Shown here: positions 1 to 64,000 of the stretch, one piece after another
Layout of the letters: every line of letters begins with the position of its first letter
How positions within the stretch are numbered: the stretch's first letter is position 1
From: Clostridiales bacterium
GTDB taxonomy: Bacteria; Bacillota; Clostridia; Lachnospirales; Lachnospiraceae
DNA: 64,000 bases
Reading direction: 5' to 3'
NCBI GenBank assembly: GCA_021199255.1
Contig: JAJQIK010000013.1
Coordinates: forward strand, 29,900 to 93,899
Notes under the pieces: model-generated
Database searches by the model: none
What the model was told of the DNA's origin: nothing
What the model saw: the letters and a program-made list of their open reading frames with translations, nothing else
Program-made: the position numbers and the translations under genes

Positions 1-270
1 CAAAACGCCTGGTCCATATTTCACAAACATTCCCGCCATCACATCCACGCAGCGCTCAAGCCAGGCTCCGTCCCTCCAGCGCGATTTGTCCATATCTTTC
101 CTTAAAAAATCTGTGCCGAACAGCAGAATCAGAATCACTGCCGCTCCTAATATTTTCGTAAACGACCTGTCTCCGAATATTTTTACTTTCCGCTTAAATA
201 CGAGCTTCCAGAACCTTTCCTGTCCCGTTTTAACCTTATAGAAATCAGGATAAGGTGTACGAATTGTCAT
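1..270 (-). CDS. Partial hypothetical membrane-anchored protein (runs off left edge)
   Basis: The N-terminal 90 residues of a minus-strand gene are visible and the rest lies beyond the window. It begins MTIRTPYPDFYKVK, has a basic stretch, then one hydrophobic segment (about residues 45-57, ILGAAVILILLFG) followed by a charged region. The start ATG overlaps the TGA stop of the upstream small ORF (ATGA), so the two are probably translationally coupled. I do not recognise the family. The basic-then-hydrophobic arrangement suggests a membrane-anchored protein, but this is weak. Confidence 0.55.
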   Translation of the reverse strand, partial: MTIRTPYPDFYKVKTGQERFWKLVFKRKVKIFGDRSFTKILGAAVILILLFGTDFLRKDMDKSRWRDGAWLERCVDVMAGMFVKYGPGVL

Positions 271-470
271 TGTTGCATTTTCAACATACTTGCGCTAATG
301 GGCTGAATGCTTCCATTTTCAATCCGTATAACCACCACTCCGTCGTTGCTCGGGCGAAAATCAAATTGCATGATTCCACTAACCCCTTTAAGGTTCTCTT
401 CTTTTTTCTTAGCCTCTCTTACATAATCATTGAAGTATTCTTCAACCGATGGGATAAACACATCTTTCAT
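267..470 (-). CDS. Small protein, possibly a truncated SCP2-like sterol-carrier domain
   Basis: A 67-residue protein preceded by a good ribosome-binding site (GGGGAGGT, about 13 nt before the ATG). The segment GVSGIMQFDF...GVVVIRIENGSI resembles the beta-sheet core of SCP2 sterol-carrier domains, which bind hydrophobic ligands, but a normal domain is about 100 residues, so this would be partial. Its stop overlaps the next start, making a two-gene unit divergent from a TetR-type regulator. The SCP2 link is from memory and weak; it may simply be an uncharacterised small protein. Confidence 0.55.
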   Translation of the reverse strand: MKDVFIPSVEEYFNDYVREAKKKEENLKGVSGIMQFDFRPSNDGVVVIRIENGSIQPISASMLKMQQ

Positions 471-512
471 AAATCAATTCATGACCTCCCCGCTCTTGAT
501 TTATCGCCATTT

Positions 513-523
513 GTATAGTATAC
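513..523. promoter_or_regulatory. Palindrome in the divergent promoter region
   Basis: GTATAGTATAC is a perfect 11-bp dyad between the two divergent genes. Read on the minus strand it contains TATACT, a plausible -10 for the small-protein operon. It is a candidate operator for the adjacent TetR-type regulator. The assignment rests only on position and symmetry. Confidence 0.3.
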
Positions 524-623
524 TTACACAACAGTCTGTCGTATATTCATATTGTAGGCATAGGGCAGGCAGAAATCAATGCGCAGTATTTTTTTAATGT
601 CGCGCAATTCGGAGAGAAATCCT

Positions 624-1223
624 ATGAACAAATTTGAGATAAAGTCACAAAATACAAAGAGAGCGCTTGTCAACGCCTTCTGGGAATTAACAAGAGAGAA
701 AGAACTGCACAAGATAAAAATCAAGGATGTAACGGACAGGGCAGGCGTCTATCGAAGCACCTTTTATCTGCATTTCGTCGATATCCTTGACCTGCTGGAG
801 CAGGAAGAGGATCTGCTTGTGGAGAAATGGCAGACTCGCGCGGTCCATGTCCCTGATTTGTCTTCCTCCAATGAATTATTCCTTACGCTGTCCAACTATT
901 ACATAGAGAATGGAGATAAGGTGTTTACGCTGTTAAATAACAGGGCATACAGCAAATATGAAGAGAAGATGAAAGATAGTATCCGAAAAATGATATACTC
1001 CCAGTACGCTCCGGCAAACGTTACATCATTTGACTATTCCTTTGAGTTCTACATTGATGGAATCATTGGCAGTTTATGCAAATGGCATTCTGAAGGGCAA
1101 ACCGAGAATGTCAACATTGTGATAGCACAAATGTTAAATTTGATTCAACATGGCATTGGCAATGCCTACTGGAAAACAGATACCTCGCCATCAAGACTGG
1201 GAGACACAGGCGCTCACTGCTGA
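624..1223 (+). CDS. TetR/AcrR-family transcriptional regulator
   Basis: About 199 residues. The N-terminal helix-turn-helix (roughly residues 7-55, with IKDVTDRAGVYRSTFYLHF) is typical of TetR-family DNA-binding domains, and the C-terminal half is the all-helical ligand/dimer part, resembling the TetR_C_7-like group common in Firmicutes. The ATG at 624 was chosen because GGAGAG lies 7-12 bases upstream; an in-frame ATG at 579 lacks such a site. It is divergent from the small SCP2-like operon and probably represses that operon and itself. The ligand is unknown. Confidence 0.85.
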   Translation: MNKFEIKSQNTKRALVNAFWELTREKELHKIKIKDVTDRAGVYRSTFYLHFVDILDLLEQEEDLLVEKWQTRAVHVPDLSSSNELFLTLSNYYIENGDKVFTLLNNRAYSKYEEKMKDSIRKMIYSQYAPANVTSFDYSFEFYIDGIIGSLCKWHSEGQTENVNIVIAQMLNLIQHGIGNAYWKTDTSPSRLGDTGAHC

Positions 1224-1331
1224 GTGCCTGGAATCCCCACCTTAAAGGCGTAACTTTTCTACAGGTATAAACAACAAATACATAGCGCTTGAGCAGTGGC
1301 GCTTAAATATAATGGGCGGCAAGGGCATCCG

Positions 1332-1505
1332 CTAAAAACCAGCAAGCAGCTTCACAGCTGTGTAAACCACAATTACAGCCCCGGCCACGCTGACAATACC
1401 ATAAATTTTTCTGGACTCCGGGTCGTCTTTCTCTTTCAGGAAATAATACAGCCCTGCAACCAGAACCATGATACCGATCACCAGAAATATTACACTCCAG
1501 ATCAT
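1332..1505 (-). CDS. Small two-helix membrane protein of the metal ATPase operon
   Basis: About 57 residues, almost entirely two transmembrane helices (SVIFLVIGIMVLVAGLYYFL and IVSVAGAVIVVYTAVKLLAG) joined by a charged loop EKDDPESRK. The ATG at 1505 is preferred over an upstream in-frame GTG because that GTG lies inside the ribosome-binding site GGAGG. It starts directly after the ATPase stop, so it is the third gene of a regulator-ATPase-small protein operon and may be an accessory subunit. No family is recognised. Confidence 0.7.
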   Translation of the reverse strand: MIWSVIFLVIGIMVLVAGLYYFLKEKDDPESRKIYGIVSVAGAVIVVYTAVKLLAGF

Positions 1506-1510
1506 ACTTT

Positions 1511-3397
1511 TCACCTCCGTTTCCTCCAGTTCAATAAAAGTGCAGAATTGCCGATCACGATTACAGAACCTGCATTATGGACAAGAGCGCCCACGACTGG
1601 GTTCAGTATGCCTGTAATGGCGAGGATGATTGCGATAAAGTTGAGTGTCAGAGAGAATGTCATGTTCAGCTTGATAGTAGTCATCATCCTTTTGGAGAGC
1701 GCCACCAGATGGGGAAGCTCCTCCACCTTATCATCCACTAGTGCGATGTCCGCAGCGTCCACCGCAATATCGCTTCCAATGCCGCCCATGGCAATGCCGA
1801 CATCCGCTTTTTTCAGCGCCGGTGCATCGTTGACGCCGTCGCCGATCATGCAGACCGATTCCTGTTTTTCCTGATAGGAACCGATCCATTTCAGCTTATC
1901 CTCCGGCAGACAATTTGCACGCACTTCCTCAATATGCAGCTGCCCCGCAATCGCGGCGGCGGCTTCTTCATTATCTCCAGTCAGAAGTACAGGCTCTATA
2001 GAAAGGCGTTTGAGCTGGTCGATCATAGAAGCGCTGTTCTCCCTCGGCGTATCGGAAAGGACAAGGAAACCGGACAGTTTATTATCCGCACTCACATAAA
2101 TCACCGTACAGCCCTGTTCCAAAAATTCTCCTGTCTCCGCAAGGACCGCCTCTGTGACTGCGATATTCTTTTCCGCCATCATTTCATAATTTCCGGCAAG
2201 AATCGCCGTCCCGTTGATCACAGCCGATACACCGCGCCCCGGCAGCATGGCAAACTGATCGCAGGAGGGAAGGGCGTTCCCTGTCCCTGTGCTGTAACTC
2301 CTTACGATCGCCCTGCCCAGCGGATGCTCTGACAGCTGTTCTGCGGCGGCGCAGAAGGAGTAGATTTCCTCAGAGGACAGCTCCGGGAGAATACTTTTTG
2401 CGCAAATGACCTTTGGCGTTCCGTAAGTGAGGGTGCCTGTTTTATCAAATGTAATCCTTTTCACCTTTGCCAGTCGTTCCAGTGCATCCCCTTCTTTTAC
2501 GAGGAAACCGTGCTTCGTGGCATTTCCAATCGCTGCCATGATTGCTGTCGGCGTCGCCAGAACCAATGCACAGGGGCAGAACACAACCAGAATGGTCACA
2601 GCCCGGATAATCTGCCCGGTCACAAGCCAGGTGATGGCTGCGGCAGAGAGCGCGATCACTACGATCCAGGTCGCCCAGCGGTCTGCGATCCCCACGATTT
2701 TCGCTTTCCCTGCATCTGCGGACTGCACAAGGCGTATCATTCTCTGGAGGGAGCTGTCTTCGCCCACCTTTGTCGCTTCCATATCGAAAGCGCCAAACTG
2801 ATTGACCGTTCCGGAGGAAACCTCATCCCCGGCAGCCTTATCTACCGGCATGGACTCGCCGGTCATAACCGCCTGGTTGATAGAAGTCTGGCCGGAAAGG
2901 ATCACACCGTCCACCGGGATCGTCTCTCCCGGAAGGATCCGGACTTTATCGCCAACTTTGACCTGCATGGAAGGGACGATGGTTTCCTTCCCATCTGCAC
3001 CCAGTATCCGAGCCGTCGTCGGGGTCAGCTTCACGAGCTTCTCAATGCCGCTTCTCGCTTTTGCAACGGTCAGTTCTTCCAGAAGCCCGCCGAGCTGCAT
3101 GATAACCGCCACCTCACCGGCGGCAAAAATTTCTCCAGTGATCACAGAGGCGATCAATGCAATGGAGACAAGAACATCCGCTTTGATGTCAAAAGTCGTA
3201 ACAAGGCCGATGATGGCTTCCATAATGATCGGAATTCCGCAAAATACAATGGCGATCCATGCGGCATCAAAAGGAAATGGCGACCATCCGGTCAGGCTGC
3301 ATAGGACCGCTGCCCCTGATATAATCAGGAAAATAATATCCTTTTTGATTCCCCCTAATTCCAATACCCATTCAAGTCTGGACATCACTGCTTTCAT
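1511..3397 (-). CDS. Heavy-metal translocating P1B-type ATPase
   Basis: A 628-residue membrane ATPase exporting a transition metal. Visible motifs: the transmembrane CPC site (VVFCPCALVLATPTA), the phosphorylation motif DKTGTLT, the TGES-type actuator (MTGESMPVDK), the HP motif of the nucleotide domain (SEHPLGRA) and the hinge GDGVNDAPAL. There is no N-terminal metal-binding HMA domain, so it is shorter than CopA or ZntA. The last helices (LVHNAGSVIVIGNSALLL) lack the canonical Zn or Cu signatures I know, so the metal is not assigned. The start overlaps the stop of the DtxR-like regulator by 4 bp, and operator-like repeats lie upstream. A decayed relative occurs at about 56.2-56.5 kb. Confidence 0.93.
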   Translation of the reverse strand: MKAVMSRLEWVLELGGIKKDIIFLIISGAAVLCSLTGWSPFPFDAAWIAIVFCGIPIIMEAIIGLVTTFDIKADVLVSIALIASVITGEIFAAGEVAVIMQLGGLLEELTVAKARSGIEKLVKLTPTTARILGADGKETIVPSMQVKVGDKVRILPGETIPVDGVILSGQTSINQAVMTGESMPVDKAAGDEVSSGTVNQFGAFDMEATKVGEDSSLQRMIRLVQSADAGKAKIVGIADRWATWIVVIALSAAAITWLVTGQIIRAVTILVVFCPCALVLATPTAIMAAIGNATKHGFLVKEGDALERLAKVKRITFDKTGTLTYGTPKVICAKSILPELSSEEIYSFCAAAEQLSEHPLGRAIVRSYSTGTGNALPSCDQFAMLPGRGVSAVINGTAILAGNYEMMAEKNIAVTEAVLAETGEFLEQGCTVIYVSADNKLSGFLVLSDTPRENSASMIDQLKRLSIEPVLLTGDNEEAAAAIAGQLHIEEVRANCLPEDKLKWIGSYQEKQESVCMIGDGVNDAPALKKADVGIAMGGIGSDIAVDAADIALVDDKVEELPHLVALSKRMMTTIKLNMTFSLTLNFIAIILAITGILNPVVGALVHNAGSVIVIGNSALLLNWRKRR

Positions 3398-3810
3398 ATG
3401 AGCTTAAGTTCCTCCTCTTTTTGCATACCGCCCGCCGCGATCCGTTCAAAGCTTTCATTGCTGAGCGCATGGCCCATTCGGCTTCCTTCCCTGTCTGCCA
3501 AAACAGGGGCAACACCGGCAAGCACCAGATTTTTCTCGAAAAAAATATGTTTACGATGCGTTATCTCCGCTTTCAGAGAACCTTGCTCTGTCAGGTGGAG
3601 GCAATACTTTTCATCCATCAAAAGAAAACCATCCCGTTCCAGCGACAGGACCGCCTGGCTGACGCTGGCCCTGGAAAAGCCCATAAAGGAAGCAAGGTCG
3701 GAAGACCGTATTTCGTTTTGTTCTTTAAGAAGCAGAAACAGAGCTTCCAAATAATCCTCCCTGGACTCCTGGCGAATTTGGTTCATACGATTCTTCTGAG
3801 TATCATTCAT
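3394..3810 (-). CDS. DtxR/MntR-family metal-responsive regulator
   Basis: 138 residues. The N-terminal winged helix (about 18-80, SREDYLEALFLLLKEQNEIRSSDLASFMGFSRASVSQAV) is characteristic of the DtxR/MntR family. The following segment (HRKHIFFEKNLVLAGVAP) matches the start of the dimerisation and metal-binding domain, although the protein is near the short end for the family. It is the first gene of the ATPase operon (4-bp overlap), which fits metal-dependent control of efflux. The promoter region carries CsoR-like dyads, so a second regulator may also act there. Confidence 0.85.
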   Translation of the reverse strand: MNDTQKNRMNQIRQESREDYLEALFLLLKEQNEIRSSDLASFMGFSRASVSQAVLSLERDGFLLMDEKYCLHLTEQGSLKAEITHRKHIFFEKNLVLAGVAPVLADREGSRMGHALSNESFERIAAGGMQKEEELKLI

Positions 3811-3832
3811 TGACTTTTCCCTTCTTTCGCCT

Positions 3833-3874
3833 TATACCCGTAGGGGTATATGTTTATTATACATATAGGGGTAT
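3833..3874. promoter_or_regulatory. Twin operator-like dyads upstream of the metal ATPase operon
   Basis: TATACCCGTAGGGGTATA (3833-3850) is a near-perfect 18-bp dyad of the A/T-flanked G-tract type known for CsoR/RcnR repressors. A second, degenerate copy follows at 3858-3874 (TATACATATAGGGGTAT). The second copy is nearly the same as the element ahead of the csoR-like gene at 4477-4494, so the two transcription units are probably co-regulated. Confidence 0.6.
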
Positions 3875-3970
3875 GGGAATGTCAAGCGATCCGCCTGAAG
3901 ATTAGGATGTGCTAACAGATTTGAATCCTGTACAGACGTGAAGTGGTGCATTTCCGGGAAACTTCCGGAA

Positions 3971-4006
3971 AAAACGAAAGCAGCCGTGAATGACTGCTTT
4001 CGTTTT
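3971..4006. terminator. Bidirectional hairpin terminator
   Basis: A perfect 13-bp stem (AAAACGAAAGCAG with CTGCTTTCGTTTT) and a 10-nt loop end in T-runs on both strands. It separates the csoR-like gene (minus, ending at 4188) from the ATPase operon promoter. Between the stem and 4187 I see no further gene or signal. Confidence 0.75.
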
Positions 4007-4187
4007 GAATATTTTATAAATTATATGATACCATGGATTTCTACGCGCTCTGCGCTCCCGAAATCCTAAAAACATTCGGAATCTGCTCATTTTTCCAAGA
4101 AAAATGGCTACTTCCTCATGTTTTTGCGGGTCTCAAAGTCATGAATACGAATGCAAGCATTCGATTCATGGCTTTTGGACCCTGGTA

Positions 4188-4463
4188 TCATCCCATATTT
4201 GCGAAGCGCTCTACTGCTTTCGTGAAATCAGCAATCGTTTTATCAGCGTCGCCGTGTTCGATCCCGTCACGCACACAATGCTGAATATGTCCCTCAAGTA
4301 CAACTTTACCGCATCCATGCAGGGCAGATTTCGCCGCATTGATCTGAGCCAGAATATCCTCACAGGGAATGTCCTCGTCCACCATCCGGTCAATCGCCTG
4401 CACCTGTCCAATTATTTTTTTCAGCCTGCGATGCAGGTTCTCTGCATCCATACATTGCCTCAT
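4188..4463 (-). CDS. csoR: CsoR/RcnR/FrmR-family metal-sensing repressor
   Basis: 91 residues, all-helical DUF156 protein (RRLKKIIGQVQAIDRMVDE). It has Cys34, His59 and Cys63, exactly the C-X24-H-X3-C spacing of copper-sensing CsoR, although related sensors share it. These proteins bind GC-tract dyads and release DNA when metal binds. The start is set by GGAGGG six bases before the ATG. It stands as a single gene behind its own operator-like dyad, and a similar dyad lies ahead of the P1B-ATPase operon. Confidence 0.9.
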   Translation of the reverse strand: MRQCMDAENLHRRLKKIIGQVQAIDRMVDEDIPCEDILAQINAAKSALHGCGKVVLEGHIQHCVRDGIEHGDADKTIADFTKAVERFANMG

Positions 4464-4476
4464 ATCGTTCCCTCCT

Positions 4477-4494
4477 TATACATAAGGGTGTATA
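4477..4494. promoter_or_regulatory. CsoR-type operator upstream of the csoR-like gene
   Basis: TATACATAAGGGTGTATA, with TATAC/GTATA arms around a G-rich centre, lies just upstream of the ribosome-binding site. It shares the TATACATA-GGG core with the sequence at 3858-3874. Autoregulation is the simplest reading. Confidence 0.55.
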
Positions 4495-4542
4495 CGTACA
4501 TGATATAGCATTTTAGATTGTTTGTCAATCAAATGGGAACCA

Positions 4543-4794
4543 TCAATCTGGCAACCCATGCGTCCCGGCCATATCCCTGTCATACTGCTCTAATTCGCCG
4601 GAGAATACCAGTCTGGCGTAGGTCAGCGGCTCATTATAAATCAACCAGTCAATTTCAGTCTGCATGGGAATAGTAGGGCAAATTTCATCGTCTACATCTG
4701 GAGTGTAGATACTGATTTCTGTGCCGTCATGAAACCGCAGCTCCACACTGGCGGTGTCGATGTTAAATTTGCAAGATGCCTTCATATCAAACAC
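4543..4794 (-). CDS. DUF6061-like small protein
   Basis: 83 residues (CKFNIDTASVELRFHDGTEISIYTP...EIDWLIYNEPLTYARLVFSGELEQYDRD). The pattern resembles the small DUF6061 proteins seen in Firmicute mobile elements; function unknown. It overlaps the end of the upstream 91-residue gene by 8 bp, so the two are probably co-translated. The neighbourhood (recombinase relic) suggests cargo of an old integrated element. Confidence 0.7.
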   Translation of the reverse strand: MFDMKASCKFNIDTASVELRFHDGTEISIYTPDVDDEICPTIPMQTEIDWLIYNEPLTYARLVFSGELEQYDRDMAGTHGLPD

Positions 4795-5062
4795 TCCCTT
4801 CTATCATCTTGAAATGCCGCAACGCTTCTACAATCGCCTTTTCTTTTTCCGGCGGACACTGCGGCTGTCTTGCATTCTCGGATTTCGGCTTATTGTAATT
4901 CTCCCGCTCGATAATCCCGTACTTCTGCTTAATCTGCGCGATGTACAGAGAGGACACCGACAATCCGGTATGCTCTTTCACATAATCCTTGATCTGACCA
5001 TATGTGGCACATTTCTGAAACCCAGACATATCCATATCCTCCAGAGAGAACTCCACACGCAC
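4787..5062 (-). CDS. Stand-alone copy of the RlmD-type C-terminal domain
   Basis: 91 residues from a GTG start. The core ATYGQIKDYVKEHTGLSV, then YIAQIKQKYGI and PPEKEKAIVEALRHFKMIE, align clearly with the last ~85 residues of the RlmD-like protein encoded at 8283-9809. No catalytic part is present. It starts 18 bp after the stop of a truncated serine recombinase. It may be the 3' end of a methyltransferase gene cut off by insertion of a mobile element, or an independent small protein. Binding role unknown. Confidence 0.7.
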   Translation of the reverse strand: MRVEFSLEDMDMSGFQKCATYGQIKDYVKEHTGLSVSSLYIAQIKQKYGIIERENYNKPKSENARQPQCPPEKEKAIVEALRHFKMIEGSV

Positions 5063-5080
5063 TTTCTTCGAGTTGATTTC

Positions 5081-5791
5081 TCACTTGGAAAGCTGGACAA
5101 CCGTCTCGTCATGATTTACACTTTCACACCAATCATCAGTATAACAATCATACACTTCTTTTCCATCTTCTTCAAAGGCAATAGGTAGCTTAAATTTGAT
5201 ATGTTTTACCCATCTACCATGTTCCTTGTCATCCTCAAATATATCGACACGTTCAATGCAGTCTGCAAAAAAATCTTTCTTCTCTCGGTCAGAATAAAAG
5301 CCTATTCCCTCTGTCATAACCTTGTAAAACCTTTGTTTCACATTTTCATATACCTGATTTTCTTCTTCGGAAATGTTAATAACTGCTTCTAACTCTGCTA
5401 TTTGCTTTTCAAGTACAAGCATTTCATCATATATTTTATCCTGCCTTGCCTGCAAATCATCAAATTTTCTGTCATAGTTCAAATCACTCACATCTAATGA
5501 CTGCATTTTATCAAAAAACTTGTCCTTAGTAACTGCCTTTTGCTCATACTGTTTTTGTAATCGCTTCAAATCTGCTTTCTGTTCGCTCATATCAGAGCTT
5601 ACAATACCATTGATTGTAGTTGCGGTATCATCGGCAATTCTTTCCTTTTCATCCTCAGATGTTTTTGATACTTCTTCTGTAATAAACCTTTTCACGATTG
5701 CTTCTACTTCTGCGTTAATCTTATCTTGACTTGGCTGTCTCCTAAAACTACAGGTATGACCATCAACCATTTTTCGATGTTTGCAGACATA
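5081..5791 (-). pseudogene. Truncated serine recombinase (C-terminal fragment)
   Basis: About 236 codons. The fragment opens in the zinc beta-ribbon (YVCKHRKMVDGHTCSF), continues through the linker (QPSQDKINAEVEAIV) and a long coiled coil (about residues 70-140), and ends in the C-terminal domain of large serine recombinases. The N-terminal catalytic resolvase domain and most of the recombinase domain (about 300 residues) are missing: an in-frame stop lies directly upstream and no continuation is seen. It is a relic of an integrative element and cannot catalyse recombination. Confidence 0.85.
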
Positions 5792-5919
5792 TCAGTGTTA
5801 ATTTCAACAAAATTTATGTTGCAATGACACAGTGTTGAAATTGAAAATTGTGCCTTTGCTTCTGCGGACAGGGGCTCTTTCTTAGGGGGATAGTCCGCAG
5901 TTGCTCTTTAAAAAAATAA

Positions 5920-5952
5920 GCCTACCGAAAGATTCATTCTCAATCGGTAGGC
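5920..5952 (-). terminator. Rho-independent terminator of the zinc-ribbon operon
   Basis: GCCTACCGA (5920-5928) pairs with TCGGTAGGC (5944-5952) around a 15-nt loop. Read on the minus strand it is followed by TTATTTTTTT. It lies 43 bp beyond the lipoprotein stop and closes the 7818-5995 operon. The rest of 5792-5994 shows no gene. Confidence 0.85.
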
Positions 5953-5994
5953 TTTTATGCCCTTTTCACTGTATTAAAAATATCAGTTCATAAA

Positions 5995-6789
5995 TTATTC
6001 TACGCCAAACTCCGCTTTAATAGATTCAACTACATCATTAGGAATCGTAACTCCTATATTAGCTAAATCAGATATCATTTCGGAAAACCCTTTTTCCTGC
6101 GGGAGATAGTAGTTATCATAGTATGCAAATACTGCCTCCATTACAGCATAAAGATAACTTTCATCGACCGAATAATATGCAAGAGAATTTACGATTGCTC
6201 CTATAAGCCCTGGGTCTTCCATTCCATTCTCTTCAGCTTTTGCCATTGCCTCATTTGCCACTTCTTCAGCAACAGCGGCAGCCGCATTCAATTCTGCATT
6301 TAACTGCTCATTGAGTGCTTTTGCCTCTTCAAAATGATTTTTTAATTCTTCCTCTGTAGTATAAATATTGTTTTCTTCACAAAATGCTTTGTATTCTTTC
6401 TCTGTGCATTTTATAAATGTATCCGTTTTCCAACTACTAGAATCAGAAGCAAGGAACAGTGTTTCTCCATCATCCGATAGACTTGCCATAAGTGGAGTAA
6501 ATTCATTTACTGCTGTACTATTATCATAACCTTTATCAAAATTCATGAGCATTACAGTACCTTCATTCGTTGTTGTACCTGTTCCATGATACAGATACCA
6601 TCCTGATTTATCAGATGAATACATAATGTCTCCGTTTTTTGAAATACTCAATGCATAGTTATGTGATGACCCTGCACAGGTGTAATAGCCCTCAAAAGAT
6701 GGTTTTTTACTTCCACAACCTACTAACATAAATACTGCTATCGCGCATAATACAATACTACTTAAAATCTTTTTCATTTTCATTCTCAC
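5995..6789 (-). CDS. Lipoprotein of unknown function
   Basis: 264 residues. A lipoprotein signal peptide ends in the lipobox LVGC (Cys about residue 25), so the protein is anchored to the outer face of the membrane. The mature part has a beta-rich first half (YYTCAGSSHNYALSISKNGDIMY) and an Ala/Glu-rich helix (EEAKALNEQLNAELNAAAA). The exact start is uncertain: a GTG at 6789 and ATGs at 6783 and 6777 are in frame, the last fitting best with the signal peptide. It is the third gene of a zinc-ribbon operon. No family is recognised. Confidence 0.75.
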   Translation of the reverse strand: MRMKMKKILSSIVLCAIAVFMLVGCGSKKPSFEGYYTCAGSSHNYALSISKNGDIMYSSDKSGWYLYHGTGTTTNEGTVMLMNFDKGYDNSTAVNEFTPLMASLSDDGETLFLASDSSSWKTDTFIKCTEKEYKAFCEENNIYTTEEELKNHFEEAKALNEQLNAELNAAAAVAEEVANEAMAKAEENGMEDPGLIGAIVNSLAYYSVDESYLYAVMEAVFAYYDNYYLPQEKGFSEMISDLANIGVTIPNDVVESIKAEFGVE

Positions 6790-6794
6790 TTTCT

Positions 6795-7214
6795 TTATTC
6801 TTCATTAGAAATTTTTGTGCCACAGTTGATACAGAACATAGAATCTGCTGACAGTGGACTACCACAGTTACTACAAAAACCATGTCCTAAATCTGTCTGC
6901 GCCGGTGCTGTATTGATAGTGCTCTCCGCAACGAGTGAAACTGCCGCCGTTTCTGCTTTTGTTGTATTGATTTGTTCTTGTGTATCTGCAATCTGTTGTT
7001 CTAACGAGCTGATTGCGTCCACAAAATTTTTTAATGCCTCATCTGGATTTTCTTTGTGTGCCTGATAATAAGCCGCTCCAAGACCTTTATACAAATTGCT
7101 GATTTCTTTCTGCATAGAGGAAATTTTTGTATTCATTGCCACGATATCATAGTTCCCCTTAGCCTTTTGGCTAACCCCTTTTGTAAAGGCATTAACATTA
7201 TCCATAAATCCCAT
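6795..7214 (-). CDS. Coiled-coil protein with C-terminal zinc ribbon
   Basis: 139 residues. The first ~85 residues form an amphipathic helix/coiled coil (MNTKISSMQKEISNLYKGLG, then ISSLEQQIADTQEQINTT). The C-terminus carries a double-CxxC zinc ribbon (CSNCGSPLSADSMFCINCG). Such modules are common in Firmicute proteins of unknown function next to stress or envelope genes. It lies between a zinc-ribbon membrane protein and a lipoprotein, so the three may form one envelope-associated assembly (inference). Confidence 0.75.
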   Translation of the reverse strand: MGFMDNVNAFTKGVSQKAKGNYDIVAMNTKISSMQKEISNLYKGLGAAYYQAHKENPDEALKNFVDAISSLEQQIADTQEQINTTKAETAAVSLVAESTINTAPAQTDLGHGFCSNCGSPLSADSMFCINCGTKISNEE

Positions 7215-7230
7215 TATTCATTTCCTCTTT

Positions 7231-7818
7231 TCACGCTTTTTTCTTATTCAAGAAAATCATTGCTACAATCAAAACAAGTAACAATATATCTATCATTGTC
7301 AAAAATCCGTTGATTTCAAAAGAAGCTGACGCACTCACCCCAAACATACTGAAATCAGTTCCACCAATTTTCTCTGCAATTTGTTTTTTAACATTTGTAA
7401 CTGCATAAAAATGAAATGCAATACAAAGAAGCTGTGGAATTGCTCCAATTATCACTTTTCTGATTTTTTCAAATGCTTCGCCAAGAGCAAAAACAATAGA
7501 GACCAAAGCAAGAATCAACACAATCACACAATCTGCTGCAACAATTTCATTTAGTGAATAAGACTGTGAATCTGAATAGGACATCCCAAAGCCACTGACA
7601 TTTCCTCCCAAATGAATAGTTTTCGTATAAAGCATAATAATCTGTAACAAAAATAATACAACCATAGCAAGTCCAACCATCTTTACAGGTGTTACTCCCT
7701 TTGCCGATGTAGATATAGTAGGCGCTCCTACCAAGTCAGTCGCTTGTGTCGGTGTCCCACATTTTTTGCAGAATTTTTCATTTTCAGCAATTTCATTTCC
7801 GCATTTCTTACAAAACAT
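7231..7818 (-). CDS. Zinc-ribbon membrane protein
   Basis: 195 residues. It opens with a zinc ribbon (MFCKKCGNEIAENEKFCKKCG) and then has about four hydrophobic segments (MVGLAMVVLFLLQIIMLY, AADCVIVLILALVSIVFA, VIIGAIPQLLCIAFHFYA, IDILLLVLIVAMIFL). It is the first gene of the operon and shares its upstream region, with two identical-core palindromes, with a divergent XRE regulator. Function unknown. Confidence 0.8.
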   Translation of the reverse strand: MFCKKCGNEIAENEKFCKKCGTPTQATDLVGAPTISTSAKGVTPVKMVGLAMVVLFLLQIIMLYTKTIHLGGNVSGFGMSYSDSQSYSLNEIVAADCVIVLILALVSIVFALGEAFEKIRKVIIGAIPQLLCIAFHFYAVTNVKKQIAEKIGGTDFSMFGVSASASFEINGFLTMIDILLLVLIVAMIFLNKKKA

Positions 7819-7919
7819 AAAACTTTCCTCCTCTGTCAGATAATATTTTATTTTTAATTCTTTTGGAACAGTGTATCTTCTTCCTCCTTCCCCTCATAAA
7901 TAAAAGCCCATATTATTTT

Positions 7920-7959
7920 AGACCATTTTGGTCTAAAAATCAATAGACCAAAATGGTCT
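7920..7959. promoter_or_regulatory. Twin 15-bp palindromic operators
   Basis: AGACCATTTTGGTCT (7920-7934) and AGACCAAAATGGTCT (7945-7959) are the same palindrome (they differ only in the centre orientation) with centres 25 bp apart. They lie between the zinc-ribbon operon and the divergent XRE gene, a typical arrangement for a self-regulating XRE repressor. Confidence 0.75.
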
Positions 7960-7987
7960 TTCATATACTCATATCGAGGTGGAAAAA

Positions 7988-8200
7988 TTGATATATGAGC
8001 GTATTAGAAATTTAAGAGAAGATTCAGATTTGACACAGACCGATTTGGCAGAGTATTTGAATATTTCGCAAAGGGCATATTCCCGCTACGAAACAGGCGA
8101 AAGAGGAATCCCTATTGAAACACTTACTAAAATAGCAGATTATTACAAAGTATCTGTTGATTATTTAATTGGACGCACAAATGATAAAAAACTTCATTAG
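7988..8200 (+). CDS. XRE-family helix-turn-helix regulator
   Basis: About 70 residues that are nearly all one Cro/C1-type HTH domain (IRNLREDSDLTQTDLAEYLNISQRAYSRYE in outline, split by the usual turns), ending DYLIGRTND. A TTG start at 7988 is preferred because GAGGTGG lies about 5 nt before it; an in-frame GTG at 7979 would sit inside that site. It probably binds the twin palindromes just upstream and controls itself and the zinc-ribbon operon. Confidence 0.88.
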   Translation: MIYERIRNLREDSDLTQTDLAEYLNISQRAYSRYETGERGIPIETLTKIADYYKVSVDYLIGRTNDKKLH

Positions 8201-8203
8201 CAT

Positions 8204-8247
8204 ACAACAAGAGCGAGGGGAATCCTATCAGCCCTCGCTCTTGTTGT
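8204..8247 (+). terminator. Strong hairpin terminator after the XRE gene
   Basis: A perfect 16-bp stem (ACAACAAGAGCGAGGG with CCCTCGCTCTTGTTGT) and 12-nt loop directly follow the XRE stop. It probably also serves the convergent RlmD-like gene, whose stop is at 8283. Confidence 0.8.
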
Positions 8248-8282
8248 ATTGTTCGCTATAGAAATCTTTGTAACTTACTATT

Positions 8283-9809
8283 CTATTCAATCATCCTAAA
8301 ATGTCTTAATGCGTCAATAATGGCTTCTCTCTTTTCAGGTGTCACTTGCTTCGGCTCATAATCCTCACTTTTGCTAAGATTATAATTTGCACCCATTTCA
8401 ATTCCACATTCACGCTTTACCTGTGCAATATACGCTGAATGTACCTTTAAGCCGTATTTTCCCTCAATATATTCTTGTACCTCTCTATAGGAAGCGTGCC
8501 TGTTTACCTCATCCATGTAACTGCCATCAGGTGTATAATCAATCGTTACATACTTCTTTGCTTTTTGGTGGCACAGTAAGACGCATGTTTCCACACACTC
8601 CGTATACGGAAACATATCCACAGGCGTAATCTCCATCACCCGATAACCGCTCCCGCCCTTTCTGCCGCTGTTCGGCCGGCTTCCCTTCCCCGCGCCGGTC
8701 AGATACGCCAAGTCCCGCGCCAGCGTTTCCGGGTTACAGGAAATATAGACAATTTTAGATGGCTGCAGCCGCAGCAGGGCGTTCATAAATTCTTCTGTGC
8801 TGCCGCTTCTTGGCGGATCCATAAAGACTACATCTACACAGGTTTCTGACTGAGCCAGCTGCACCATAAATCTGCCCGCGTCATTCTGATAGAAATCTAT
8901 ATTTTTAATCTGATTCCTTTTGGCATTGGCCACCGCGTCACGAACCGCGTCCTGATTCAGTTCCACGCCGATCACCTTCTTCGTCTTTGAAGCCGCCGCT
9001 AATCCTATCGTACCAATCCCGCAGTACGCGTCTATCACGGTTTCCCTGCCGGTCAGGGAGGCATACTCGATAGCCTTGCGGTACAGCTTCTCAGTCTGGA
9101 CGGCGTTCACCTGATAAAAGGATTTGGGCGAAATTCTGAACGTACAGCCGCACAATACGTCTTCAATATACCCTTTACCATACAGCACCTGCTCTTTGTC
9201 GCCCAGCACCATGCTGGTCTTTTTATGATTCACATTCAGTACAATCGTCGTGATTTCAGGGTGCAGCTTACATAGGGCGTTCACAAAGTTTTTCTTAGAG
9301 GGCAGAATAGGGGAACCCAGCACCAGCACTACCATAATCTGCCCCGTGGCATATCCCACCCGGATAAGCACATGGCGAAGCAGTCCGTAACCGGTATCTT
9401 CATTGTAGGTTTTGATTTTAAAAGATTTCGCCAGCTCCCGAATGGATACGATAATCGCGTCCGCCTTCTGATTCTCCAACAGGCAGCTATCCACCGCTAT
9501 CACATGGTGGCTGTTTTCCTGATAGATACCGGACACAATTCCTCTGCCCTTCTGAAAATCATAAACTGCATGCACTTTATTTCTGTAATATTCCGGCTGC
9601 TCCATTCCAATCATCCGGTTCACCTTACCAAAGCCCTTCAAAAGCTGTTCCGTGTATTTCTGCTTTTTTGCAAGCTGTTCCGCATAGGGGACACCCGCAT
9701 AGCGGCAGCCGCCGCACTTCTTAGCCACCGGGCACTTATGCATTTCCTCTGCTTTACCGGCTCTATCTTTCATTTGCTTACCTTTTACATTCCTTCTGTT
9801 CTCTTCCAC
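8283..9809 (-). CDS. rlmD: RlmD-like 23S rRNA (uracil-C5)-methyltransferase with extra C-terminal domain
   Basis: About 508 residues. It methylates uracil C5 in RNA using SAM. An N-terminal iron-sulphur Cys cluster (CPVAKKCGGC) is followed by the SAM fold (DAYCGIGTIGLAAA) and the catalytic DPPRSG and SCNPETLARDL motifs. The TRAM domain is absent, as in many Clostridia. The final ~85 residues (SYREVQEYIEGKYGLKV...YIAQVKRECGI) form an added domain that also occurs alone at 4787-5062. The GTG at 9809 is used because GGGG lies six bases before it, supplied by the structured repeat just upstream; an ATG at 9776 with AAAGGT is an alternative. An apparent extension further upstream is read through the repeat and is not real. 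Confidence 0.88.
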   Translation of the reverse strand: MEENRRNVKGKQMKDRAGKAEEMHKCPVAKKCGGCRYAGVPYAEQLAKKQKYTEQLLKGFGKVNRMIGMEQPEYYRNKVHAVYDFQKGRGIVSGIYQENSHHVIAVDSCLLENQKADAIIVSIRELAKSFKIKTYNEDTGYGLLRHVLIRVGYATGQIMVVLVLGSPILPSKKNFVNALCKLHPEITTIVLNVNHKKTSMVLGDKEQVLYGKGYIEDVLCGCTFRISPKSFYQVNAVQTEKLYRKAIEYASLTGRETVIDAYCGIGTIGLAAASKTKKVIGVELNQDAVRDAVANAKRNQIKNIDFYQNDAGRFMVQLAQSETCVDVVFMDPPRSGSTEEFMNALLRLQPSKIVYISCNPETLARDLAYLTGAGKGSRPNSGRKGGSGYRVMEITPVDMFPYTECVETCVLLCHQKAKKYVTIDYTPDGSYMDEVNRHASYREVQEYIEGKYGLKVHSAYIAQVKRECGIEMGANYNLSKSEDYEPKQVTPEKREAIIDALRHFRMIE

Positions 9810-9975
9810 ACTAATCCCCATTTCTGAGCAACTTGTTGCGAAGCGGCGGCGAGAAATCCGCGAAGGCGGTTTCTCGTCTGCCATCAGGGCTATTTGCTTT
9901 CGCTCAGAAACAAATAGCCAAATCCACTTCCAGAGGATTGTGAAAAATCAGCACATCAGTGTGATTTTTCATACT
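9810..9975 (-). repeat. Structured 166-bp repeat, copy 1
   Basis: 166 bp with only four differences from the copy at 58283-58448. On the minus strand it starts ATGAAAAATCAC, contains at least three hairpins, and ends in GGGGATTAGT directly before the next start codon. Hairpins: GAAAAATCA/TGATTTTTC with an inner CAC/GTG; GGCTATTTG/CAAATAGCC; CGAGAAA..CCGC/GCGG..TTTCTCG with a CTTC loop. Its small ORF is cut by TGA at 9904-9906 after 22 codons. Immediately upstream, TGGGATTAGT repeats the element's own 3' end, as though a second unit once stood there in tandem. Confidence 0.85.
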
Positions 9976-10013
9976 AATCCCATACCTTTCCATCTATGGA
10001 TTGCTTAAGCCCC

Positions 10014-10036
10014 TTCCGGCGCAAGCAGCGCCGGAA
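10014..10036. other. GC-rich hairpin between repeat and small gene
   Basis: TTCCGGCGC pairs with GCGCCGGAA over a 5-nt loop. There is no clear T-run on either side, so it is a weak terminator candidate for the minus-strand gene at 10131-10403, or an RNA-stabilising stem. Nothing else is seen between 9976 and 10130. Confidence 0.4.
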
Positions 10037-10130
10037 AACAGGAAAGCCCCAAGAAAAACTCTTAGGGCTATCTTAACATATCCTGTTCTATTTTCCTATG
10101 TATCTGTATTTTCCGGACAATTTGATAAAA

Positions 10131-10403
10131 TCACGCGGAGGCAATCTTGACGCTCTCTATTCCTTCCACCAGATTCCTGGCGCGCACGCTGTCCGCTTCA
10201 TTAATACGAACGGTAAATACATTTTTCCTGCTGCTTCCATGAAAAAACCGTTCCCACAAGCCCTTCTCCTGACACTCAATACAAAAGGATATCCGGTTAG
10301 ACAGCAAAAGCTTCTCCAGTTTATCTTTACTTTCTACACTATATACCTTACAAAACGGGATTTCATGATTAAAAAATAATTCATTAAAATCCATCGCTGC
10401 CAT
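10131..10403 (-). CDS. Conserved-looking small protein
   Basis: 90 residues with no signal peptide or membrane helix. It reads as a compact alpha/beta domain (CKVYSVESKDKLEKLLLSNRISF, then FTVRINEADSVRARNLVEGI). That pattern is reminiscent of small DUF2007-like domains, but I cannot confirm this. The ribosome-binding site GGAGGTGG lies six bases before the ATG, which supports it as real. Single gene. Confidence 0.65.
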   Translation of the reverse strand: MAAMDFNELFFNHEIPFCKVYSVESKDKLEKLLLSNRISFCIECQEKGLWERFFHGSSRKNVFTVRINEADSVRARNLVEGIESVKIASA

Positions 10404-10540
10404 ATCGCCACCTCCACATAACTAGTTTTCATCTTCTGCATCAGCTTTATGTCAACTTTCCTGTACATTATACACTAAAATATATTACTATTTCAATATT
10501 TTTCTACAAAGAGATTTTGTAAGAACTTTTAGAAGGGGGC

Positions 10541-10569
10541 TTGCTTTTTTATTCAGAATTAGTTATAAT
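10541..10569 (+). promoter_or_regulatory. Promoter of tRNA-Pro
   Basis: TTGCTT (10541-10546) and TATAAT (10564-10569) are separated by exactly 17 bp and end 12 bp before the tRNA. The rest of 10404-10540 holds no recognised feature. Confidence 0.75.
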
Positions 10570-10581
10570 GGTAACTGCTTT

Positions 10582-10654
10582 CGGGATGTGGCTCAGGTGG
10601 TAGAGCGCTACTTTAGGGAAGTAGAGGTCGCAAGTTCAAGTCTTGTCATTCCGA
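10582..10654 (+). tRNA. tRNA-Pro (anticodon AGG)
   Basis: 73 nt that fold as a full cloverleaf: acceptor CGGGATG/CATTCCG, D-stem GCTC/GAGC, anticodon stem CTACT/AGTAG with loop TTAGGGA (anticodon AGG, followed by G37 as in proline tRNAs), and a T-arm with loop TTCAAGT. The CCA end is not encoded. AGG is an uncommon proline anticodon in bacteria. Confidence 0.93.
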
Positions 10655-10662
10655 TGCCTGAT

Positions 10663-10697
10663 AAGTCTGTAGATATTACTATAGTATCTACAGACTT
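10663..10697 (+). terminator. Terminator of tRNA-Pro
   Basis: AAGTCTGTAGATA pairs perfectly with TATCTACAGACTT (13 bp) and is followed by TTGCTTTG. It starts 9 bp after the tRNA. Confidence 0.8.
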
Positions 10698-10773
10698 TTG
10701 CTTTGTCTGTAAAATACCGGTAAGAGGGGCATAAGCAGCCCTCAGCGTAAACGCTTCAGAATGGAGGTAGCGC

Positions 10774-11082
10774 ATGATTGATAAAGAAAACTTCCATCCC
10801 CTGAATTATGTCAAAAAGGAAGAATATTCCGGGAGCATGGAGGGGATGAGATATCTGCTGAAAAAAGTACATAACGGGGAAACAGACACCGATGTCATCC
10901 GCGTCACTGTCTGGCCGGAGCCGCTGGGGATTCTGCGGACGCCTGCGGAACAGAAAACGTCCCTGGAAGTGCCCCTGACCCAAGAAGGCGTGGAACAGGC
11001 GGCGGACTGGCTTAACGAACAGTATGAGACCAGAAAGGATTATTGGCTTGAACAGATGAACCGGCCGTGGACAAAACTATAA
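10774..11082 (+). CDS. Hypothetical protein upstream of a HAD phosphatase
   Basis: 102 residues, soluble, acidic, without recognisable domains. Notable stretches are EGMRYLLKKVHNGETD, VTVWPEPLGILRTP and a tryptophan/tyrosine-rich tail. GGAGGT precedes the ATG. It is followed by the HAD hydrolase gene on the same strand after 25 bp, so the two form an operon. Family not recognised. Confidence 0.75.
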   Translation: MIDKENFHPLNYVKKEEYSGSMEGMRYLLKKVHNGETDTDVIRVTVWPEPLGILRTPAEQKTSLEVPLTQEGVEQAADWLNEQYETRKDYWLEQMNRPWTKL

Positions 11083-11107
11083 ACCGGATGGAAGGAAAAC
11101 AGAAATA

Positions 11108-11941
11108 ATGAGTATAAAATGTATTGCACTGGATTTAGACAGGACAACCCTTGATGAGACGGGACAACTGTCTGCGGAAAACAAAAGAACCCTGGAAGCA
11201 TTGATTGCCAAAGGAATCGAAATCGTGATTGCCAGCGGGAGAGCCTATGCCACCCTGCCCAATGATGTAATGGCAATCCAGGGGATTCGCTATGCGGTCT
11301 GCGGTAACGGCGCTTCGGTATACGACGTAACTGCCGGACAATGTATCAGGCGGTGCGGATTATCCGGGGAAGCATTGGAAACCGTATTGAGGGTAACAGC
11401 AGGGGAAACTGTAAGCTACGAAGGTTTTATCGACGGAGTCGCCTATGCGGGAAGAGAATATGTGGAAAATCCTGTCAAGTATGGAGCCACCCCCCAGGCG
11501 GTTGCCTATGTGCAGTCCACCAGACATATCAAGGAGGATATCGTCGCCTTTTTGCGGGAGCATAAGGAACATCTGGACAGCATGGACGTAATTGTCCGCG
11601 ATGAAGAAAGTAAACAAAGAATATGGAAAAGGGTCGCGGAAACGGCCAAAGACGTTTACATAACTTCCTCGGTGGAACAACTGCTGGAAATCGCCGGACA
11701 GGGCGCCGGTAAAAAGGCGGGAGTGGAATATGTGGCAAATAAGCTGGGGCTGCGCCGGGAAGAGCTTGCCGCTTTCGGAGACGGGGATAACGATATCGAT
11801 ATGCTTCAGTACGCCGGTGTCGGTATTGCCATGGAAAACGCTTCCGCGGGATGTAAGGCTGCCGCGGATTATCTTACTAAGCATCACGCAAAGGACGGCA
11901 TCACTTACGGCGTCCGGGAAATATTAAGGCTGCTGCCTTAG
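11108..11941 (+). CDS. Cof-type HAD-IIB family phosphatase
   Basis: 277 residues. It has the catalytic DxD motif near the start (IALDLDRTTLDETG), an IASGR motif II region and the motif IV GDGDNDIDML. The C2-type cap lies between, as in Cof/YbjI phosphatases acting on sugar phosphates or nucleotide-like substrates. The true substrate is unknown. It is the second gene of a two-gene operon; the ATG is preceded by GGAAGGAAAA. Confidence 0.92.
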   Translation: MSIKCIALDLDRTTLDETGQLSAENKRTLEALIAKGIEIVIASGRAYATLPNDVMAIQGIRYAVCGNGASVYDVTAGQCIRRCGLSGEALETVLRVTAGETVSYEGFIDGVAYAGREYVENPVKYGATPQAVAYVQSTRHIKEDIVAFLREHKEHLDSMDVIVRDEESKQRIWKRVAETAKDVYITSSVEQLLEIAGQGAGKKAGVEYVANKLGLRREELAAFGDGDNDIDMLQYAGVGIAMENASAGCKAAADYLTKHHAKDGITYGVREILRLLP

Positions 11942-11956
11942 GATTCAAAATCTCAT

Positions 11957-12820
11957 TCACATAATATCACCTGGCGTAGTAAGCATAAGGGTAAGCATGG
12001 CCTCTACCTGTTCCAGAATCCCCCAGTCTTTTGCTCTTTTCACAAGATCGCCAACTACACGGTCAAACAGCCCTCTGTCCAATAGCTGCTTCTTATACCA
12101 GACGATCATCCTGCATCTGTTCAGACAAAACTTACCGACATTGGAGGAAATGCCTCCGCTCACCAGAAAAGCGTCTACCAGCGGTTCTTCTACGAAGCCA
12201 ATCTTATATTTCTCCGCAAAGCGCAAGGAAAAATCCCAGTCTTCCAAACATTCCATGCCTTCACGGAAGCCTCCAATTTCCTGAAAACACTGTCTGCGAA
12301 ACAACATCGTAGGCGTTCCTACCGTATTATTTACCAAAAGTGTTTGAAAGATATCTCCTTCAAGGTTTCCCCACGTCTCCGCATAAGGTACCCGAACAGT
12401 ATCTCCATTGATGCGTCTAAGCTGATATGCGCTATATATCATGCTGTATTCGGAATGTTGTTGCCAATATGACATTTGTCTGGAAAGCTTATCAGAATGC
12501 CAACAGTCGTCGCTATCCTGAAATGCCACCCATTCTCCTTTTGCACAGGCAACCCCTTTATTACGCGCGACAGGCGCCCCTTGGTTACAGGCCTGCCTGA
12601 TATAGCGAAGCCGCTCGTCAGACAGGGAGGTTACGACCTCTTCCGTGCGGTCTGTGGAACCGTCATCTACTATTAATACTTCCAGATTCTTATAATTTTG
12701 ATTTAAAACACTTTTGATTGACCGTTCTAGATACTCGGCTCTGTTATAGGTAGGAATCACTACGCTAATAAGACATTCTTCTGGTTTGTCTGTATATCCG
12801 CCACACATATTTTTTTCCAC
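11957..12820 (-). CDS. Glycosyltransferase family 2 protein
   Basis: 287 residues. A GT-A fold is shown by SVVIPTYNRAEYLERSIKSV at the N-terminus, DDGSTDRTEE, and FQDSDDCW as the metal-binding DxD-like site. There is no membrane helix, so it probably acts at the inner membrane face on cell-surface sugars. The start at 12820 is a GTG with a weak site; ATG at 12808 is an alternative. It follows the EAL-protein gene after 15 bp, but a shared function is not obvious. Confidence 0.88.
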   Translation of the reverse strand: MEKNMCGGYTDKPEECLISVVIPTYNRAEYLERSIKSVLNQNYKNLEVLIVDDGSTDRTEEVVTSLSDERLRYIRQACNQGAPVARNKGVACAKGEWVAFQDSDDCWHSDKLSRQMSYWQQHSEYSMIYSAYQLRRINGDTVRVPYAETWGNLEGDIFQTLLVNNTVGTPTMLFRRQCFQEIGGFREGMECLEDWDFSLRFAEKYKIGFVEEPLVDAFLVSGGISSNVGKFCLNRCRMIVWYKKQLLDRGLFDRVVGDLVKRAKDWGILEQVEAMLTLMLTTPGDIM

Positions 12821-12835
12821 TTTACTTCACAATCA

Positions 12836-14149
12836 CTACTGCCCCGCGCAGACAGTCTCTCTTTCCTGTAGATTTTCATCTATAAAGCGTTCAAATTCTT
12901 CCTGCGGAATCGGCCTGGAAAAATAATATCCCTGCTGGATTTCACAGCCGATCTGGGACAGATAACCGCTCTGCTCCTTGGTTTCCACGCCCTCGCACAG
13001 AGAAGTAATCTGCAGCCGCTTCGCCATGTCTATCACACAGGAAATAATAATCTTATCGCTTTCCTGCAAATGATCATCTTTTAAAAAGACCTTGTCCAGC
13101 TTAATAATATCAATGGGCAGTCTGCTTAACAGGTTCAGGGAGGAATATCCGGAGCCGAAATCATCCATGGAAACCTTCGTTCCCATTTTATGTAAACCGT
13201 CAACCAGCTCCAGCGCCTTCTCCGTGTTATCCAGATAAATACTTTCCGTAAGTTCAAACTCTATCAGTTGGAACGGGATTTTAAATTCCTCAAACAAGTC
13301 CCGCACATATTCCAAAATCTGCATTTTATTCAGATGCACCCTGGAAACATTCAGGGAAATCGGCACCACCTTTTTCCCTGCCTTTAACCGGTCGGCAAGA
13401 AACTGAAAGGTCTGTCGGTACACATAATAATCCACGTCTACAATCTGCCCGCTGCGCTCAATAAAGGGAATAAACTCGTCGGGATAGACAAAGGTACCGT
13501 CCGGCTTCTGCCACCGTACCAGAGCTTCCGCCCCCATCAAGCGCAGGGTGTCTGTCTCTATTTTCGGCTGATAATATACCTTAAATTCCTGATTGGCTAT
13601 GGCCTTGGGGATATAAGAGGTAATTTCCACCTCCCGCTTGATTCCCTCCATCATGCCGCGGTTAAACAGGACGCAGCAGTCGTTTTCCAGTTCCTTGGCA
13701 ACCTTTCTGGCAAGATTGGCATTGGATACCGCAGTCTCCGCATCCAGGTTCCTGTTTCCTTTATCAATAATACTGATACCGGTACAAAACTGTAATCTGC
13801 TGTTCAGGTATTTCTCGCGAAATTCCGCTTCCCATTCCTGATTCAGCCGGAAGATAATGTCCCGGTATTCCTGATCGGTATAATCCCCCATGCGGTTAGC
13901 GGTCACAAAATTATCGGAGTAAACTCTCGCCGCGCACAACAGCGTTTCATTATTCCGCGTAATCACTTCCACAAACTCTTTGAGCAGGGCGTCCCCCACC
14001 TGATATCCGTAGGTATCGTTGATATATTTAAAATGTTTAATATCCGTATAGGTAATGGCAATGCGGTCGTCCCCAAGCGTTTCGCACTCCCGCTCCAGCT
14101 TCTCCAAAAACACCTCGTACCGATCCAGCCCTGTTAACGCATCTTTCAT
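12836..14149 (-). CDS. EAL-domain protein with degenerate GGDEF domain
   Basis: About 437 residues. The N-terminal domain has the diguanylate cyclase fold (LTGLDRYEVFLEKL, DIKHFKYINDTYGYQVGD), but the GG(D/E)EF active site reads RVYSDNF, so it is probably inactive and perhaps regulatory. The C-terminal EAL domain keeps its key motifs (GAEALVRWQ, ELTESIY, DDFGSGYSSL, IKLDKVF), consistent with cyclic-di-GMP phosphodiesterase activity. No transmembrane or sensor segment is present. The ATG at 14149 has GGGGTG upstream; a longer reading would overlap the thioesterase gene. Confidence 0.9.
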   Translation of the reverse strand: MKDALTGLDRYEVFLEKLERECETLGDDRIAITYTDIKHFKYINDTYGYQVGDALLKEFVEVITRNNETLLCAARVYSDNFVTANRMGDYTDQEYRDIIFRLNQEWEAEFREKYLNSRLQFCTGISIIDKGNRNLDAETAVSNANLARKVAKELENDCCVLFNRGMMEGIKREVEITSYIPKAIANQEFKVYYQPKIETDTLRLMGAEALVRWQKPDGTFVYPDEFIPFIERSGQIVDVDYYVYRQTFQFLADRLKAGKKVVPISLNVSRVHLNKMQILEYVRDLFEEFKIPFQLIEFELTESIYLDNTEKALELVDGLHKMGTKVSMDDFGSGYSSLNLLSRLPIDIIKLDKVFLKDDHLQESDKIIISCVIDMAKRLQITSLCEGVETKEQSGYLSQIGCEIQQGYYFSRPIPQEEFERFIDENLQERETVCAGQ

Positions 14150-14171
14150 ATTGTCACCCCGTGAACCCTTC

Positions 14172-14621
14172 TCATGCCTGCTCCGCTTCCATGGCAGCCC
14201 GGAAAACCGCGTCAAAGACAGGATATGCTTTCTTTAAGGAAAGCAGCCTGCCATCCCGGTTCAAAAAACAATGGCTGCTTCTGCCGCAGGTTCTGACTTC
14301 CTTTGTTCCATGATCCAGAATCAAATAGGACAACTCCAGTTTCACCCCGTTATATTTTTCCATTTTCGGTATAATATCTACAAGATCGCCAAAATGCACC
14401 ATGGATTTGTAAGTGCAGGATACCTCCAGCACCGGAATCATCACGCCCTGTCTCTCCATTTCACGGTAATCCACTCCAATCTGGCTCATATACCAGATTC
14501 TTGCCGATTCAAACCATCGGATATAGTTAGAATGATGAATGATTCCCATCTGGTCCGTCTCATAATATTGCGCCCGATGCTCGTATGCCTGCATTGCCAT
14601 CTCCGTTTCAAAATAATTCAT
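14172..14621 (-). CDS. Acyl-CoA thioesterase (hot-dog fold, YbgC/4HBT type)
   Basis: 149 residues. The segment YYETDQMGIIHHSNYIRWFE contains the D-x-x-G-x-x-H catalytic pattern of 4-hydroxybenzoyl-CoA thioesterase-type enzymes, followed by the central helix and strands (EVSCTYKSMVHFGDLVDI). It hydrolyses a CoA thioester; the substrate is not predictable. It ends 22 bp before the EAL gene, so the two may be co-transcribed. Confidence 0.88.
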   Translation of the reverse strand: MNYFETEMAMQAYEHRAQYYETDQMGIIHHSNYIRWFESARIWYMSQIGVDYREMERQGVMIPVLEVSCTYKSMVHFGDLVDIIPKMEKYNGVKLELSYLILDHGTKEVRTCGRSSHCFLNRDGRLLSLKKAYPVFDAVFRAAMEAEQA

Positions 14622-14777
14622 CGCCCAAAAGCCGCACGCATTTGGAAGAATAATAGTCCTAATTTCCTATCTGTATTTCATTGTATGGGTTTGCTTCTCC
14701 TATGTCAATATTCTACCGCAAAAATCTTCTAAATGAAAAATCCTCTGCACCGTTGTATAAGCCAAGCCTGCTGCCCC

Positions 14778-16238
14778 TTATTTCTCCGCTAACAGGGCAA
14801 CCAAATAGTTCCATACCCGCTGTACCGACGCGATATCCATGCTTTCCTGCGCCGTGTGTACATTCTGTAAATCCGGTCCTATGGATACGCAATCCAGTCC
14901 CGGTATTTTGCCCGCTAAGATACCGCACTCCAAACCGGCATGGATCGCCTCAAGCCTGGGGGCGCAGCCATACATTCTCTCATAAACCGCGCACATTTTA
15001 TCCCGCAGGGGCGATTCTTCCCGATACGCCCACCCCGGATAAGGGCTCCTGACCGCCGTTTCCGCGCCATACCGCGCCGCGGTTTCCCGCAGCTTGCCGC
15101 ACAGAGCCTCCCGCTCCTGATCGACGGAGCTTCTGACCGCATAATGCAGCCGCAAAGCGTCCTCGGACAGGCTCATCATTCCCAGATTGAGCGAGGTTTC
15201 CACCAGTCCCGGCATATGCCTGCTCATGGCTGTCACGCCGTTTGGCAGCATTGCCAGACAGGAAAGGGCGTTTTGTATACTGTCGTGGGAACAGCGAGCC
15301 TCCTTGCGAGCCCATGACCGGCTGCACGCTATGGCCAGCGCAGGGTCGCTTTGTGCCAACTGTTTTCCCAAACGCCGCTGCTGTTCTTCCGCCCATGCTA
15401 TGATCCGGCCAACCTTATCCTCTGGCGCCGCAATCCACGCCGCCGCTTCTCTGGGGATCGCGTTATCCGCCACGCCTCCTTCCAAAGCCAGCAGCCCGAT
15501 CTGCATCTGCTCCGTCAGGGCTGCCAGAAGCTGTCCCAGCAGCACATTGGCATTGCCGCCCTTCTTATCGATTTCCATACCGGAATGACCGCCTGAAAGC
15601 CCCGTGATCCTCAGTTCCAGCACAGCCTCATCTTGCAGGGAAGGCTCTCCCTTTTCCCGACGGACAGGAATGTTGATGTCTACTCTGGCGCCTCCCGCGC
15701 AGCTTGTAATAAAGACGCCCTCCTCTTCCTGATCCAGATTAATCATGCGTTTCCCCCGCAGCAGGGACAGATCAAGCCCCTTCGCCCCTTCCATGCCGGT
15801 TTCTTCATCTGTGGTCAGCAGGATTTCCAAACGGGGATGCTGAAGCTCCTGATGATCCAGCAGGGCAAGACAATACGCCACCGCAATGCCGTCGTCGCCT
15901 CCCAGGCTGGTGCCCTCCGCATAAATCTTCCCCTGATCTGTCTTTAAGCGAAGGGGCTCTTTGTCCATATCGATGACACAGCCCGGCTCCTTCACCGCCA
16001 CCATATCCATATGCCCCTGTAAAATCAACGGTTCTTCCTGTTCATAGCCCGGCGACGCTTCCTTGATGATAATCACATTCCGAGCCTGGTCCTGCTGGCA
16101 GGAAAGCCCCCTCTTTCTGGCAAAACGAATCAGATAATCACTGATTTGCTCTATATTGCCGGAGCCATGGGGAATCTGGCATATCTGCTCGAAATAATAA
16201 AACACTTTGCGGGGCTGCAAATTTTCCAACGCGCTCAT
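14778..16238 (-). CDS. pepD: Aminoacyl-histidine dipeptidase (beta-Ala-His dipeptidase, M20C)
   Basis: 486 residues, the usual length for PepD. Zinc-site motifs are visible: QGHMDMVAV, SLGGDDGIAVAYCLALL, TTDEETGMEGA and, near the C-terminus, HAGLECGIL. It is a cytoplasmic metallo-exopeptidase that cleaves Xaa-His and other dipeptides, supplying amino acids. The start MSALENLQPRKVFYYFEQI matches the family. Single gene between the thioesterase and bioA. Confidence 0.94.
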   Translation of the reverse strand: MSALENLQPRKVFYYFEQICQIPHGSGNIEQISDYLIRFARKRGLSCQQDQARNVIIIKEASPGYEQEEPLILQGHMDMVAVKEPGCVIDMDKEPLRLKTDQGKIYAEGTSLGGDDGIAVAYCLALLDHQELQHPRLEILLTTDEETGMEGAKGLDLSLLRGKRMINLDQEEEGVFITSCAGGARVDINIPVRREKGEPSLQDEAVLELRITGLSGGHSGMEIDKKGGNANVLLGQLLAALTEQMQIGLLALEGGVADNAIPREAAAWIAAPEDKVGRIIAWAEEQQRRLGKQLAQSDPALAIACSRSWARKEARCSHDSIQNALSCLAMLPNGVTAMSRHMPGLVETSLNLGMMSLSEDALRLHYAVRSSVDQEREALCGKLRETAARYGAETAVRSPYPGWAYREESPLRDKMCAVYERMYGCAPRLEAIHAGLECGILAGKIPGLDCVSIGPDLQNVHTAQESMDIASVQRVWNYLVALLAEK

Positions 16239-16292
16239 TTCCTCTTTTTCCTTTCTTCTTTACGCTGCCGTACCTGTTTATCATACCCTGCT

Positions 16293-17504
16293 TTAAGGCA
16301 GTCTATGTCCGGCAAACCATTCCTTCATGGTGTTCAGCACCTGTACCAGCTCCTCTTCCGAAATAATATAGGGAACCATAGCGTACAGATATTGTAAGAA
16401 GGGTCTGCTGAAAACGCCCCTCTCATAAGCAAACTGCTGGTAGCCTTTCAGGGTATGGGCGTCATAAACCTCCACGCAGACACAGCCTCCCATGATACGC
16501 ACTTCCTTAATCCGGGGATCTGTAAAGTCCGCCATCTCACGTCTGGTGATCTCCTCAATCCGACGTATCCTGGACATATAGTCTTCCCGTTCAAAAACCT
16601 CAATAGAAGCAAGCGCCACACTGCACGCCAGGGCGTTTCCCATAAAGGTAGGGCCATGCATCAACGCCTGTGCCGGATCGTCCCCATAGAAACCGTCGTA
16701 AACTTTTGTATTTGCCACGGTAACAGCATGCCCGATATACCCTCCGGTCAGCGCTTTGCCTAAAATCAGGATATCCGGCAGAACCAAATCGGCCACAAAG
16801 CGGTTGCCGGTACGCCCGAACCCTGTGGCGACCTCATCAAAGATCAGAAGAACGCCATATTGATCGCACAGCTCCCTTGCCCGCCGCAGGAAGGAAATAT
16901 CATACATACGCATCCCTCCCGCTCCCTGCAGCAGCGGCTCCACGATAAAGCAGTTCAATACCTGATGGTATTTTTCAAAGGCCTCCTCCAATGCGGGGAT
17001 TTCCGTAGGAATATGGATAACGTCCTTCTTCTCCCCATAAGCCTCCAGAATAAAATGATAGTCCTCATCATCTCCCACTTCCATGGTTTTGAAGGTGTCG
17101 CCGTGATAAGCATGGGTCAGGGAGAGCACCTTCGTCCGCTTAAGGTCTCCCCTGTTTACGAAATACTGCAGCGCCATCTTCAGCCCCACTTCCACCGCCA
17201 CGCTTCCCGAATCGGAGAAGAAACAGTAATTCAGATCTCCCGGCAGAAAGCTCTGCAGCTTTTGGGAAAGCCTCTGCACCGGCTCATGGGTCAGCCCGCC
17301 CAGCATCACATGGGCGAAACGGTCTGTCTGGGACTTAATGGCTTCATTGAGCGCCGGGTGCTTATAGCCATGTATCACGCTCCACCAGGAGGAAACGGAA
17401 TCGATCATTTCTCTTTCTTCCGTTTTCAGCCATACCCCCTGCGCGTCGATAATCTTATAGGGCGCTTTCATTGTTTTCATTTGTTCATAAGGATACCAGA
17501 TCAT
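16293..17504 (-). CDS. bioA: Adenosylmethionine-8-amino-7-oxononanoate transaminase
   Basis: 403 residues. A PLP-dependent class III aminotransferase that makes 7,8-diaminopelargonate in biotin synthesis. Visible motifs: WWSVIHGYKHP, SDSGSVAVEVGLKMAL, IFDEVATGFGRTG and the PLP lysine in LGKALTGGYIG. It is slightly shorter than the E. coli enzyme. It is the last gene of bioY-bioD-bioA, 21 bp after bioD, and shares their BirA-type control. Confidence 0.95.
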   Translation of the reverse strand: MIWYPYEQMKTMKAPYKIIDAQGVWLKTEEREMIDSVSSWWSVIHGYKHPALNEAIKSQTDRFAHVMLGGLTHEPVQRLSQKLQSFLPGDLNYCFFSDSGSVAVEVGLKMALQYFVNRGDLKRTKVLSLTHAYHGDTFKTMEVGDDEDYHFILEAYGEKKDVIHIPTEIPALEEAFEKYHQVLNCFIVEPLLQGAGGMRMYDISFLRRARELCDQYGVLLIFDEVATGFGRTGNRFVADLVLPDILILGKALTGGYIGHAVTVANTKVYDGFYGDDPAQALMHGPTFMGNALACSVALASIEVFEREDYMSRIRRIEEITRREMADFTDPRIKEVRIMGGCVCVEVYDAHTLKGYQQFAYERGVFSRPFLQYLYAMVPYIISEEELVQVLNTMKEWFAGHRLP

Positions 17505-17525
17505 GGTCTTTTTCCGCCTTTCTTC

Positions 17526-18212
17526 TCACGCTTCATAAAGAGACGCCAGCGCGTCCCCATCCATATCCAGCCCGGCCGCCCCGTCCTCTACGCAGGCTAT
17601 GACCTTGAGCCCCGTCATATATTCACACATCTTAAGGTTATCCTCTTCCATCAGGTTCCCCGGATGAAAATGGTTAAAGAGGATACCCTTGACAGGAAGC
17701 CCTCTGCTTCTCATATATTCCACGGTCAGAACCACACTGTTAATGGTTCCAAGCCCCGCGTCCGCCACAATCAGGCTGGAAAGCCCCAGCTCCCTGACCA
17801 CATCTTCCAGCTGCAGTCTTGTCCCGTCAAAGCAGAGCGGGCACAGGATACCGCCGCTCCCTTCCATGGTAACGTAATCGTATCTGCCGCAGACTTCCTC
17901 AAACCCCTTCCTGACCACTTCCAGCCGCACAGGATTTCCTTCCATTCTGGACGCCAGATGAGGCGAAACCGCCGCCTCATAGACATAGGGGCACATTTCC
18001 TCAAGGGGCTGGGAGATTCCTGAAACCGTCCTGACGTGCAGCGCGTCTCCCGGAATCAGTTTCCCGTCTTTGCCGTATTCGTTCCCACTCATTGCCGCCT
18101 TATAATAGGCGGCGTTTTTTCCGCTTTCTTTCAGCTTTTTCACAAGCAAACCGGCCACATAGGTCTTGCCTACATCCGTTCCGGTTCCGGTGATAAACAA
18201 TTTTTTACCCAT
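17526..18212 (-). CDS. bioD: Dethiobiotin synthetase
   Basis: 228 residues. ATP-dependent ring closure of diaminopelargonate to dethiobiotin. The N-terminal P-loop FITGTGTDVGKTYVAG and the segment MEGSGGILCPL are characteristic. It lies between bioY and bioA. No bioB or bioF is seen in this window. Confidence 0.95.
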   Translation of the reverse strand: MGKKLFITGTGTDVGKTYVAGLLVKKLKESGKNAAYYKAAMSGNEYGKDGKLIPGDALHVRTVSGISQPLEEMCPYVYEAAVSPHLASRMEGNPVRLEVVRKGFEEVCGRYDYVTMEGSGGILCPLCFDGTRLQLEDVVRELGLSSLIVADAGLGTINSVVLTVEYMRSRGLPVKGILFNHFHPGNLMEEDNLKMCEYMTGLKVIACVEDGAAGLDMDGDALASLYEA

Positions 18213-18255
18213 ATAATAATCCTTACCTCCAGGCGATTTCTATTGCATCATCCTT

Positions 18256-18810
18256 TTACTGCATCGCAGCAATCACCGGCTTCAGCCGTTTTGCCAGCGC
18301 CGCCGCCACAAGGCATAAAAGAATATCCCCCGGAACCGCCAGCACAAAGCAGTACAGAAACAGCGGCCAAAGGGCAATCGGCGTGTCGATGACGAAATTA
18401 CAGATCACATAATAGTATAACATTCCCATGGCATAGACAATGGCAAGCCCGGTAAAATTAGCTGCTAAAATTCTTCCAAATGACCAGTTTTTCTTCTTCT
18501 CCGTCATCTTTCCCGTCACATAGCTCCCAATAACAAAGCCTATGAGATACCCGAAGCTTGGCTTTAACAGATACCAGAAGCCGCCGCCCTCCGCAAAAAT
18601 CGGTAGCCCTGCCAGTCCCAGGAGCACATAAGCCCCCACGCTGAGCGCCCCCAGCCTGCCTCCCAACAGAAGCCCTGCCAGCATGGTAAACAGAAACTGC
18701 AAGGTGAAGGGCACATAGGGAACCGGAATCTTAAGAAAGGCTCCCACCGCCGTTAAAGCTGTAAATATGGCGCATAACGCCATTTCCCTGATCGTTATCT
18801 TCTGTTTCAT
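18256..18810 (-). CDS. bioY: Biotin transporter substrate-binding subunit BioY
   Basis: 184 residues with about six membrane helices. It contains VPFTLQFLFTMLAGLLLGGRLG and the G-rich loop LAGLPIFAEGGGFWYLLKPSFGYLIGF (segments quoted in parts), a hallmark of BioY, the S-component of the biotin ECF transporter. It is the first gene of bioYDA, 105 bp downstream of a promoter overlapped by a BirA-type operator, so uptake and the visible synthesis steps respond together to biotin. Confidence 0.95.
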   Translation of the reverse strand: MKQKITIREMALCAIFTALTAVGAFLKIPVPYVPFTLQFLFTMLAGLLLGGRLGALSVGAYVLLGLAGLPIFAEGGGFWYLLKPSFGYLIGFVIGSYVTGKMTEKKKNWSFGRILAANFTGLAIVYAMGMLYYYVICNFVIDTPIALWPLFLYCFVLAVPGDILLCLVAAALAKRLKPVIAAMQ

Positions 18811-18914
18811 TTTCCTGTCTCCTCACTCTTTTGATTCCCGCGCAGGTCTTCGCGAAGCCTGTCACCGGCTGTGGATTTCACAATTTCCTATGGATTCCCG
18901 CGAGTAACGAGACA

Positions 18915-18943
18915 AGTCTAGCAAAAAGCTTCTTGTTTGTCAA
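18915..18943 (-). promoter_or_regulatory. Promoter of bioYDA
   Basis: On the minus strand, TTGACA and TAGACT are separated by 17 bp. The -35 box lies inside the downstream arm of the BirA-type operator, so repressor binding would block polymerase directly. Confidence 0.75.
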
Positions 18944-18984
18944 CCTATCCTAATTATAGGTTTACAATTAACATAGGTTTACAA
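18937..18984. promoter_or_regulatory. BirA-type biotin operator with an extra half-site
   Basis: TTGTCAACCTAT and ATAGGTTTACAA form an 11/12 inverted repeat with a 7-bp centre (18937-18967), matching the known TTGTnAACC...GGTTnACAA operator of biotin repressor-ligases. A third identical arm, ATAGGTTTACAA, follows at 18973-18984. BirA itself is not in the window. Confidence 0.85.
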
Positions 18985-19023
18985 TTAATTTTTATATCAT
19001 TCCTCAGCTTCTTTCCCAACAAA

Positions 19024-19057
19024 AAATGGTTCCACAATATCAATCGCGGAACCATTT
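19024..19057 (-). terminator. Terminator of the infC-rpmI-rplT operon
   Basis: AAATGGTTCC pairs with GGAACCATTT over a 14-nt loop; on the minus strand the stem is followed by TTTTGTTGG. It lies 14 bp after the rplT stop. Confidence 0.8.
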
Positions 19058-19070
19058 CTCATTCATAGTC

Positions 19071-19427
19071 TTATTTCAGATTAGCCTTTGCAAGCTCGGC
19101 TAATGTGGTAAATCCGGCGGCGTCGTTTACGGCCATCTCCGCCAGCATCTTTCTGTTCATATCTACGCCTGCGTTCTTAAGCCCATACATAAATTTGCTG
19201 TAGGACAAACCGTTCATTCTGGCCGCCGCATTGATACGTGCAATCCATAACTGTCTGAACTGGCGCTTTCTCTCTTTTCTGCCGGCGTAAGAAGACGCCA
19301 ATGCTCTCATTACGGACTGTTTTGCCACTCTATACTGTTTTGATCTTGCTCCTCTGTAACCTTTTGCAAGCTTTAACACTCTGTTATGTCTCTTTTTAGC
19401 GTTTACACCGCCTTTTATTCTTGCCAT
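19071..19427 (-). CDS. rplT: 50S ribosomal protein L20
   Basis: 118 residues, normal length. It begins [24 protein letters not shown] in family-typical fashion and contains [23 protein letters not shown], also typical. It binds 23S rRNA early in 50S assembly and, in Firmicutes, represses its own operon through the leader ahead of infC. Third gene of infC-rpmI-rplT. Confidence 0.98.
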
Positions 19428-19515
19428 GTCTTTTTCCTCCTATACTTGACAATTCTCCGATCCTTCATCTGTCCCGCAGAAATTTCCGTATCCTCTGCGC
19501 CTTGTCTGTGCAAAA

Positions 19516-19713
19516 TCAGATGTAAGGCAAAATCTTTTTCATATTCTTAACATTCGTTGCGTCTGTCATAGCAGGCTTTCTGAGATTTCTCTTATTCTTC
19601 CTTGTCTTCTTCGTTAAGATATGGCGTTTATAAGCTTTGTTTCTTTTCAGCTTACCTGTTCCGGTTACTTTAAAACGTTTTGCAGCAGCTCTGCTTGTCT
19701 TCATTTTTGGCAT
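19516..19713 (-). CDS. rpmI: 50S ribosomal protein L35
   Basis: 65 residues, the expected length, with [18 protein letters not shown] at the start and the very basic stretch [13 protein letters not shown]. Second gene of the operon, between infC and rplT. Confidence 0.98.
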
Positions 19714-19789
19714 TTCAAAATCCCTCCTGTATTTATTGTTAATTTCATGGATATCAAACTTAAGATATCATATATTTCAACCGAACCGC

Positions 19790-20296
19790 TTAACGCTTCT
19801 CGGCTAAAAACATCGTCATACTTCTGCCTTCCACCTTCGGCGCCTTATCTACCACCGCAACATCGGCAAGCGCCTGTGCAAAATCGTCTAAAATGTGCTT
19901 GCTGGTATTCATATGCGCCATCTCACGGCCGCGGAACCGAAGCGTAACCTTTACTCTGTCGCCCTTCGAAATAAACTTTCTGGCAGCGTTGACCTTGGTA
20001 TTCAGGTCGTTTGTATCAATGTTCGGAGACAAACGAATCTCTTTAATCTCCACCGTTTTCTGTTTCTTCTTAGCTTCCTTTTCTTTTCTGGTCTGTTCGT
20101 ATTTGAACTTCCCATAATCCACGATCTTACAAACAGGCGGCTTTGCGGTTGGCGCAATCTTCACCAGATCCACGCCGGCTTCCTCTGCCAGCTTCATTGC
20201 CTCCTTCGCCGACATAACGCCGAGCTGCTCGCCGTTCTCCCCAATAACACGTACCTCTCTGTCTCTGATCTGTTCGTTAATAAATAAGTCGCTAAT
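19790..20296 (-). CDS. infC: Translation initiation factor IF-3
   Basis: 168 residues if started at an ATT codon (20294-20296). The N-domain has INEQIRDREVRVIGENGEQLG; the C-domain has KEIRLSPNIDTNDL and KVTLRFRGREMAH, all typical. The ATT start is chosen because GGAGG lies seven bases before it and the resulting ISDLFINEQIR matches family N-termini. The nearby ATG at 20311 lies within the Shine-Dalgarno sequence and has none of its own. infC in other bacteria uses AUU for IF3 autoregulation. Confidence 0.95.
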   Translation of the reverse strand: MSDLFINEQIRDREVRVIGENGEQLGVMSAKEAMKLAEEAGVDLVKIAPTAKPPVCKIVDYGKFKYEQTRKEKEAKKKQKTVEIKEIRLSPNIDTNDLNTKVNAARKFISKGDRVKVTLRFRGREMAHMNTSKHILDDFAQALADVAVVDKAPKVEGRSMTMFLAEKR

Positions 20297-20311
20297 GGTT
20301 TTGCCCTCCAT

Positions 20312-20487
20312 AAGAAATATTAAACTATTAAAAAGTGGATAGCATCGCTATCCACTTCATCATAAACGCTTTCAAACAACTCCCATACGCCCTCAGGACT
20401 GTGGAGTTTAAGCTATGAACGCTTGCGAACCCGATTGTTGCAAGGTGAGAGCGGATACTCTGCTTGTTTGTTATGTGTTTCCACACA
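20312..20487 (-). ncRNA. L20-type (infC) leader RNA with attenuator
   Basis: About 175 nt of untranslated leader between a strong promoter and infC. It ends in a perfect 11-bp stem with a 3-nt loop (AAGTGGATAGC/GCTATCCACTT, 20333-20357) followed by a U-run, an intrinsic terminator just before the infC start. Layout and position match the Firmicute L20 leader, in which L20 binding favours termination. Pseudoknot details were not checked. Confidence 0.8.
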
Positions 20488-20493
20488 ATTAGC

Positions 20494-20522
20494 AATATAA
20501 CACAGGTTCCGGCTCATGTCAA
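20494..20522 (-). promoter_or_regulatory. Promoter of infC-rpmI-rplT
   Basis: TTGACA (20517-20522) and TATATT (20494-20499) on the minus strand with exactly 17 bp between them. It sets the start of the leader RNA at about 20487. Confidence 0.8.
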
Positions 20523-20548
20523 GCGTTCATTTTCAATCTATTCACCAT

Positions 20549-21322
20549 CTATTCCAGCCTGATTGTTTCGGCGCTCGCCTCATATTCCTCCATACGGTCA
20601 TAGTCGGAGGTCTGGGAATAGGTAATCACATAGCTTTTATCCGCGTTAATCGCATACTCAAGCTGGGTAATCTCTATCTCGCCCACCTGATAATGGCAGA
20701 GAATACGGAAAGCCGGATATCCCTCTATCTGTATTCTCTCGAAGCTGTCTATCGTCACCTCAATGTCCTCGCCATAGGCCTGAAGGAAATTCGCTTCCGC
20801 CTGCTCCTTAAAGGTCTCCTCTGTCATCAATTGCAGGGATACGTCCTGCTCCAGCGCCACATAATAAATGGTGGACGCGTCAATAGGATAACGCTTGGTT
20901 ACATACATTCCCGGCACATCCTCCGATTCCTCGAAGGTATCCGGAAGCGTAAAGGTACAGCCCTTGGTGGCGCGGGTATTGTCCATCACGGAGGTATCCA
21001 TTTCCTGCTCCTTTAAAAGCTCCGCCGTCAGTTCGTTTTTCGTCTGCTCATCAATCTCCACCTGCGCCACGCCGGCATTGGTTTTGTCCGCGGCCGTATC
21101 CTCTGCGTCCTCCGAATCGGTATCCGCCCCCATCTCCTCTTCGGCGTCCGACTCTATCTCCTCTTTGGCCTGCGCATCTTCCCCGTCTTCCTGCCCGGCT
21201 TCCCCGTCGCTTTCTTCCTCCTGTGCCTGCGCACTGGTATGTACAGTATCCTTATCGCCGCAGCCTGCCGGTATCCCCAGCGTCAGCAGAACCAAAAGCA
21301 GGCTGATTTTTTTCCTTATCAT
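20549..21322 (-). CDS. Lipoprotein with acidic linker, unknown function
   Basis: 257 residues. The signal peptide ends in the lipobox IPAGC (Cys about residue 21). A ~75-residue region very rich in Glu, Asp and Ala (EEESDGEAGQEDGEDAQ and similar) forms a flexible linker. A folded C-terminal domain follows (CTFTLPDTFEESEDVPGMYV...GYPAFRILCHYQVGEIEITQLEY), resembling small extracellular alpha/beta domains of unknown role. Single gene between infC and a DUF1540 gene. Confidence 0.78.
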   Translation of the reverse strand: MIRKKISLLLVLLTLGIPAGCGDKDTVHTSAQAQEEESDGEAGQEDGEDAQAKEEIESDAEEEMGADTDSEDAEDTAADKTNAGVAQVEIDEQTKNELTAELLKEQEMDTSVMDNTRATKGCTFTLPDTFEESEDVPGMYVTKRYPIDASTIYYVALEQDVSLQLMTEETFKEQAEANFLQAYGEDIEVTIDSFERIQIEGYPAFRILCHYQVGEIEITQLEYAINADKSYVITYSQTSDYDRMEEYEASAETIRLE

Positions 21323-21458
21323 TTCCCTCCGACCTCCTGTTATACACGATATGCTTTCCCGAAATAGTATAATCTAAAATCATACAGCAGGCAATTAGTA
21401 ATTCCTGTCCGCTAACCGCCTGCTGCCGTCCGTTTTCTGTCAATGCTATAATGGAAGC

Positions 21459-21773
21459 CTATGCCTCGCGGAATGTGGCGCACTCCGTTCCCTTGCAGTC
21501 GCAGGCGCCGCAGCCCCTGATGTCCACATGCTCTGCGTGGCACTTATAGTTCGTATTATATACACATTTAGTCGCTTCACAGTCGATGCTGATGGTTTCA
21601 CAGGGGTGATCCAGAGAACTTGCATAAGCGCCCTCGCGCCTCTGGGAAAAGCTCTCGCAGCAGGTGTCCCCGGAATGTTCCGCGTGCGTGCCGCCCACCA
21701 TAATATCGCCCTTGCAACAATACTTGTCCTGATTATAGGTACAATTCTCCACACCGCATTTTAATTCTGCCAT
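21459..21773 (-). CDS. DUF1540 cysteine-rich protein (two repeats)
   Basis: 104 residues with 16 cysteines. Two copies of a DUF1540-type module are seen: CGVENCTYNQDKYCCKGDI and, about 40 residues later, CEATKCVYNTNYKCHAEHV. Each is followed by a Cys-rich tail ending in a TxCxSF- or TECATF-like turn. Probably metal-binding, cytoplasmic, function unknown. Common in spore-forming Clostridia. Confidence 0.85.
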   Translation of the reverse strand: MAELKCGVENCTYNQDKYCCKGDIMVGGTHAEHSGDTCCESFSQRREGAYASSLDHPCETISIDCEATKCVYNTNYKCHAEHVDIRGCGACDCKGTECATFREA

Positions 21774-21889
21774 AATAATAACCGTTCCTTTCTGTTTTGC
21801 TACAAATAATTTTCTTATTTCTTCGCTGACATAGGTTATTATTGACCAAAAACAGGATTCTATGCTCTCCCAGACTCTTTTGTAAAAAT

Positions 21890-23515
21890 TTATCTTTTTA
21901 ATTGGTACAGGTTAAACCAATATCGTTCCAGCAGGTAACTGCCCTGCTCTTCCACCGTCAGTCCGGCCTCCCGCCACTCCTCCGCAATATCTTCCCTGCT
22001 GTTAAAGCTGCCGATAAACCAGACGCCGCAGCCCTCCGTTTCCCCGCTCTGTACCAGTTCCACGACGGCCTCCGTGTCCTCCGCCGTATCATAGGGCCGC
22101 AGGATATCCTGAATCAGCGCTTCCGGCGTACCGCCCCACAAATAACTGCGCACGGTATCTTCCATATAATAAGAAGTGACCGCCTGCACCTGATCAAAAT
22201 TATAAATAACGATATCTTCCTCCCCGATTGCGGCAAGCGCCTGCCGCGTATCCTGCATCAACAAAGCCTTATACTCCTCTTCTCCCAGAAAAGCCCTGTA
22301 ATTGCGCAGGCCAATGACAACAATCAGTAATGTGACGGCCAGTCTCTTTCCCCCCAGCCTGCCGGTTCCGCTCTTCACCGAACCGTCCAGACATACCGCG
22401 AAGGACAGCCAGAAGCAGCCCAGGGCAGGAATCATATAGCGGTAGACAAAAATCGGACGGAGCAACAGCGAAGCGGCAAAGCCAAAGGCTGTCAGGCCTC
22501 CTAAGACGCAGATGCCTGCCGCCGCAAACAGCAGCCGCTCCATGGCCTCTGTTTTTTCTCCCGCCCCTAATACTCTTCCATTATGGTATAGTTTTATAAC
22601 CTTTGCCGTATATAAAGCAAACACGCCCACATAAACCGCAAACAATACTACTGCCAGAAGGGTATTCAGCCTGTCGTCGGCAAAAGACGGCTTCATCAAA
22701 AACTTGATGCAGCCGCCGAGGGAACGCCAGGTCAGCGGCAAAATCCAATAATTCTCATTCACCGCGGTCATCTGCCTGACCAAAGAAGACAGCCATGGCA
22801 TATAGCCCGCCACGGACGCCGCCACCCACAGAAGCCATTCCTTCCTCCGACCTCTGTCCCGCTTCCAAAAGACCAGAAGCACATACAGATACACCATCAC
22901 CACCGCGACACACGCAAAATACTGAGTATAGGCCGCCGCCAGCCCATAAAATACCAGCGCCGCGCCATGCATACGCCGTACTCTCCTGAGACGGTTTCCT
23001 TCGCTTGCCCCGCCATCTCCCTGTAAAGTTCCGTAGGCGTGCAGCAGCGCGGCCGTCACAAACAGAAGCGCCCAGCCATACATACGAATCTCTACCATAT
23101 AGGCAGACAACTGCGGCATGGCGGTAATACAGAACTGAAATACTCCCGCCGTAAAGCAGCCAAAGCGTTTCCGCACAAAAACGACGCTGTAACACCATAA
23201 AATACCATACGGCAGCACCGAAACGAGCTTGGAGACAATAACCCCATTGGCCGCCGGATTGATCAGCTTACAGCAATCAACCGCGAATTTTACGATACAG
23301 TAATAAAACGGCGGATGAACGTCTCTTGCCGTCAAGGCAATTAATTCACCGTAGGAATGTTCTATCATTCCCACGGTGAATAATTCATCATACCAGATAT
23401 CATTGCAGAAACACAGCGCGGCGCTTCTGCCAAGCATCAGAAGACTAATCCCCAAAAGAATCCAGCCCAGGACATCTTTAGGGAGGTGGTTTCCTTTTCC
23501 CGCTAATCTGTTCAT
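21890..23515 (-). CDS. Multi-pass membrane glycosyltransferase (GT39/PMT-like)
   Basis: 541 residues with about ten hydrophobic helices. The first external loop contains NDIWYDELFTVGMIEHS and LTARDVHPPFYY: acidic residues after helix 1, then D-x-H-P-P, the pattern of polyprenyl-phosphate-sugar-dependent GT-C transferases such as the PMT/ArnT/GT39 group. A soluble C-terminal part follows (EEDIVIYNFDQVQAV). It probably transfers a sugar outside the membrane; the acceptor is unknown. Its start lies 12 bp after the thrS stop. Confidence 0.82.
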   Translation of the reverse strand: MNRLAGKGNHLPKDVLGWILLGISLLMLGRSAALCFCNDIWYDELFTVGMIEHSYGELIALTARDVHPPFYYCIVKFAVDCCKLINPAANGVIVSKLVSVLPYGILWCYSVVFVRKRFGCFTAGVFQFCITAMPQLSAYMVEIRMYGWALLFVTAALLHAYGTLQGDGGASEGNRLRRVRRMHGAALVFYGLAAAYTQYFACVAVVMVYLYVLLVFWKRDRGRRKEWLLWVAASVAGYMPWLSSLVRQMTAVNENYWILPLTWRSLGGCIKFLMKPSFADDRLNTLLAVVLFAVYVGVFALYTAKVIKLYHNGRVLGAGEKTEAMERLLFAAAGICVLGGLTAFGFAASLLLRPIFVYRYMIPALGCFWLSFAVCLDGSVKSGTGRLGGKRLAVTLLIVVIGLRNYRAFLGEEEYKALLMQDTRQALAAIGEEDIVIYNFDQVQAVTSYYMEDTVRSYLWGGTPEALIQDILRPYDTAEDTEAVVELVQSGETEGCGVWFIGSFNSREDIAEEWREAGLTVEEQGSYLLERYWFNLYQLKR

Positions 23516-23527
23516 TCTCCCCTCCGG

Positions 23528-25483
23528 TTACTGCGCCGCTTCCTCTTTCCTGATCTCCTTCGTTCTGATTTCCCGGCAGATCTGATCGATAAATTCCTGC
23601 AAAGGCTTTACCCCCTCGTCACCGGCAAAACGGCTTCTGACGGATACGGTCTTATCCTCCGCCTCCTGGGCGCCGACCACCAGCATATAGGGCACTCTGT
23701 CCAGTCTTGCCTCGCGGATCTTAAAACCGATCTTCTCGGAGCGGTTATCCACCGTTACGTCGATGTCGTTGGCCGCCAGTTCCTTCCTGATTTCCTCCGC
23801 ATATTCCTCATGCTTCTCGGAAATCGGCAGCACGCGAACCTGCTCAGGGCACAGCCATGTAGGGAACTTGCCCGCGTACTTCTCGATCAGCCACGCCAGC
23901 GTTCTCTCATAACAGCCCAAAGATGTTCTGTGAATAATACCAGGACGAACCTTATCGCCGTTCTGGTCAATATAATACATATCAAACTGTTCTGCCAGAA
24001 GAGCATCCCACTGAATGGTAATCATGGTATCCTCTTTGCCGTATACATTCCTGGCGTTGATATCTACCTTCGGGCCATAGAACGCCGCCTCGCCGACATC
24101 CTCCACAAAAGGAAGCTCCAGTTCTGTCAGAATATTCCGAATATGCTCCTCCGTCTCGTTCCATACCTCCGCCTCGCCGATATATTTCTTCGGATTCTCC
24201 GGGTCCCACTTGGACAAATGCCAGGTAATATCCTCCAGCAGTCCCAGGGTTGACATCACATACTTTGCCAGGGCGATACAGCCCTTGAACTCCTCCACCA
24301 TCTGATCCGGCCTTACAATCAGGTGTCCCTCGGAAATCGTAAACTGCCTTACGCGGGTAAGGCCGTGCATCTCGCCCGAATCCTCGTTACGAAACAGCGT
24401 AGAAGTCTCGCCATAGCGGATTGGCAAATCCCTGTAGGAATGCTGCGTATTTTTATAACAGTAATACTGGAACGGGCATGTCATAGGACGAAGCGCAAAC
24501 ACCTCTTTATCCTTCTCCTCATCTCCCAGCACGAACATCCCATCCTTATAATGATCCCAGTGGCCGGACATCTTATATAAATCGCTCTTGGCCATGAGCG
24601 GCGTCTTGGTTCTGACATATCCCCACTCTTTGTCCTCCAGATCTTCAATCCAGCGCTGCAGCTTCATGACCATTTTGGTTCCCTTGGGCAGAAGCAGCGG
24701 CAGTCCCTGACCGATAACATCCACGGTTGTAAAAAGCTCCATCTCACGTCCCAGCTTGTTATGGTCGCGTTTCTTAATGTCCTCTAAATGCTCCAGATAC
24801 GCCTCCAGCTCTTCCTTTTTCGCAAAAGCCGTACCATAGATACGCTGAAGCTGCGCCTTGTTGGAATCCCCTCTCCAATATGCCATGGACGAGGAAATCA
24901 ATTTATACGCTTTGATATTTTTCGTGCTCATCAGGTGCGGTCCTGCGCACAGATCCACGAACCCGCCCTGGTCGTAGAAGGAAATCTCAGCGTCCTCCGG
25001 CAAATCCTGAATCAGTTCTACTTTATAAGGCTCTCCCTTCTCTTTCATGAATTGAATCGCTTCTTCCCTGGGCAGGGTAAAACGCTCAATCTTATGGCCT
25101 TCCTTGATAATCTTCTTCATTTCCGCTTCCAGCCGATCCAGATCCTCCCTGGAAAAGGGCTCCGCGTCAAAGTCATAATAGAATCCCTCCTCAATGGCCG
25201 GTCCAATGGTTACCTTGGCATCAGGGAACAGTCTCTTAACGGCCTCCGCCAGAATATGGGAGGTCGTGTGCCTGACTACCTTTAATCCCGCAGGGTCATT
25301 GGCTGTCAAAATGTTTAGCTGGCAGTCCCCCTCAATAACCGTCCGCAAATCCTTTACCTCGCCGTCTACTTCTCCGGCACAGGCCGCTCTTGCAAGCCCC
25401 TCCGAAATGTCCAGCGCAATATCATAAATGCGCATTGCCTGCGGATATTCCTTATAGGAACCGTCTTTTAAAGTAATTTTCAT
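23528..25483 (-). CDS. thrS: Threonyl-tRNA synthetase
   Basis: 651 residues, standard length. Domains in order: TGS (MKITLKDGSYKEYPQ), the editing domain with HTTSHILAEAVK and the distal LCAGPH motif, class II catalytic motifs (LRPMTCPFQ, RYGETSTLFRNE, RPGIIHRTSLGCYER) and the anticodon-binding domain (VRVLPISEKHEEYA). The ATG at 25483 has GGAGG six bases upstream; an upstream in-frame start lacks this. A T-box leader lies upstream, with one small gene in between. Confidence 0.98.
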   Translation of the reverse strand: MKITLKDGSYKEYPQAMRIYDIALDISEGLARAACAGEVDGEVKDLRTVIEGDCQLNILTANDPAGLKVVRHTTSHILAEAVKRLFPDAKVTIGPAIEEGFYYDFDAEPFSREDLDRLEAEMKKIIKEGHKIERFTLPREEAIQFMKEKGEPYKVELIQDLPEDAEISFYDQGGFVDLCAGPHLMSTKNIKAYKLISSSMAYWRGDSNKAQLQRIYGTAFAKKEELEAYLEHLEDIKKRDHNKLGREMELFTTVDVIGQGLPLLLPKGTKMVMKLQRWIEDLEDKEWGYVRTKTPLMAKSDLYKMSGHWDHYKDGMFVLGDEEKDKEVFALRPMTCPFQYYCYKNTQHSYRDLPIRYGETSTLFRNEDSGEMHGLTRVRQFTISEGHLIVRPDQMVEEFKGCIALAKYVMSTLGLLEDITWHLSKWDPENPKKYIGEAEVWNETEEHIRNILTELELPFVEDVGEAAFYGPKVDINARNVYGKEDTMITIQWDALLAEQFDMYYIDQNGDKVRPGIIHRTSLGCYERTLAWLIEKYAGKFPTWLCPEQVRVLPISEKHEEYAEEIRKELAANDIDVTVDNRSEKIGFKIREARLDRVPYMLVVGAQEAEDKTVSVRSRFAGDEGVKPLQEFIDQICREIRTKEIRKEEAAQ

Positions 25484-25549
25484 GATTATCCTCCATCTCC
25501 GAACCAATCTGTCCGGTAATATTTCCTGTCGGCGGGATCGCCGCCTGTT

Positions 25550-25843
25550 TTATTTCCGTTTTCCTGATTTCTTCTCCCTGTGTTCCTCCATGGCAGCCTC
25601 CGCGGCGCCGCAGGCTTCTTTGTCCGGCCGCCCGGGAGCGTGTCCCTTGGTATTACCGCTGTAATTGCCGTTATTGCTGCCAATGCCAATACTCACCCCA
25701 TGGGTCAGAGGCGCTGTCAGCAGCCCCAGACAGATACCCGCCAGAAGCAAAACAGCCCCCAGCAGCCAGAAGTCTAATTTACTGAGGGTCATCTCGCCCT
25801 CCACAGCCTTGCATACTTTCTCTTTCCATTCCTTACATGCCAT
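25550..25843 (-). CDS. Small membrane protein between T-box and thrS
   Basis: 97 residues. One strong transmembrane helix (LDFWLLGAVLLLAGICLGLL) lies at about residues 23-42, followed by a Gly/Asn-rich segment (GIGSNNGNYSGNTKGHA) and a charged tail. AAGGAGAG precedes the ATG. Its position means the threonine T-box controls it together with thrS. Function unknown. Confidence 0.72.
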   Translation of the reverse strand: MACKEWKEKVCKAVEGEMTLSKLDFWLLGAVLLLAGICLGLLTAPLTHGVSIGIGSNNGNYSGNTKGHAPGRPDKEACGAAEAAMEEHREKKSGKRK

Positions 25844-25887
25844 ATCATAATCTCTCCTTTCTTTTCCTGCCCTCGTTTCAGTTCCAA

Positions 25888-26122
25888 TAAAAAATCCCCC
25901 GCACTATCTATTGATAATGCAGAGGACGTATCTTTACGCGGTTCCACCTCGCTTGCCCTGCACGCCTGTGACGACTTATCAGAGCCTCTCCTTAAGCTGT
26001 AACGTAAGCCAACGGACCGGATTGGGGCCACTCGGAGTTAGTTTTCAAATGCTTCCGGCAAAGGTGCTTTCAGCGCAGGGCACCTCTCTCTGATACGTTC
26101 CACATTCTACTCTTCTCGTCAA
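25888..26122 (-). ncRNA. T-box riboswitch (threonine)
   Basis: The conserved T-box core GGTGGAACCGCG is at 25937-25948 on the minus strand. It is followed by a terminator stem (CCTCTGCATTATC with GATAGTGCGGGGG, imperfect) and a run of six T. Upstream is a stem I domain with AGAGAG. The likely specifier is ACT, a Thr codon, at 26040-26042 within GAAAACTAACTCC. Uncharged tRNA-Thr would stabilise the antiterminator and turn on thrS. The specifier reading is by eye. The stretch 26123-26220 shows nothing else. Confidence 0.9.
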
Positions 26123-26220
26123 TGTGTTATCTTCATTATTTCACTTTACCCATATTTTATGCCATATCCTCTCAAAAGTAAAGTTTTTGTATAAAATTTC
26201 CGCCTGCCGCCCAGAAGGCC

Positions 26221-26727
26221 TTACGCATTCCTGCCGCAGCACTTCTTGTACTTCTTACCGCTGCCGCAGGGACAGGGATCGTTGGGATAAATCTTCTTAT
26301 CCTTATGGATCGTTGTGGATTCCTTCTGTTCCTTATAGAGACGCTTTCTGGTCTCCTCGTCATAAATATCGTTCCACTCTTCCAGGTCATAGAGCCAGTC
26401 CGCTCCCGCAGCCACCATATTCTTATACAGAAGCTCCTTATCAAATCCGAGATTTACCTTCGTATCCTCTTCCATTTCCTCGATAGGATTCTGGTTCTTT
26501 AAGCTGTCGTTAATACCGTCCAGGAAGCCCGTCATTGTCATAATATCAATATTGAACTTCTCAGCCAGTTCTTTAACCGTTCCTTCTACCACCTCGTCAG
26601 GAGTCTTAAGCAGTTCCGCATAAATCTCCTTTTCCTTCAAAAAATATGCGGACCAGAGTCTTTGCAGATCTCCCTTATTTGCCGTTTCAGAGTAAGCCAT
26701 ATCACGCCATTGTTTTAATAATGCCAT
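26221..26727 (-). CDS. SEC-C motif protein
   Basis: 168 residues. A helical N-terminal region ([19 protein letters not shown]) ends in a C-terminal SEC-C zinc motif ([17 protein letters not shown]), the module also found at the end of SecA. The function of such stand-alone proteins is unknown. The ATG at 26727 is preferred (AGGTGG nine bases upstream) over a TTG two codons earlier. A hairpin lies in its 5' leader. Confidence 0.85.
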
Positions 26728-26755
26728 CTTCAAATACCACCTTTTATCCTGTAAT

Positions 26756-26790
26756 ACTGCGGCAGTCCTTTTCAGCTATGCTGCCGCAGT
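26756..26790 (-). promoter_or_regulatory. Leader hairpin upstream of the SEC-C gene
   Basis: ACTGCGGCAG and CTGCCGCAGT form a perfect 10-bp stem with a 15-nt loop, 29 bp before the start codon. Just upstream on the minus strand, TTTACT and TATACT at 17-bp spacing form a plausible promoter, so the stem would sit near the 5' end of the mRNA. There is no U-run after it. Confidence 0.5.
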
Positions 26791-26953
26791 CGATAACTAA
26801 GTATATAACATTTTCTGCAAAAAGTAAATTTTTTTCAAAAAAATGTATATCAAAGTGTATATCTTTTCAAAAGCAGCCCATACTACTAATAGTCAATGGA
26901 CCCCCTCCTTTGATGACTACCAAAGAGAAATTAATACTTATCCTCCCCTAAGG

Positions 26954-26991
26954 AAGCCCCCGGAAAGGCAAAATCAGATTTCCGGGGGCTT
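26954..26991. terminator. Bidirectional terminator
   Basis: AAGCCCCCGGAAA pairs perfectly with TTTCCGGGGGCTT (13 bp, 12-nt loop). The region 26791-27163 contains no gene. It holds this hairpin and, at 27047-27078, TTGACA and TATAAT boxes 20 bp apart, a poorly spaced candidate promoter for the next gene. Confidence 0.75.
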
Positions 26992-27163
26992 TCTGCCGCG
27001 CGCGCTCTTCTACCGCAAGTTTACAAAGCTTGCGCCCATATTTTACTTGACACTTTCCCCGAATTTGTTCAATATAATATGAAAGAAGGAAATTTCTTCC
27101 TACGGCTCCGAAATGGAGATGAATATCATAAACATTTTTGAAGAAAAACAGATGAGGTATCTT

Positions 27164-27508
27164 ATGAATCATACTTCGACAGACTCTGCCAGACCGGATA
27201 AGGAAACAGGAAAAAAAACGCCCAGGCAAATCGGGGCGCTTCTTTGTATCGTACTGCTGGTTGCCATGTATCTGCTTACCCTTGCGGCGGCCTGCATGGA
27301 CTTCCCCGGCTGGGGCAGGCTGTTCGCCGGCTGCCTGCTCATGACCATTGCCCTGCCCATTCTGCTGTGGATATACATCTGGCTCTATGGCGTGTACACT
27401 AAGAAACACACCATGGCGTCTCTGGATATGCTGCACAGCGATGAATCCGCCGGAACCGACAGTGCGCCCGGGGAGGACGCTTCCGGTCAGAAAGCAGACG
27501 CCGGCTGA
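27164..27508 (+). CDS. Small two-helix membrane protein
   Basis: About 114 residues: a polar N-terminus, two membrane helices (IGALLCIVLLVAMYLLTLAA and LFAGCLLMTIALPILLWIYI) and an acidic, Ser/Gly-rich C-terminal tail. The ATG at 27164 is preferred because GAGG lies eight bases upstream; other in-frame ATGs at 27113 and 27152 have weaker sites. Convergent with pdxT. Function unknown. Confidence 0.68.
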   Translation: MNHTSTDSARPDKETGKKTPRQIGALLCIVLLVAMYLLTLAAACMDFPGWGRLFAGCLLMTIALPILLWIYIWLYGVYTKKHTMASLDMLHSDESAGTDSAPGEDASGQKADAG

Positions 27509-27549
27509 CCGTCCCGTAAACCGGGAGACAACCGCTTAACCCTGTAAAA

Positions 27550-28140
27550 TCACGCCCGGCACATCTGCAAAAACATTTCATGAATCCGGTTATCAGAATC
27601 CAGCTCCGGGTGGAAAGCGATTCCCAACTGGTTCCGATAACGCACCGCCACAATATGCCCGTCTACTACAGCCAGTATTTCTACTGCCTGCGCTTCTTCG
27701 GCTTCCTGTACAGACTCAATATACGGCGCCCTGATAAAAGTCATGGGCACACTGCCGATGCCTTTCACCTCCTGCAGCGTATGGAAGCTGCCAAGCTGTC
27801 TGCCGTAGGCATTGCGCTGTACCCGTACCGGCAATGTGCCGAAGTAAGTATGTTCGTCGTTACTCAGCTCCCCAGCCAGCAGAATCAGTCCCGCACAGGT
27901 TCCCAGAACAGGAAGCCCGTTCCTGATCTTCTGCTGCAAAGGAGCCAACAAATCCAGTTCCCGCAGCAATTTCCCCTGCACCGTGCTTTCGCCGCCAGGC
28001 AGGATCAGTCCGTCAAATTCCTGTTCCAGATCAGCCCTTTGGCGCAGCTCGATACACTCCGCGCCCAGCGCTTCCATTCTGTGAATATGTTCCGCAAAGG
28101 CTCCCTGTACGGCAAGCACTGCTATTTTTTTCTTTCCCAT
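27550..28140 (-). CDS. pdxT: Pyridoxal 5'-phosphate synthase glutaminase subunit
   Basis: 196 residues. A class I glutamine amidotransferase that hands ammonia to PdxS. It has AVLAVQGAFAEH, LILPGGEST, the nucleophile Cys in LGTCAGLILLA and the His-x-Glu pair FHPEL near the C-terminus. GAGGG precedes the ATG at 28140. It follows pdxS in a two-gene operon. Confidence 0.96.
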   Translation of the reverse strand: MGKKKIAVLAVQGAFAEHIHRMEALGAECIELRQRADLEQEFDGLILPGGESTVQGKLLRELDLLAPLQQKIRNGLPVLGTCAGLILLAGELSNDEHTYFGTLPVRVQRNAYGRQLGSFHTLQEVKGIGSVPMTFIRAPYIESVQEAEEAQAVEILAVVDGHIVAVRYRNQLGIAFHPELDSDNRIHEMFLQMCRA

Positions 28141-28216
28141 AGCTTCCCTCATTTCGAGGCGTCACAAATTCCTGATGGAATAAATAATTCATCAGAGAAT
28201 TGCTTCCACCTGATCT

Positions 28217-29092
28217 CTATTTGCCGCGCTCCGCCATCAGAAGCTCTATTTCCTGCTCGTTAATGCCGACCATAGCCTCTCCCAGATCCTCGGAAAGCTC
28301 TGCGATTAATTTACTGTCCCGATAGTTCGTGACCGCCTTGACGATCGCCGCGGCACGTTTCTTAGGGTCGCCGGACTTAAAGATACCGGAGCCTACGAAT
28401 ACGCCCTCTGCCCCCAACTGCATCATCAGCGCCGCATCCGCAGGAGTTGCCACGCCGCCCGCCGCGAAATTCACTACCGGGAGCCTGCCGTTGTCATGGA
28501 CATATTCCACTAATTCATAAGGCACAGCCAACTGTTTCGCCTCCTCGAACAGTTCGTCCTCTCTCATGGAGGTGATTCTGGCAATCTCGCTGTTCATCTT
28601 GCGCATATGGCGTACTGCCTGCACCACATCTCCGGTGCCGGGCTCACCCTTGGTACGAATCATGGACGCGCCCTCGTTAATACGGCGAAGAGCCTCGCCT
28701 AAATCCTTCGCGCCGCACACAAAGGGCACCTTAAACTCTCTCTTATTAATGTGATATACATCGTCCGCCGGAGACAACACCTCACTCTCGTCGATATAAT
28801 CAATCTCTATCGCCTCCAGAATCTGCGCCTCTACAAAATGACCAATACGGCACTTGGCCATAACCGGAATCGAAACCGCTTCCTGAATCCCCTTAATCAT
28901 CTTCGGGTCGCTCATTCTGGACACCCCGCCCGCCGCACGGATATCCGCCGGGATTCTCTCTAACGCCATAACCGCGCAGGCTCCCGCTTCCTCAGCGATT
29001 CTCGCCTGCTCCGGGGTGGTGACGTCCATGATAACGCCGCCCTTTAACATCTGCGCCAACTGCTTATTTAATGCGTATCTCTCTTCACTCAT
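28217..29092 (-). CDS. pdxS: Pyridoxal 5'-phosphate synthase subunit PdxS
   Basis: 291 residues, the family length. A TIM-barrel synthase that makes PLP from a pentose phosphate, glyceraldehyde-3-phosphate and ammonia. Motifs: [25 protein letters not shown], the lysine-bearing [16 protein letters not shown], and the C-terminal [19 protein letters not shown] precedes the ATG at 29092. A folded 5' leader lies upstream. Confidence 0.97.
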
Positions 29093-29130
29093 GATTTCCT
29101 CCATTCCGAGGCTTATGCCCCTGCCCATCA

Positions 29131-29196
29131 CACGATCCAGGGAACAGGCTTCCCGAAAGGGGTATCTGTATTTGGCTGCCCCAATACCTGATCGTG
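29131..29196 (-). ncRNA. Structured 5' leader of pdxST
   Basis: CACGATCCAGG (29131-29141) pairs with CCTGATCGTG (29187-29196) with one bulge, closing a 45-nt domain with two internal hairpins: GGGAA/TTCCC over 5 nt and GGGG/CCCC over 16 nt. Upstream on the minus strand a TATAAT box (29218-29223) and TTTAAC at 16-bp spacing suggest a transcript start near 29211. I know of no described leader of this form for pdxST. No terminator or U-run is seen. Confidence 0.45.
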
Positions 29197-29263
29197 CGAC
29201 TCATCATATGTACCAAGATTATATACGCATTATGGCATTGTTAAAATATCCAGTTTTATCATT

Positions 29264-30022
29264 TTAAACCATACCAGTTAGGTCTTTGACTACTTCCCCA
29301 GCGATGATGAGTCCAGCCACCGATGGAACAAACGCCACACTGCCCGGTATCGCCCGCCTTGCCGTACCTTGGCGCCGGGCTTCGGAAGGACAGACGGGTC
29401 TGTCCTCCCAATCCCCGTCCCTATCCTCAATAGGCTTCTTCGGTTCTTCCTCGGAATAAACCACCTTCAGGCGCTTTACGTTACGTTTCTTTAACTCCCT
29501 GCGCATGACCTTCGCCAAAGGGCAGACTTTGGTTTCATAAATATCCGCCACCCGGAACCGGCTTGCATCCAGCTTATTACCGGCTCCCATGCTGCTGATA
29601 ACAGGTATGTTGTTCTCCTGGGCCGTCATAACCAGCCCAATCTTGGCAGTCACGGTATCCACCGCATCTACAATATAATCATACTCCCCAAAGGGAAACT
29701 GTTCCGCGTTTTCCGGCAGAAAAAAGCACTGATACGTCCGCACGGACGCCTCCGGATTAATCTCCTGAATCCGTTCCTTCATTACTTCCGTTTTATATTG
29801 CCCTAGCGTCCTATGGGTGGCAATGATCTGCCTGTTTAGATTCGTCAGGCACACCTTATCGTCGTCGATCAGGTCAAAAGCCCCCACGCCGCTTCTAGCC
29901 AGCGCCTCGCAGACATACCCGCCTACGCCGCCTATGCCGAACACAGCCACGCGGGACGCCCTCAGCCTGTCCATAGCGTCCTTTCCCAACAGGATTTCTG
30001 TTCTGGAAAATTGATTTTGCAT
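29264..30022 (-). CDS. tcdA: tRNA threonylcarbamoyladenosine dehydratase
   Basis: About 252 residues. A ThiF/E1-like enzyme that cyclises t6A37 in tRNA. It has the ATP-binding VFGIGGVGGYVCEALARSGV, DDDKVCLTNLNRQ and DYIVDAVDTVTAKIGL. The C-terminal region carries a family-typical insertion (EEPKKPIEDRDGDWEDRPV) and ends PSVAGLIIAGEVVKDL. The ATG at 30022 has GAGGA five bases upstream. Single gene downstream of the MATE gene. Confidence 0.92.
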   Translation of the reverse strand: MQNQFSRTEILLGKDAMDRLRASRVAVFGIGGVGGYVCEALARSGVGAFDLIDDDKVCLTNLNRQIIATHRTLGQYKTEVMKERIQEINPEASVRTYQCFFLPENAEQFPFGEYDYIVDAVDTVTAKIGLVMTAQENNIPVISSMGAGNKLDASRFRVADIYETKVCPLAKVMRRELKKRNVKRLKVVYSEEEPKKPIEDRDGDWEDRPVCPSEARRQGTARRAIPGSVAFVPSVAGLIIAGEVVKDLTGMV

Positions 30023-30070
30023 AATCGTCCTCATTCCTGAAATTTTATTTAAAATATTTTCCAAAGCCCT

Positions 30071-31420
30071 TTAAATAATTTTGTGCTCCATCCATTTTCC
30101 ATGGAAAAATCTCACGCCAAAGCAAAGACTTCTCACACACCAGTCAATAAACATTCCCATCCAGACGCCCAAAAGCCCCATTCCCATGCTTTTCACAAAG
30201 AACAAGCTTAAGATCACGCGGAAACACCACATACTCAAAATGCTGACCAGCATGGTATATTTGGCGTCGCCTCCCGCCCGGAGTACATTGGGCAGGGTAA
30301 AGCTTGTGGCCCACGCAAAAATGCTGAACACGTCGAAATAGCGGATCACCCGGATACAAAGCGCAGAGGCCTCCCCCGACAGATGGAACCAGCCGGAGAT
30401 CTCCGGAATGAAGAAAAACAGAAGCACATTGGTCACAAACAGCCCTCCCATGGCAATTCCCATCAGGAGATAGGCATAGCCCTTAGCCTGCTTCTTCTCT
30501 CCCGCTCCCAGACATCTTCCAATCACCGGGATCGTCGCAAGCCCCATCGTATTCCCCGGAATATTGGCAATGCCGGAGATGGAATTGGCCACCGCGTTGG
30601 CCGCGATAGCCGCCGTCCCCAGTGTGGATACCAGACTGGATACGCACAGCTTCCCGATCTGGAACATTCCATTCTCCAGTCCCGAAGGAATCCCAATCCC
30701 CAGAATCCGCCTCATCAGATCCCTCTCCGGCTTCAACTGCCTGATGCCATCAATGCGGAGCATATTTTCCTTTCTCTGGGTTTTCAGGAGTATCCATACC
30801 GCCGCAAGCACCCTTCCTGCCAGAGTCGCCGCAGCCGCCCCCAAAACGCCCAGCTTGCAGCCGTAAATCAGAACGGCGTTGCCCACAATATTAATCACAT
30901 TCATGACAAGGCTTGCCTTCATGCTGATTTTACTGTCCCCCTGGGCGCGAAAAATCGCCGCCCCGCCGTTGTATAGGCCGATAAAGGGATAGGAAATGGC
31001 CGTAATATAAAAATAGGTCTGCGCAAAATCCATTACATTGTCGTCAATAGAGCCGAACACCAGACGCAGAATCGGACGCGTAAAAAGTAAAGCAGCCCCC
31101 ATGACCAAAAGGGTGCTGACCGTCAGAATGGAGAAAAGCTGCGCCACGCTCCTTTTGGCAAAGCTTACGTCCTTGTGCCCCAAAAACTGGCTGGTGACCA
31201 CCGCGCCCCCTGTGGCAAGCGCAGACAAAACCTGCGTAATCAGAATATTGATATTATCCACCAGACTGACGCTGGATACCGCCGCTTCGCTGACCCCCGA
31301 CACCATGAAGGTATCCACGAAGCCCATGCTCACGCTCAGAAACTGTTCCAGAAAAAGCGGCCAGATAAGCGCCTGAAGCTGTGCTCTTGTAAAAATCTGG
31401 TTTTCCTTAACATCACTCAT
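30071..31420 (-). CDS. MATE-family multidrug/sodium efflux transporter
   Basis: 449 residues with about twelve membrane helices in two homologous halves. Segments such as LIWPLFLEQFLSVSMGFVDT, ATGGAVVTSQFLGHKD and IPSGLENGMFQIGKLCVSSL match MATE transporters. It would export cationic drugs or metabolites using Na+ or H+; the substrate is not predictable. It follows pta after 68 bp that hold a GC-rich stem (GGGGCG/CGCCCC, about 31444-31467). Confidence 0.92.
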   Translation of the reverse strand: MSDVKENQIFTRAQLQALIWPLFLEQFLSVSMGFVDTFMVSGVSEAAVSSVSLVDNINILITQVLSALATGGAVVTSQFLGHKDVSFAKRSVAQLFSILTVSTLLVMGAALLFTRPILRLVFGSIDDNVMDFAQTYFYITAISYPFIGLYNGGAAIFRAQGDSKISMKASLVMNVINIVGNAVLIYGCKLGVLGAAAATLAGRVLAAVWILLKTQRKENMLRIDGIRQLKPERDLMRRILGIGIPSGLENGMFQIGKLCVSSLVSTLGTAAIAANAVANSISGIANIPGNTMGLATIPVIGRCLGAGEKKQAKGYAYLLMGIAMGGLFVTNVLLFFFIPEISGWFHLSGEASALCIRVIRYFDVFSIFAWATSFTLPNVLRAGGDAKYTMLVSILSMWCFRVILSLFFVKSMGMGLLGVWMGMFIDWCVRSLCFGVRFFHGKWMEHKII

Positions 31421-31488
31421 CGTTTCTTTCCTTTATAACAGATCGGGGCGCCTGTGTAAAGACGCCCCTGCTAAAACCGTTTTCCAAT

Positions 31489-32484
31489 TTAATTTTTCTC
31501 TGCAAGCGCCGCCGTAATGATTGCCATGGAATATACCTCCGCCGCGGTACAGCCTCTTGACAAATCGTTAATCGGAGAGTTAAGCCCTAAAAGAATCGGT
31601 CCGTAAGCCTCAAAATTACCCATTCTCTGCGCGATTTTATAACCGATGTTTCCGGCATTGATATCCGGGAAAATAAAGGTATTGGCGCGTCCCGCCACAT
31701 CTGACTGGGGACATTTCTTAGCCGCCACCTTAGGAGATACCGCCGCATCGAACTGGATTTCACCGGCAATCGGAAGCTCCGGGTTTCTCGCCTTTGTCTT
31801 TGCCGCCGCGTTGCGCATCCGGTCTACGTCTTCGCCATGGCCGGAGCCGTAGGTAGAATAGCTTAAAAACGCCACTTTCGGGTCTACGCCGAACACTCTG
31901 GCGCATTTGACGGTTTCCTCCGCGATTTCCACCAGCTCGTCTTCGGAGGGTTTAATAATAATGCCGCAGTCCCCCATAGCGAGCACTTCGTTTCCGCCGG
32001 TAGCGGAAGGACGAACCAGAATAAAACAGGAGGATACCACCGAATTGCCCGGCTTCGTCTTAATCAACTGCAGCGCCGGCCTTACGGTATCCGCGGTGGA
32101 ATAGGTAGCGCCGCCCAGCAGAGAATCCGCGCGCCCCATCTTCACCAGCATCGTCCCAAAATAGTTGGGCTGCCTTAAAATCTTCCGCGCCTCCTCCGGC
32201 GTCATGCCCTTGCTCTTTCGAAGCTCGCAGAACAGCTCTACCATCTGTTCCATATCCTCATACGCGTCCGGGTCGATAATCTCCGAACCTCTGATGTTGA
32301 AACCGCTGTCCTCCGAAGCCTGATAGATTGCGTCTTCATTCCCAATCAGGATCGGGTGCAGGAAATTGCTGGCAAGCAGCCGGGAAGCAGCCTCTAAGAT
32401 ACGCGCGTCTGTCCCTTCCGTCAGAACAATCGTTTTCGGATTCTTCTTCAAAATATCAATCAACATTCCAAAACCATACGTCAT
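31489..32484 (-). CDS. pta: Phosphate acetyltransferase
   Basis: 331 residues, single PTA_PTB domain (no N-terminal DRTGG part). It converts acetyl-CoA and phosphate to acetyl-phosphate, the step before acetate and ATP by acetate kinase. It has TIVLTEGTDARILEAASRLL, GGATYSTADTVRPALQ and the C-terminal FPDINAGNIGYKIAQR. The ATG at 32484 has GGAGG eight bases upstream. Located 37 bp after eda, it may be transcribed with the uronate genes, linking pyruvate from pectin to acetate. Confidence 0.95.
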   Translation of the reverse strand: MTYGFGMLIDILKKNPKTIVLTEGTDARILEAASRLLASNFLHPILIGNEDAIYQASEDSGFNIRGSEIIDPDAYEDMEQMVELFCELRKSKGMTPEEARKILRQPNYFGTMLVKMGRADSLLGGATYSTADTVRPALQLIKTKPGNSVVSSCFILVRPSATGGNEVLAMGDCGIIIKPSEDELVEIAEETVKCARVFGVDPKVAFLSYSTYGSGHGEDVDRMRNAAAKTKARNPELPIAGEIQFDAAVSPKVAAKKCPQSDVAGRANTFIFPDINAGNIGYKIAQRMGNFEAYGPILLGLNSPINDLSRGCTAAEVYSMAIITAALAEKN

Positions 32485-32521
32485 TATCTTTTCCTCCAAA
32501 TACCATTGTATGGGACTGCTT

Positions 32522-33172
32522 TTATTTATTTTCCTTTACAAGCTTCGCCGCGTCCGCTACTAAGGATTTAATTTCCTCAAACTTGCCCGCTTTAATCAAA
32601 TCGCCCTTTACCATCCAGCTTCCGCCGCAGCAGAAAATCTTATTGGATTTCAAATATTCCACTACATTTGTCGCATTAATGCCGCCCGTAGGCATGAATT
32701 TCACAGCCGGCATAGCCGCGCCGATGGCGTTGATCATTTTCAGGCCGCCGGAGTTTTCCGCCGGGAAAAACTTTACATGATCCAGACCCATTTTCACGGC
32801 CGCCATCACTTCGCTGGGGCTCTGCGTCCCCGGACAAACCGGAATGTCCCTGTCCAGGCAGTACTGCACGATTTCCGCGTCAAAGCCGGGCGCTACCACA
32901 AATTTCGCGCCTGCATTGACCGCTCTGTCTACCTGATCCGTGGTAAGAACCGTACCGGCTCCTACCAGCATATCCGGGAACTTCCCGCTCATGATGCGAA
33001 TCGCTTCCTCCGCCGCGTCTGTCCGGAAGGTGACCTCCGCCGCCGGAAGCCCTCCTTCCATCAACGCCCTGCCAAGCGGTTCCGCATCCCTGGCATCATT
33101 TAACACAACAACCGGAATAATTCCAACTTCTTCAAATTGCTTTAAAACCTTTTCTGTCTTTGCGCTGTTCAT
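32522..33172 (-). CDS. eda: KDPG (2-keto-3-deoxy-6-phosphogluconate) aldolase
   Basis: 216 residues. Splits KDPG into pyruvate and glyceraldehyde-3-phosphate, the last step of uronate breakdown. Motifs: the Glu of EVTFRTDAAEEAI, VGAGTVLTTDQV, and the Schiff-base lysine in LDHVKFFPAENSGG. It follows kduD after 29 bp. Some homologues also cleave KHG. Confidence 0.95.
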   Translation of the reverse strand: MNSAKTEKVLKQFEEVGIIPVVVLNDARDAEPLGRALMEGGLPAAEVTFRTDAAEEAIRIMSGKFPDMLVGAGTVLTTDQVDRAVNAGAKFVVAPGFDAEIVQYCLDRDIPVCPGTQSPSEVMAAVKMGLDHVKFFPAENSGGLKMINAIGAAMPAVKFMPTGGINATNVVEYLKSNKIFCCGGSWMVKGDLIKAGKFEEIKSLVADAAKLVKENK

Positions 33173-33201
33173 TTCAGTATGACCATGCCTTTCCTTTTTA
33201 C

Positions 33202-34053
33202 TTAAATCTGTTCCTCTTCTTCCTCCTGGAACTTGCTTGCGTCCAGATTACTTGGATCCTGTCCGATATAAGCGGAGATACCGCCGTCGATATAAACCAC
33301 CTGTCCATTGATAAAGTCAGACGCCTCGGATGCAAGGAATACGGCCAGACCCTGAAGGTCTTCGGTTCTTCCCCATCTCTGAGCCGGAGTCTTGGAACGG
33401 ATAAAGCGGTCAAACGGATGCATGGAACCGTCCTCCTGCTTTGCGCGAAGAGGCGCTGTCTGAGGCGTTGCGATATAACCGGGTCCAATGGCGTTACATT
33501 GAATGTTATACTGGCCATATTCAGAACAGATATTTCTGGTGAGCATCTTAAGTCCGCCCTTTGCGGCAGCATATGCGGAAACAGTCTCTCTGCCGAACTC
33601 GCTCATCATGGAGCAGGCGTTAATAATCTTACCGCTGCCCTTCTTGATCATGCTCGGAAGAACCGCCTTGGAACAGATGAAGGGACCTGTCAAATCAATA
33701 TTAATCACTGCGTTCCAGTCCTTCAATTCCATCTCTACCATGGGAATCCTCTTGATGATACCCGCGTTGTTTACCAGAATGTCGATGGTTCCAATCTTTT
33801 CCTCCACATCCTTTACAAACGCCTGTACCTGTTCTTCATTGGTAACGTCGCAAACAGCGCCGTATGCCTCGATGCCCTTCTTCTTATATGCCTCAAGGCC
33901 CCTGTCCACCAATTCCTGCTTGATATCATTAAATACAATCTTCGCTCCCACCGACGCAAAAGCCTCCGCATAAGCAAACCCAAGTCCGTAGGAAGCGCCT
34001 GTAACCCATGCCACCTTACCGTTTAACGCGAATTTCTGTAAAAAATCTGTCAT
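33202..34053 (-). CDS. kduD: 2-deoxy-D-gluconate 3-dehydrogenase (KduD-type SDR)
   Basis: 283 residues. A short-chain dehydrogenase with WVTGASYGLGFAYAEAF as the NAD(P) site, NNAGIIKRIP, and the catalytic SAYAAAKGG (Tyr-x3-Lys). It reduces 2,5-diketo-3-deoxygluconate to KDG after KduI. It is some 25-30 residues longer than E. coli KduD, with an acidic C-terminal tail (FQEEEEEQI). Gluconate 5-dehydrogenase is the alternative name; the kduI neighbour favours KduD. Confidence 0.9.
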   Translation of the reverse strand: MTDFLQKFALNGKVAWVTGASYGLGFAYAEAFASVGAKIVFNDIKQELVDRGLEAYKKKGIEAYGAVCDVTNEEQVQAFVKDVEEKIGTIDILVNNAGIIKRIPMVEMELKDWNAVINIDLTGPFICSKAVLPSMIKKGSGKIINACSMMSEFGRETVSAYAAAKGGLKMLTRNICSEYGQYNIQCNAIGPGYIATPQTAPLRAKQEDGSMHPFDRFIRSKTPAQRWGRTEDLQGLAVFLASEASDFINGQVVYIDGGISAYIGQDPSNLDASKFQEEEEEQI

Positions 34054-34096
34054 CTTTGTATCCTCCTCTTATTATTCTTCCCGATCCATTCAGGCA

Positions 34097-34117
34097 ATTG
34101 TGAAGCTTACTCACAAT
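34097..34117. promoter_or_regulatory. Dyad between kduI and kduD
   Basis: ATTGTGA and TCACAAT are perfect inverted arms around AGCTTAC. It lies in the 82-bp gap between the two genes. It may be an operator or an mRNA stem; no promoter boxes or U-run are evident. Confidence 0.35.
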
Positions 34118-34135
34118 GCCATGTCAATTGTGCAA

Positions 34136-34999
34136 TTATAATAAATCCTTATTGTCAACGCCGTCCATATCGTCAAACGCCTGATTCTCGCCTACCATTC
34201 CCCAGATAAAGGAATAATTGCGGCTGCCGCAGCCGGAATGAATCGACCAACTGGGAGAAATGACCGCCTGCTCATTTCTCATGACGATGTGGCGCGTCTC
34301 CTGAGGTTCGCCCATAAAGTGCATTACAAAAGCGTCCTCCGGTATGTCGATATAAAGGTAAACCTCCATACGTCTGTCATGGGTATGACAGGGCATGGTG
34401 TTCCATACGCTGCCCGGCTCCAAATGGGTCAGTCCCATAACAAGCTGACAGCTTTCCACCTGTCCCGGAAGAATGTACTTGTTAATGGTTCTGTGATTTG
34501 CGTCCTCCAGCGTGCCAAGTTCCGCCTTGTTTTCCGGTTTGATAACCACTTCGCCCTCTCCCGCAACACCGTCTCTCTTGATTAAAACGGTGGGATAGGT
34601 CTTGTGTGCCGGTGCGGAATTGATATAGAATTTAGCAGGATTAGAAGCGTCCGCGCTCTCGAATACGATATCCTTTTTGCCCATTCCGATATACATACCG
34701 TCTCTGGAAACAACCGTATATTTCTTGCCGTCTATTGTGATATAGCCGTCGCCGCCAATATTGATAACGCCCATCTCGCGTCTCTCTAAAAAGTATTCCG
34801 CCCGCAGCTCATCGCCGGCTTCCAGCTTTAAAGCCTTCTGCACAGGAGTGGCAGCCCCTGTAATGATACGGTCAATATGACTGTATACCAATCTGATTTC
34901 ATCCTCAAAGAAAACCTTCTCAATCACAAATTCCTCTCTGAGCCTCTCGGTTGTGTAATGTTTGACATCTCTTGGAGACGCCGCTGTACGAAGTTCCAT
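34136..34999 (-). CDS. kduI: 5-keto-4-deoxyuronate isomerase
   Basis: 287 residues. A cupin-fold zinc enzyme that converts 5-keto-4-deoxyuronate, from unsaturated uronate ends, to 2,5-diketo-3-deoxygluconate. Visible: NIGGDGYITIDGKKYTV, and the metal-binding CHTHDRRMEVYLYID with a later histidine in WSIHSGCGS. It acts between GH105 and KduD in this cluster. Confidence 0.95.
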   Translation of the reverse strand: MELRTAASPRDVKHYTTERLREEFVIEKVFFEDEIRLVYSHIDRIITGAATPVQKALKLEAGDELRAEYFLERREMGVINIGGDGYITIDGKKYTVVSRDGMYIGMGKKDIVFESADASNPAKFYINSAPAHKTYPTVLIKRDGVAGEGEVVIKPENKAELGTLEDANHRTINKYILPGQVESCQLVMGLTHLEPGSVWNTMPCHTHDRRMEVYLYIDIPEDAFVMHFMGEPQETRHIVMRNEQAVISPSWSIHSGCGSRNYSFIWGMVGENQAFDDMDGVDNKDLL

Positions 35000-35022
35000 T
35001 TGTCTTCCTCCCTTTCTTATTA

Positions 35023-36126
35023 TTATCTCTTAACGCGGGCGCCCGCGCCGGACATAATTCCCTCTACTTCCTTCAAAGACGCCATGGTGGTATCTCCCGG
35101 CGTAGTCATGGCAAGCGCGCCATGAGCCGCGCCATAGTTAACGGCTTTTTCCGCGTCCCCTGTTTCCATCAGGCCATATATCAGCCCCGACGCGAAGGAA
35201 TCTCCGCCGCCGACTCTGTCCATAATTTCCAGCGCCTTATAATCAGCCGCTTTATAGATATTGCCATCCGCCCAGCAGATTGCCGACCAGTCGTTCACGG
35301 TTGCGGTGCGAACGGTTCTAAGGGTAGTGGCTACCGCCTTGAAGTTGGGATAAGTCCCGGCGGCCTCGTTAATCATCTTCTTATAGCCCTCCAGATTGAG
35401 TTCCTTCAGGTTCTCGTCGTTTCCTTCGATTTCAAAGCCAAGGCAGGCGGTGAAATCCTCCTCGTTACCGATCATAACGTCTACATACTGCGCGATTTCC
35501 CGGTTGACCTCCTGAGCCTTTGCCTGGCCGCCGATTGCGCTCCACATGGAGGGGCGGTAGTTCAGATCGTAGGAAACGACGGTTCCATACTTCTTCGCCG
35601 TTTTAATGGCCTCGATCACCGTCTCGCCCGCCTGCTCAGATAACGCCGCGTAAATCCCCCCGGTATGCAGCCAGCGCACGCCCAGCTCGCCGAAGATATA
35701 CTCAAAATCAAAATCCTCCGGAGTTGCCTTGGAAATAGCGGTGTTAGCGCGGTCGGAGCACCCCAGCGCCCCGCGGATTCCAAACCCTCTCTCTGTAAAA
35801 TTAATGCCGTTCCTGCAGGTTCTTCCGATTCCGTCCGTAGGCATCCATTTAATCAGGGAAGTATCCACGCCGCCCTGCAAAATGAAGTCCTCCATCAATT
35901 TTCCCACTTCGTTATCCGCAAAGGCCGTAATGACGGCGGTTCTAAGTCCGAAGCATCTGCGCAGCCCGCGGACGACATTGTACTCTCCGCCGCCTTCCCA
36001 CGCCTGAAAGCTTCTGGCCGTCTTGATTCTTCCCTCGCCGGGATCGAGTCTCAGCATGACTTCCCCTAAGCTGACCGCGTCAAATCTACACTCTTCTTTC
36101 TTTTTAAGCTTTAAGTTCATACCCAT
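35023..36126 (-). CDS. kdgK: PfkB-family sugar kinase, probable 2-keto-3-deoxygluconate kinase (copy 1)
   Basis: 367 residues. Ribokinase fold with the N-terminal SLGEVMLRLDPGEGRI, a substrate region WLHTGGIYAALS, SYDLNYRPSMWS, and the catalytic anion-hole motif DRVGGGDSFASGLIYG. Phosphorylates KDG to KDPG. It heads the kdgK-kduI-kduD-eda-pta unit behind its own promoter and a LacI-type operator. A second start at 36120 is possible. It is clearly related to the next gene upstream. Confidence 0.9.
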   Translation of the reverse strand: MGMNLKLKKKEECRFDAVSLGEVMLRLDPGEGRIKTARSFQAWEGGGEYNVVRGLRRCFGLRTAVITAFADNEVGKLMEDFILQGGVDTSLIKWMPTDGIGRTCRNGINFTERGFGIRGALGCSDRANTAISKATPEDFDFEYIFGELGVRWLHTGGIYAALSEQAGETVIEAIKTAKKYGTVVSYDLNYRPSMWSAIGGQAKAQEVNREIAQYVDVMIGNEEDFTACLGFEIEGNDENLKELNLEGYKKMINEAAGTYPNFKAVATTLRTVRTATVNDWSAICWADGNIYKAADYKALEIMDRVGGGDSFASGLIYGLMETGDAEKAVNYGAAHGALAMTTPGDTTMASLKEVEGIMSGAGARVKR

Positions 36127-36163
36127 TCATCTCCTTCTTCCTAATTTCCCCTAAAACCGCTTA

Positions 36164-36205
36164 TGTAAGCCCTTACATTATAACTCAGAACAGCCAAAAT
36201 GTATA
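36164..36205 (-). promoter_or_regulatory. Promoter and LacI-type operator of the kdgK unit
   Basis: On the minus strand, TATACA (36200-36205) and TATAAT (36177-36182) are 17 bp apart. The dyad TGTAAGCCCTTACA (36164-36177) abuts the -10 box. It differs from the perfect TGTAAGCGCTTACA at uxaC and the hydrogenase operon by one central base. Confidence 0.7.
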
Positions 36206-36275
36206 CCTTTTTTTTGTATAACATCACGCTTTTGGCAGCGCGCCGTTTTCGTTCCCCGAAAGCTGCGGCCACGCC

Positions 36276-37292
36276 CTATCGGTTCAGCTCGCTGACATAT
36301 CCGGTAGCGTTGTGGTTCTTTATAATCCCCTCTATTTCCGCCAGATCGCTGGAGGGAAGATCCCCCGGAATCGTGTTTTTCACGCTGGAGGCGGCGTTTC
36401 CATACTGCAACGCCCGCATCGGGTCGTCATATTTCAGCAGCCCATAGAGCACGCCGGCCACATAAGCGTCGCCGGAACCGATACGGTCGATGACGTCAAT
36501 ATCAGTGTAAGGGCTTTCCTCATAATAGCGATCCGTATCCACATCATAAATCGTAGAAGTAAAATCGTGCTTTTTCGGGCTCTTTACGGTTCGTTTGGTG
36601 GAGCATACCCTTTTCACCGGATAGGCTTGCGTCAACCCCTTCATCATTTCCCGCAAAGTGCCTGTCATACCCATCATTCTCCGGCAGGTTTCCTCTGAGA
36701 TAAACAGGATATCAATATAAGGAAGAATGGCTTCTATCACATTTCTCGCTTCCTCCTCGCTCCAAAGATTCGCCCTGTAGTTGACGTCGAAGGAAATTTC
36801 CGCGCCCGCCGCTTTAAAGCGTTTAACCATTTCCACCGCCGTTTCCCTTACGGTTTCGGAAAGCGCAAGGGTAATCCCGCTGGTGTGGAAGCAGGCTGTC
36901 TTTCCATAAATCTCATCTGGTATCTGGCCTAAATCAAGCCCGGCAAAGGAGGAATTCTGTCTGTCGTAAATAATAGACGGCTTTCTGGGAGCCGCGCCCA
37001 TCTCGTAGTAATAAATGCCCAGCCTTGCCGTATCCGACTGGTCATAGAGCAGATAATCATCTGATACGCCCACAAAACGAATCCGGTTTTTGATAAACTT
37101 GCCAATATCGTTGTCCGGCAGTCTGGATACGATCCCCGTCCGGAGCCCCAGCAGCGCTACGCCGCTTGCCACATTTAATTCCGAGCCGCCGGCTCTCTTC
37201 TCAAAGGTTTCGCCGCCGGAAATCCGTTCATACCCCAACGGGGAAAGCCTCAGCATCACTTCCCCTAAGGTAATTAACTCATATTCCTTCAT
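36276..37292 (-). CDS. kdgK: PfkB-family sugar kinase, probable 2-keto-3-deoxygluconate kinase (copy 2)
   Basis: 338 residues with the same landmarks as its neighbour: TLGEVMLRLSPLGYERI, FHTSGITLALSETV, SFDVNYRANLWSEEE and the catalytic DRIGSGDAYVAGVLYG. It belongs to the upstream transcription unit that runs from the transporter through GH105 and GH28. The two kinases are paralogues that differ throughout, so they may prefer different sugars (for example KDG versus another keto-deoxy sugar). That split is inference. Confidence 0.85.
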   Translation of the reverse strand: MKEYELITLGEVMLRLSPLGYERISGGETFEKRAGGSELNVASGVALLGLRTGIVSRLPDNDIGKFIKNRIRFVGVSDDYLLYDQSDTARLGIYYYEMGAAPRKPSIIYDRQNSSFAGLDLGQIPDEIYGKTACFHTSGITLALSETVRETAVEMVKRFKAAGAEISFDVNYRANLWSEEEARNVIEAILPYIDILFISEETCRRMMGMTGTLREMMKGLTQAYPVKRVCSTKRTVKSPKKHDFTSTIYDVDTDRYYEESPYTDIDVIDRIGSGDAYVAGVLYGLLKYDDPMRALQYGNAASSVKNTIPGDLPSSDLAEIEGIIKNHNATGYVSELNR

Positions 37293-37333
37293 GTGTCTCT
37301 CCCTTTTTGTTTCTGCCGCTACGCCGCTGCCCG

Positions 37334-38911
37334 TTACTGATATTGCAGATTTTCCAGCCTGATATCGTCCACGGCAATCAGCTCCGGCGCTCCGTCAAGG
37401 CTTCCCCTGATGGTTACATTCCGCAGGGAGACCTCCCGTACATTCCTAAGATACACGCTTTTTCCAGACATCTCCATAAAATGATCCATCATAAGCGGCT
37501 GCATGGGTTTCAGATCTTCCCTGTCCCGGAAGGTTACGTCCGCGTCCTCAATCAAAACGCTTCTCACCTTCTGCTCCGGCAGTCCATACATACAGACAAA
37601 CACCGCGTCGGTTCCCGTACAGGTCAGCTTCTTCAAGCGGATATTGCCGATCATCGGCGTCCGCTCGTCCGTCGCCGCCTCCTCCTGGCATTGTACATAT
37701 TCCGAGTGCCCGTCCGGGTCGCAGAAATAAAACATTCCCAGTGTCAGGGGCATATGTACGTCTTCCATCAGAATGTTTTCAAAATCCAAATCCGTCACCA
37801 CCGCCAGTTCGCCCCGTCCCCGTCTCGTCTTCACGCGGACGCCCCTGTCCGTCCTGCTGAAAATACATTGGGATACCTTCACATTCTTTACGCCGCAGGA
37901 AGCCTCGCTTCCGATCGTCACGCAGCCATGTCCCCTCTCCAGCTTACAGTTGCGAATCGTAATGTGGTCTGTGCTCTTATAATGAAAGCGGCTCATGTAA
38001 TACTTACCGCTCTTAATGGCGATACAGTCGTCCCCCACCGAGATCAGCGAACCGGCCATAAGTACATTGGTACAGCTTTCCGGATCGAAGCCGTCCGTAT
38101 TGGGGGAGTGATAGGGATTGGTAATCGTCAGGTTATAGAACCCCAGATCATCTGAATAATAAGGGTGAATCGTCCAGGAGGGAGAATTTTGTATCCGCAA
38201 ATTCTGCATTCTGATGCGCCTGCACCCATTAAAAAAGAAAATGTTCGGCCGCCAGGCGGTTCGTCTGGTTCTGACATCTTCCCACCAGTCGCCCTTTTGC
38301 GCGTTGCCGTTTACCACACCGCCGCCGATAATATCCACATTCTCCACGTGAAGCCCTGTCACAAGGGAGGCGAAAGCATCCAATGGATTTCCTTCCCACG
38401 TCCCGAAATTCACTTCCCGGTCAAAATCACACTCGTTGCGGATGATTCCCGGCAGCACCGGATAATCCTCTCTCTTCTCAGAAGCGGACAGCTCCGCCCG
38501 CTCCGCAAGATACAGTGTAAAATTACTTCTCAGGAACAAAGGCTTCGTATAATAGGTTCCCTCCGGCAGATACACGGTTCCATAATCCGGGCAGGCATTA
38601 ATCGCGGCCTGTAAGCACAGAGTATCGTCATGCTTCCCATCGCCCACCGCGCCAAACCGCCTGACGTCCAAAAGAGCCGATTCCTGATTTGTCCTGACTC
38701 TGTGCGATACCTCCCCGCCCTCTGTGGCCACCGAAATTTCGTATTCCGTATCCGGCAGCAAACGGTCGATGGAGAATACATTCTGCTGCGTTTCATAAGC
38801 CGTTTCCCCGTCAATTTTGATACGATAAGCCTCCCCGGCGAGATAAGGAAGCTCATTGCAAAGCTCTATCGTAATTCCTCTGGCAAAAACCGCCACAATA
38901 TTAAAATCCAT
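37334..38911 (-). CDS. Glycoside hydrolase family 28 (exo-polygalacturonase-like)
   Basis: 525 residues. An N-terminal beta domain (about 1-85, fibronectin-like) precedes the right-handed beta-helix. All GH28 signatures are present: SPNTDGFDPES, SVGDDCIAIKSG, RGHGCVTIGSE and DRGVRVKTRRG. There is no signal peptide, so it should act in the cytoplasm on imported oligogalacturonides, releasing galacturonate. The ATG at 38911 has GAGGGG upstream. It follows the GH105 gene by 24 bp. Confidence 0.93.
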   Translation of the reverse strand: MDFNIVAVFARGITIELCNELPYLAGEAYRIKIDGETAYETQQNVFSIDRLLPDTEYEISVATEGGEVSHRVRTNQESALLDVRRFGAVGDGKHDDTLCLQAAINACPDYGTVYLPEGTYYTKPLFLRSNFTLYLAERAELSASEKREDYPVLPGIIRNECDFDREVNFGTWEGNPLDAFASLVTGLHVENVDIIGGGVVNGNAQKGDWWEDVRTRRTAWRPNIFFFNGCRRIRMQNLRIQNSPSWTIHPYYSDDLGFYNLTITNPYHSPNTDGFDPESCTNVLMAGSLISVGDDCIAIKSGKYYMSRFHYKSTDHITIRNCKLERGHGCVTIGSEASCGVKNVKVSQCIFSRTDRGVRVKTRRGRGELAVVTDLDFENILMEDVHMPLTLGMFYFCDPDGHSEYVQCQEEAATDERTPMIGNIRLKKLTCTGTDAVFVCMYGLPEQKVRSVLIEDADVTFRDREDLKPMQPLMMDHFMEMSGKSVYLRNVREVSLRNVTIRGSLDGAPELIAVDDIRLENLQYQ

Positions 38912-38935
38912 TCCGCCCCTCATTTCCAAGTCTCG

Positions 38936-40072
38936 CTATGCCATTAATATCTCCGTAAAGGCTAATAAAAACGGAGCGACCCCCTTTGCCTCATTTTCCA
39001 CCACCGGCTCGCTGAAATAATAAGCAAGGCTTCCGTCTCTGTGGGTTTTGCCGCCCAGCCCTGCCACCAGGCAAATGCCGCCCAGGCTTAAAATATTCTC
39101 GCCATCTTCCCGCAGATAAGTCTCTACAATGCCGGAAAATGCTTTTTCGCCGTATTCCTGATAGGATTTGGGCAGATAACCGAGCCGGACGCCCCTCAAA
39201 ATCGCGTAAGCGATTAACGCCGTCCCGGAGGTTTCCAGATAATTGCCGGGTTCCTCCCCCTTATCAATCACCTGATAAAACATACCGCTCTGATCCTGAT
39301 AGGGTCTCAGCGCGTCTATTAAGTCCTTCAGGAGTCTCTGTAAATACCGATATTCATAATACAGGGACTCATCCATCACAGAGGCCGTATCCACTAAAGA
39401 CGCCGCGAACCAGCCCAGAGCCCTGACCCAGAAATTAGGGCTGCAGCCGGTCTCCCTGTCAGCCCAGTACATCTGCCTGCTCTCGTCATAACCGTGGTAA
39501 TAAAGCCCCGTCTTTGGATCTTTCATATGCTTTTCTACGTTTTCATACTGACGAATCACGTCCATATAACCGGACATCTGATGAAACCTGATCTCATATT
39601 CCATGTAAAAGGGCTGCGCCATATACAGGCCGTCAAGCCATACCTGATTGGGATAAATCTGCTTGTGCCAAAAATTCCCTTCCTTAGTTCTTGGCATGGC
39701 GTCCAGCTGGGAACGGATCAGGTCCAAAGCCTTTTTATACTTTTCTTCCCCGGTCTTATCGTAAAGATAAAACAGGTTTTTACCCATGTTAATGTTGTCA
39801 ATGTTTAATTCCTCCACCTGATAGGTGGCAATCGTTCCATCCTCTTTCACAAAAAAGTCCACAAACTCCCTGGCGAAAGTAAAATATTTCTCCTCCCCGG
39901 TAAACTCATACATCTGCAAAACGGCCTTAATCATGCAGCCGTCGATGTAGTTCCACTTATTCGGCTTTTTTTCCCGGATTTGTTCCAGATTCCAAAGGGG
40001 AGCCTCCGCCGAGGAGTTGTCAATCAGATAATTAAAATAGGATAGAATTTGATCCTTCTTTTGCTCCGTCAT
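38936..40072 (-). CDS. Glycoside hydrolase family 105, unsaturated galacturonyl/rhamnogalacturonyl hydrolase
   Basis: 378 residues. An (alpha/alpha)6-barrel enzyme that removes the unsaturated uronate from pectin-lyase products. Family landmarks include WNYIDGCMIKAVLQMYEFTG, the DGLYMAQPF motif and FWVRALGWFAASLVDT. There is no signal peptide. The ATG at 40072 overlaps the previous stop (ATGA), so translation is coupled to the isomerase gene. Its product feeds KduI. Confidence 0.92.
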   Translation of the reverse strand: MTEQKKDQILSYFNYLIDNSSAEAPLWNLEQIREKKPNKWNYIDGCMIKAVLQMYEFTGEEKYFTFAREFVDFFVKEDGTIATYQVEELNIDNINMGKNLFYLYDKTGEEKYKKALDLIRSQLDAMPRTKEGNFWHKQIYPNQVWLDGLYMAQPFYMEYEIRFHQMSGYMDVIRQYENVEKHMKDPKTGLYYHGYDESRQMYWADRETGCSPNFWVRALGWFAASLVDTASVMDESLYYEYRYLQRLLKDLIDALRPYQDQSGMFYQVIDKGEEPGNYLETSGTALIAYAILRGVRLGYLPKSYQEYGEKAFSGIVETYLREDGENILSLGGICLVAGLGGKTHRDGSLAYYFSEPVVENEAKGVAPFLLAFTEILMA

Positions 40073-40899
40073 AATGCCGCCCTCTCCCATAAAAATTTCT
40101 TACAGCCTTCCGCGTTTTCCGGCCTGGTATTCTCCAGCGTTATCTGGATATGCGGCTTCTCCTCCCTGGCAAACCGCAGGATCCGGTCGTAAACCATATC
40201 CCCCAGTCCCGGCCCCATACAGGTTAATTCCTCTCCCGCTGCCTTGTAATCCTTTAAATGGATAATAGAAATATCCTCCCCCAGAAGCTCTATGGCTTCC
40301 TCGATGATCTGCTCTCTTTGATCCAGATTATCCGGGTGAAGCAAATTCACCGGATCGAAAATAATCTGCAGATTAGGAGACTGGATAGCGTCCAGCACGG
40401 CTCTCGCCCTCTGCGGGTTCCAGACAATATGCTTATATACCGGCTCTATCGCAAGAATGACGCCGCATGCCTCCGCATATTCTACAACCGGCGCCAGATT
40501 TTTGATAAAAAGCTTCAACGCTTCTTCGCTATGACAGGCGCTTTTCTCATAACGGTACGCGGCGTTGGGCGCGCCCGTTTCCGTACCCACTACGCCACAC
40601 CCCAGCAGGGACGCAAAGCGAAGATGAGCCTTATATTTGTTCTGGATATTCGCCAATTCCTTCTCATCAGGATACGCCAGATTGAGATAATTGCCAAGCA
40701 CCGCGATATCCAGCTCCTGTTTTTCAAATATCCTGCGCAGCCATGCCGCATATCCCGGCGTCAGCGCCGCCGCTTCCCCCGGCAGCCCCAGCTTGGTCAG
40801 CGCAATATGGGCACAGGTAAACCCCTGTTTCTTGACAAACGCAAGCCTTTCCTCCAAAGTTCCGTTAATGGTGTCGTGAAGGCGAATCCCTATATTCAT
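40069..40899 (-). CDS. Sugar phosphate isomerase/epimerase (AP endonuclease 2-type TIM barrel)
   Basis: 276 residues. Xylose-isomerase-like TIM barrel: MNIGIRLHDTINGTLEERL at the start, then ILAIEPVYKHIVWN, FDPVNLLHPDN, and IIHLKDYKAAGEE, with metal ligands Glu, Asp, His and Glu in the expected strands. The substrate is unknown; in this position it may interconvert a keto-uronate or deoxy-sugar. It is coupled to GH105 by a 4-bp overlap. Confidence 0.85.
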   Translation of the reverse strand: MNIGIRLHDTINGTLEERLAFVKKQGFTCAHIALTKLGLPGEAAALTPGYAAWLRRIFEKQELDIAVLGNYLNLAYPDEKELANIQNKYKAHLRFASLLGCGVVGTETGAPNAAYRYEKSACHSEEALKLFIKNLAPVVEYAEACGVILAIEPVYKHIVWNPQRARAVLDAIQSPNLQIIFDPVNLLHPDNLDQREQIIEEAIELLGEDISIIHLKDYKAAGEELTCMGPGLGDMVYDRILRFAREEKPHIQITLENTRPENAEGCKKFLWERAAL

Positions 40900-40920
40900 T
40901 GCATTATTTCCTTTTCTGTT

Positions 40921-41565
40921 TTATTCCGTAACAATATCCGGCTCTTCCTTTTTCTCAATATAAATACTGAAAATCTTTTCATAATGCGCGCTCAGAAGAT
41001 ATACGACAAAAGCCACGCCGAAATTCAGGCTGATAAAATTAACAAGGAACACCCCGAATACATTGATCAGGACAAAAGCAACCGCAATCAACGCCATCAG
41101 AAAGGTTTCTACCAGATTCCTGTAAGCCAGCAGGAAGGAAAACTTCACAGTATTCCTTACGGTGTTATAAAACCGGGACTGCAGCGCAAAAACATATAAA
41201 AGCGATACCCCGTAAAGAATCAGCACAAGCAGCGTCGCCGCCCACGCCAGCTCTTTTCCCGGAATATCCGTATTATTCCAGAATACAAGCGCCACTCCCG
41301 CCAGCACTCCCACCGCCAGATACAGCAGCCACAGAATGGTAGACTGTTTCAGATTCTCCTTAAAAGAATGAAAGAAGTTCTGCGTCACATAGCCCTCTTC
41401 CTTCCGGAGCTTCAAGCAGGCATAGATGAGTGCCGTAGTCGACGCGCCGATGGTAAAAACGGGCAGCGAACAAAGCACCCACAGCATATTCAAAAGCCAT
41501 ATCTGCCCAAAACGGTTGATGGCACGAAATACAACATTGTCGGGATTAAATATGGATCGAAACAT
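40921..41565 (-). CDS. DUF624 (YesL-like) membrane protein
   Basis: 214 residues with about five membrane helices. NRFGQIWLLNMLWVLCSLPVFTIGASTTAL is the hallmark start of DUF624 proteins (quoted in parts: LLNMLWVLCSLPVFTIGAS). These small membrane proteins accompany CUT1 sugar ABC transporters such as B. subtilis yesL next to yesOPQ; exact role unknown. It lies 46 bp after the permease gene. Confidence 0.9.
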   Translation of the reverse strand: MFRSIFNPDNVVFRAINRFGQIWLLNMLWVLCSLPVFTIGASTTALIYACLKLRKEEGYVTQNFFHSFKENLKQSTILWLLYLAVGVLAGVALVFWNNTDIPGKELAWAATLLVLILYGVSLLYVFALQSRFYNTVRNTVKFSFLLAYRNLVETFLMALIAVAFVLINVFGVFLVNFISLNFGVAFVVYLLSAHYEKIFSIYIEKKEEPDIVTE

Positions 41566-41611
41566 AAGCCTGCCTCCTTCTTTTCTTCTATCCGTCTAAA
41601 GCCCGATCTCC

Positions 41612-42523
41612 TTAACCCTTAACGCCGCCCGCGGAAACTCCGTCGACGAACTGATTCTGAGCCAAAAAGAACACCAGAATATTGGGCATGATGGAGATTA
41701 ACGATGTGGCCAGTACCCGGTTCCAGTTAAATCCCGAATCGCTGTCCATGGACAGTTTGACGAAAATCGTGGCCGGATATTTTGCCGGAGTATTGACATA
41801 AAGCAAGGGTCCCATAAAGTCGTTGGAAGCCCACATAAACTTAAACAGCGCGCAGGATACGATGGCGGGCATAATCATCGGCACAACGATCCTGACCAGA
41901 GTCTGGAAAGAGCCGCAGCCGTCGATTTCCGCCGCCTCCTCCAATTCATGGGGCACATTTCTGAGGAACTGCACCAGCATAAATACGAAGTAGGTCTCTG
42001 TCGCAAAGGCTGTCGGGACAATAAGGGGCAGATAATACTGGGAACCAATCCAGCCGAACTTATTGAATAACAGATACTGCGGTACGTTCAACACTACCTG
42101 AGGCAGGAAAAGCATTGCCATCATCAGGGCGAACATCACGTTTCTTCCGATAAACTTAAATCTTGCGAAGCCGTAAGCGGCCAGCGTGGAAGAGATAACC
42201 GTCAAAATCACCTCTGGAATAACATAGGAATAGGTGTTGAACATGGCCTTCCAGATATTAATATTTCCGCCGTAACTCTTTACGGCGTCCTGATAGCCTG
42301 TAAAGGTGATGTTCTTCGGTATGGGATTAATGGAAGTGAAAATTTCACTGTTATCCTTAAAAGTAGCGCCCACCATCCAGATCAGGGGATAAACCATCAC
42401 AATGCCGACAAGGATAAGGACTGTATAACGAAGCGTTAAATTAACCGCGTTTCTTCTTTTGATTTTCTTATTTTTCGCCGCCAGGATACGCGCTTCTTCA
42501 GGCGTCATAGTTGCTGCTGCCAT
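41612..42523 (-). CDS. Sugar ABC transporter permease (MalG/YesQ-type)
   Basis: 303 residues with six membrane helices. The cytoplasmic EAA loop is ELEEAAEIDGCGSFQTLVRIVVP and ends in the usual MIMPAI. The C-terminal FVDGVSAGGVKG is standard for this CUT1 subunit. The ATG at 42523 has GGAGG eight bases upstream, just after the partner gene's stop. It pairs with the permease at 42525-43424 for oligogalacturonide uptake (substrate inferred from context). Confidence 0.94.
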   Translation of the reverse strand: MAAATMTPEEARILAAKNKKIKRRNAVNLTLRYTVLILVGIVMVYPLIWMVGATFKDNSEIFTSINPIPKNITFTGYQDAVKSYGGNINIWKAMFNTYSYVIPEVILTVISSTLAAYGFARFKFIGRNVMFALMMAMLFLPQVVLNVPQYLLFNKFGWIGSQYYLPLIVPTAFATETYFVFMLVQFLRNVPHELEEAAEIDGCGSFQTLVRIVVPMIMPAIVSCALFKFMWASNDFMGPLLYVNTPAKYPATIFVKLSMDSDSGFNWNRVLATSLISIMPNILVFFLAQNQFVDGVSAGGVKG

Positions 42524-42524
42524 C

Positions 42525-43424
42525 TTACTTTCCTCCTTCCTCATCAGAATAATATACCCAGTGCTTCTGGCTCCAGAAAGCGATCGCGGTAAAGATCATC
42601 AGTACCACAAACAATACCCATGCCTGCGCGCTTGCCTTGCCCATGTTGTAAGTGCCGCCGAAAGCGTTGTTGTACACAAGCAGCGACATCAACGTAGTGG
42701 AACCCAGAGGGCCGCCCTTGGTAATAATGTAAGGACCGTTAAATTCCTGGAAAGCCTGCACCAGCTGCGTTACCAGATTATAGAAAATAACCGGCGTAAT
42801 CAGCGGAACCGTAATCGTAAAGAACTGTCTCCACTTACCGGCGCCGTCTAATGCCGCCGCCTCATACAAATCCTCTGAGATTCCCTTTAACGCGGCAAGG
42901 AAAATAACCATGGCGGAACCGAACTGCCACACACGCAGCAGGCTGATCATAAAGAGCGCCCATTTCGGATCTGACATAAAATGCGGCGCCTCCAGCCCAA
43001 TCGCTGAAAATGCCATCTGAATCAGCCCGGTGTCGTTAAACAGCGCTTTCCACAGAACGGCGATCGCTACGGAGCCGCCCAGAATGGACGGAATGTAGTA
43101 AGCGGTTCTGAAAAAGTTTACTCCCTTGATCTTAAAATTCAAAATATAGGCGATAAACAAAGCCGCAACCAGCTTCAGCGGCACTGTCATAAACGCGTAT
43201 TTGAAGGTGGTAATCAACGCATTCTTCTCGGTGGCTACCGTAAATACGTCGATATAGTTCTGTAAGGTGTATGTAGACATTCCCTTAAAAAGATTGTAAT
43301 CCGTAAAGCTGTAGTACAGGGAGGTAAAGAACGGATACATCTTGAATACCAGAAAGCCGACCAGCCATGGGATTACATACACAAAGCCTCTGTTTGCCTT
43401 TAAAAATTTCCTTGTTTTACTCAA
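42525..43424 (-). CDS. Sugar ABC transporter permease (MalF/YesP-type)
   Basis: 299 residues with six membrane helices. It starts with FVYVIPWLVGFLVFKMYPFF; the EAA loop is SEDLYEAAALDGAGKWRQFF. It lies between the binding protein and the second permease. No ATPase gene is present, as in many CUT1 clusters that share an MsmX-like ATPase encoded elsewhere. Confidence 0.94.
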   Translation of the reverse strand: MSKTRKFLKANRGFVYVIPWLVGFLVFKMYPFFTSLYYSFTDYNLFKGMSTYTLQNYIDVFTVATEKNALITTFKYAFMTVPLKLVAALFIAYILNFKIKGVNFFRTAYYIPSILGGSVAIAVLWKALFNDTGLIQMAFSAIGLEAPHFMSDPKWALFMISLLRVWQFGSAMVIFLAALKGISEDLYEAAALDGAGKWRQFFTITVPLITPVIFYNLVTQLVQAFQEFNGPYIITKGGPLGSTTLMSLLVYNNAFGGTYNMGKASAQAWVLFVVLMIFTAIAFWSQKHWVYYSDEEGGK

Positions 43425-43447
43425 AGCTCACTACTCCTTTTTAGCAG

Positions 43448-43495
43448 GAAAACCTGTTGAAGAAGGTTATTATTACACATTTTCAACAGGTTTTC
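43448..43495 (-). promoter_or_regulatory. Intercistronic hairpin between binding protein and permeases
   Basis: A perfect 14-bp stem (GAAAACCTGTTGAA with TTCAACAGGTTTTC) and 20-nt loop. It lies between the stop of the binding-protein gene and the first permease. Such stems commonly reduce read-through or stabilise the upstream mRNA, so that binding protein exceeds permease. Confidence 0.7.
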
Positions 43496-43529
43496 TCTCT
43501 TTCATTATCGTGAAAAACTACTTGCTCAA

Positions 43530-44942
43530 TTATTCAGCGGGAGCAACCGCAATGTATGCGTTGTAGAGATCGCTTGCAGCGTCGTCGATCGTGTAGGCTG
43601 CACCGGACGCATCCTGTCCATAGGAGAACTGCTCGAAAACAGTTGTGTAAACTGCCGTATCGCCCTTCAGGCTGGAGTCGTCAAAGAGAGGATTCCAGTA
43701 CATCGGGTCTGCATCCATAACTGCCGCGTGAGCTTCCGCCTCCATAGCTCCGATAGCGCCTGCCGCCTCCAATACAGCGTAAGCCGACTTGGACTCCGGG
43801 ATACCTCTCTCGGTAGACATGATAGCCGCGCCCTCTTCGTCATTTAAGAGGTAGTTCAGAAGCAATGCCGCTTCCTTCGGGTGCTCTGTCGTAGCGCTGA
43901 TGGAAAACATCAGGGATACCTTCTTAAATACGCCGTCGATAATTTCATTGCCGACTACAAGGTCGCCGGAGTTCTCGCCAAGGGCGGAAAGGTATTTTGC
44001 AGGAGAGGAATCCCACTCGAAGATACCTGCATACTCGCCGTTGATGAATCTTGCGGATTTATCCATGGAGTCTGCGCCCTCGCCGTCGATGTAAGCGATG
44101 GTGGGGATTACGTGTGCCTCTTCCAGAGACTGAATCCACGCAAGGCCTTCCTTTACCTGATCCTCTGTCAGTGTGAAGTTGCCGCTCTCATTGATCACCG
44201 GTTCGCCGGTCTGTGCCTGTAAATAGAAAGCCATCAGGATCGCCCTGTCGTACTCGCCTACTACTAAAGGATAATAATTGTCGCCAAGCTTCTCCTGGAA
44301 TACCGGGCCTGCTGCCAAAAGCTCATCCAGCGTGGTAGGAACGGAAAGCCCTGCCTGCTCAAAGGTTGCCTGATTCCAATAGAAGGTACGTCCCGTAATG
44401 GATACCGGAATACCCGCAAGGCCGCCCTTGGAATCCATAGCGGTATCCAGAGTAGACTGGTCATACTGGGTCAAATCCAGAACGTCCGATACGGTGTTCA
44501 GGTCAAGATATGTCTCGCCGTCCGCGTCATATTTGCCGATCCAGTCGAAGTTGGTCTGCTGCACATCCGGGTTGTTGCCGGACAGGTACTCAGCCGCTTT
44601 TGCCGTCTCCCAGTCTGTCCACGCGCCGAAGTTTACCTCTACGGTAATGCCGGGATATTTGGTCATGAATGCGTCTACAGCCGCCTGCGTAGCCTCATGT
44701 CTGGAATCGCCGCCCCACCAGTCAAAGGTAAGCGTACATTCTTCATAAGTAACTTCTCCGGACGCTTCCGCTTCTGTCTCCTCTGCGGTCTCGGTTTCCG
44801 CAGCAGTATCGGCTTCAGCCGTCTCCGTCTCTGTATCAGCCGCAGATGTGTCAGCGGTCGCATCTGCTGAGCCGCCGCATCCCGTTAAAAGGGTCGCAAC
44901 CATTGCTGTGGAAAGAATGGCCGCCAGAATTTTCTTTTTCAT
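43530..44942 (-). CDS. Extracellular sugar-binding lipoprotein of CUT1 ABC transporter
   Basis: 470 residues. The signal peptide ends in the lipobox LLTGC (Cys about 22). A ~45-residue Ala/Thr/Glu-rich linker (ETETAEADTAAETETAEE) precedes the type 1 binding domain (LTFDWWGGDSRHEATQAAVDAF, SGNNPDVQQTNFDWIGKY). It resembles YesO-type receptors. A cre/LacI-like site lies just before its ribosome-binding site, and it is first in the transporter-enzyme operon. Confidence 0.94.
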   Translation of the reverse strand: MKKKILAAILSTAMVATLLTGCGGSADATADTSAADTETETAEADTAAETETAEETEAEASGEVTYEECTLTFDWWGGDSRHEATQAAVDAFMTKYPGITVEVNFGAWTDWETAKAAEYLSGNNPDVQQTNFDWIGKYDADGETYLDLNTVSDVLDLTQYDQSTLDTAMDSKGGLAGIPVSITGRTFYWNQATFEQAGLSVPTTLDELLAAGPVFQEKLGDNYYPLVVGEYDRAILMAFYLQAQTGEPVINESGNFTLTEDQVKEGLAWIQSLEEAHVIPTIAYIDGEGADSMDKSARFINGEYAGIFEWDSSPAKYLSALGENSGDLVVGNEIIDGVFKKVSLMFSISATTEHPKEAALLLNYLLNDEEGAAIMSTERGIPESKSAYAVLEAAGAIGAMEAEAHAAVMDADPMYWNPLFDDSSLKGDTAVYTTVFEQFSYGQDASGAAYTIDDAASDLYNAYIAVAPAE

Positions 44943-44975
44943 TTCTCTGTATCCTCCTTAAAAAACAAGCGCTAA

Positions 44976-44989
44976 TGTAAACGCTTTCA
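44976..44989. promoter_or_regulatory. cre/LacI-type operator ahead of the binding-protein gene
   Basis: TGTAAACGCTTTCA fits the consensus for CcpA catabolite sites and resembles the TGTAAGCGCTTACA dyads elsewhere in the locus. It lies 35 bp before the start codon, within the likely 5' leader. The remaining sequence up to 45179 is the divergent promoter region to the AraC gene; I see no other clear element. Confidence 0.65.
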
Positions 44990-45179
44990 TTTACTTGTTG
45001 ATATAAGGATATACTAATTTTGCCCTAAAAGCAACCACATTTTAGTTATATTTCAAGTAAAACTACTTTATTTTTGTCATCTTTTGTGCTAATCTACTAT
45101 CAACAGGAAAAAACAGGCTTTTTCGTTGTTAACATTGCCGAAAAGAGTTTCCTGATTTCTTTATAAATGGAGATTTTTA

Positions 45180-46055
45180 ATGCGTATTTCAGATAAGACC
45201 ATTGACAGAATTTACATCAGCAGCGCCCAGCGCTCCGCCCAATATTGTATGCGTGAAAACCATCAGCACGATTATTATGAGCTATACTATGTCCGGCAGG
45301 GAAAATGTAATATGTACATAGACAGCTCCCTGTTTGCCCTGGGAGAAGGCGACGTTATGATCATCCCACAGGGCGTCAACCATTTCACCAGATATCTGTC
45401 CCAGTGCAGCCGCATCAATCTGTACTTTAACGGAGCCGACATAGAAGACGCCAGCTTCGGGGAAGGGCTGAACGGAGAGATCGCCGCCTACTTAAACCAG
45501 ACCGCCATTATGCACATTCCCGTAAACTACAGGGACGTCATCGACCGCACGCTGGATGCCATGCTCGCCGAGGAAAAGATCGACGACGAAAGCACCTCCC
45601 TGATTCAGCGCTTTGCCCTAAAGCAGTTGATTCTCTATATCAAACGATATGGTATCCGGGCGGAAAGCTTCTCCATGCAGCAGAATAATAAGGAAATCAT
45701 CGCCGCCGTCAATTATATCAATGAGAATTATTCGCTTCCCATCTCCCTGGGCGATCTGGCGAAGATGGCCGGCCTGAGCTATACCTATTTCAGCAAAAAA
45801 TTTCACGCCGTGGTAGGGATTGGCATCAACGAATATCTAAACTATATCCGTCTCACCCATGCCGCCAACGAACTAAAGTCCACGAATCATTCCATTACCG
45901 ACGTGGCGTTAAACTGCGGCTTTAATAACGGAAACCACTTCAAAGACTCCTTCAAAAAAATGTACGGCATGTCTCCCCGCGCCTACCGCAACTCCAGGGA
46001 AAATGGCAGCGTCAAGGAGCTTGCCGAATTGAACGGCGCACATAATCCGGCCTGA
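45180..46055 (+). CDS. AraC-family regulator with cupin sensor domain
   Basis: 291 residues. The N-terminal cupin (HQHDYYELYYVRQGKCNMYI, ALGEGDVMIIPQG) probably senses a sugar. The C-terminal double helix-turn-helix is typical of AraC (ISLGDLAKMAGLSYTYFSKKF, SITDVALNCGFNNGNHF). GGAG lies seven bases before the ATG. It is divergent from the transporter operon, which it probably activates in response to a pectin breakdown product. The 3' end overlaps the convergent pectinesterase gene by 44 bp. Confidence 0.94.
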   Translation: MRISDKTIDRIYISSAQRSAQYCMRENHQHDYYELYYVRQGKCNMYIDSSLFALGEGDVMIIPQGVNHFTRYLSQCSRINLYFNGADIEDASFGEGLNGEIAAYLNQTAIMHIPVNYRDVIDRTLDAMLAEEKIDDESTSLIQRFALKQLILYIKRYGIRAESFSMQQNNKEIIAAVNYINENYSLPISLGDLAKMAGLSYTYFSKKFHAVVGIGINEYLNYIRLTHAANELKSTNHSITDVALNCGFNNGNHFKDSFKKMYGMSPRAYRNSRENGSVKELAELNGAHNPA

Positions 46056-46782
46056 CGGCTCCTCTTGCGCCGGGACCATAGGAATCCGTTTCTTCAAACA
46101 CAACGCTTTGGCGGGCCTGGGTTTTGCCCCAGTCGTCAAAGCCTGCCTTGTGAATATGCTCTCCCAGATAGCAATGCTCCAGCCTGACCTTGGCGTACTC
46201 CCGCCAGGGTCTTGCAATATAGCAGCTTTCCTTCCTTACCCCCTCTATGGCCGTAAACCGGCAATTGCTCGCCACAAACCCCACGGGGACGTCCTGCGGC
46301 GTGGAAGGGGCGAACACATAGCCTTCCTCCACGCTGACAAACTCACAGTTGTCAAAATACGCCGTAGCGCCTCCAAAAATAAAATCCACGCCGCCGGTTA
46401 TGGTGCAATGCTTAAAATATACCGTCCGCTTCGTTCTGGGCGTAAACTGTCCGGGGCCTATGAATCCGTCCTTTTCATACTCTACAGGCGGCAGCGGCGC
46501 CAGAAATAAAGTATCCTGATGTCCTTCCAGCAGGCAGTCCTCCAGCCTGATGTCCTCGCCGTCCAGATAAAGCGCAATCGCCTGTCCCACCTTACTGCCG
46601 CTTCCCGCCGTGTTGGCAAAACGGCAGTTTTTAAAACGCACATGTTCTCCGTTTACCAAAACCGTAGCCGTGCGGAAGGTGTGGTAAGGCCGTCCGTCCT
46701 CATGCCGCAGGCAGGCGCTTAAATTGCCCTCAAAGCTCCGGCCTTCTATGGTGACGTTACTTTCCGAAATCACATAATTCAT
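46012..46782 (-). CDS. Pectinesterase (carbohydrate esterase family 8)
   Basis: 256 residues. Beta-helix enzyme that removes methyl esters from homogalacturonan. Motifs: GQAIALYLDGEDI, EGHQDTLFL with the oxyanion-hole Gln, GGVDFIFGGATAYFDNC with the catalytic Asp, and YIARPWREYAKV. There is no signal peptide, so it probably acts on imported methylated oligosaccharides. It is shorter than secreted plant-type enzymes. Divergent from the LacI gene. Confidence 0.92.
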   Translation of the reverse strand: MNYVISESNVTIEGRSFEGNLSACLRHEDGRPYHTFRTATVLVNGEHVRFKNCRFANTAGSGSKVGQAIALYLDGEDIRLEDCLLEGHQDTLFLAPLPPVEYEKDGFIGPGQFTPRTKRTVYFKHCTITGGVDFIFGGATAYFDNCEFVSVEEGYVFAPSTPQDVPVGFVASNCRFTAIEGVRKESCYIARPWREYAKVRLEHCYLGEHIHKAGFDDWGKTQARQSVVFEETDSYGPGARGAVRPDYVRRSIRQAP

Positions 46783-46888
46783 ATCTTCTTTCCTTTTGAT
46801 GAAATCTCTTACATTTTCGCTTGCTATTTTTGTTTGTACTATTTATGATAATGATGGATAGATAGAGAAGAAAGGCAGAGTTTGACCC

Positions 46889-47893
46889 ATGAACATCTAC
46901 GATATTGCCAAGGAGGCCGGCGTATCCATCGCGACGGTATCCAGAGTCATGAACGACAGTCCAAAAGTCAGTGAAAAAACCAAGAAGAAGGTACAGGAAA
47001 TCATTGAGCAGGCCGAGTATACACCTAATATCTTCGCGCAGGGGCTCGGACTCAATACCATGCACACCATCGGCGTACTGGTTCCCCGTATTTCCGACGC
47101 CTATATGTCCTCTGCCGTGGCTTTTCTGGAGGACGACCTGAACGAACGGGGCTATGGGTGTATCCTGGGGTGCAGCGGCTTTTCCCAGGCGGGAAAGGAG
47201 GCTCATGTGTCCATGATGCTTTCCAAGCATATCGACGCGCTGATTCTGGTGGGCTCCACCTATGCCGGAACCGGCGCCTCTGAGGAGGAAACGGATTATA
47301 TCCGGAAAGCGGCGGCCAAAACCCCTGTTTTTATTATCAACGGCCTGGTAGAGGGCGAAAATGTCTACTGTACGGCGTCCAATGATTATCAGGCGGCCTA
47401 TGACGTGACCACCGGGCTTATCCAAAACGGCCGACGCAGCATTTTATTTCTCACCGACTCCCACTCCTACAGCGCCAACCAGAAACGGAAGGGCTATGAA
47501 GCCGCCCTTGCCTATGGGAATATTCCCGTCGACCAGGCGCTGCAGCTTATGGTGAAAAACGATATTTACAAAGCCAGGGATTTACTGCTCTCCCAGAAAG
47601 GGATTTCCTTCGACAGCGTGTTCGCCACAGACGACGGCCTTGCCGTCGGAGCCGTTAAATACGCCGGGGAAACAGGACGCAAAATCCCGGAGGATATTGA
47701 AATCGTAGGCTACAATAACTCCTCTCTGTGCATCTGCTCCAACCCGGAGCTGACCTCGGTAGACAACTGTGTCTCCAAGGTCTGTGAGGATACCGTGGAA
47801 CGGCTGATCAAAGTGCTCGACCAGCAGGAACCGGTATCCAATCAGACCATTGTGGGCTGCTCCATCGCGTACCGGGATACGACTTCATTCTAG
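46889..47893 (+). CDS. LacI-family regulator, probably of uronate genes (KdgR/ExuR-like)
   Basis: 334 residues. The N-terminal LacI helix-turn-helix (NIYDIAKEAGVSIATVSRVMN) and the periplasmic-binding-like effector domain (TIGVLVPRISDAYMSSAV, DSVFATDDGLAVGAVKYAG) are clear. It lies between pectinesterase and the uxaCBA operon. It is the best local candidate to bind the TGTAAGCGCTTACA dyads in this locus, although CcpA could use the same sites. Confidence 0.93.
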   Translation: MNIYDIAKEAGVSIATVSRVMNDSPKVSEKTKKKVQEIIEQAEYTPNIFAQGLGLNTMHTIGVLVPRISDAYMSSAVAFLEDDLNERGYGCILGCSGFSQAGKEAHVSMMLSKHIDALILVGSTYAGTGASEEETDYIRKAAAKTPVFIINGLVEGENVYCTASNDYQAAYDVTTGLIQNGRRSILFLTDSHSYSANQKRKGYEAALAYGNIPVDQALQLMVKNDIYKARDLLLSQKGISFDSVFATDDGLAVGAVKYAGETGRKIPEDIEIVGYNNSSLCICSNPELTSVDNCVSKVCEDTVERLIKVLDQQEPVSNQTIVGCSIAYRDTTSF

Positions 47894-47938
47894 AGCCTGC
47901 CGTTTCTGAAAATTTACAGTGTGCATTTCTTCACGCTT

Positions 47939-49417
47939 TTATAAAACTACTCCGTCCTTAAAGATGGATATCTCCCGGTATCCTCTCTTCTCCGTCTGCG
48001 TTTTCTCTCCGCCCGCAACGGCTAACACATAATCCAGAAGCCTTAAACCAGCCTCGTCCAGAGGTTCTCCCTCCGCCACCGTCCCGGCATTGAAATCAAT
48101 CCAGCCGGATTTCTTCTCCGCAAGCGCTGTATTAGTGGCGATTTTGATTGTCGGCGCGGGCGCCCCAAAGGGAGTGCCCCGGCCTGTCGTAAAGAGTATC
48201 ATGTGGGCGCCTGCCGCGGTCAGGTTGGTGGCGCTGACCAGATCGTTGCCCGGCCCTGACAACAGATTCAGTCCTTTCCGGGTCACCTGTTCTCCATAGC
48301 GAAGCACGTCTACCACCTGCGCGTGGCCGCCCTTCTGTACGCAGCCGCAGGATTTATCCTCCAGAGTGGTAATCCCTCCCGCCTTATTGCCGGGGCTGGG
48401 ATTTTCATAAACCACCTGCCCATGCTCTACAAAGTAAGCCTTAAAGTCGTTTACCATGGACACGGCCTTGTCAAATACCTCCTGATTCTGGCAGCGGTTG
48501 AACAGAATACTCTCCGCGCCGAACATTTCCGGCACCTCAGTAAGCACTGTAGAACCGCCAATCGATATCATATAATCAGAGAATCTTCCCACGGTGGGAT
48601 TCGCCGTAATGCCGGAGAGTCCGTCCGAACCGCCGCATTTCATCCCAATCACAAGCTTATCCGCGGAGATTTCCTCTCTCTCAAAGGTTCCTGCATAATC
48701 CGCCAGCTCCGCCAGCAGCCTGCCCCCTTCCTCCAGCTCGTCTTCCACATTCTGGCAAACCAGAAACTTTACGCGGGAAGGGTCCCAGGCGCCAAGCTCC
48801 TCCTGAAACTGGGAGAGGGTCAGATTTTCACAGCCAAGACCCAGCACCAGCACGCCCCCTGCGTTGGGATGCTTTACTAACGCCGCCAGCAGCTTTCTGG
48901 TCTGCTCGTGATCTTCGCCAAGCTGGCTGCAGCCGAAGGGATGGGGAAAGGTATACAAACCGTCGATGCTTCCCTTGACCAGATGTTGATTTCTTTTGAC
49001 CAGTTCCCCCGCCACAGAGTTGACGCAGCCAACCGTGGGAATAATCCAAAGCTCGTTTCTGATCGCCGCTCTTCCGTCCTTCCGCAGATACCCCTGAAAG
49101 GTTCTCCCCAGAATATCGGGAAGCCTGCTCTCCACGTGTTCATAAACATAGTCGTCATTTTCGGAAAGGTTCGTCTTTGCATTATGGGTATGCACCCAGT
49201 CGCCCGCCTTAATCCGGGTTGTGGCAAGAGCGATCACATTTCCATATTTAATCACGGGGCTTCCTGCTTCAATATCCTGCAGGGCAATTTTGTGTCCCCG
49301 CTGAACCGGCTCGCTTAACACAACCTCGCCGCCCGCTGCGGAAACCTTCTCGCCTTTGGCAAGATCCTCAAGCATTACCGCCACATTGTCGTTCGGATGA
49401 ATTTGTATATACTTCAT
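47939..49417 (-). CDS. uxaA: Altronate dehydratase
   Basis: 492 residues. Dehydrates D-altronate to 2-keto-3-deoxygluconate. It has an N-terminal SAF domain (about 1-90) followed by the UxaA-type domains, with FQGYLRKDGRAAIRNELW, TFPHPFGCSQLGEDH, VIGMKCGGSDGLSGITANP and SCGCVQKGGHAQV. The ATG at 49417 is chosen for spacing to AAGGA. Third gene of uxaC-uxaB-uxaA. Confidence 0.94.
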   Translation of the reverse strand: MKYIQIHPNDNVAVMLEDLAKGEKVSAAGGEVVLSEPVQRGHKIALQDIEAGSPVIKYGNVIALATTRIKAGDWVHTHNAKTNLSENDDYVYEHVESRLPDILGRTFQGYLRKDGRAAIRNELWIIPTVGCVNSVAGELVKRNQHLVKGSIDGLYTFPHPFGCSQLGEDHEQTRKLLAALVKHPNAGGVLVLGLGCENLTLSQFQEELGAWDPSRVKFLVCQNVEDELEEGGRLLAELADYAGTFEREEISADKLVIGMKCGGSDGLSGITANPTVGRFSDYMISIGGSTVLTEVPEMFGAESILFNRCQNQEVFDKAVSMVNDFKAYFVEHGQVVYENPSPGNKAGGITTLEDKSCGCVQKGGHAQVVDVLRYGEQVTRKGLNLLSGPGNDLVSATNLTAAGAHMILFTTGRGTPFGAPAPTIKIATNTALAEKKSGWIDFNAGTVAEGEPLDEAGLRLLDYVLAVAGGEKTQTEKRGYREISIFKDGVVL

Positions 49418-49435
49418 AGTAATTTCCATTCCTTT

Positions 49436-50917
49436 TTATTTCTGGATTTCACGAAGCGCCTCATACATTCCCTTTTCGCGGATCAGCGCCAGATCCTTCA
49501 CAACCGCTTCCTCAAACCCGGCGAGCTTCTTTAAATCCTCTCCCCAGAATTTCTCATTCTCAATAACCGCTTTGGCCAGCGCCTCGTCGCTGTCGTCCCT
49601 GTGCGCATAGAAGAAGTCGAGCACAAACTGGTCGTCCTTAATCTCATAGGATTCCCCGCCACGTTTTCCAATCAGAGAAGCGCTGCCCTGCTCCCTGCCC
49701 GTATGGTAGAAGCAAAGGTATGCGGCAAAGGAGAAGGTCAGGCATTTGGCAAGCTTTCCGCCGTTGCGCTTCGCGTATTCCAAAAGAGAGGGCATACAGC
49801 GGGCTTTCCACTTGGAGGTGGAATTAAGCGAGATGGACAGTAACTGATGATCCACAAAGGGATTGGCGAAGCGCTCCGTCACATCCGCTGCGAACTGCAT
49901 CAGATTATCCTTGGGTAAATCCAGCGTCGGAATGACCTCCTCATAAATCGTCTGATTCATAAAACCGTGAATGACTTCGTCTTTCATACAGTCTCTTACA
50001 ATATCCTCTCCCGCCAGATAAGCCGCCATGATAAAGGAGGTATGGGCGCCGTTTAAAATGCGCACCTTCCTCTGCTTGTAAGGCGTCACATCATCTACCA
50101 CAATAATAGGCAGCCCCGCCTTTTCAAAGGGCAGTTCCTCCTTGATGGACTGGGGTCCCTCAATGACCCAGAAGCCAAAGACCTCCCCGGTGTCGATCAG
50201 GCGATCCTGATATCCTAATTCCTGACAAATCTGCTCCGCCTCGTTCCTCGGATAGCCGGGTACAATACGGTCTACCAGCGTAGAGCAGAAAATATTCTCC
50301 TCGTCCACCCATTTCTTAAAGGAGTCGCCCAGCTCCCACTGGTCAATATACTGGTGTACGCACTTTTTCAGTTCGTCCCCGTTATGATCGATCAATTCAC
50401 AGGAAAGAATGATAAAGCCGGGAAGCTTATTCTCGTATCTGTGATATAAGAAATCCGTCATTTTCGCCGGGAAAGACACCGGCGGCCGATCGCCCTTCTG
50501 GCAGGAAGGATCATACGCAATCCCGGCCTCCGTGGTATTGGATACAATAAAGCGCAGATCCGGATTCCCAGCGCAATCTAAAAGCGCCTGATAATCCTCA
50601 TAGGGATTTAAGCATCTGGAAACAGCGGAAATCACCCGCTTATTGTTCACCTTCTGTCCATTCTCAGAACCCCGCAGGAACAAGGTGTATAAGCAGTCCT
50701 GCTCGTTCATGATCTGGGAAAGCCCCTGTCCAAGAGGCTGGGTCACACAGACCTTGCCATGAAAACCCGCCTCCTCATTCATCTTATCGAAAAAATAATC
50801 CACAAAGGCTCTTAAAAAGTTGCCTTCTCCAAACTGGAGCACCTTCTCCGGCGCGTCCTTTAAAAGATATCCCTCATAATTCTGTTTTTCCAGCGTTTGA
50901 TAACTAAGCAGTTCCAT
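49436..50917 (-). CDS. uxaB: Tagaturonate reductase (altronate oxidoreductase)
   Basis: 493 residues. Mannitol dehydrogenase-family enzyme that reduces tagaturonate to altronate with NADH. The N-terminal VLQFGEGNFLRAFVDYFFD is the nucleotide-binding site, and the active-site segment VDDVTPYKQRKVRILNGAHT is typical of the family. GGAG precedes the ATG at 50917. It is between uxaC and uxaA with gaps under 20 bp. Confidence 0.94.
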   Translation of the reverse strand: MELLSYQTLEKQNYEGYLLKDAPEKVLQFGEGNFLRAFVDYFFDKMNEEAGFHGKVCVTQPLGQGLSQIMNEQDCLYTLFLRGSENGQKVNNKRVISAVSRCLNPYEDYQALLDCAGNPDLRFIVSNTTEAGIAYDPSCQKGDRPPVSFPAKMTDFLYHRYENKLPGFIILSCELIDHNGDELKKCVHQYIDQWELGDSFKKWVDEENIFCSTLVDRIVPGYPRNEAEQICQELGYQDRLIDTGEVFGFWVIEGPQSIKEELPFEKAGLPIIVVDDVTPYKQRKVRILNGAHTSFIMAAYLAGEDIVRDCMKDEVIHGFMNQTIYEEVIPTLDLPKDNLMQFAADVTERFANPFVDHQLLSISLNSTSKWKARCMPSLLEYAKRNGGKLAKCLTFSFAAYLCFYHTGREQGSASLIGKRGGESYEIKDDQFVLDFFYAHRDDSDEALAKAVIENEKFWGEDLKKLAGFEEAVVKDLALIREKGMYEALREIQK

Positions 50918-50934
50918 AACCCACAATCTCCTTC

Positions 50935-52371
50935 TTATTCGATTCCAAAGTATCTTTTTGCATTATAATAACTGATGCCCTCTACCAGCTTCTTCAGGGA
51001 TTCCGGATGCGCCGGATATTCCCCTTCCTCTACCCATTTGCCGATCAGGTTGCACATGATTCTCCTGAAATAATCATGTCTGGTGTAGGATAAAAAGGAA
51101 CGGGAGTCGGTGAGCATTCCCACGAAATTACCCAGCAGGCTTAAGTTCGCCAGGGATTTCATCTGCTCCTCCATGCCGTCTCTGGTATCTAAGAACCACC
51201 ATGCCGCGCCCATCTGCATCTTGCCGGGAACCTCTGCGGACTGGAACCCGCCGATACAGGTCGCAATCTGGTTGAAATCTCCCGCGTCCAGCGAGAAAAT
51301 AATCGTCTTCGGCAGTTCGTCCGTCCTGTCCAGCTCTGAGAAAAGAGCCGCCATCTCGTTGGCGCAGCTGCTCTTCGCAATCATGTCAAAGCCGGTATCC
51401 GGCCCCTCGATTCTGAACATTCTCTCATTGATATTTCTGGTGCAGGAATAGTGAATCTCCATCACAATATTTTCCTTCTTATATTTCCTGGCAAGAGAGA
51501 GCAGGATCGCCGTCTGGTACTGGTCGATCTCCAGTCTGGTAAGCGGCTCGCCCTGTAAGCCCTTCTGTAAAATCCGGTCTAACTCTTCTTCTGTGGCAAG
51601 GGCAAAGGGAACATAATCGATTCCATGGTCAGACGCCCTGCAGCCATGCTTCTTGAAGAAGTCGATTCTCTCATTCAAAGCGTCCTGTATCTCCCGTACC
51701 GTCTCCAGCTTTTCCTTCCCTACAGACGCCGCTAACGCCCTGATGTAATCCGCGAACCCTTCCTTCTGGATATTAATCGCCTTATCCGGTCTGTAAGAGG
51801 GACAAACCTGAAAGGAAATACTCTGGTCAGCCGCTATTTTCTCATGCCATTCCAGCGTATCCACCGGATCGTCCGTGGTTCCTATGTATTTCACGTTGGA
51901 CTGCTCGATGATGCCCCTTACCGTAAGCTGATCCGAGGTCTGAAGCATATGCGCGGTTTTGTCCCAGATCTCCTTCGCGTTCTGAGGCGTAAGCGCCTCC
52001 TGAATACCGAAATATTTCTTCAGTTCCAGATTGCACCAGTGGTACATGGGATTGCCGATCGCCATTTCCAGGCTCTCCGCAAATTTCAGGAATTTATCAT
52101 AAGGGTCTTTATCCCCCGTCACATATTCCTCCGGCACGCCGTTGGAGCGCATCACCCGCCATTTGTAGTGATCGCCGAAATAAGTGCCGTCCTCATTCCT
52201 GCCGCCCAGCCATACCTGGGCAATATTCTCATACCTTCTGTTCTCGTAAATCTCCTTAGGAGAAATATGGCAATGATAGTCTATCAAAGGCAATTTCTCC
52301 GCATAATCGTGAAACAGTCTTCTGGCTGTCTCATTCTTCAGCATAAAATCTTCGTTCAAAAATCCTTCCAT
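50935..52371 (-). CDS. uxaC: Glucuronate/galacturonate isomerase
   Basis: 478 residues. Isomerises galacturonate to tagaturonate (and glucuronate to fructuronate). An amidohydrolase-like barrel with DYHCHISPKEIYENRRYENI at the N-terminus and FVGMLTDSRSFLSYTRHDYFRR near the C-terminus. First gene of uxaCBA, directly behind a promoter and LacI-type operator. Confidence 0.95.
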   Translation of the reverse strand: MEGFLNEDFMLKNETARRLFHDYAEKLPLIDYHCHISPKEIYENRRYENIAQVWLGGRNEDGTYFGDHYKWRVMRSNGVPEEYVTGDKDPYDKFLKFAESLEMAIGNPMYHWCNLELKKYFGIQEALTPQNAKEIWDKTAHMLQTSDQLTVRGIIEQSNVKYIGTTDDPVDTLEWHEKIAADQSISFQVCPSYRPDKAINIQKEGFADYIRALAASVGKEKLETVREIQDALNERIDFFKKHGCRASDHGIDYVPFALATEEELDRILQKGLQGEPLTRLEIDQYQTAILLSLARKYKKENIVMEIHYSCTRNINERMFRIEGPDTGFDMIAKSSCANEMAALFSELDRTDELPKTIIFSLDAGDFNQIATCIGGFQSAEVPGKMQMGAAWWFLDTRDGMEEQMKSLANLSLLGNFVGMLTDSRSFLSYTRHDYFRRIMCNLIGKWVEEGEYPAHPESLKKLVEGISYYNAKRYFGIE

Positions 52372-52431
52372 GGTCGTCCCTCCACTACATAACAGCTATC
52401 GTTTTTTGTTACCCTTCCCCGCCTTCTTCTA

Positions 52432-52477
52432 TGTAAGCGCTTACAACAAGTAAACAATATTTTCCTGATTTTGTCAA
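52432..52477 (-). promoter_or_regulatory. Promoter and LacI-type operator of uxaCBA
   Basis: On the minus strand, TTGACA (52472-52477) and TTTACT (52449-52454) are 17 bp apart. The perfect dyad TGTAAGCGCTTACA (52432-52445) follows the -10 box immediately, where a repressor would block initiation. Confidence 0.8.
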
Positions 52478-52487
52478 GGGTAAACGC

Positions 52488-54239
52488 TTATTTTTTTACC
52501 TGAGGACGGGGCATTTCCCATGCATGATGGTCGGTGTGCAAAAGCAGATGGGATTGATGCGATAAGGGCTTTTCCAAAAATTCTTCGTACAGCTTGATGA
52601 CGTCTGGATTTTCGTGAGAAAACCGCCGCTTTGCGCGGCTGTCCAGATTTCTCAGGTTTTCGCTTCTCTTCGCGGCCAGCTCCACGCCGTCCCTGATGGG
52701 CTGCCCGCCTCCGCCCACGCAGCCCCCCGGACAGGCCATCACCTCCACGAAATCATAGTGCGCCTCGCCTCGCTCCAGCGCTTCTATGAGCTTTCTGGTA
52801 TTGCCCAGCCCGTTGACCACCGCTGTGCGAACGGTAAAGTCCTGAATCTGGAATAACGCTTCCTTCCACAGTTTCTCCTCCCTGCTGCTGCGCACAGCCT
52901 CAAAAGCGTCCTCCGCAGGATTGCTTCCTGTGGCCAGATAGAACGCGGAACGAAGAGCCGCCTCCATCACGCCGCCGGTGGTTCCAAAGATTACCCCTGC
53001 TCCGGTTCCTTCACCCATAGGTCTGTCGCAAGGCTTCTCCTCCAGCGTATGGGGATCGATATGCGCCATCTTAATCATGCGGTTCAGCTCTCTGGTGGTC
53101 AGTACCACGTCCACATCATTTCCCGCATATTCCTCGTAGAACAATTCCATACGGCGCTCCGCCTTCTTGGCCATACAGGGCATAATGGATACGGTCACGA
53201 TATTTTCCGGCGGCACGCCGATTTGCTTCGCAAAATAGGTTTTCATCACCGCGCCAAACATCTGCTGCGGCGATTTGGCCGTAGAGAGCCGATCTGTCAG
53301 GTGGGGATACTGGGACTTTAAGAAGCGCACCCAGCCGGGACAGCAGGAGGTAAACATCGGCATTTGCCTTGTGTCGCCCCTTTTGAAACGCTCCAGGAAC
53401 TCATTGCCCTCCTCCATAATCGTCAGGTCGGCTGAAAAAACCGTGTCAAACACATAATCAAAGCCCATTCGTTTCAGGGCGTCCACGATTTTGCCCATGG
53501 GAGTTTCCTCCGGCGTCATGCCAAACGCCTCCCCCCACGCGGTTCTCACCGCAGGAGCCACCTGCACCACCGTTACCTTCTCCCGATTGTCTATGGCCCA
53601 CCAGACCTTTTCCGTGTCGTCCCTTTCCCGCAGAGCCCCCACGGGACAATGGGTGACGCACTGGCCGCAGAGAGTACAATCGGATTCCTCTATTGTGCGG
53701 TTGCCCGACACATACACATCTGTTCTGGAACCGGTTCCCTCTATCTCCCAGACCCCCATGTCCTGAATTTTATCGCACACCTGAATACAGCGCATACACT
53801 TAATACATTTATCATTGTCCCGGATTAAGGGGAAATTTTTGTTCCATGGCAGAGGACGCAGGTTCTTTTCATAGGGAACGTCCAGAATGTTCAGATCCCT
53901 GGCAATGGTCTGCAGGGAACAGTTCCGGTTGCGGGTGCAGGTCACACAGTCCGCATTATGCTGGGACAAAATCATTTCAATGGTCTTTCTTCTATTCCTG
54001 CGCACCTTGGAGCTGTTGGTATAGACCACCATTCCCTCTTCCACCTGATTATTACAGGACGCCACCAGCTTTTCCTTGCCCTCGATTTCCACCACGCATA
54101 CGCGGCAGGCGCCGATCTCGTTGATCTCTTTCAGGTAACAGAGCCTGGGAATGGGAATCCCCGCCCTATCCGCCGCCTCCATAATGGTACAGCCCTTTTC
54201 CACTTCTATTTCCCTGTTATCGATCGTTACTTTTACCAT
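52488..54239 (-). CDS. [FeFe]-hydrogenase (multi-cluster, HndD/HydA-type)
   Basis: 583 residues. Domains in order: plant-type [2Fe-2S] (VEKGCTIMEAADRAGI), the His-Cys3 cluster (HNADCVTCTRNRNCSLQ), two [4Fe-4S] (CIKCMRCIQVCD, CTLCGQCVTHCPVG) and the H-cluster domain with TSCCPGW, MPCMAKKAE and MACPGGCVGGGGQP, then the small-subunit tail. It reduces protons or oxidises H2 using NAD(P)H/ferredoxin via the partner flavoprotein. The ATG at 54239 overlaps the partner stop by 7 bp. Cytoplasmic. Confidence 0.95.
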   Translation of the reverse strand: MVKVTIDNREIEVEKGCTIMEAADRAGIPIPRLCYLKEINEIGACRVCVVEIEGKEKLVASCNNQVEEGMVVYTNSSKVRRNRRKTIEMILSQHNADCVTCTRNRNCSLQTIARDLNILDVPYEKNLRPLPWNKNFPLIRDNDKCIKCMRCIQVCDKIQDMGVWEIEGTGSRTDVYVSGNRTIEESDCTLCGQCVTHCPVGALRERDDTEKVWWAIDNREKVTVVQVAPAVRTAWGEAFGMTPEETPMGKIVDALKRMGFDYVFDTVFSADLTIMEEGNEFLERFKRGDTRQMPMFTSCCPGWVRFLKSQYPHLTDRLSTAKSPQQMFGAVMKTYFAKQIGVPPENIVTVSIMPCMAKKAERRMELFYEEYAGNDVDVVLTTRELNRMIKMAHIDPHTLEEKPCDRPMGEGTGAGVIFGTTGGVMEAALRSAFYLATGSNPAEDAFEAVRSSREEKLWKEALFQIQDFTVRTAVVNGLGNTRKLIEALERGEAHYDFVEVMACPGGCVGGGGQPIRDGVELAAKRSENLRNLDSRAKRRFSHENPDVIKLYEEFLEKPLSHQSHLLLHTDHHAWEMPRPQVKK

Positions 54240-56065
54240 AATGTACTGCGTCCTCCTTTCAAAGCGCCAAAGCCAAAATGATCGCAGCGAAGGCATCTGG
54301 AGGCCTCCTGCCTGCACTCCGCCTCCGTCATGGGAAGCTCTACTCCCTCGAAATCGCGAACCCGTATACAGGCCTCCCGCTCCGTCATATTGACGCGCCC
54401 GCAGGGATTTCTGTCCGCCATATCCGGCTGGGGCACCTCTACTTCACTGGAAATGCTGTGATGATAGCCCAGATACTCGTCAATATTGGCTGCCAGTACC
54501 TTGGCCGCTCCAATGGCGCGCACCACCGTCGCAGGGCCGGTTGCGCAGTCGCCTCCCGCGAACACGCCGGGAAGCAGGTCGAACCCCCCGTAGCTCTGGG
54601 TCTGAATCACCCCTCTGTTAATGGGGACTCCGGCGTTGGCAAAATGCTGATACTCAATATCCTGCCCGATGGCCACGATAACGGTCTGGCAGGGAATCAC
54701 AAAATTCTCCTCGCCGGTAGCCTTCACGCTGGCTCTGCCGTTTCTGATGCTGCTGATCATCTGGGGCTGCACCACCAGTCCTGTCACTTTTCCAGCCTCA
54801 TTCTGACAAATACTGACCGGCGCCTTTAAGACCTGTACCTCCACGCCCTCCGCGACAGCGCCCTCTATTTCATCTCTAAGAGCCGTCATATCCGCAAGCC
54901 TTCTCCGGTATACGATACTGACCTTTTTCGCCCCCAGGCGCACCGCCGTCCGCACCGCGTCCATAGAGACGTTGCCGCCGCCGATCACACAGACCTCCTG
55001 CCCTTTCAAATCAACCGCCTTGTTTTTGCCCACGTCCCGCAAAAACTGCACGGCGGAAATCACGCCCTGCGCGTCCTCTCCTTCAATGCCCAGCTTCTTA
55101 TCCGTGCTGGCTCCAATGGTAATCAGAACCGCGTCGTATTGCTCCCGCAATTCGTCTATGGTAATATCAATGCCGATCCTGTGGCCATACTCCACCTGAA
55201 CGCCCGTGGCCAGAATAGCGCCAATGTCCTCGTCCAGCTTCTCCTTTGGCAGACGGTAATTCGGAATCCCATAGCGCAACATTCCGCCAAGCTTAGGCAG
55301 CATCTCATAAACCACCACCTGATGCCCCATAAGCTGTAAATAATAAGCGGTGCTCAGGCCGCCCGGTCCGCCCCCCACGATAGCTACCCGTTTCCCCGTA
55401 GGCGCGCTGCACGCAGGCGGCGCTACCTTGTCGGCAAATTCGGTCGCCATTCGCTTCAATCCCCTGATATTCACGGCGTCGTCCACCATATTTCTGCGGC
55501 ATCTCGCCTCACAGGGATGCTCGCAGATAAATCCGCAGGTGGTGGGGAACGGATTGTCCTTACGGATCAGGCGCACCGCATCCTCATAACGCCCTTCATG
55601 CACTAAAGCTATGTATCCCGGAATATCCACGCCTGCCGGGCATAAAGAAACACAGGGTACCGGCTGCTGGTAAGTACAGGTACAGCGCCCCTGTTCAATA
55701 TGGGATACATATTCGTCATGAAAACCAATCAGCCCCTTATAGACCATATTGGCCGCTTCATAGCCAATGGCGCAGTCCGCCGATTCCATAATGCTTTCCG
55801 CAGTCTCCCTGATCTCCTCCAGAATATCTAACGACGCCCTGCCCTCAAGCACATCTGTAATCATGGTCTTTAGCTGTCCCAGCCCTACCCTGCAGGGCAC
55901 ACATTTCCCGCAAGTCTGCGCATGGCACAGCTCCAAAAATGCCTTTGACATATCAATCGGACATAAGCCCGACGGACTTGCCTCAATCCTTCTCTCCAGA
56001 TCCTTGTAAAGCTCTTCTACCACGAGCTGAGCCTTATTCGGGATTGGAATTTCCAGTCTGCTCAT
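54233..56065 (-). CDS. NuoF-like/GltD-like fusion flavoprotein, hydrogenase partner
   Basis: 610 residues. The first ~125 residues correspond to the C-terminal [4Fe-4S] part of NuoF/HydB (CGKCVPCRVGLGQL...ADCAIGYEA) without its FMN/NADH-binding domain. The rest is a GltD-like FAD/NAD(P) oxidoreductase: a ferredoxin-like Cys cluster (FICEHPCEARCRRN), FAD site (VAIVGGGPGGLSTAYYL), NAD(P) site (VCVIGGGNVSMDAVRTAVRLG) and GVFAGGDCATGPATVVRAIGAA. It probably shuttles electrons between NAD(P)H and the hydrogenase. It is the first gene of the operon. Confidence 0.9.
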   Translation of the reverse strand: MSRLEIPIPNKAQLVVEELYKDLERRIEASPSGLCPIDMSKAFLELCHAQTCGKCVPCRVGLGQLKTMITDVLEGRASLDILEEIRETAESIMESADCAIGYEAANMVYKGLIGFHDEYVSHIEQGRCTCTYQQPVPCVSLCPAGVDIPGYIALVHEGRYEDAVRLIRKDNPFPTTCGFICEHPCEARCRRNMVDDAVNIRGLKRMATEFADKVAPPACSAPTGKRVAIVGGGPGGLSTAYYLQLMGHQVVVYEMLPKLGGMLRYGIPNYRLPKEKLDEDIGAILATGVQVEYGHRIGIDITIDELREQYDAVLITIGASTDKKLGIEGEDAQGVISAVQFLRDVGKNKAVDLKGQEVCVIGGGNVSMDAVRTAVRLGAKKVSIVYRRRLADMTALRDEIEGAVAEGVEVQVLKAPVSICQNEAGKVTGLVVQPQMISSIRNGRASVKATGEENFVIPCQTVIVAIGQDIEYQHFANAGVPINRGVIQTQSYGGFDLLPGVFAGGDCATGPATVVRAIGAAKVLAANIDEYLGYHHSISSEVEVPQPDMADRNPCGRVNMTEREACIRVRDFEGVELPMTEAECRQEASRCLRCDHFGFGALKGGRSTLW

Positions 56066-56087
56066 GAAACCCCTCCCAATCGTTTTT

Positions 56088-56142
56088 TATCTTAAATGTA
56101 AGCGCTTACATTTAAGATAGCACAAGCGAGGGGAATTTTCAA
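56088..56142 (-). promoter_or_regulatory. Promoter of the hydrogenase operon with 32-bp perfect palindrome
   Basis: TTGAAA (56137-56142) and TATCTT (56114-56119) on the minus strand, 17 bp apart. The -10 box overlaps one end of a perfect palindrome at 56088-56119, arms TATCTTAAATGTAAGC and GCTTACATTTAAGATA. Its centre is the same TGTAAGCGCTTACA found at uxaC. An operator is far more likely than a terminator because no T-run follows. Confidence 0.8.
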
Positions 56143-56145
56143 GTA

Positions 56146-56480
56146 TCATTTCAACTGTTCTGGCAGTAATTTGATCAGCATGGTAATAAAAACCGAGCCG
56201 ACGTTATGAACCGGCGCAACGCCAACCGGCTTTAATGTTCCGATGATTGCAAGAATGATTGGCAATCGATGAACCGCTTGAATATACCCGCCTGTACCTT
56301 GACGGAAATATGCATATGGGGTAGATGCGGAAGATTCACTGGAATTTTTCACACTTAATATCTGATATTTTCCCTATCCCGCTTAAAAGTGGACGCTCCG
56401 AAAGTTGCTCTGCCGATGCGCAAAGGCGATATAGTTCCCTGTCGGTAAATTCCCCCCTCAATGCTTGAAACTCTACTGTA
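56146..56480 (-). pseudogene. Decayed heavy-metal P1B-ATPase
   Basis: Two pieces of one family survive. At about 56395-56470 a frame reads EFTDRELYRLCASAEQLSERPL, like EEIYSFCAAAEQLSEHPL of the intact ATPase at 1511-3397. At 56146-56270 another frame reads LPIILAIIGTLKPV then VHNVGSVFITMLIKLL, like its last membrane helices. The region between them is deleted or scrambled. 56481-56585 shows no clear gene. Confidence 0.75.
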
Positions 56481-56585
56481 ATTATCTCCAAACAGACAAA
56501 AAAGAGCGGCTGTGACAGGCGCCCTTAGACTGCTTCGGTCAAGACAACTGACGATAGAAACCATCAGGCAAATCCGCTAAAGACT

Positions 56586-57233
56586 CTATTTCTGCCCTTT
56601 TCCGGGTTTCAGGGAACAGCTTCCGTTTAACGCATACCGGCAGTCGCAGCAGTCATCCCCGTAACCCAACGTTTTCGTCCGATGAAATCCATTTTTCATA
56701 TAATAAGCGACGATATAGTCTACCGCACAGATTCCCGGCAGGATGCCTCCTGCGTCAAACTTATCCGCATAGGCAATGAATCCGCATTTCTTGATTTTAA
56801 TCATAAACTCGTTCTCGTTTATATCCTTATACTCAATTTCCCAATCGAAAGGATGCAGCTTTCCACTTCTCTGCCGAAGCATATGGCGCTTCGCCTTTTT
56901 CCGGAAGCTGTTGAGATATGCCTTTCCAACCATGTGCAGCAGCGGCTTCGGAACGGTAAGCAGCATTTTTTCATTCATATGCCACATAAGCTCATCCGCC
57001 TGCTTTCGCTCCATTCCCAATTCCATCATTGCCTTGTACCACGCAACATAAGAGGGTGCATAAGCGTAATTAAAGGAGAAGATGCTTTTCCCGATATCAG
57101 GAGTTTCCTTAAGCACTTTCTTAAACCAGGAATCCGACCTGTTTTTAAATTGGATATAAAACTCTTTTCCATACATCTGTATGATTATTTTCCTACTTCT
57201 TGTCATCGTCAGATAATAGATAAATCTCATCAT
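56586..57233 (-). CDS. L-2-amino-thiazoline-4-carboxylic acid hydrolase-like protein
   Basis: About 215 residues. The layout is a helical N-terminal half (ADELMWHMNEKMLLTVPKP), then FDWEIEYKD, KKCGFIAYADKFDAGGILPGIC and a final Cys-rich GYGDDCCDCRYALNG. It resembles proteins annotated as ATC hydrolase-like (L-cysteine-forming in the namesake), but most members have unknown substrates. GGAGG lies nine bases before the ATG. It is the last gene of a cassette with reductase- and hydrolase-like genes and is related to 63137-63853. Confidence 0.7.
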   Translation of the reverse strand: MMRFIYYLTMTRSRKIIIQMYGKEFYIQFKNRSDSWFKKVLKETPDIGKSIFSFNYAYAPSYVAWYKAMMELGMERKQADELMWHMNEKMLLTVPKPLLHMVGKAYLNSFRKKAKRHMLRQRSGKLHPFDWEIEYKDINENEFMIKIKKCGFIAYADKFDAGGILPGICAVDYIVAYYMKNGFHRTKTLGYGDDCCDCRYALNGSCSLKPGKGQK

Positions 57234-57340
57234 CGCGCAAATCCTCCCAGCCAACTGCAGATTGTATCCAAAACCAGCTTCCCGTTGCCTGCATTGCAGT
57301 GGTTTTCAGTCGTTTGCCCATTCCATTCAAAAGCTTGTCC

Positions 57341-58282
57341 TTATCTCTCCTCAATCATGGAAGCGCTACGCAGTCTTTCCCATGCCGGATTGGGAAGTCC
57401 CGCCCGCCTGCGCAGGCTCTCAAATTTTGCATCAAGATACTTCATTTCTTCTACCGCGTGCATAGCGTGGTCACTGACCGAAAGCCGACCGATCGGCGTT
57501 TTATATATGACAAAAAATATCGCCGCCATAACGATTCGCTTCGCTCCTGAAAAACACTTTTCATCCCCGATGGGGAGAATAGGAATACCGAGTTCCTGTA
57601 ATACAGAATAGCCTTCCAGATCGGCGTCCAGAATGGCTTTCCTCTGCCTGTGCGCAGCCTTCTGCAGACGCCCGTCCATGATATAGCAGACGTAACACAT
57701 GGGCAGAACGCATACGGCATGGCATTTCAGCCATGCGTCCATCTGGTTCTCCCAGACCAGGCGACAGCCTGTCCCCTTAAAAGCTTCCTTCAGCTTTTCC
57801 TGAAACGCATGTGACAAGGGCGTATTAAGCCCGCCTACTGTCATTCCGACACCCGCGTGAATACTAATAACCTTCCCGTTTTCCCGCCTTCCCGCTGTTC
57901 CCTGAAAGCCAAATGCAATTTCTCTCTCCACAGGCGAATCAGCCATCGCCAGCCGGGCGGTCTCCTCGGCCGCCATATTGTTGCCCACAAATACGATATG
58001 GGGGCTTGTGTTCTTTGCGATAATCGGAACGACTTCGGGGAGCTGCGACGCCTGCATGACGACGAAAATCAGGTCGTACCTGTCGCCCGGCTCCAATACG
58101 TCAATCGTTCTTAAGCGGTCAACCGTTGTTTTCCTTTGCACATAATGACGGATTGCCAGTCCATTGTTGTCGATGGTTTCTTTCCACTTCCCACGGGCAA
58201 AAAGGATAACGTCATTCTTTTTGCAAAGCATATGGGCAAGCTCGCAGCCAATGACACCCGCGCCATAAATCAGAATTTTCAT
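57341..58282 (-). CDS. Ketopantoate reductase-like (ApbA/PanE family) protein 1
   Basis: 313 residues. Rossmann-fold NADP site at the start (MKILIYGAGVIGCELAHML), then LIFVVMQASQLPEVVPII. The C-terminal helical domain has KCHAVCVLPMCY with the Lys in the family's catalytic position. It is probably not true PanE; such paralogues occur with hydrolase-like genes. The start is the ATG at 58282, one base after the stop of the small ORF in the structured repeat, which supplies the GGGG ribosome-binding site. An N-terminal extension into the repeat is not real. Confidence 0.85.
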   Translation of the reverse strand: MKILIYGAGVIGCELAHMLCKKNDVILFARGKWKETIDNNGLAIRHYVQRKTTVDRLRTIDVLEPGDRYDLIFVVMQASQLPEVVPIIAKNTSPHIVFVGNNMAAEETARLAMADSPVEREIAFGFQGTAGRRENGKVISIHAGVGMTVGGLNTPLSHAFQEKLKEAFKGTGCRLVWENQMDAWLKCHAVCVLPMCYVCYIMDGRLQKAAHRQRKAILDADLEGYSVLQELGIPILPIGDEKCFSGAKRIVMAAIFFVIYKTPIGRLSVSDHAMHAVEEMKYLDAKFESLRRRAGLPNPAWERLRSASMIEER

Positions 58283-58448
58283 ACTAATCCCCATTTCTGA
58301 GCAACTTGTTGCGAAGCGGCGGCGAGGAATCCGTGAAGACGGTTTCTCGTCTGCCATCAGGGCTATTTGCTTTCGCCCAGAAACAAATAGCCAAATCCAC
58401 TTCCAGAGGATTGTGAAAAATCAGCACATCAGTGTGATTTTTCATACT
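58283..58448 (-). repeat. Structured 166-bp repeat, copy 2
   Basis: The same length as copy 1 at 9810-9975 and 97-98% identical. It is inserted between the hydrolase gene and the ApbA-like gene, exactly at the start codon: AGTATGAAAA occurs at both of its ends. Its third hairpin shows a C-G pair of copy 1 changed to U-A (both bases altered). The last ten bases, GGGGATTAGT, act as the ribosome-binding site for the following gene. Confidence 0.88.
58284..58445 (-). CDS. Small leader ORF inside structured repeat copy 2
   Basis: 53 codons starting MKNHTDVLIFHNPLEVDLAI and ending LLRNGD. GGGAGGACAGT precedes the ATG. Its TAG stop lies one base before the ATG of the ApbA-like gene (TAGTATG), so translation could be coupled. 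In copy 1 the same frame ends after 22 codons at TGA. Whether a peptide is made is unknown; the reading frame may be a by-product of the RNA structure. Confidence 0.45.
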   Translation of the reverse strand: MKNHTDVLIFHNPLEVDLAICFWAKANSPDGRRETVFTDSSPPLRNKLLRNGD

Positions 58449-58471
58449 GTCCTCCCTCTCTGCAAGCAGAT

Positions 58472-59260
58472 TCATTCACCTGTCAATATGCCGCAGCAAC
58501 TTCCAACCTCACATACCCATTTCTGCGGATAGCAGGCCAGCAGCTCCTCATGCTGCAGGTCATGGTGGAGGATATCCGGGTCGGCAAAGTGCTGCCGGTA
58601 GCGCGCTTCGTACTGTTCGCCCATCTTTGTGGCGTAGAAGCAATGAATGACCGTGCCATCGGCGCTGATTTTATCCTCCAGCGGCGTGACCAAATCGGAG
58701 TAAAACTGGTTGTAAATGCTCTCCCGTTTCACAAAGGCCATTCGGGTCGTTCCCATGCCAAACATGGACAGCATTTTGCCCAAATAGACTCGTTCCTCCG
58801 GGGGACATTTTTCCACCCGCCTATTCATCCAATTTGGAAGCTTACCCTTGCGCAACATTCCCTGAAGAATAGGAGCCATCAAACGCGCCTTAAGGCTTGC
58901 CGCAAAAGGGCTGCTCTGGTCTAAATCCGAGCTGCCGAGGATACCGTGGTCGATGTGTATTCGCCCTCTCTGCACCAGCAGCCCCACAAAGGAGCCGCCC
59001 AGGGAACAGCCATAGGCACAGCAGATTTTCCCGTTAAAACGCTTTTGTATATATGCCTCTATCTTTTCTGTTTCCTCTGTCATAGACGGAAAAACCGTGT
59101 CCTCCGTTTCGTCAAAGCCGTCATAGGAAACGCAGACCACATAGAAGCTCCGCTCCAGCAGGGGAATCACCTCGCCGAAGGTAGCTTTCCAGTGGCAGCA
59201 AGTTCCCGGAAGCAGCAGGATAACAGGTTTGTTTTTGTCTCCAAATTCATAAGTTTTCAT
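58472..59260 (-). CDS. Alpha/beta hydrolase
   Basis: 262 residues. Serine hydrolase fold: LLLPGTCCHWKATFGEVIP with the oxyanion region, then the nucleophile elbow YGCSLGGSFVGLL (Ser of G-x-S-x-G). The Asp and His of the triad are not certain. Its start overlaps the preceding reductase gene by 14 bp. It likely acts on an ester or lipid of unknown nature. Confidence 0.82.
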   Translation of the reverse strand: MKTYEFGDKNKPVILLLPGTCCHWKATFGEVIPLLERSFYVVCVSYDGFDETEDTVFPSMTEETEKIEAYIQKRFNGKICCAYGCSLGGSFVGLLVQRGRIHIDHGILGSSDLDQSSPFAASLKARLMAPILQGMLRKGKLPNWMNRRVEKCPPEERVYLGKMLSMFGMGTTRMAFVKRESIYNQFYSDLVTPLEDKISADGTVIHCFYATKMGEQYEARYRQHFADPDILHHDLQHEELLACYPQKWVCEVGSCCGILTGE

Positions 59261-60134
59261 CGTCGTTCCCTCCCATAAAGTTATAAAAGTCTCTGTGTAG
59301 CTGCCTCATTTCCTCCGGTGATTTCATGGCATGGCGATACATAAACACATCGCCAAAATGACTTCTGAAAACCATTGTCAGCCCGATCCGCAAGAGGAAT
59401 TGCGGGCAAATCCGCAGGAGATGAAATTTCAGCGGCAACAACAGGAATCGCTTCGACAGTTCCTGAAAATTGGACTTCAACTCACGGGCTGTCTGTGCCA
59501 TGATGTCCTTATCCCTGTATACATTCGCGGGTTCGTCCGACCGGTAATAGGCATCCGCGAGCGGTACGACCAAGCCGAGATGGGAGATTTGCCAGTGGTG
59601 CATATTGGGAACGATCTGATATGGGATACCGCTTCTCTTAAAAATCTGTGCCAGCACAACTGTCCGTTCGCTCCGCTGCCCATTGATCTCGCCAAATGTT
59701 GTGGGCTGAAGCAGGGAAGGAGTCAGCGCCGCATCCAGAACACCATCTACAATGCTCCCGCCCGCTCCGGGAAAGGCGGGGAGCAGCCGCCCGGCTCCAA
59801 GAATTGCTTCCCATTCTTCATACCCTTTTACCGTGTTGATCATCGTCACGACGGTGGGGCTGAGATTGCTTTGCAGTTCACGCAGCGCCGGTTCCGCCTG
59901 TTCTGCACGGACGGCCAAGAATATAAATGCGTAACAGTCCTCGTCCGACAGCTGCGCAAGGACGGTCACATCCGCCTTTTGGACGCTGTCTCTATCCCGA
60001 TATAAAAGTCCCTTTGTTTTCAGCTCCTGAAGCCGTCTGCCTCTGGCATAGACAGAGACTTCATAACCGGCTTTAGAAAATAAAACGGCATACAGGCTGC
60101 CGATAACACCCGCACCATAGATCAAAATCCTCAT
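59247..60134 (-). CDS. Ketopantoate reductase-like (ApbA/PanE family) protein 2
   Basis: 295 residues. NADP-binding start MRILIYGAGVIGSLYAVLF, FIFLAVRAEQAEPAL and TMINTVKGYEEWEAILG. The C-terminal domain is helical. It is clearly related to the protein at 57341-58282 but well diverged. Overlaps the hydrolase gene by 14 bp and follows the small membrane gene by 18 bp; all are one operon. Confidence 0.85.
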   Translation of the reverse strand: MRILIYGAGVIGSLYAVLFSKAGYEVSVYARGRRLQELKTKGLLYRDRDSVQKADVTVLAQLSDEDCYAFIFLAVRAEQAEPALRELQSNLSPTVVTMINTVKGYEEWEAILGAGRLLPAFPGAGGSIVDGVLDAALTPSLLQPTTFGEINGQRSERTVVLAQIFKRSGIPYQIVPNMHHWQISHLGLVVPLADAYYRSDEPANVYRDKDIMAQTARELKSNFQELSKRFLLLPLKFHLLRICPQFLLRIGLTMVFRSHFGDVFMYRHAMKSPEEMRQLHRDFYNFMGGNDDENL

Positions 60135-60152
60135 ATTTCCGCTCCATAAATA

Positions 60153-60650
60153 TCATGAAAACAGCACTCCGCAGCCCAGCGCCAGCAAAGCGCAGGCGAG
60201 GATATACACGATAAAATGTACAATATGCGCCTTCTTGTTGTAGCCGAACATCTGCGGTCCCACAATGCCCTTCGTCTCCGGGTAAAAATGGGGGAAGAAA
60301 TTGGAGTGGCAGAGCAGATACCAGTCAAAAAAGAGAATGTCGTAAATCTCCATCCCGTAGAGCATGACGAGAAAGCGGGGGAAATATTGGAACGACCCAA
60401 AGTTATTTCTTGCACCGTCCCAGATTCCCAGAGCAAATGCGCCAATGAACAGCAGTACGGCGATTGCAACGATCACCCAGCCGATGATATGCGCTCCCTT
60501 GAATCTCTCTTTCCTGTCCGGAATCACGGCTAAGTTCTCTTTCGGCGCAGAGGAGAAAAGCCGCTTGTCCTGGATAAAGCCGACTGCGCCGTATAGCATG
60601 AAAAAATAGCCGAGCATAAACATAAGCGTGGAAATAAGCGTTATTTTCAT
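60153..60650 (-). CDS. Small four-helix membrane protein (cassette A)
   Basis: 165 residues with about four membrane helices (LISTLMFMLGYFFMLYGAVG, IIGWVIVAIAVLLFIGAFAL, FLVMLYGMEIYDILFFDWYLL, FIVYILACALLALGCGVL). The EIYDILFFDWY segment and following loop resemble VFDKVFMDYYWVG in the protein at 62576-63079, so they are probably one family. Function unknown. Confidence 0.75.
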   Translation of the reverse strand: MKITLISTLMFMLGYFFMLYGAVGFIQDKRLFSSAPKENLAVIPDRKERFKGAHIIGWVIVAIAVLLFIGAFALGIWDGARNNFGSFQYFPRFLVMLYGMEIYDILFFDWYLLCHSNFFPHFYPETKGIVGPQMFGYNKKAHIVHFIVYILACALLALGCGVLFS

Positions 60651-60714
60651 GACAGTTTCCTCCTTTTATGGACTGTTTTCCGATTCACGCCACGGTAAAA
60701 CGCCCGTGGGCTTT

Positions 60715-60978
60715 TTACTTCCTGCCCACCAGCATACGGGAATTCCCAAGCATCATCAACGCCGCACGGCGTTCCGAGCCGAACACAAGCTCTGACATAT
60801 TCACCAGCCGTACGTCCTCATAGCCCATGTCCCGCAGCTTCTGTGCAAACGCCTCCATATCGCCGTACATCTTCGGCTTCATGCAATCGTTTATCGCAAA
60901 CACACCGCCTTTTTTCAAAACCCGCAGGCTTTCCAGAAGCAATTCCTGCTTATCGGAACCCATGATGTTGTGATACAC
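60715..60978 (-). pseudogene. C-terminal fragment of a SAM-dependent methyltransferase
   Basis: About 88 codons from a GTG: VYHNIMGSDKQELLLESLRVL, LKKGGVFAINDCM and ERRAALMMLGNSRML match the last third of a class I methyltransferase. The SAM-binding N-terminal part is absent: a stop lies a few codons upstream, and a short stretch in another frame (FPFYGDVYNRMIF) suggests decay. A near-identical C-terminus occurs at the right edge of the window. Confidence 0.75.
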
Positions 60979-61068
60979 ATAGTTGCTGATTATGCTTCAT
61001 AAAAATCATTCTGTTATAAACGTCACCGTAAAACGGGAAGTTGTCTGCTTGAGGGTTCTTTATAGTAG

Positions 61069-62166
61069 CTAATTTTCGCCCTCAAATATTTTACCAAATT
61101 CTTCTTCTATTTGTTCAATCGTAGGCATAGAACCCTTATAATCCTCCGGAACGATTCTGGTAAGTTCATATTCGGATATACCAATTGGTACATTCACAAC
61201 ATTTACAGCATACTGTGCCAGCACATTATCTTTGGTTTTGCAAATAAGTAATCCAACCGTCGGTCGCTCCATATTTCCTCTGAGAATTCCATCGACTGCT
61301 GATATGTATGTACCTAGCTGTCCCATATCCGCCGGCTCAAAATCCCGCGTTTTAACTTCAACAACAACATAACAATGCTCTTGGATATTGTAAAAAAGCA
61401 TATCCAGAAATTGTTCTGTTTCACCTACAAGCAATCGGTATTCTCTGCCTACAAATGCAAACCCTTTGCCTAATTCCAATAAGAAATCCTGAATATTGCT
61501 CATCAAAGCATCTTTTAATTCTTTCTCATCATAATTTTCTCGCAGTGTTAAAAAATCAAAATTATATGGGTCTTTGGTAATTGCCTTAGCAAGATCACTA
61601 CCATTAGCGGGTAACAGCATTTCAAAATTAGTTATAGCCTTCCCTTGACGTTCATACAAATCAGTACCCAAAAAATTCATCAAGACTGCTCGCGACCAAT
61701 TGTTTTCAATAGTTTTCTCAATATAAAACAATGCTTTTTGCTGATTATCCGAGTATTTATTGATTATTTGTATCATATGTCCCCAGGGTATTCGAAAAAT
61801 TTGTTCATATCGCGAAACAGATTGTTTCGTAATTTCATTTTCTTCCAATTGCGCAACAACTTGTTTCGCAATTATCTCATCAGAAAACAAACGATAAAAC
61901 TGATTCATATAGAGTAGATTTCTAGGCGAAAAAGACTTTGCATCAGGAAGCAATTTTTTCAAATCCTTGCTAATCTGTGAATAAAAATGCGAGCCCCAAT
62001 CATATGATGATTTCGCTTTTTCCATATCACGTCCAAGCGACCAGTAAAATTTAAGCATTTCTTCGTTAACACGCACAGCTGCCTTTATTTGGCAACTTCT
62101 ATATCTATCACTTATATTGTGAATCCAGTTTTTGTATTCATCATCGATTTTTATTATTTCATCCAT
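61069..62166 (-). CDS. PDDEXK nuclease-domain protein (DUF1016/YhcG-type)
   Basis: 365 residues. An N-terminal helical DUF1016 domain (CQIKAAVRVNEEMLKFYWSLGR, WGSHFYSQISKDL, SPRNLLYMNQFYRLF) and a C-terminal PD-(D/E)XK nuclease fold (FLLELGKGFAFVGREYRLLV, FLDMLFYN, CYVVVEVKTRDF). These stand-alone nuclease-like proteins often travel with defence or mobile genes. The gene is AT-richer than its neighbours, suggesting separate acquisition. Its exact activity is unknown. Confidence 0.9.
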   Translation of the reverse strand: MDEIIKIDDEYKNWIHNISDRYRSCQIKAAVRVNEEMLKFYWSLGRDMEKAKSSYDWGSHFYSQISKDLKKLLPDAKSFSPRNLLYMNQFYRLFSDEIIAKQVVAQLEENEITKQSVSRYEQIFRIPWGHMIQIINKYSDNQQKALFYIEKTIENNWSRAVLMNFLGTDLYERQGKAITNFEMLLPANGSDLAKAITKDPYNFDFLTLRENYDEKELKDALMSNIQDFLLELGKGFAFVGREYRLLVGETEQFLDMLFYNIQEHCYVVVEVKTRDFEPADMGQLGTYISAVDGILRGNMERPTVGLLICKTKDNVLAQYAVNVVNVPIGISEYELTRIVPEDYKGSMPTIEQIEEEFGKIFEGEN

Positions 62167-62285
62167 AGATTACTCCCCTTATAATTGGCATACAAATAGT
62201 ATATCATGTTGTTACGCCAAATTCCGATTTATACCTGAGTACACTCAGCATTCTAGCATAAGTTCTGCCCGATTAAAAGCTGAAT

Positions 62286-62560
62286 CTAAAACTCTTTCAG
62301 CGTAAAAGACACATTCCACAGCCCACCATATGACGAATCCGCTTCCCGTTTCGATTTATAACCGGAGATATACATTTCCGCAGAAGCAGTCTCCGCTGTT
62401 TCCATATCAAAAAACTCCACCACGATTTTTGCCTGCTACTTGTATGCCGTCAGCTTTTTAAGCCATTTTGCCGTAACAGTAAAGGACACAGAGATAGATT
62501 TCGTTCAAAAGATTCCCCGAACAAAACCCACATTCCCATGGGCATTCCAATATATTTCAC
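62286..62560 (-). pseudogene. Composite gene remnant
   Basis: A GTG at 62558-62560 with a good ribosome-binding site opens KYIGMPMGMWVLFGESFERN, resembling the N-terminus of ATC-hydrolase-like proteins. After about 22 codons it runs into unrelated sequence. A second frame reads ISVSFTVTAKWLKKLTAYK, a TAG stop, then AKIVVEFFDMETAETASAE and ends GGLWNVSFTLKEF, which looks like a small phage-type structural protein. So two broken genes are joined here. The rest of 62167-62285 has no clear feature. Confidence 0.55.
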
Positions 62561-62575
62561 GCCCTATCTCTCCTT

Positions 62576-63079
62576 TTAGTTTATGTGTAAACAAAATGCA
62601 TAGATAACTCCCATTAGAGGTGGCCACACGATAGCACTGATTATCTTTTTCACCCAGTTCTTTTTAGAAATATATGGCTTGAATTGTTCCGTTCCTGATA
62701 TATCCCATGTTGTTGTTTTTCCTACCCAGTAATAATCCATAAATACTTTGTCAAATACACTGCCTATGTAGCATACCGCTGTAATCTGCCAAAATATCTC
62801 CGCAAAACTTCTTGCTCCATTTATAAAAAATACAGTCGCTGGAATAATTGTAAGTAAGGGAAGCAAAATTGCTGACATACAGATGATTGATTTTCTTTTT
62901 ATTTCCTTTTTTGTAGTAAGTCCATGGTTTATTACCCAATCTTGAATCGGTTTCTCATAAAAAATAGCGAATTTTTCTGGTCCATTTGATACTCCGACTG
63001 CACAAGGAAAGAAAAATATAAAACATACTGCTAACCCTTCGACGATAATTTCCAAAGCCAATCTCACTGTTAAAATCAT
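62576..63079 (-). CDS. Small membrane protein (cassette B)
   Basis: About 167 residues with four hydrophobic segments (LALEIIVEGLAVCFIFFF, IICMSAILLPLLTIIPATVF, IFWQITAVCYIGSVFDKVF, VKKIISAIVWPPLMGVIYAF). GAGGAG lies nine bases before the ATG at 63079; a longer in-frame start at 63127 is possible. It is similar in layout and in the D-x(3)-D-Y/W-Y segment to the protein at 60153-60650. Function unknown. Confidence 0.72.
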   Translation of the reverse strand: MILTVRLALEIIVEGLAVCFIFFFPCAVGVSNGPEKFAIFYEKPIQDWVINHGLTTKKEIKRKSIICMSAILLPLLTIIPATVFFINGARSFAEIFWQITAVCYIGSVFDKVFMDYYWVGKTTTWDISGTEQFKPYISKKNWVKKIISAIVWPPLMGVIYAFCLHIN

Positions 63080-63136
63080 CCCTTCAGTCTCCTCGTTTTT
63101 TGATTCTTTTCTGAGACTATCCCACACCTAAGTCTG

Positions 63137-63853
63137 TTATTGATATCCATCTCCCTGTTTGAATACCGGTGGCCAATAAGGCAGGACAGGGGCTCCGGAC
63201 TTCAATTTAAAATCACAATATTCCCCACCGGAGGCACAGGTCTGTTCACGGTACAGCGGCGCACCCAGCACTCCGAACATCACATAGTCCAGATTACAAA
63301 GATAGGGCATATATTCCATGTAACCGTGCTCTTTAGCGAAGTTCGCTAACGGACATACAAGGTTATGATAGCTGAATGCATACCCTTCTTCCGGCGGGAT
63401 CATGGTTTTTGTCTCGAAGCTGCCTGGATTCTTTTCCGCATTTGCTGCATTCTGCTTATCTTTCTTTTGAAACATTTTATTCAGCATCTTCGGACTGTTG
63501 AACATCTTTCCCGCAAGCTTTCGGGCAAATCCCGGAATCCGCAGAAAGGTTCGTTCGTAGGACAGCACCATCAAATGACCGGCATCATCTAAAGAAACGC
63601 CGTAGTTCTTCAGAACCTCACCCATCGCCACAAAATAATATGCTCCCGTCAGGTTTCCGGTACCGCTCACATCATCCCCACCAATGTAGGGAAAATGCTC
63701 AAGCAGATTTTTGTCATAGAAATCCCAGATTTCTTCCAGAAGTTCGGAATAATCCTTTCCGCTTGCTTGCTGCAATTCAGCAGAAATCAGCTTCAGGTAT
63801 CCATTCATGGACTTCTTTAATTTAGCATAATTCTTCTGATAGTATTCATGCAT
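63137..63853 (-). CDS. L-2-amino-thiazoline-4-carboxylic acid hydrolase-like protein (cassette B)
   Basis: About 238 residues. Helical first half (EYYQKNYAKLKKSMNGYLKL, ELLEEIWDFYDKNLLEHFPY), then EGYAFSYHNLVCPLANFAKEHG, CNLDYVMFGVLGAPLYR and the end TCASGGEYCDFKLK, which fits the ATC-hydrolase-like family better than its relative at 56586-57233. GGGGAG precedes the ATG at 63853; an upstream in-frame ATG would overlap the methyltransferase gene. Confidence 0.8.
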   Translation of the reverse strand: MHEYYQKNYAKLKKSMNGYLKLISAELQQASGKDYSELLEEIWDFYDKNLLEHFPYIGGDDVSGTGNLTGAYYFVAMGEVLKNYGVSLDDAGHLMVLSYERTFLRIPGFARKLAGKMFNSPKMLNKMFQKKDKQNAANAEKNPGSFETKTMIPPEEGYAFSYHNLVCPLANFAKEHGYMEYMPYLCNLDYVMFGVLGAPLYREQTCASGGEYCDFKLKSGAPVLPYWPPVFKQGDGYQ

Positions 63854-63914
63854 AGTTCTGTATTCTCCCCACAATGTATTTATGTAAAGTACAAAAACTC
63901 TGGTCTTCTCTTGC

Positions 63915-64000
63915 TTATTTTTTTCCGACCAGCATACGGGAATGTCCAAGCATCATCAACGCCGCACGGCGTTCCGAGCCGAACACAAGCTCTGACATAT
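63915..64000 (-). CDS. Methyltransferase C-terminus (runs off right edge)
   Basis: Only the last ~27 residues are visible: MSELVFGSERRAALMMLGHS and RMLVGKK. Across about 75 bp the DNA is almost identical to 60722-60802, so the two methyltransferase genes are recent duplicates. It lies directly upstream of the ATC-hydrolase-like gene. Confidence 0.75.
   Translation of the reverse strand, partial: MSELVFGSERRAALMMLGHSRMLVGKK

Follow-up and report, generated by a model that had tools for sequence, protein, structure and literature searches.

IS200/IS605-derived palindromic elements, such as REP and PATE, carry a terminal imperfect hairpin, have a polarity, lack inverted termini and use a short target. 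Other short repeats offer further points of comparison. In the Bacillus cereus group, the parts of the published accounts compared here describe the group A repeats bcr1-bcr3 as short repeats with mobile-element features; each genome has tens of bcr1 copies, frequently located in UTRs or between the genes of an operon, and conserved secondary structures are described for bcr10 and bcr18 of the same set (PMC3446304, PMC6542083). Mobility of the bcr repeats has been linked, in the part of the account compared, to a TTTAT motif (PMC6542083). The BOX elements of Streptococcus pneumoniae, as far as the description compared goes, are interspersed and modular, with optional inner modules, can be folded as RNA, insert into one another and in some cases carry ORFs; they have terminal inverted repeats and target duplications (PMC3049150). 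Finally, the section compared on the TAACTGA repeats of the Beggiatoaceae places them directly upstream of many start codons, where a role in translation has been suggested (PMC4679880).

Here we analysed a repeat present in a 64-kb stretch of DNA (the window) from a Lachnospiraceae genome. A first-pass annotation had noticed two copies of equal length, at 58283-58448 and 9810-9975, which differ at four positions and bring their own ribosome-binding site to the gene that follows. The sequence comparison agreed with this: both copies are 166 nt long, with exactly four differences, at 58327, 58334, 58339 and 58377, and both lie on the minus strand, a point absent from the annotation. Both terminate in GGGGATTAGT, which is followed by a start codon, ATG at the 58283 copy and GTG at the 9810 copy. 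The four hairpins that had been named are all readable in the sequence, and the compensatory change of C-G to U-A reported in the CTTC-loop stem is real. The 53-codon ORF described for the 58283 copy is also present and ends TAG-T-ATG; in the 9810 copy this ORF stops early because the position matching 58377 turns TGG into TGA. What had been overlooked is a pseudoknot, in which TTTCTGGGC (58383-58375) would pair with GCTCAGAAA (58302-58294). Compared with the element as defined by the junction rule given below, the span 58283-58448 includes one more flanking base on the 5' side and two spacer bases on the 3' side. Note that no empty allele of the 58285-58447 site itself was seen, and its junctions rest on other loci. 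The features are as follows, where a caret marks an insertion junction and SD stands for Shine-Dalgarno sequence.

58285-58447, minus strand: whole element, 163 nt by the junction rule xA^G...GGGGATTA^, from comparisons of filled and empty sites, the consensus of the 5' junctions and the sequence.
58451-58456, minus strand: GGGAGG, the SD upstream of the element, from the sequence; taken as the former SD of the target gene.
58415-58443, minus strand: H1 hairpin, GAAAAATCA-CAC-TGAT-GTG-C-TGATTTTTC; covarying helix 1 in locus sets A2 and A3, and pattern search.
58394-58412, minus strand: optional hairpin H2 (AATCCTCTGGAAGTGGATT), from copy comparison.
58361-58392, minus strand: H3 hairpin, GGCTATTTG...CAAATAGCC, whose loop contains the 5' pseudoknot arm; closes in 230/231 copies folded with this arm constrained as unpaired.
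58375-58383, minus strand: 5' pseudoknot arm TTTCTGGGC; covarying helix 2.
58321-58355, minus strand: P4 helix with a bulged A (GGC-A-GACGAGAAACCGTCTTCACGGATTCCTC-GCC type); covarying helices 3 and 4.
58301-58312, minus strand: P5 hairpin GCAAC/GTTGC; covarying helix 5 and the sequence.
58294-58302, minus strand: 3' pseudoknot arm GCTCAGAAA; covarying helix 2; abuts the SD and is itself anti-SD-like.
58288-58293, minus strand: TGGGGA, element-borne SD for the downstream gene, from the sequence and the position statistics of the copies.
57341-58282, minus strand: ketopantoate-reductase-like gene (PF02558), from a Pfam match; start taken as the ATG at 58282.
9812-9974, minus strand: second copy, preceding a RumA/TrmA-like methyltransferase gene with a GTG start at 9809.

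An NTG sits at the 5' foot of H1, within the stem, and H2 is found in the subfamily of 165-180 nt and is missing from the other subfamilies compared. A consensus scan of the window copy gave no promoter or terminator. ORF finding runs both downstream proteins into the element on the minus strand: the start called for the ketopantoate-reductase-like ORF (57341-58357) falls within the element, at 58357 (MADEKPSSRI...), and that of the RumA/TrmA-like ORF (8283-9884, Pfam PF05958) lies at 9884 (MADEKPPSRI...). Elsewhere in the window, a weak match to the structure model R1 (28134-28211, minus strand, 28.7 bits) may be a remnant or a chance hit; it contains a hairpin followed by an SD-like stretch and an ATG. 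The single tRNA of the window, a tRNA-Pro with anticodon AGG, lies at 10581-10655 on the plus strand, about 600 bp from the 9810 copy.

In the source genome (3.08 Mb, 93 contigs), BLAST gave 46 matches to the repeat, some of them partial or overlapping, and the 5' hairpin pattern, with up to two mismatches, gave 47 matches compared to 0 for the reversed pattern. The repeat is more than a chance likeness, and the two copies first noticed belong to something larger. Pairwise identity among the 19 copies of 165-180 nt in this genome is 0.88 at the median (range 0.74-0.977), and across the family the element measures about 140-190 bp. Comparison of the listed copies revealed a modular family with interchangeable hairpins, in the order H1, optional H2, H3 (in several unrelated sequences), a common TGAT, P4 with its bulged A, P5 and the 3' end. 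H1 occurs in CAT/ATG, TGC/GCA and AAGCT/AGCTT forms, mostly with a TGAT loop; the 3' ends are of the AATGGRGATTA type, that is, an SD plus spacer; and the copies of tandem arrays join as GGNGATTA^GTGTGAAAAATC. At two sites shared by sister species, with flanks that agree (L372/L411 and L377/L416), H1, H2 and the P4 extension have been exchanged, lost or gained, which suggests recombination between copies. Short relatives in genomes G017 and G063 (L365, L375 and others; matches of ~85-105 nt) have H1 and an H3-like hairpin without a clear P4, and are perhaps a minimal subfamily.

A search of Lachnospiraceae genomes, the check put forward with the first-pass annotation, showed how far the family extends. 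R1 matched 50 of 60 genomes of the genus, the source genome included, 34 of 250 genomes taken from across the Lachnospiraceae (33 of 249 genera) and 1 of 38 genomes from other families of the order. A scan with the exact pattern found at least 109 stretches; among the 80 titles listed, many name Lachnospiraceae or genera of it, and the remaining ones name only a bacterium, Clostridium, Eubacterium or Bacillus; isolates among the matches listed include Lachnospiraceae bacterium 10-1, 1XD21-87 and Bacterium C-53. Viral contigs held no exact match of the H1 pattern, and plasmids and phages no BLAST match to the element; a viral, plasmid or phage origin was rejected on the basis of these sets.

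The model R1 was built from 27 diverse copies, for which RNAalifold picked the pseudoknot helix itself in place of H3. It gave 108, 84 and 52 aligned matches in the locus sets A2 (collected by the exact H1 pattern), A3 (by the best model scores) and A4 (the source genome), respectively, 237 of the 244 being distinct copies. In these copies the H3 loop complements the bases directly before the SD, although in different sequences: CCGGAGC with GCTCCGG, GACGAGC with GCTCGTC, TTTCTGAGC with GCTCAGAAA and GTCAGAGC with GCTCTGAC. That the stems covary, as had been proposed from a single compensatory change, is very strongly supported by the alignments, although these favour the structure because they were fitted to R1: under the consensus structure, 98.9% of the cells are paired in A3 and 97.1% in A2, and two-sided changes are present in 27 of 36 pairs in A3 and in 32 of 36 in A2. 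With controls that use the same alignment, none of 500 shuffles, which do not keep relatedness, reached any of the covariation measures, and slid structures paired in 31-48% of the cells. When the 5' arm was constrained as unpaired, an H3 of at least six pairs closed over it in 230 of the 231 copies tested.

Across the three sets, the pseudoknot contains 88 G.U and 22 A.C pairs, an excess pointing to a sense-strand RNA. In A2 and A3 together, G.U also exceeds A.C in H1 (35 vs 18) and in P4 (32 vs 16). Two observations count against the sense-strand reading. In A4 the counts are reversed (4 vs 25 in H1, 5 vs 35 in P4). One young subfamily dominates this set, and the A.C excess probably represents the inherited mismatches of that subfamily. 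In addition, the antisense strand of the window copy has a better nested fold (-62.1 kcal/mol, z -6.2) than the sense strand (-56.6 kcal/mol, z -3.9).

The claim that the repeat inserts at start codons holds for most copies. Among the 212 copies (of 237) with sufficient flank, an ORF of at least 60 codons starts at the 3' end in 174, and in 167 this start is accompanied by an SD, compared to 632 of 7948 random same-strand positions (8%) for SD plus ORF start and 36% (1412/3969) without the SD requirement; A2, A3 and A4 are not unbiased samples, and the rate of ORF starts at the 3' end is lowest in A4 (30/46). A random placement relative to start codons, which the annotation had itself named as an argument against a leader role, is not what the copies show. 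The claim fails for some: 38 of the 212 lack such an ORF start at the 3' end, and of these some are followed by a short ORF or by another copy in tandem, and L013, L014, L032 and L037 are not at a start. At the 5' side, an SD precedes the NTG in 127 of the 173 non-tandem usable copies (control 11.5%), and the 5' codon is GTG, TTG or ATG in 159 of them. The 3' start is ATG in 149/173; the count of 137/173 copies with a 3' SD is not independent, since the presence of an upstream SD-like stretch was a condition for choosing the start. The 5' junction reads xA^G, with TAG in 120 of 204 copies, AAG in 30 and CAG in 16. The stop codon of the preceding gene was rejected as an insertion target (24/127 vs 77/423, or 18%, in the control). 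An internal ATGGCA is present in 129 of the 196 copies examined, and in 39 of these 129 its reading frame continues without a stop into that of the gene. At such copies annotation programs may add part of the element to the protein, a mis-annotation that is likely to recur.

Spread by insertion, as first supposed, is borne out by 22 empty sister sites and by the gatB loci. A gatB match was present in 59 of 60 congeners, and 2 of the 30 loci compared carry the element: those of the source genome (141 bits) and of G069 (54 bits), with different copy types, the G069 copy being older-looking. Orthologues of copy-bearing genes were then compared in the sister pairs G006/G034 and G063/G017. A first batch of 16 fragments, one of them without a close sister match, gave 15 aligned pairs, with 9 empty in the sister and 6 carrying an element or remnant in both; a second batch of 17 fragments gave 16 orthologues, with 13 empty in the sister, two filled in both and one not compared. 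A further gene (copies L429, L438) is filled in both sisters, so that nine sites are filled in both, one of them (L357/L385) nearly unchanged. None of the 22 sister-empty loci has an R1 match at the site, the three weak matches (20-28 bits) lying hundreds of bases off. Upstream homology reaches to within 5 nt of the 5' end of the element in 13 of the 22 and to within 13 nt in 16; in the rest it stops 24-46 nt away (four loci) or was not found (two). Since the start of the same gene directly follows in the sister at 16 loci, insertion took place in the region between SD and start. The cleanest pairs, whose gene fragments are 95% and 99% identical, are L359/L413 (empty, GGGAGGGTAATATGG; filled, GGGAGGGTA^...GGGGATTA^ATATGG) and L432/L452 (empty, GTACTTAATATG; filled, GTACTTA^...GGAGGATTA^ATATG), and at the latter the element supplies the stronger SD. 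With dispersed copies and orthologous empty sites, the family belongs to the broad class of interspersed mobile repeats.

The junctions fit a 2-bp TA duplication or none, and a few copies suggest longer repeats. Within a copy, the 5' and 3' SDs are more alike than permuted ones (LCS 5.66 vs 5.02, with 0 of 200 permutations reaching it); tested by set, each against 300 permutations of its own, the likeness is in excess in A2 and in A3 but not in A4. In L358, L426, L220, L027 and L312 the 3' SD is identical to the 5' SD or to that of the sister, which goes beyond the simple junction rule, and in L358 and L426 it resembles that of the target. Gene conversion or longer target duplications may occur. 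Note that a long target duplication is hinted at by the likeness of the two SDs, but not by the cleanest empty sites, where any duplication is no longer than 2 bp.

Our results identify a repeat family with covariation, a position at translation starts and empty sites in sister genomes; the element is inserted in the orientation of the gene, between its SD and its start, with a fold that covaries and, after insertion, an SD at either side. We consider it likely that this is a nonautonomous mobile element of the Lachnospiraceae, a structured RNA leader that is inserted between SD and start and supplies its own SD. Insertion would occur in gene orientation, usually directly after xA and most often after TA. 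Since the 3' end GGRGATTA is an SD plus spacer, the gene would keep its start codon and gain a new SD, and the old SD would remain upstream, facing the NTG buried in the H1 stem. Selection would act on the sense-strand RNA, comprising H1, H3 with its loop-to-3'-end pseudoknot, P4 and P5. The spread may be selfish and tolerated because translation survives it. The specificity for start sites could come from the likeness of the element end, GGRGATTA, to the target GGAG-n-TA, and tandem arrays could arise by insertion behind the element's own end. The pseudoknot might compete with pairing of the 3' arm (GCUCC type) to the SD, and in this way tune initiation. A broader proposal is more tentative, and we hold it with less than even confidence: that the family represents a class of mobile elements targeting the initiation site, which would recognise SD-like DNA (GGAG-n-TA), insert between SD and start and, by means of an end that mimics an SD and a switch based on the pseudoknot (H3 loop : anti-SD arm : SD), rewire the translation of each host gene.

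The upstream SD and NTG of most copies could alternatively belong to a leader-peptide (uORF) attenuator acting by translational coupling, and the annotation had indeed spoken of a leader-peptide element. In line with this, the frame of the 5' NTG runs without a stop up to the gene start in 99 of 196 copies, and the other two sense frames do so in 1 and 2; however, H1 itself carries stops in those two frames. The distance separating the NTG from the start of the gene falls in all three frames (53/62/81 of the 196 copies), the NTG frame stops inside the element in the other 97, and the encoded peptide varies with the compensatory changes in H1 (HTDVL, HIDML, HADAL, HSDEL). Moreover, the NTG is predicted to be locked in the H1 stem (mean unpaired probability 0.014 in 120 copies). 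Neither the uORF frame nor the peptide is conserved; a conserved leader peptide was rejected on the frame spread and the helix covariation, and an attenuator of this kind seems to us very improbable. Another explanation is a riboswitch or protein-binding leader kept for the control of host genes, the apparent mobility being the domestication and recombination of a useful regulator. The strong structural conservation, with a covarying structure adjoining the translation start and a pseudoknot abutting the SD, is what such a cis-regulatory RNA would have, and the nine sites filled in both sisters speak for its maintenance. The 3' pseudoknot arm is able to pair with the SD instead: native arm and SD fold with an MFE of -3.68 kcal/mol, vs -3.29 with the SD swapped between arm classes, and are lower in 136 of 190 cases, an effect that is small and confounded by ancestry. 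In these folding models, the RNA could switch between the pseudoknot and occlusion of the SD, and RNA control of the downstream genes is plausible. However, the downstream genes look unrelated (gatB, rumA, dtd-like and ilvD-like, named by eye from the sequence except for the Pfam matches), near-alike copies with up to 97.7% identity occur within one genome, orthologous sites are empty in sisters, and most of the loops vary, no large unpaired core being conserved. Nested folding of 120 copies also gave no better SD accessibility than in shuffled elements (0.383 native vs 0.380), and accessibility as a selected trait was rejected. We regard a regulator maintained by the host as rather unlikely.

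The means of movement was approached through the enzymes encoded in the genomes. As an IS200/IS605-derived (PATE/REP-like) element, the repeat would travel as single-stranded DNA with the help of a Y1 transposase acting in trans, a reading that suits the imperfect H1 hairpin with a bulged C at the left end, the single orientation to the target, inverted termini not being seen, and junctions that are compatible with no duplication and with insertion after a short target motif. Y1 matches are present in some element-rich genomes (e.g. G015, G082, G003, G008), but not in the draft source genome nor in the element-rich G002, G006, G009, G014, G020, G030, G067 and G083 (drafts, partly incomplete), while G023 has 16 Y1 matches and 3 copies; the 3' hairpin, by eye, is unlike H1. 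A SINE-like element that spreads through an RNA, with a reverse transcriptase that primes on SD complements, would explain the sense-strand signal in the pseudoknot, the SD-like 3' end, the SD target and the partial likeness of the 5' and 3' SDs, and the source genome has 3 RVT_1 matches; but no RVT_1 match was obtained in the element-rich G002, G006, G009, G020 and G034 (drafts, 80-97% completeness), and the cleanest empty sites, with a duplication of 2 bp at most, argue against it. As Y1 and RVT_1 enzymes do not track the copies across the draft genomes, both routes were rejected, each retaining a low probability in our judgement, and no mobiliser was found among the Y1 and RVT_1 matches in these drafts. 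Compared by eye, the 5' end GTGTGAAAAATC and the 3' end CCGGAATGGAGATTA do not form the terminal inverted repeats of a DDE-transposon MITE.

If the element is indeed a nonautonomous one that inserts between SD and start, it would solve the problem of insertion into packed operons by landing at this position and replacing the ribosome-binding site. In gut Lachnospiraceae, one structured 5' leader would have been spread to tens of genes in each genome, with a possible resetting of their translation. The family also provides a large natural collection of sequences in which a covarying pseudoknot immediately adjoins an SD, and since filled and empty alleles of the same gene exist, the effect on translation is directly measurable.

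Searches for an earlier description covered Rfam 15 and the literature. At gathering thresholds the window gave only RF01699 and a tRNA, both elsewhere and none at the element; an E-value search of the element gave three matches, all far below the thresholds; and 16 loci with diverse copies gave two tRNAs and a riboswitch, none at the element. Membership of an Rfam family was rejected, as no match reached the gathering threshold. The RF01699 match is a full-length Clostridiales-1 RNA (4026-4190, minus strand, 129 bits); its model has 166 positions, a length similar to that of the repeat, to which it is unrelated by eye. A literature search of titles and abstract openings, which covers few subscription papers, returned no description of the element.

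The element is like REP and PATE in its terminal imperfect hairpin, its polarity, the lack of inverted termini and the short target, but differs from them in that Y1 transposase does not track the copies and in having a pseudoknot under covariation. As occurs with the bcr repeats, it is short, dispersed and foldable and has mobile-element features; unlike bcr1-bcr3, it targets start codons, delivers an SD and has a pseudoknot, which are absent from the parts of the bcr descriptions compared (PMC3446304, PMC6542083). It shares with BOX the modular make-up with optional inner modules, the RNA fold, the interspersed copies, self-insertion and some ORFs, whereas no inverted termini were seen here, the orientation to the gene is fixed in copies at gene starts, and SD-start targeting does not figure in the part of the BOX description compared (PMC3049150). 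The TAACTGA repeats, likewise directly upstream of many start codons, are, in the section compared, arrays of a short heptamer, while the element here is a structured insertion element (PMC4679880). As far as the descriptions compared go, what sets it apart from bcr, BOX and REP/PATE is the combination of SD-start targeting, a delivered SD and a covarying pseudoknot.
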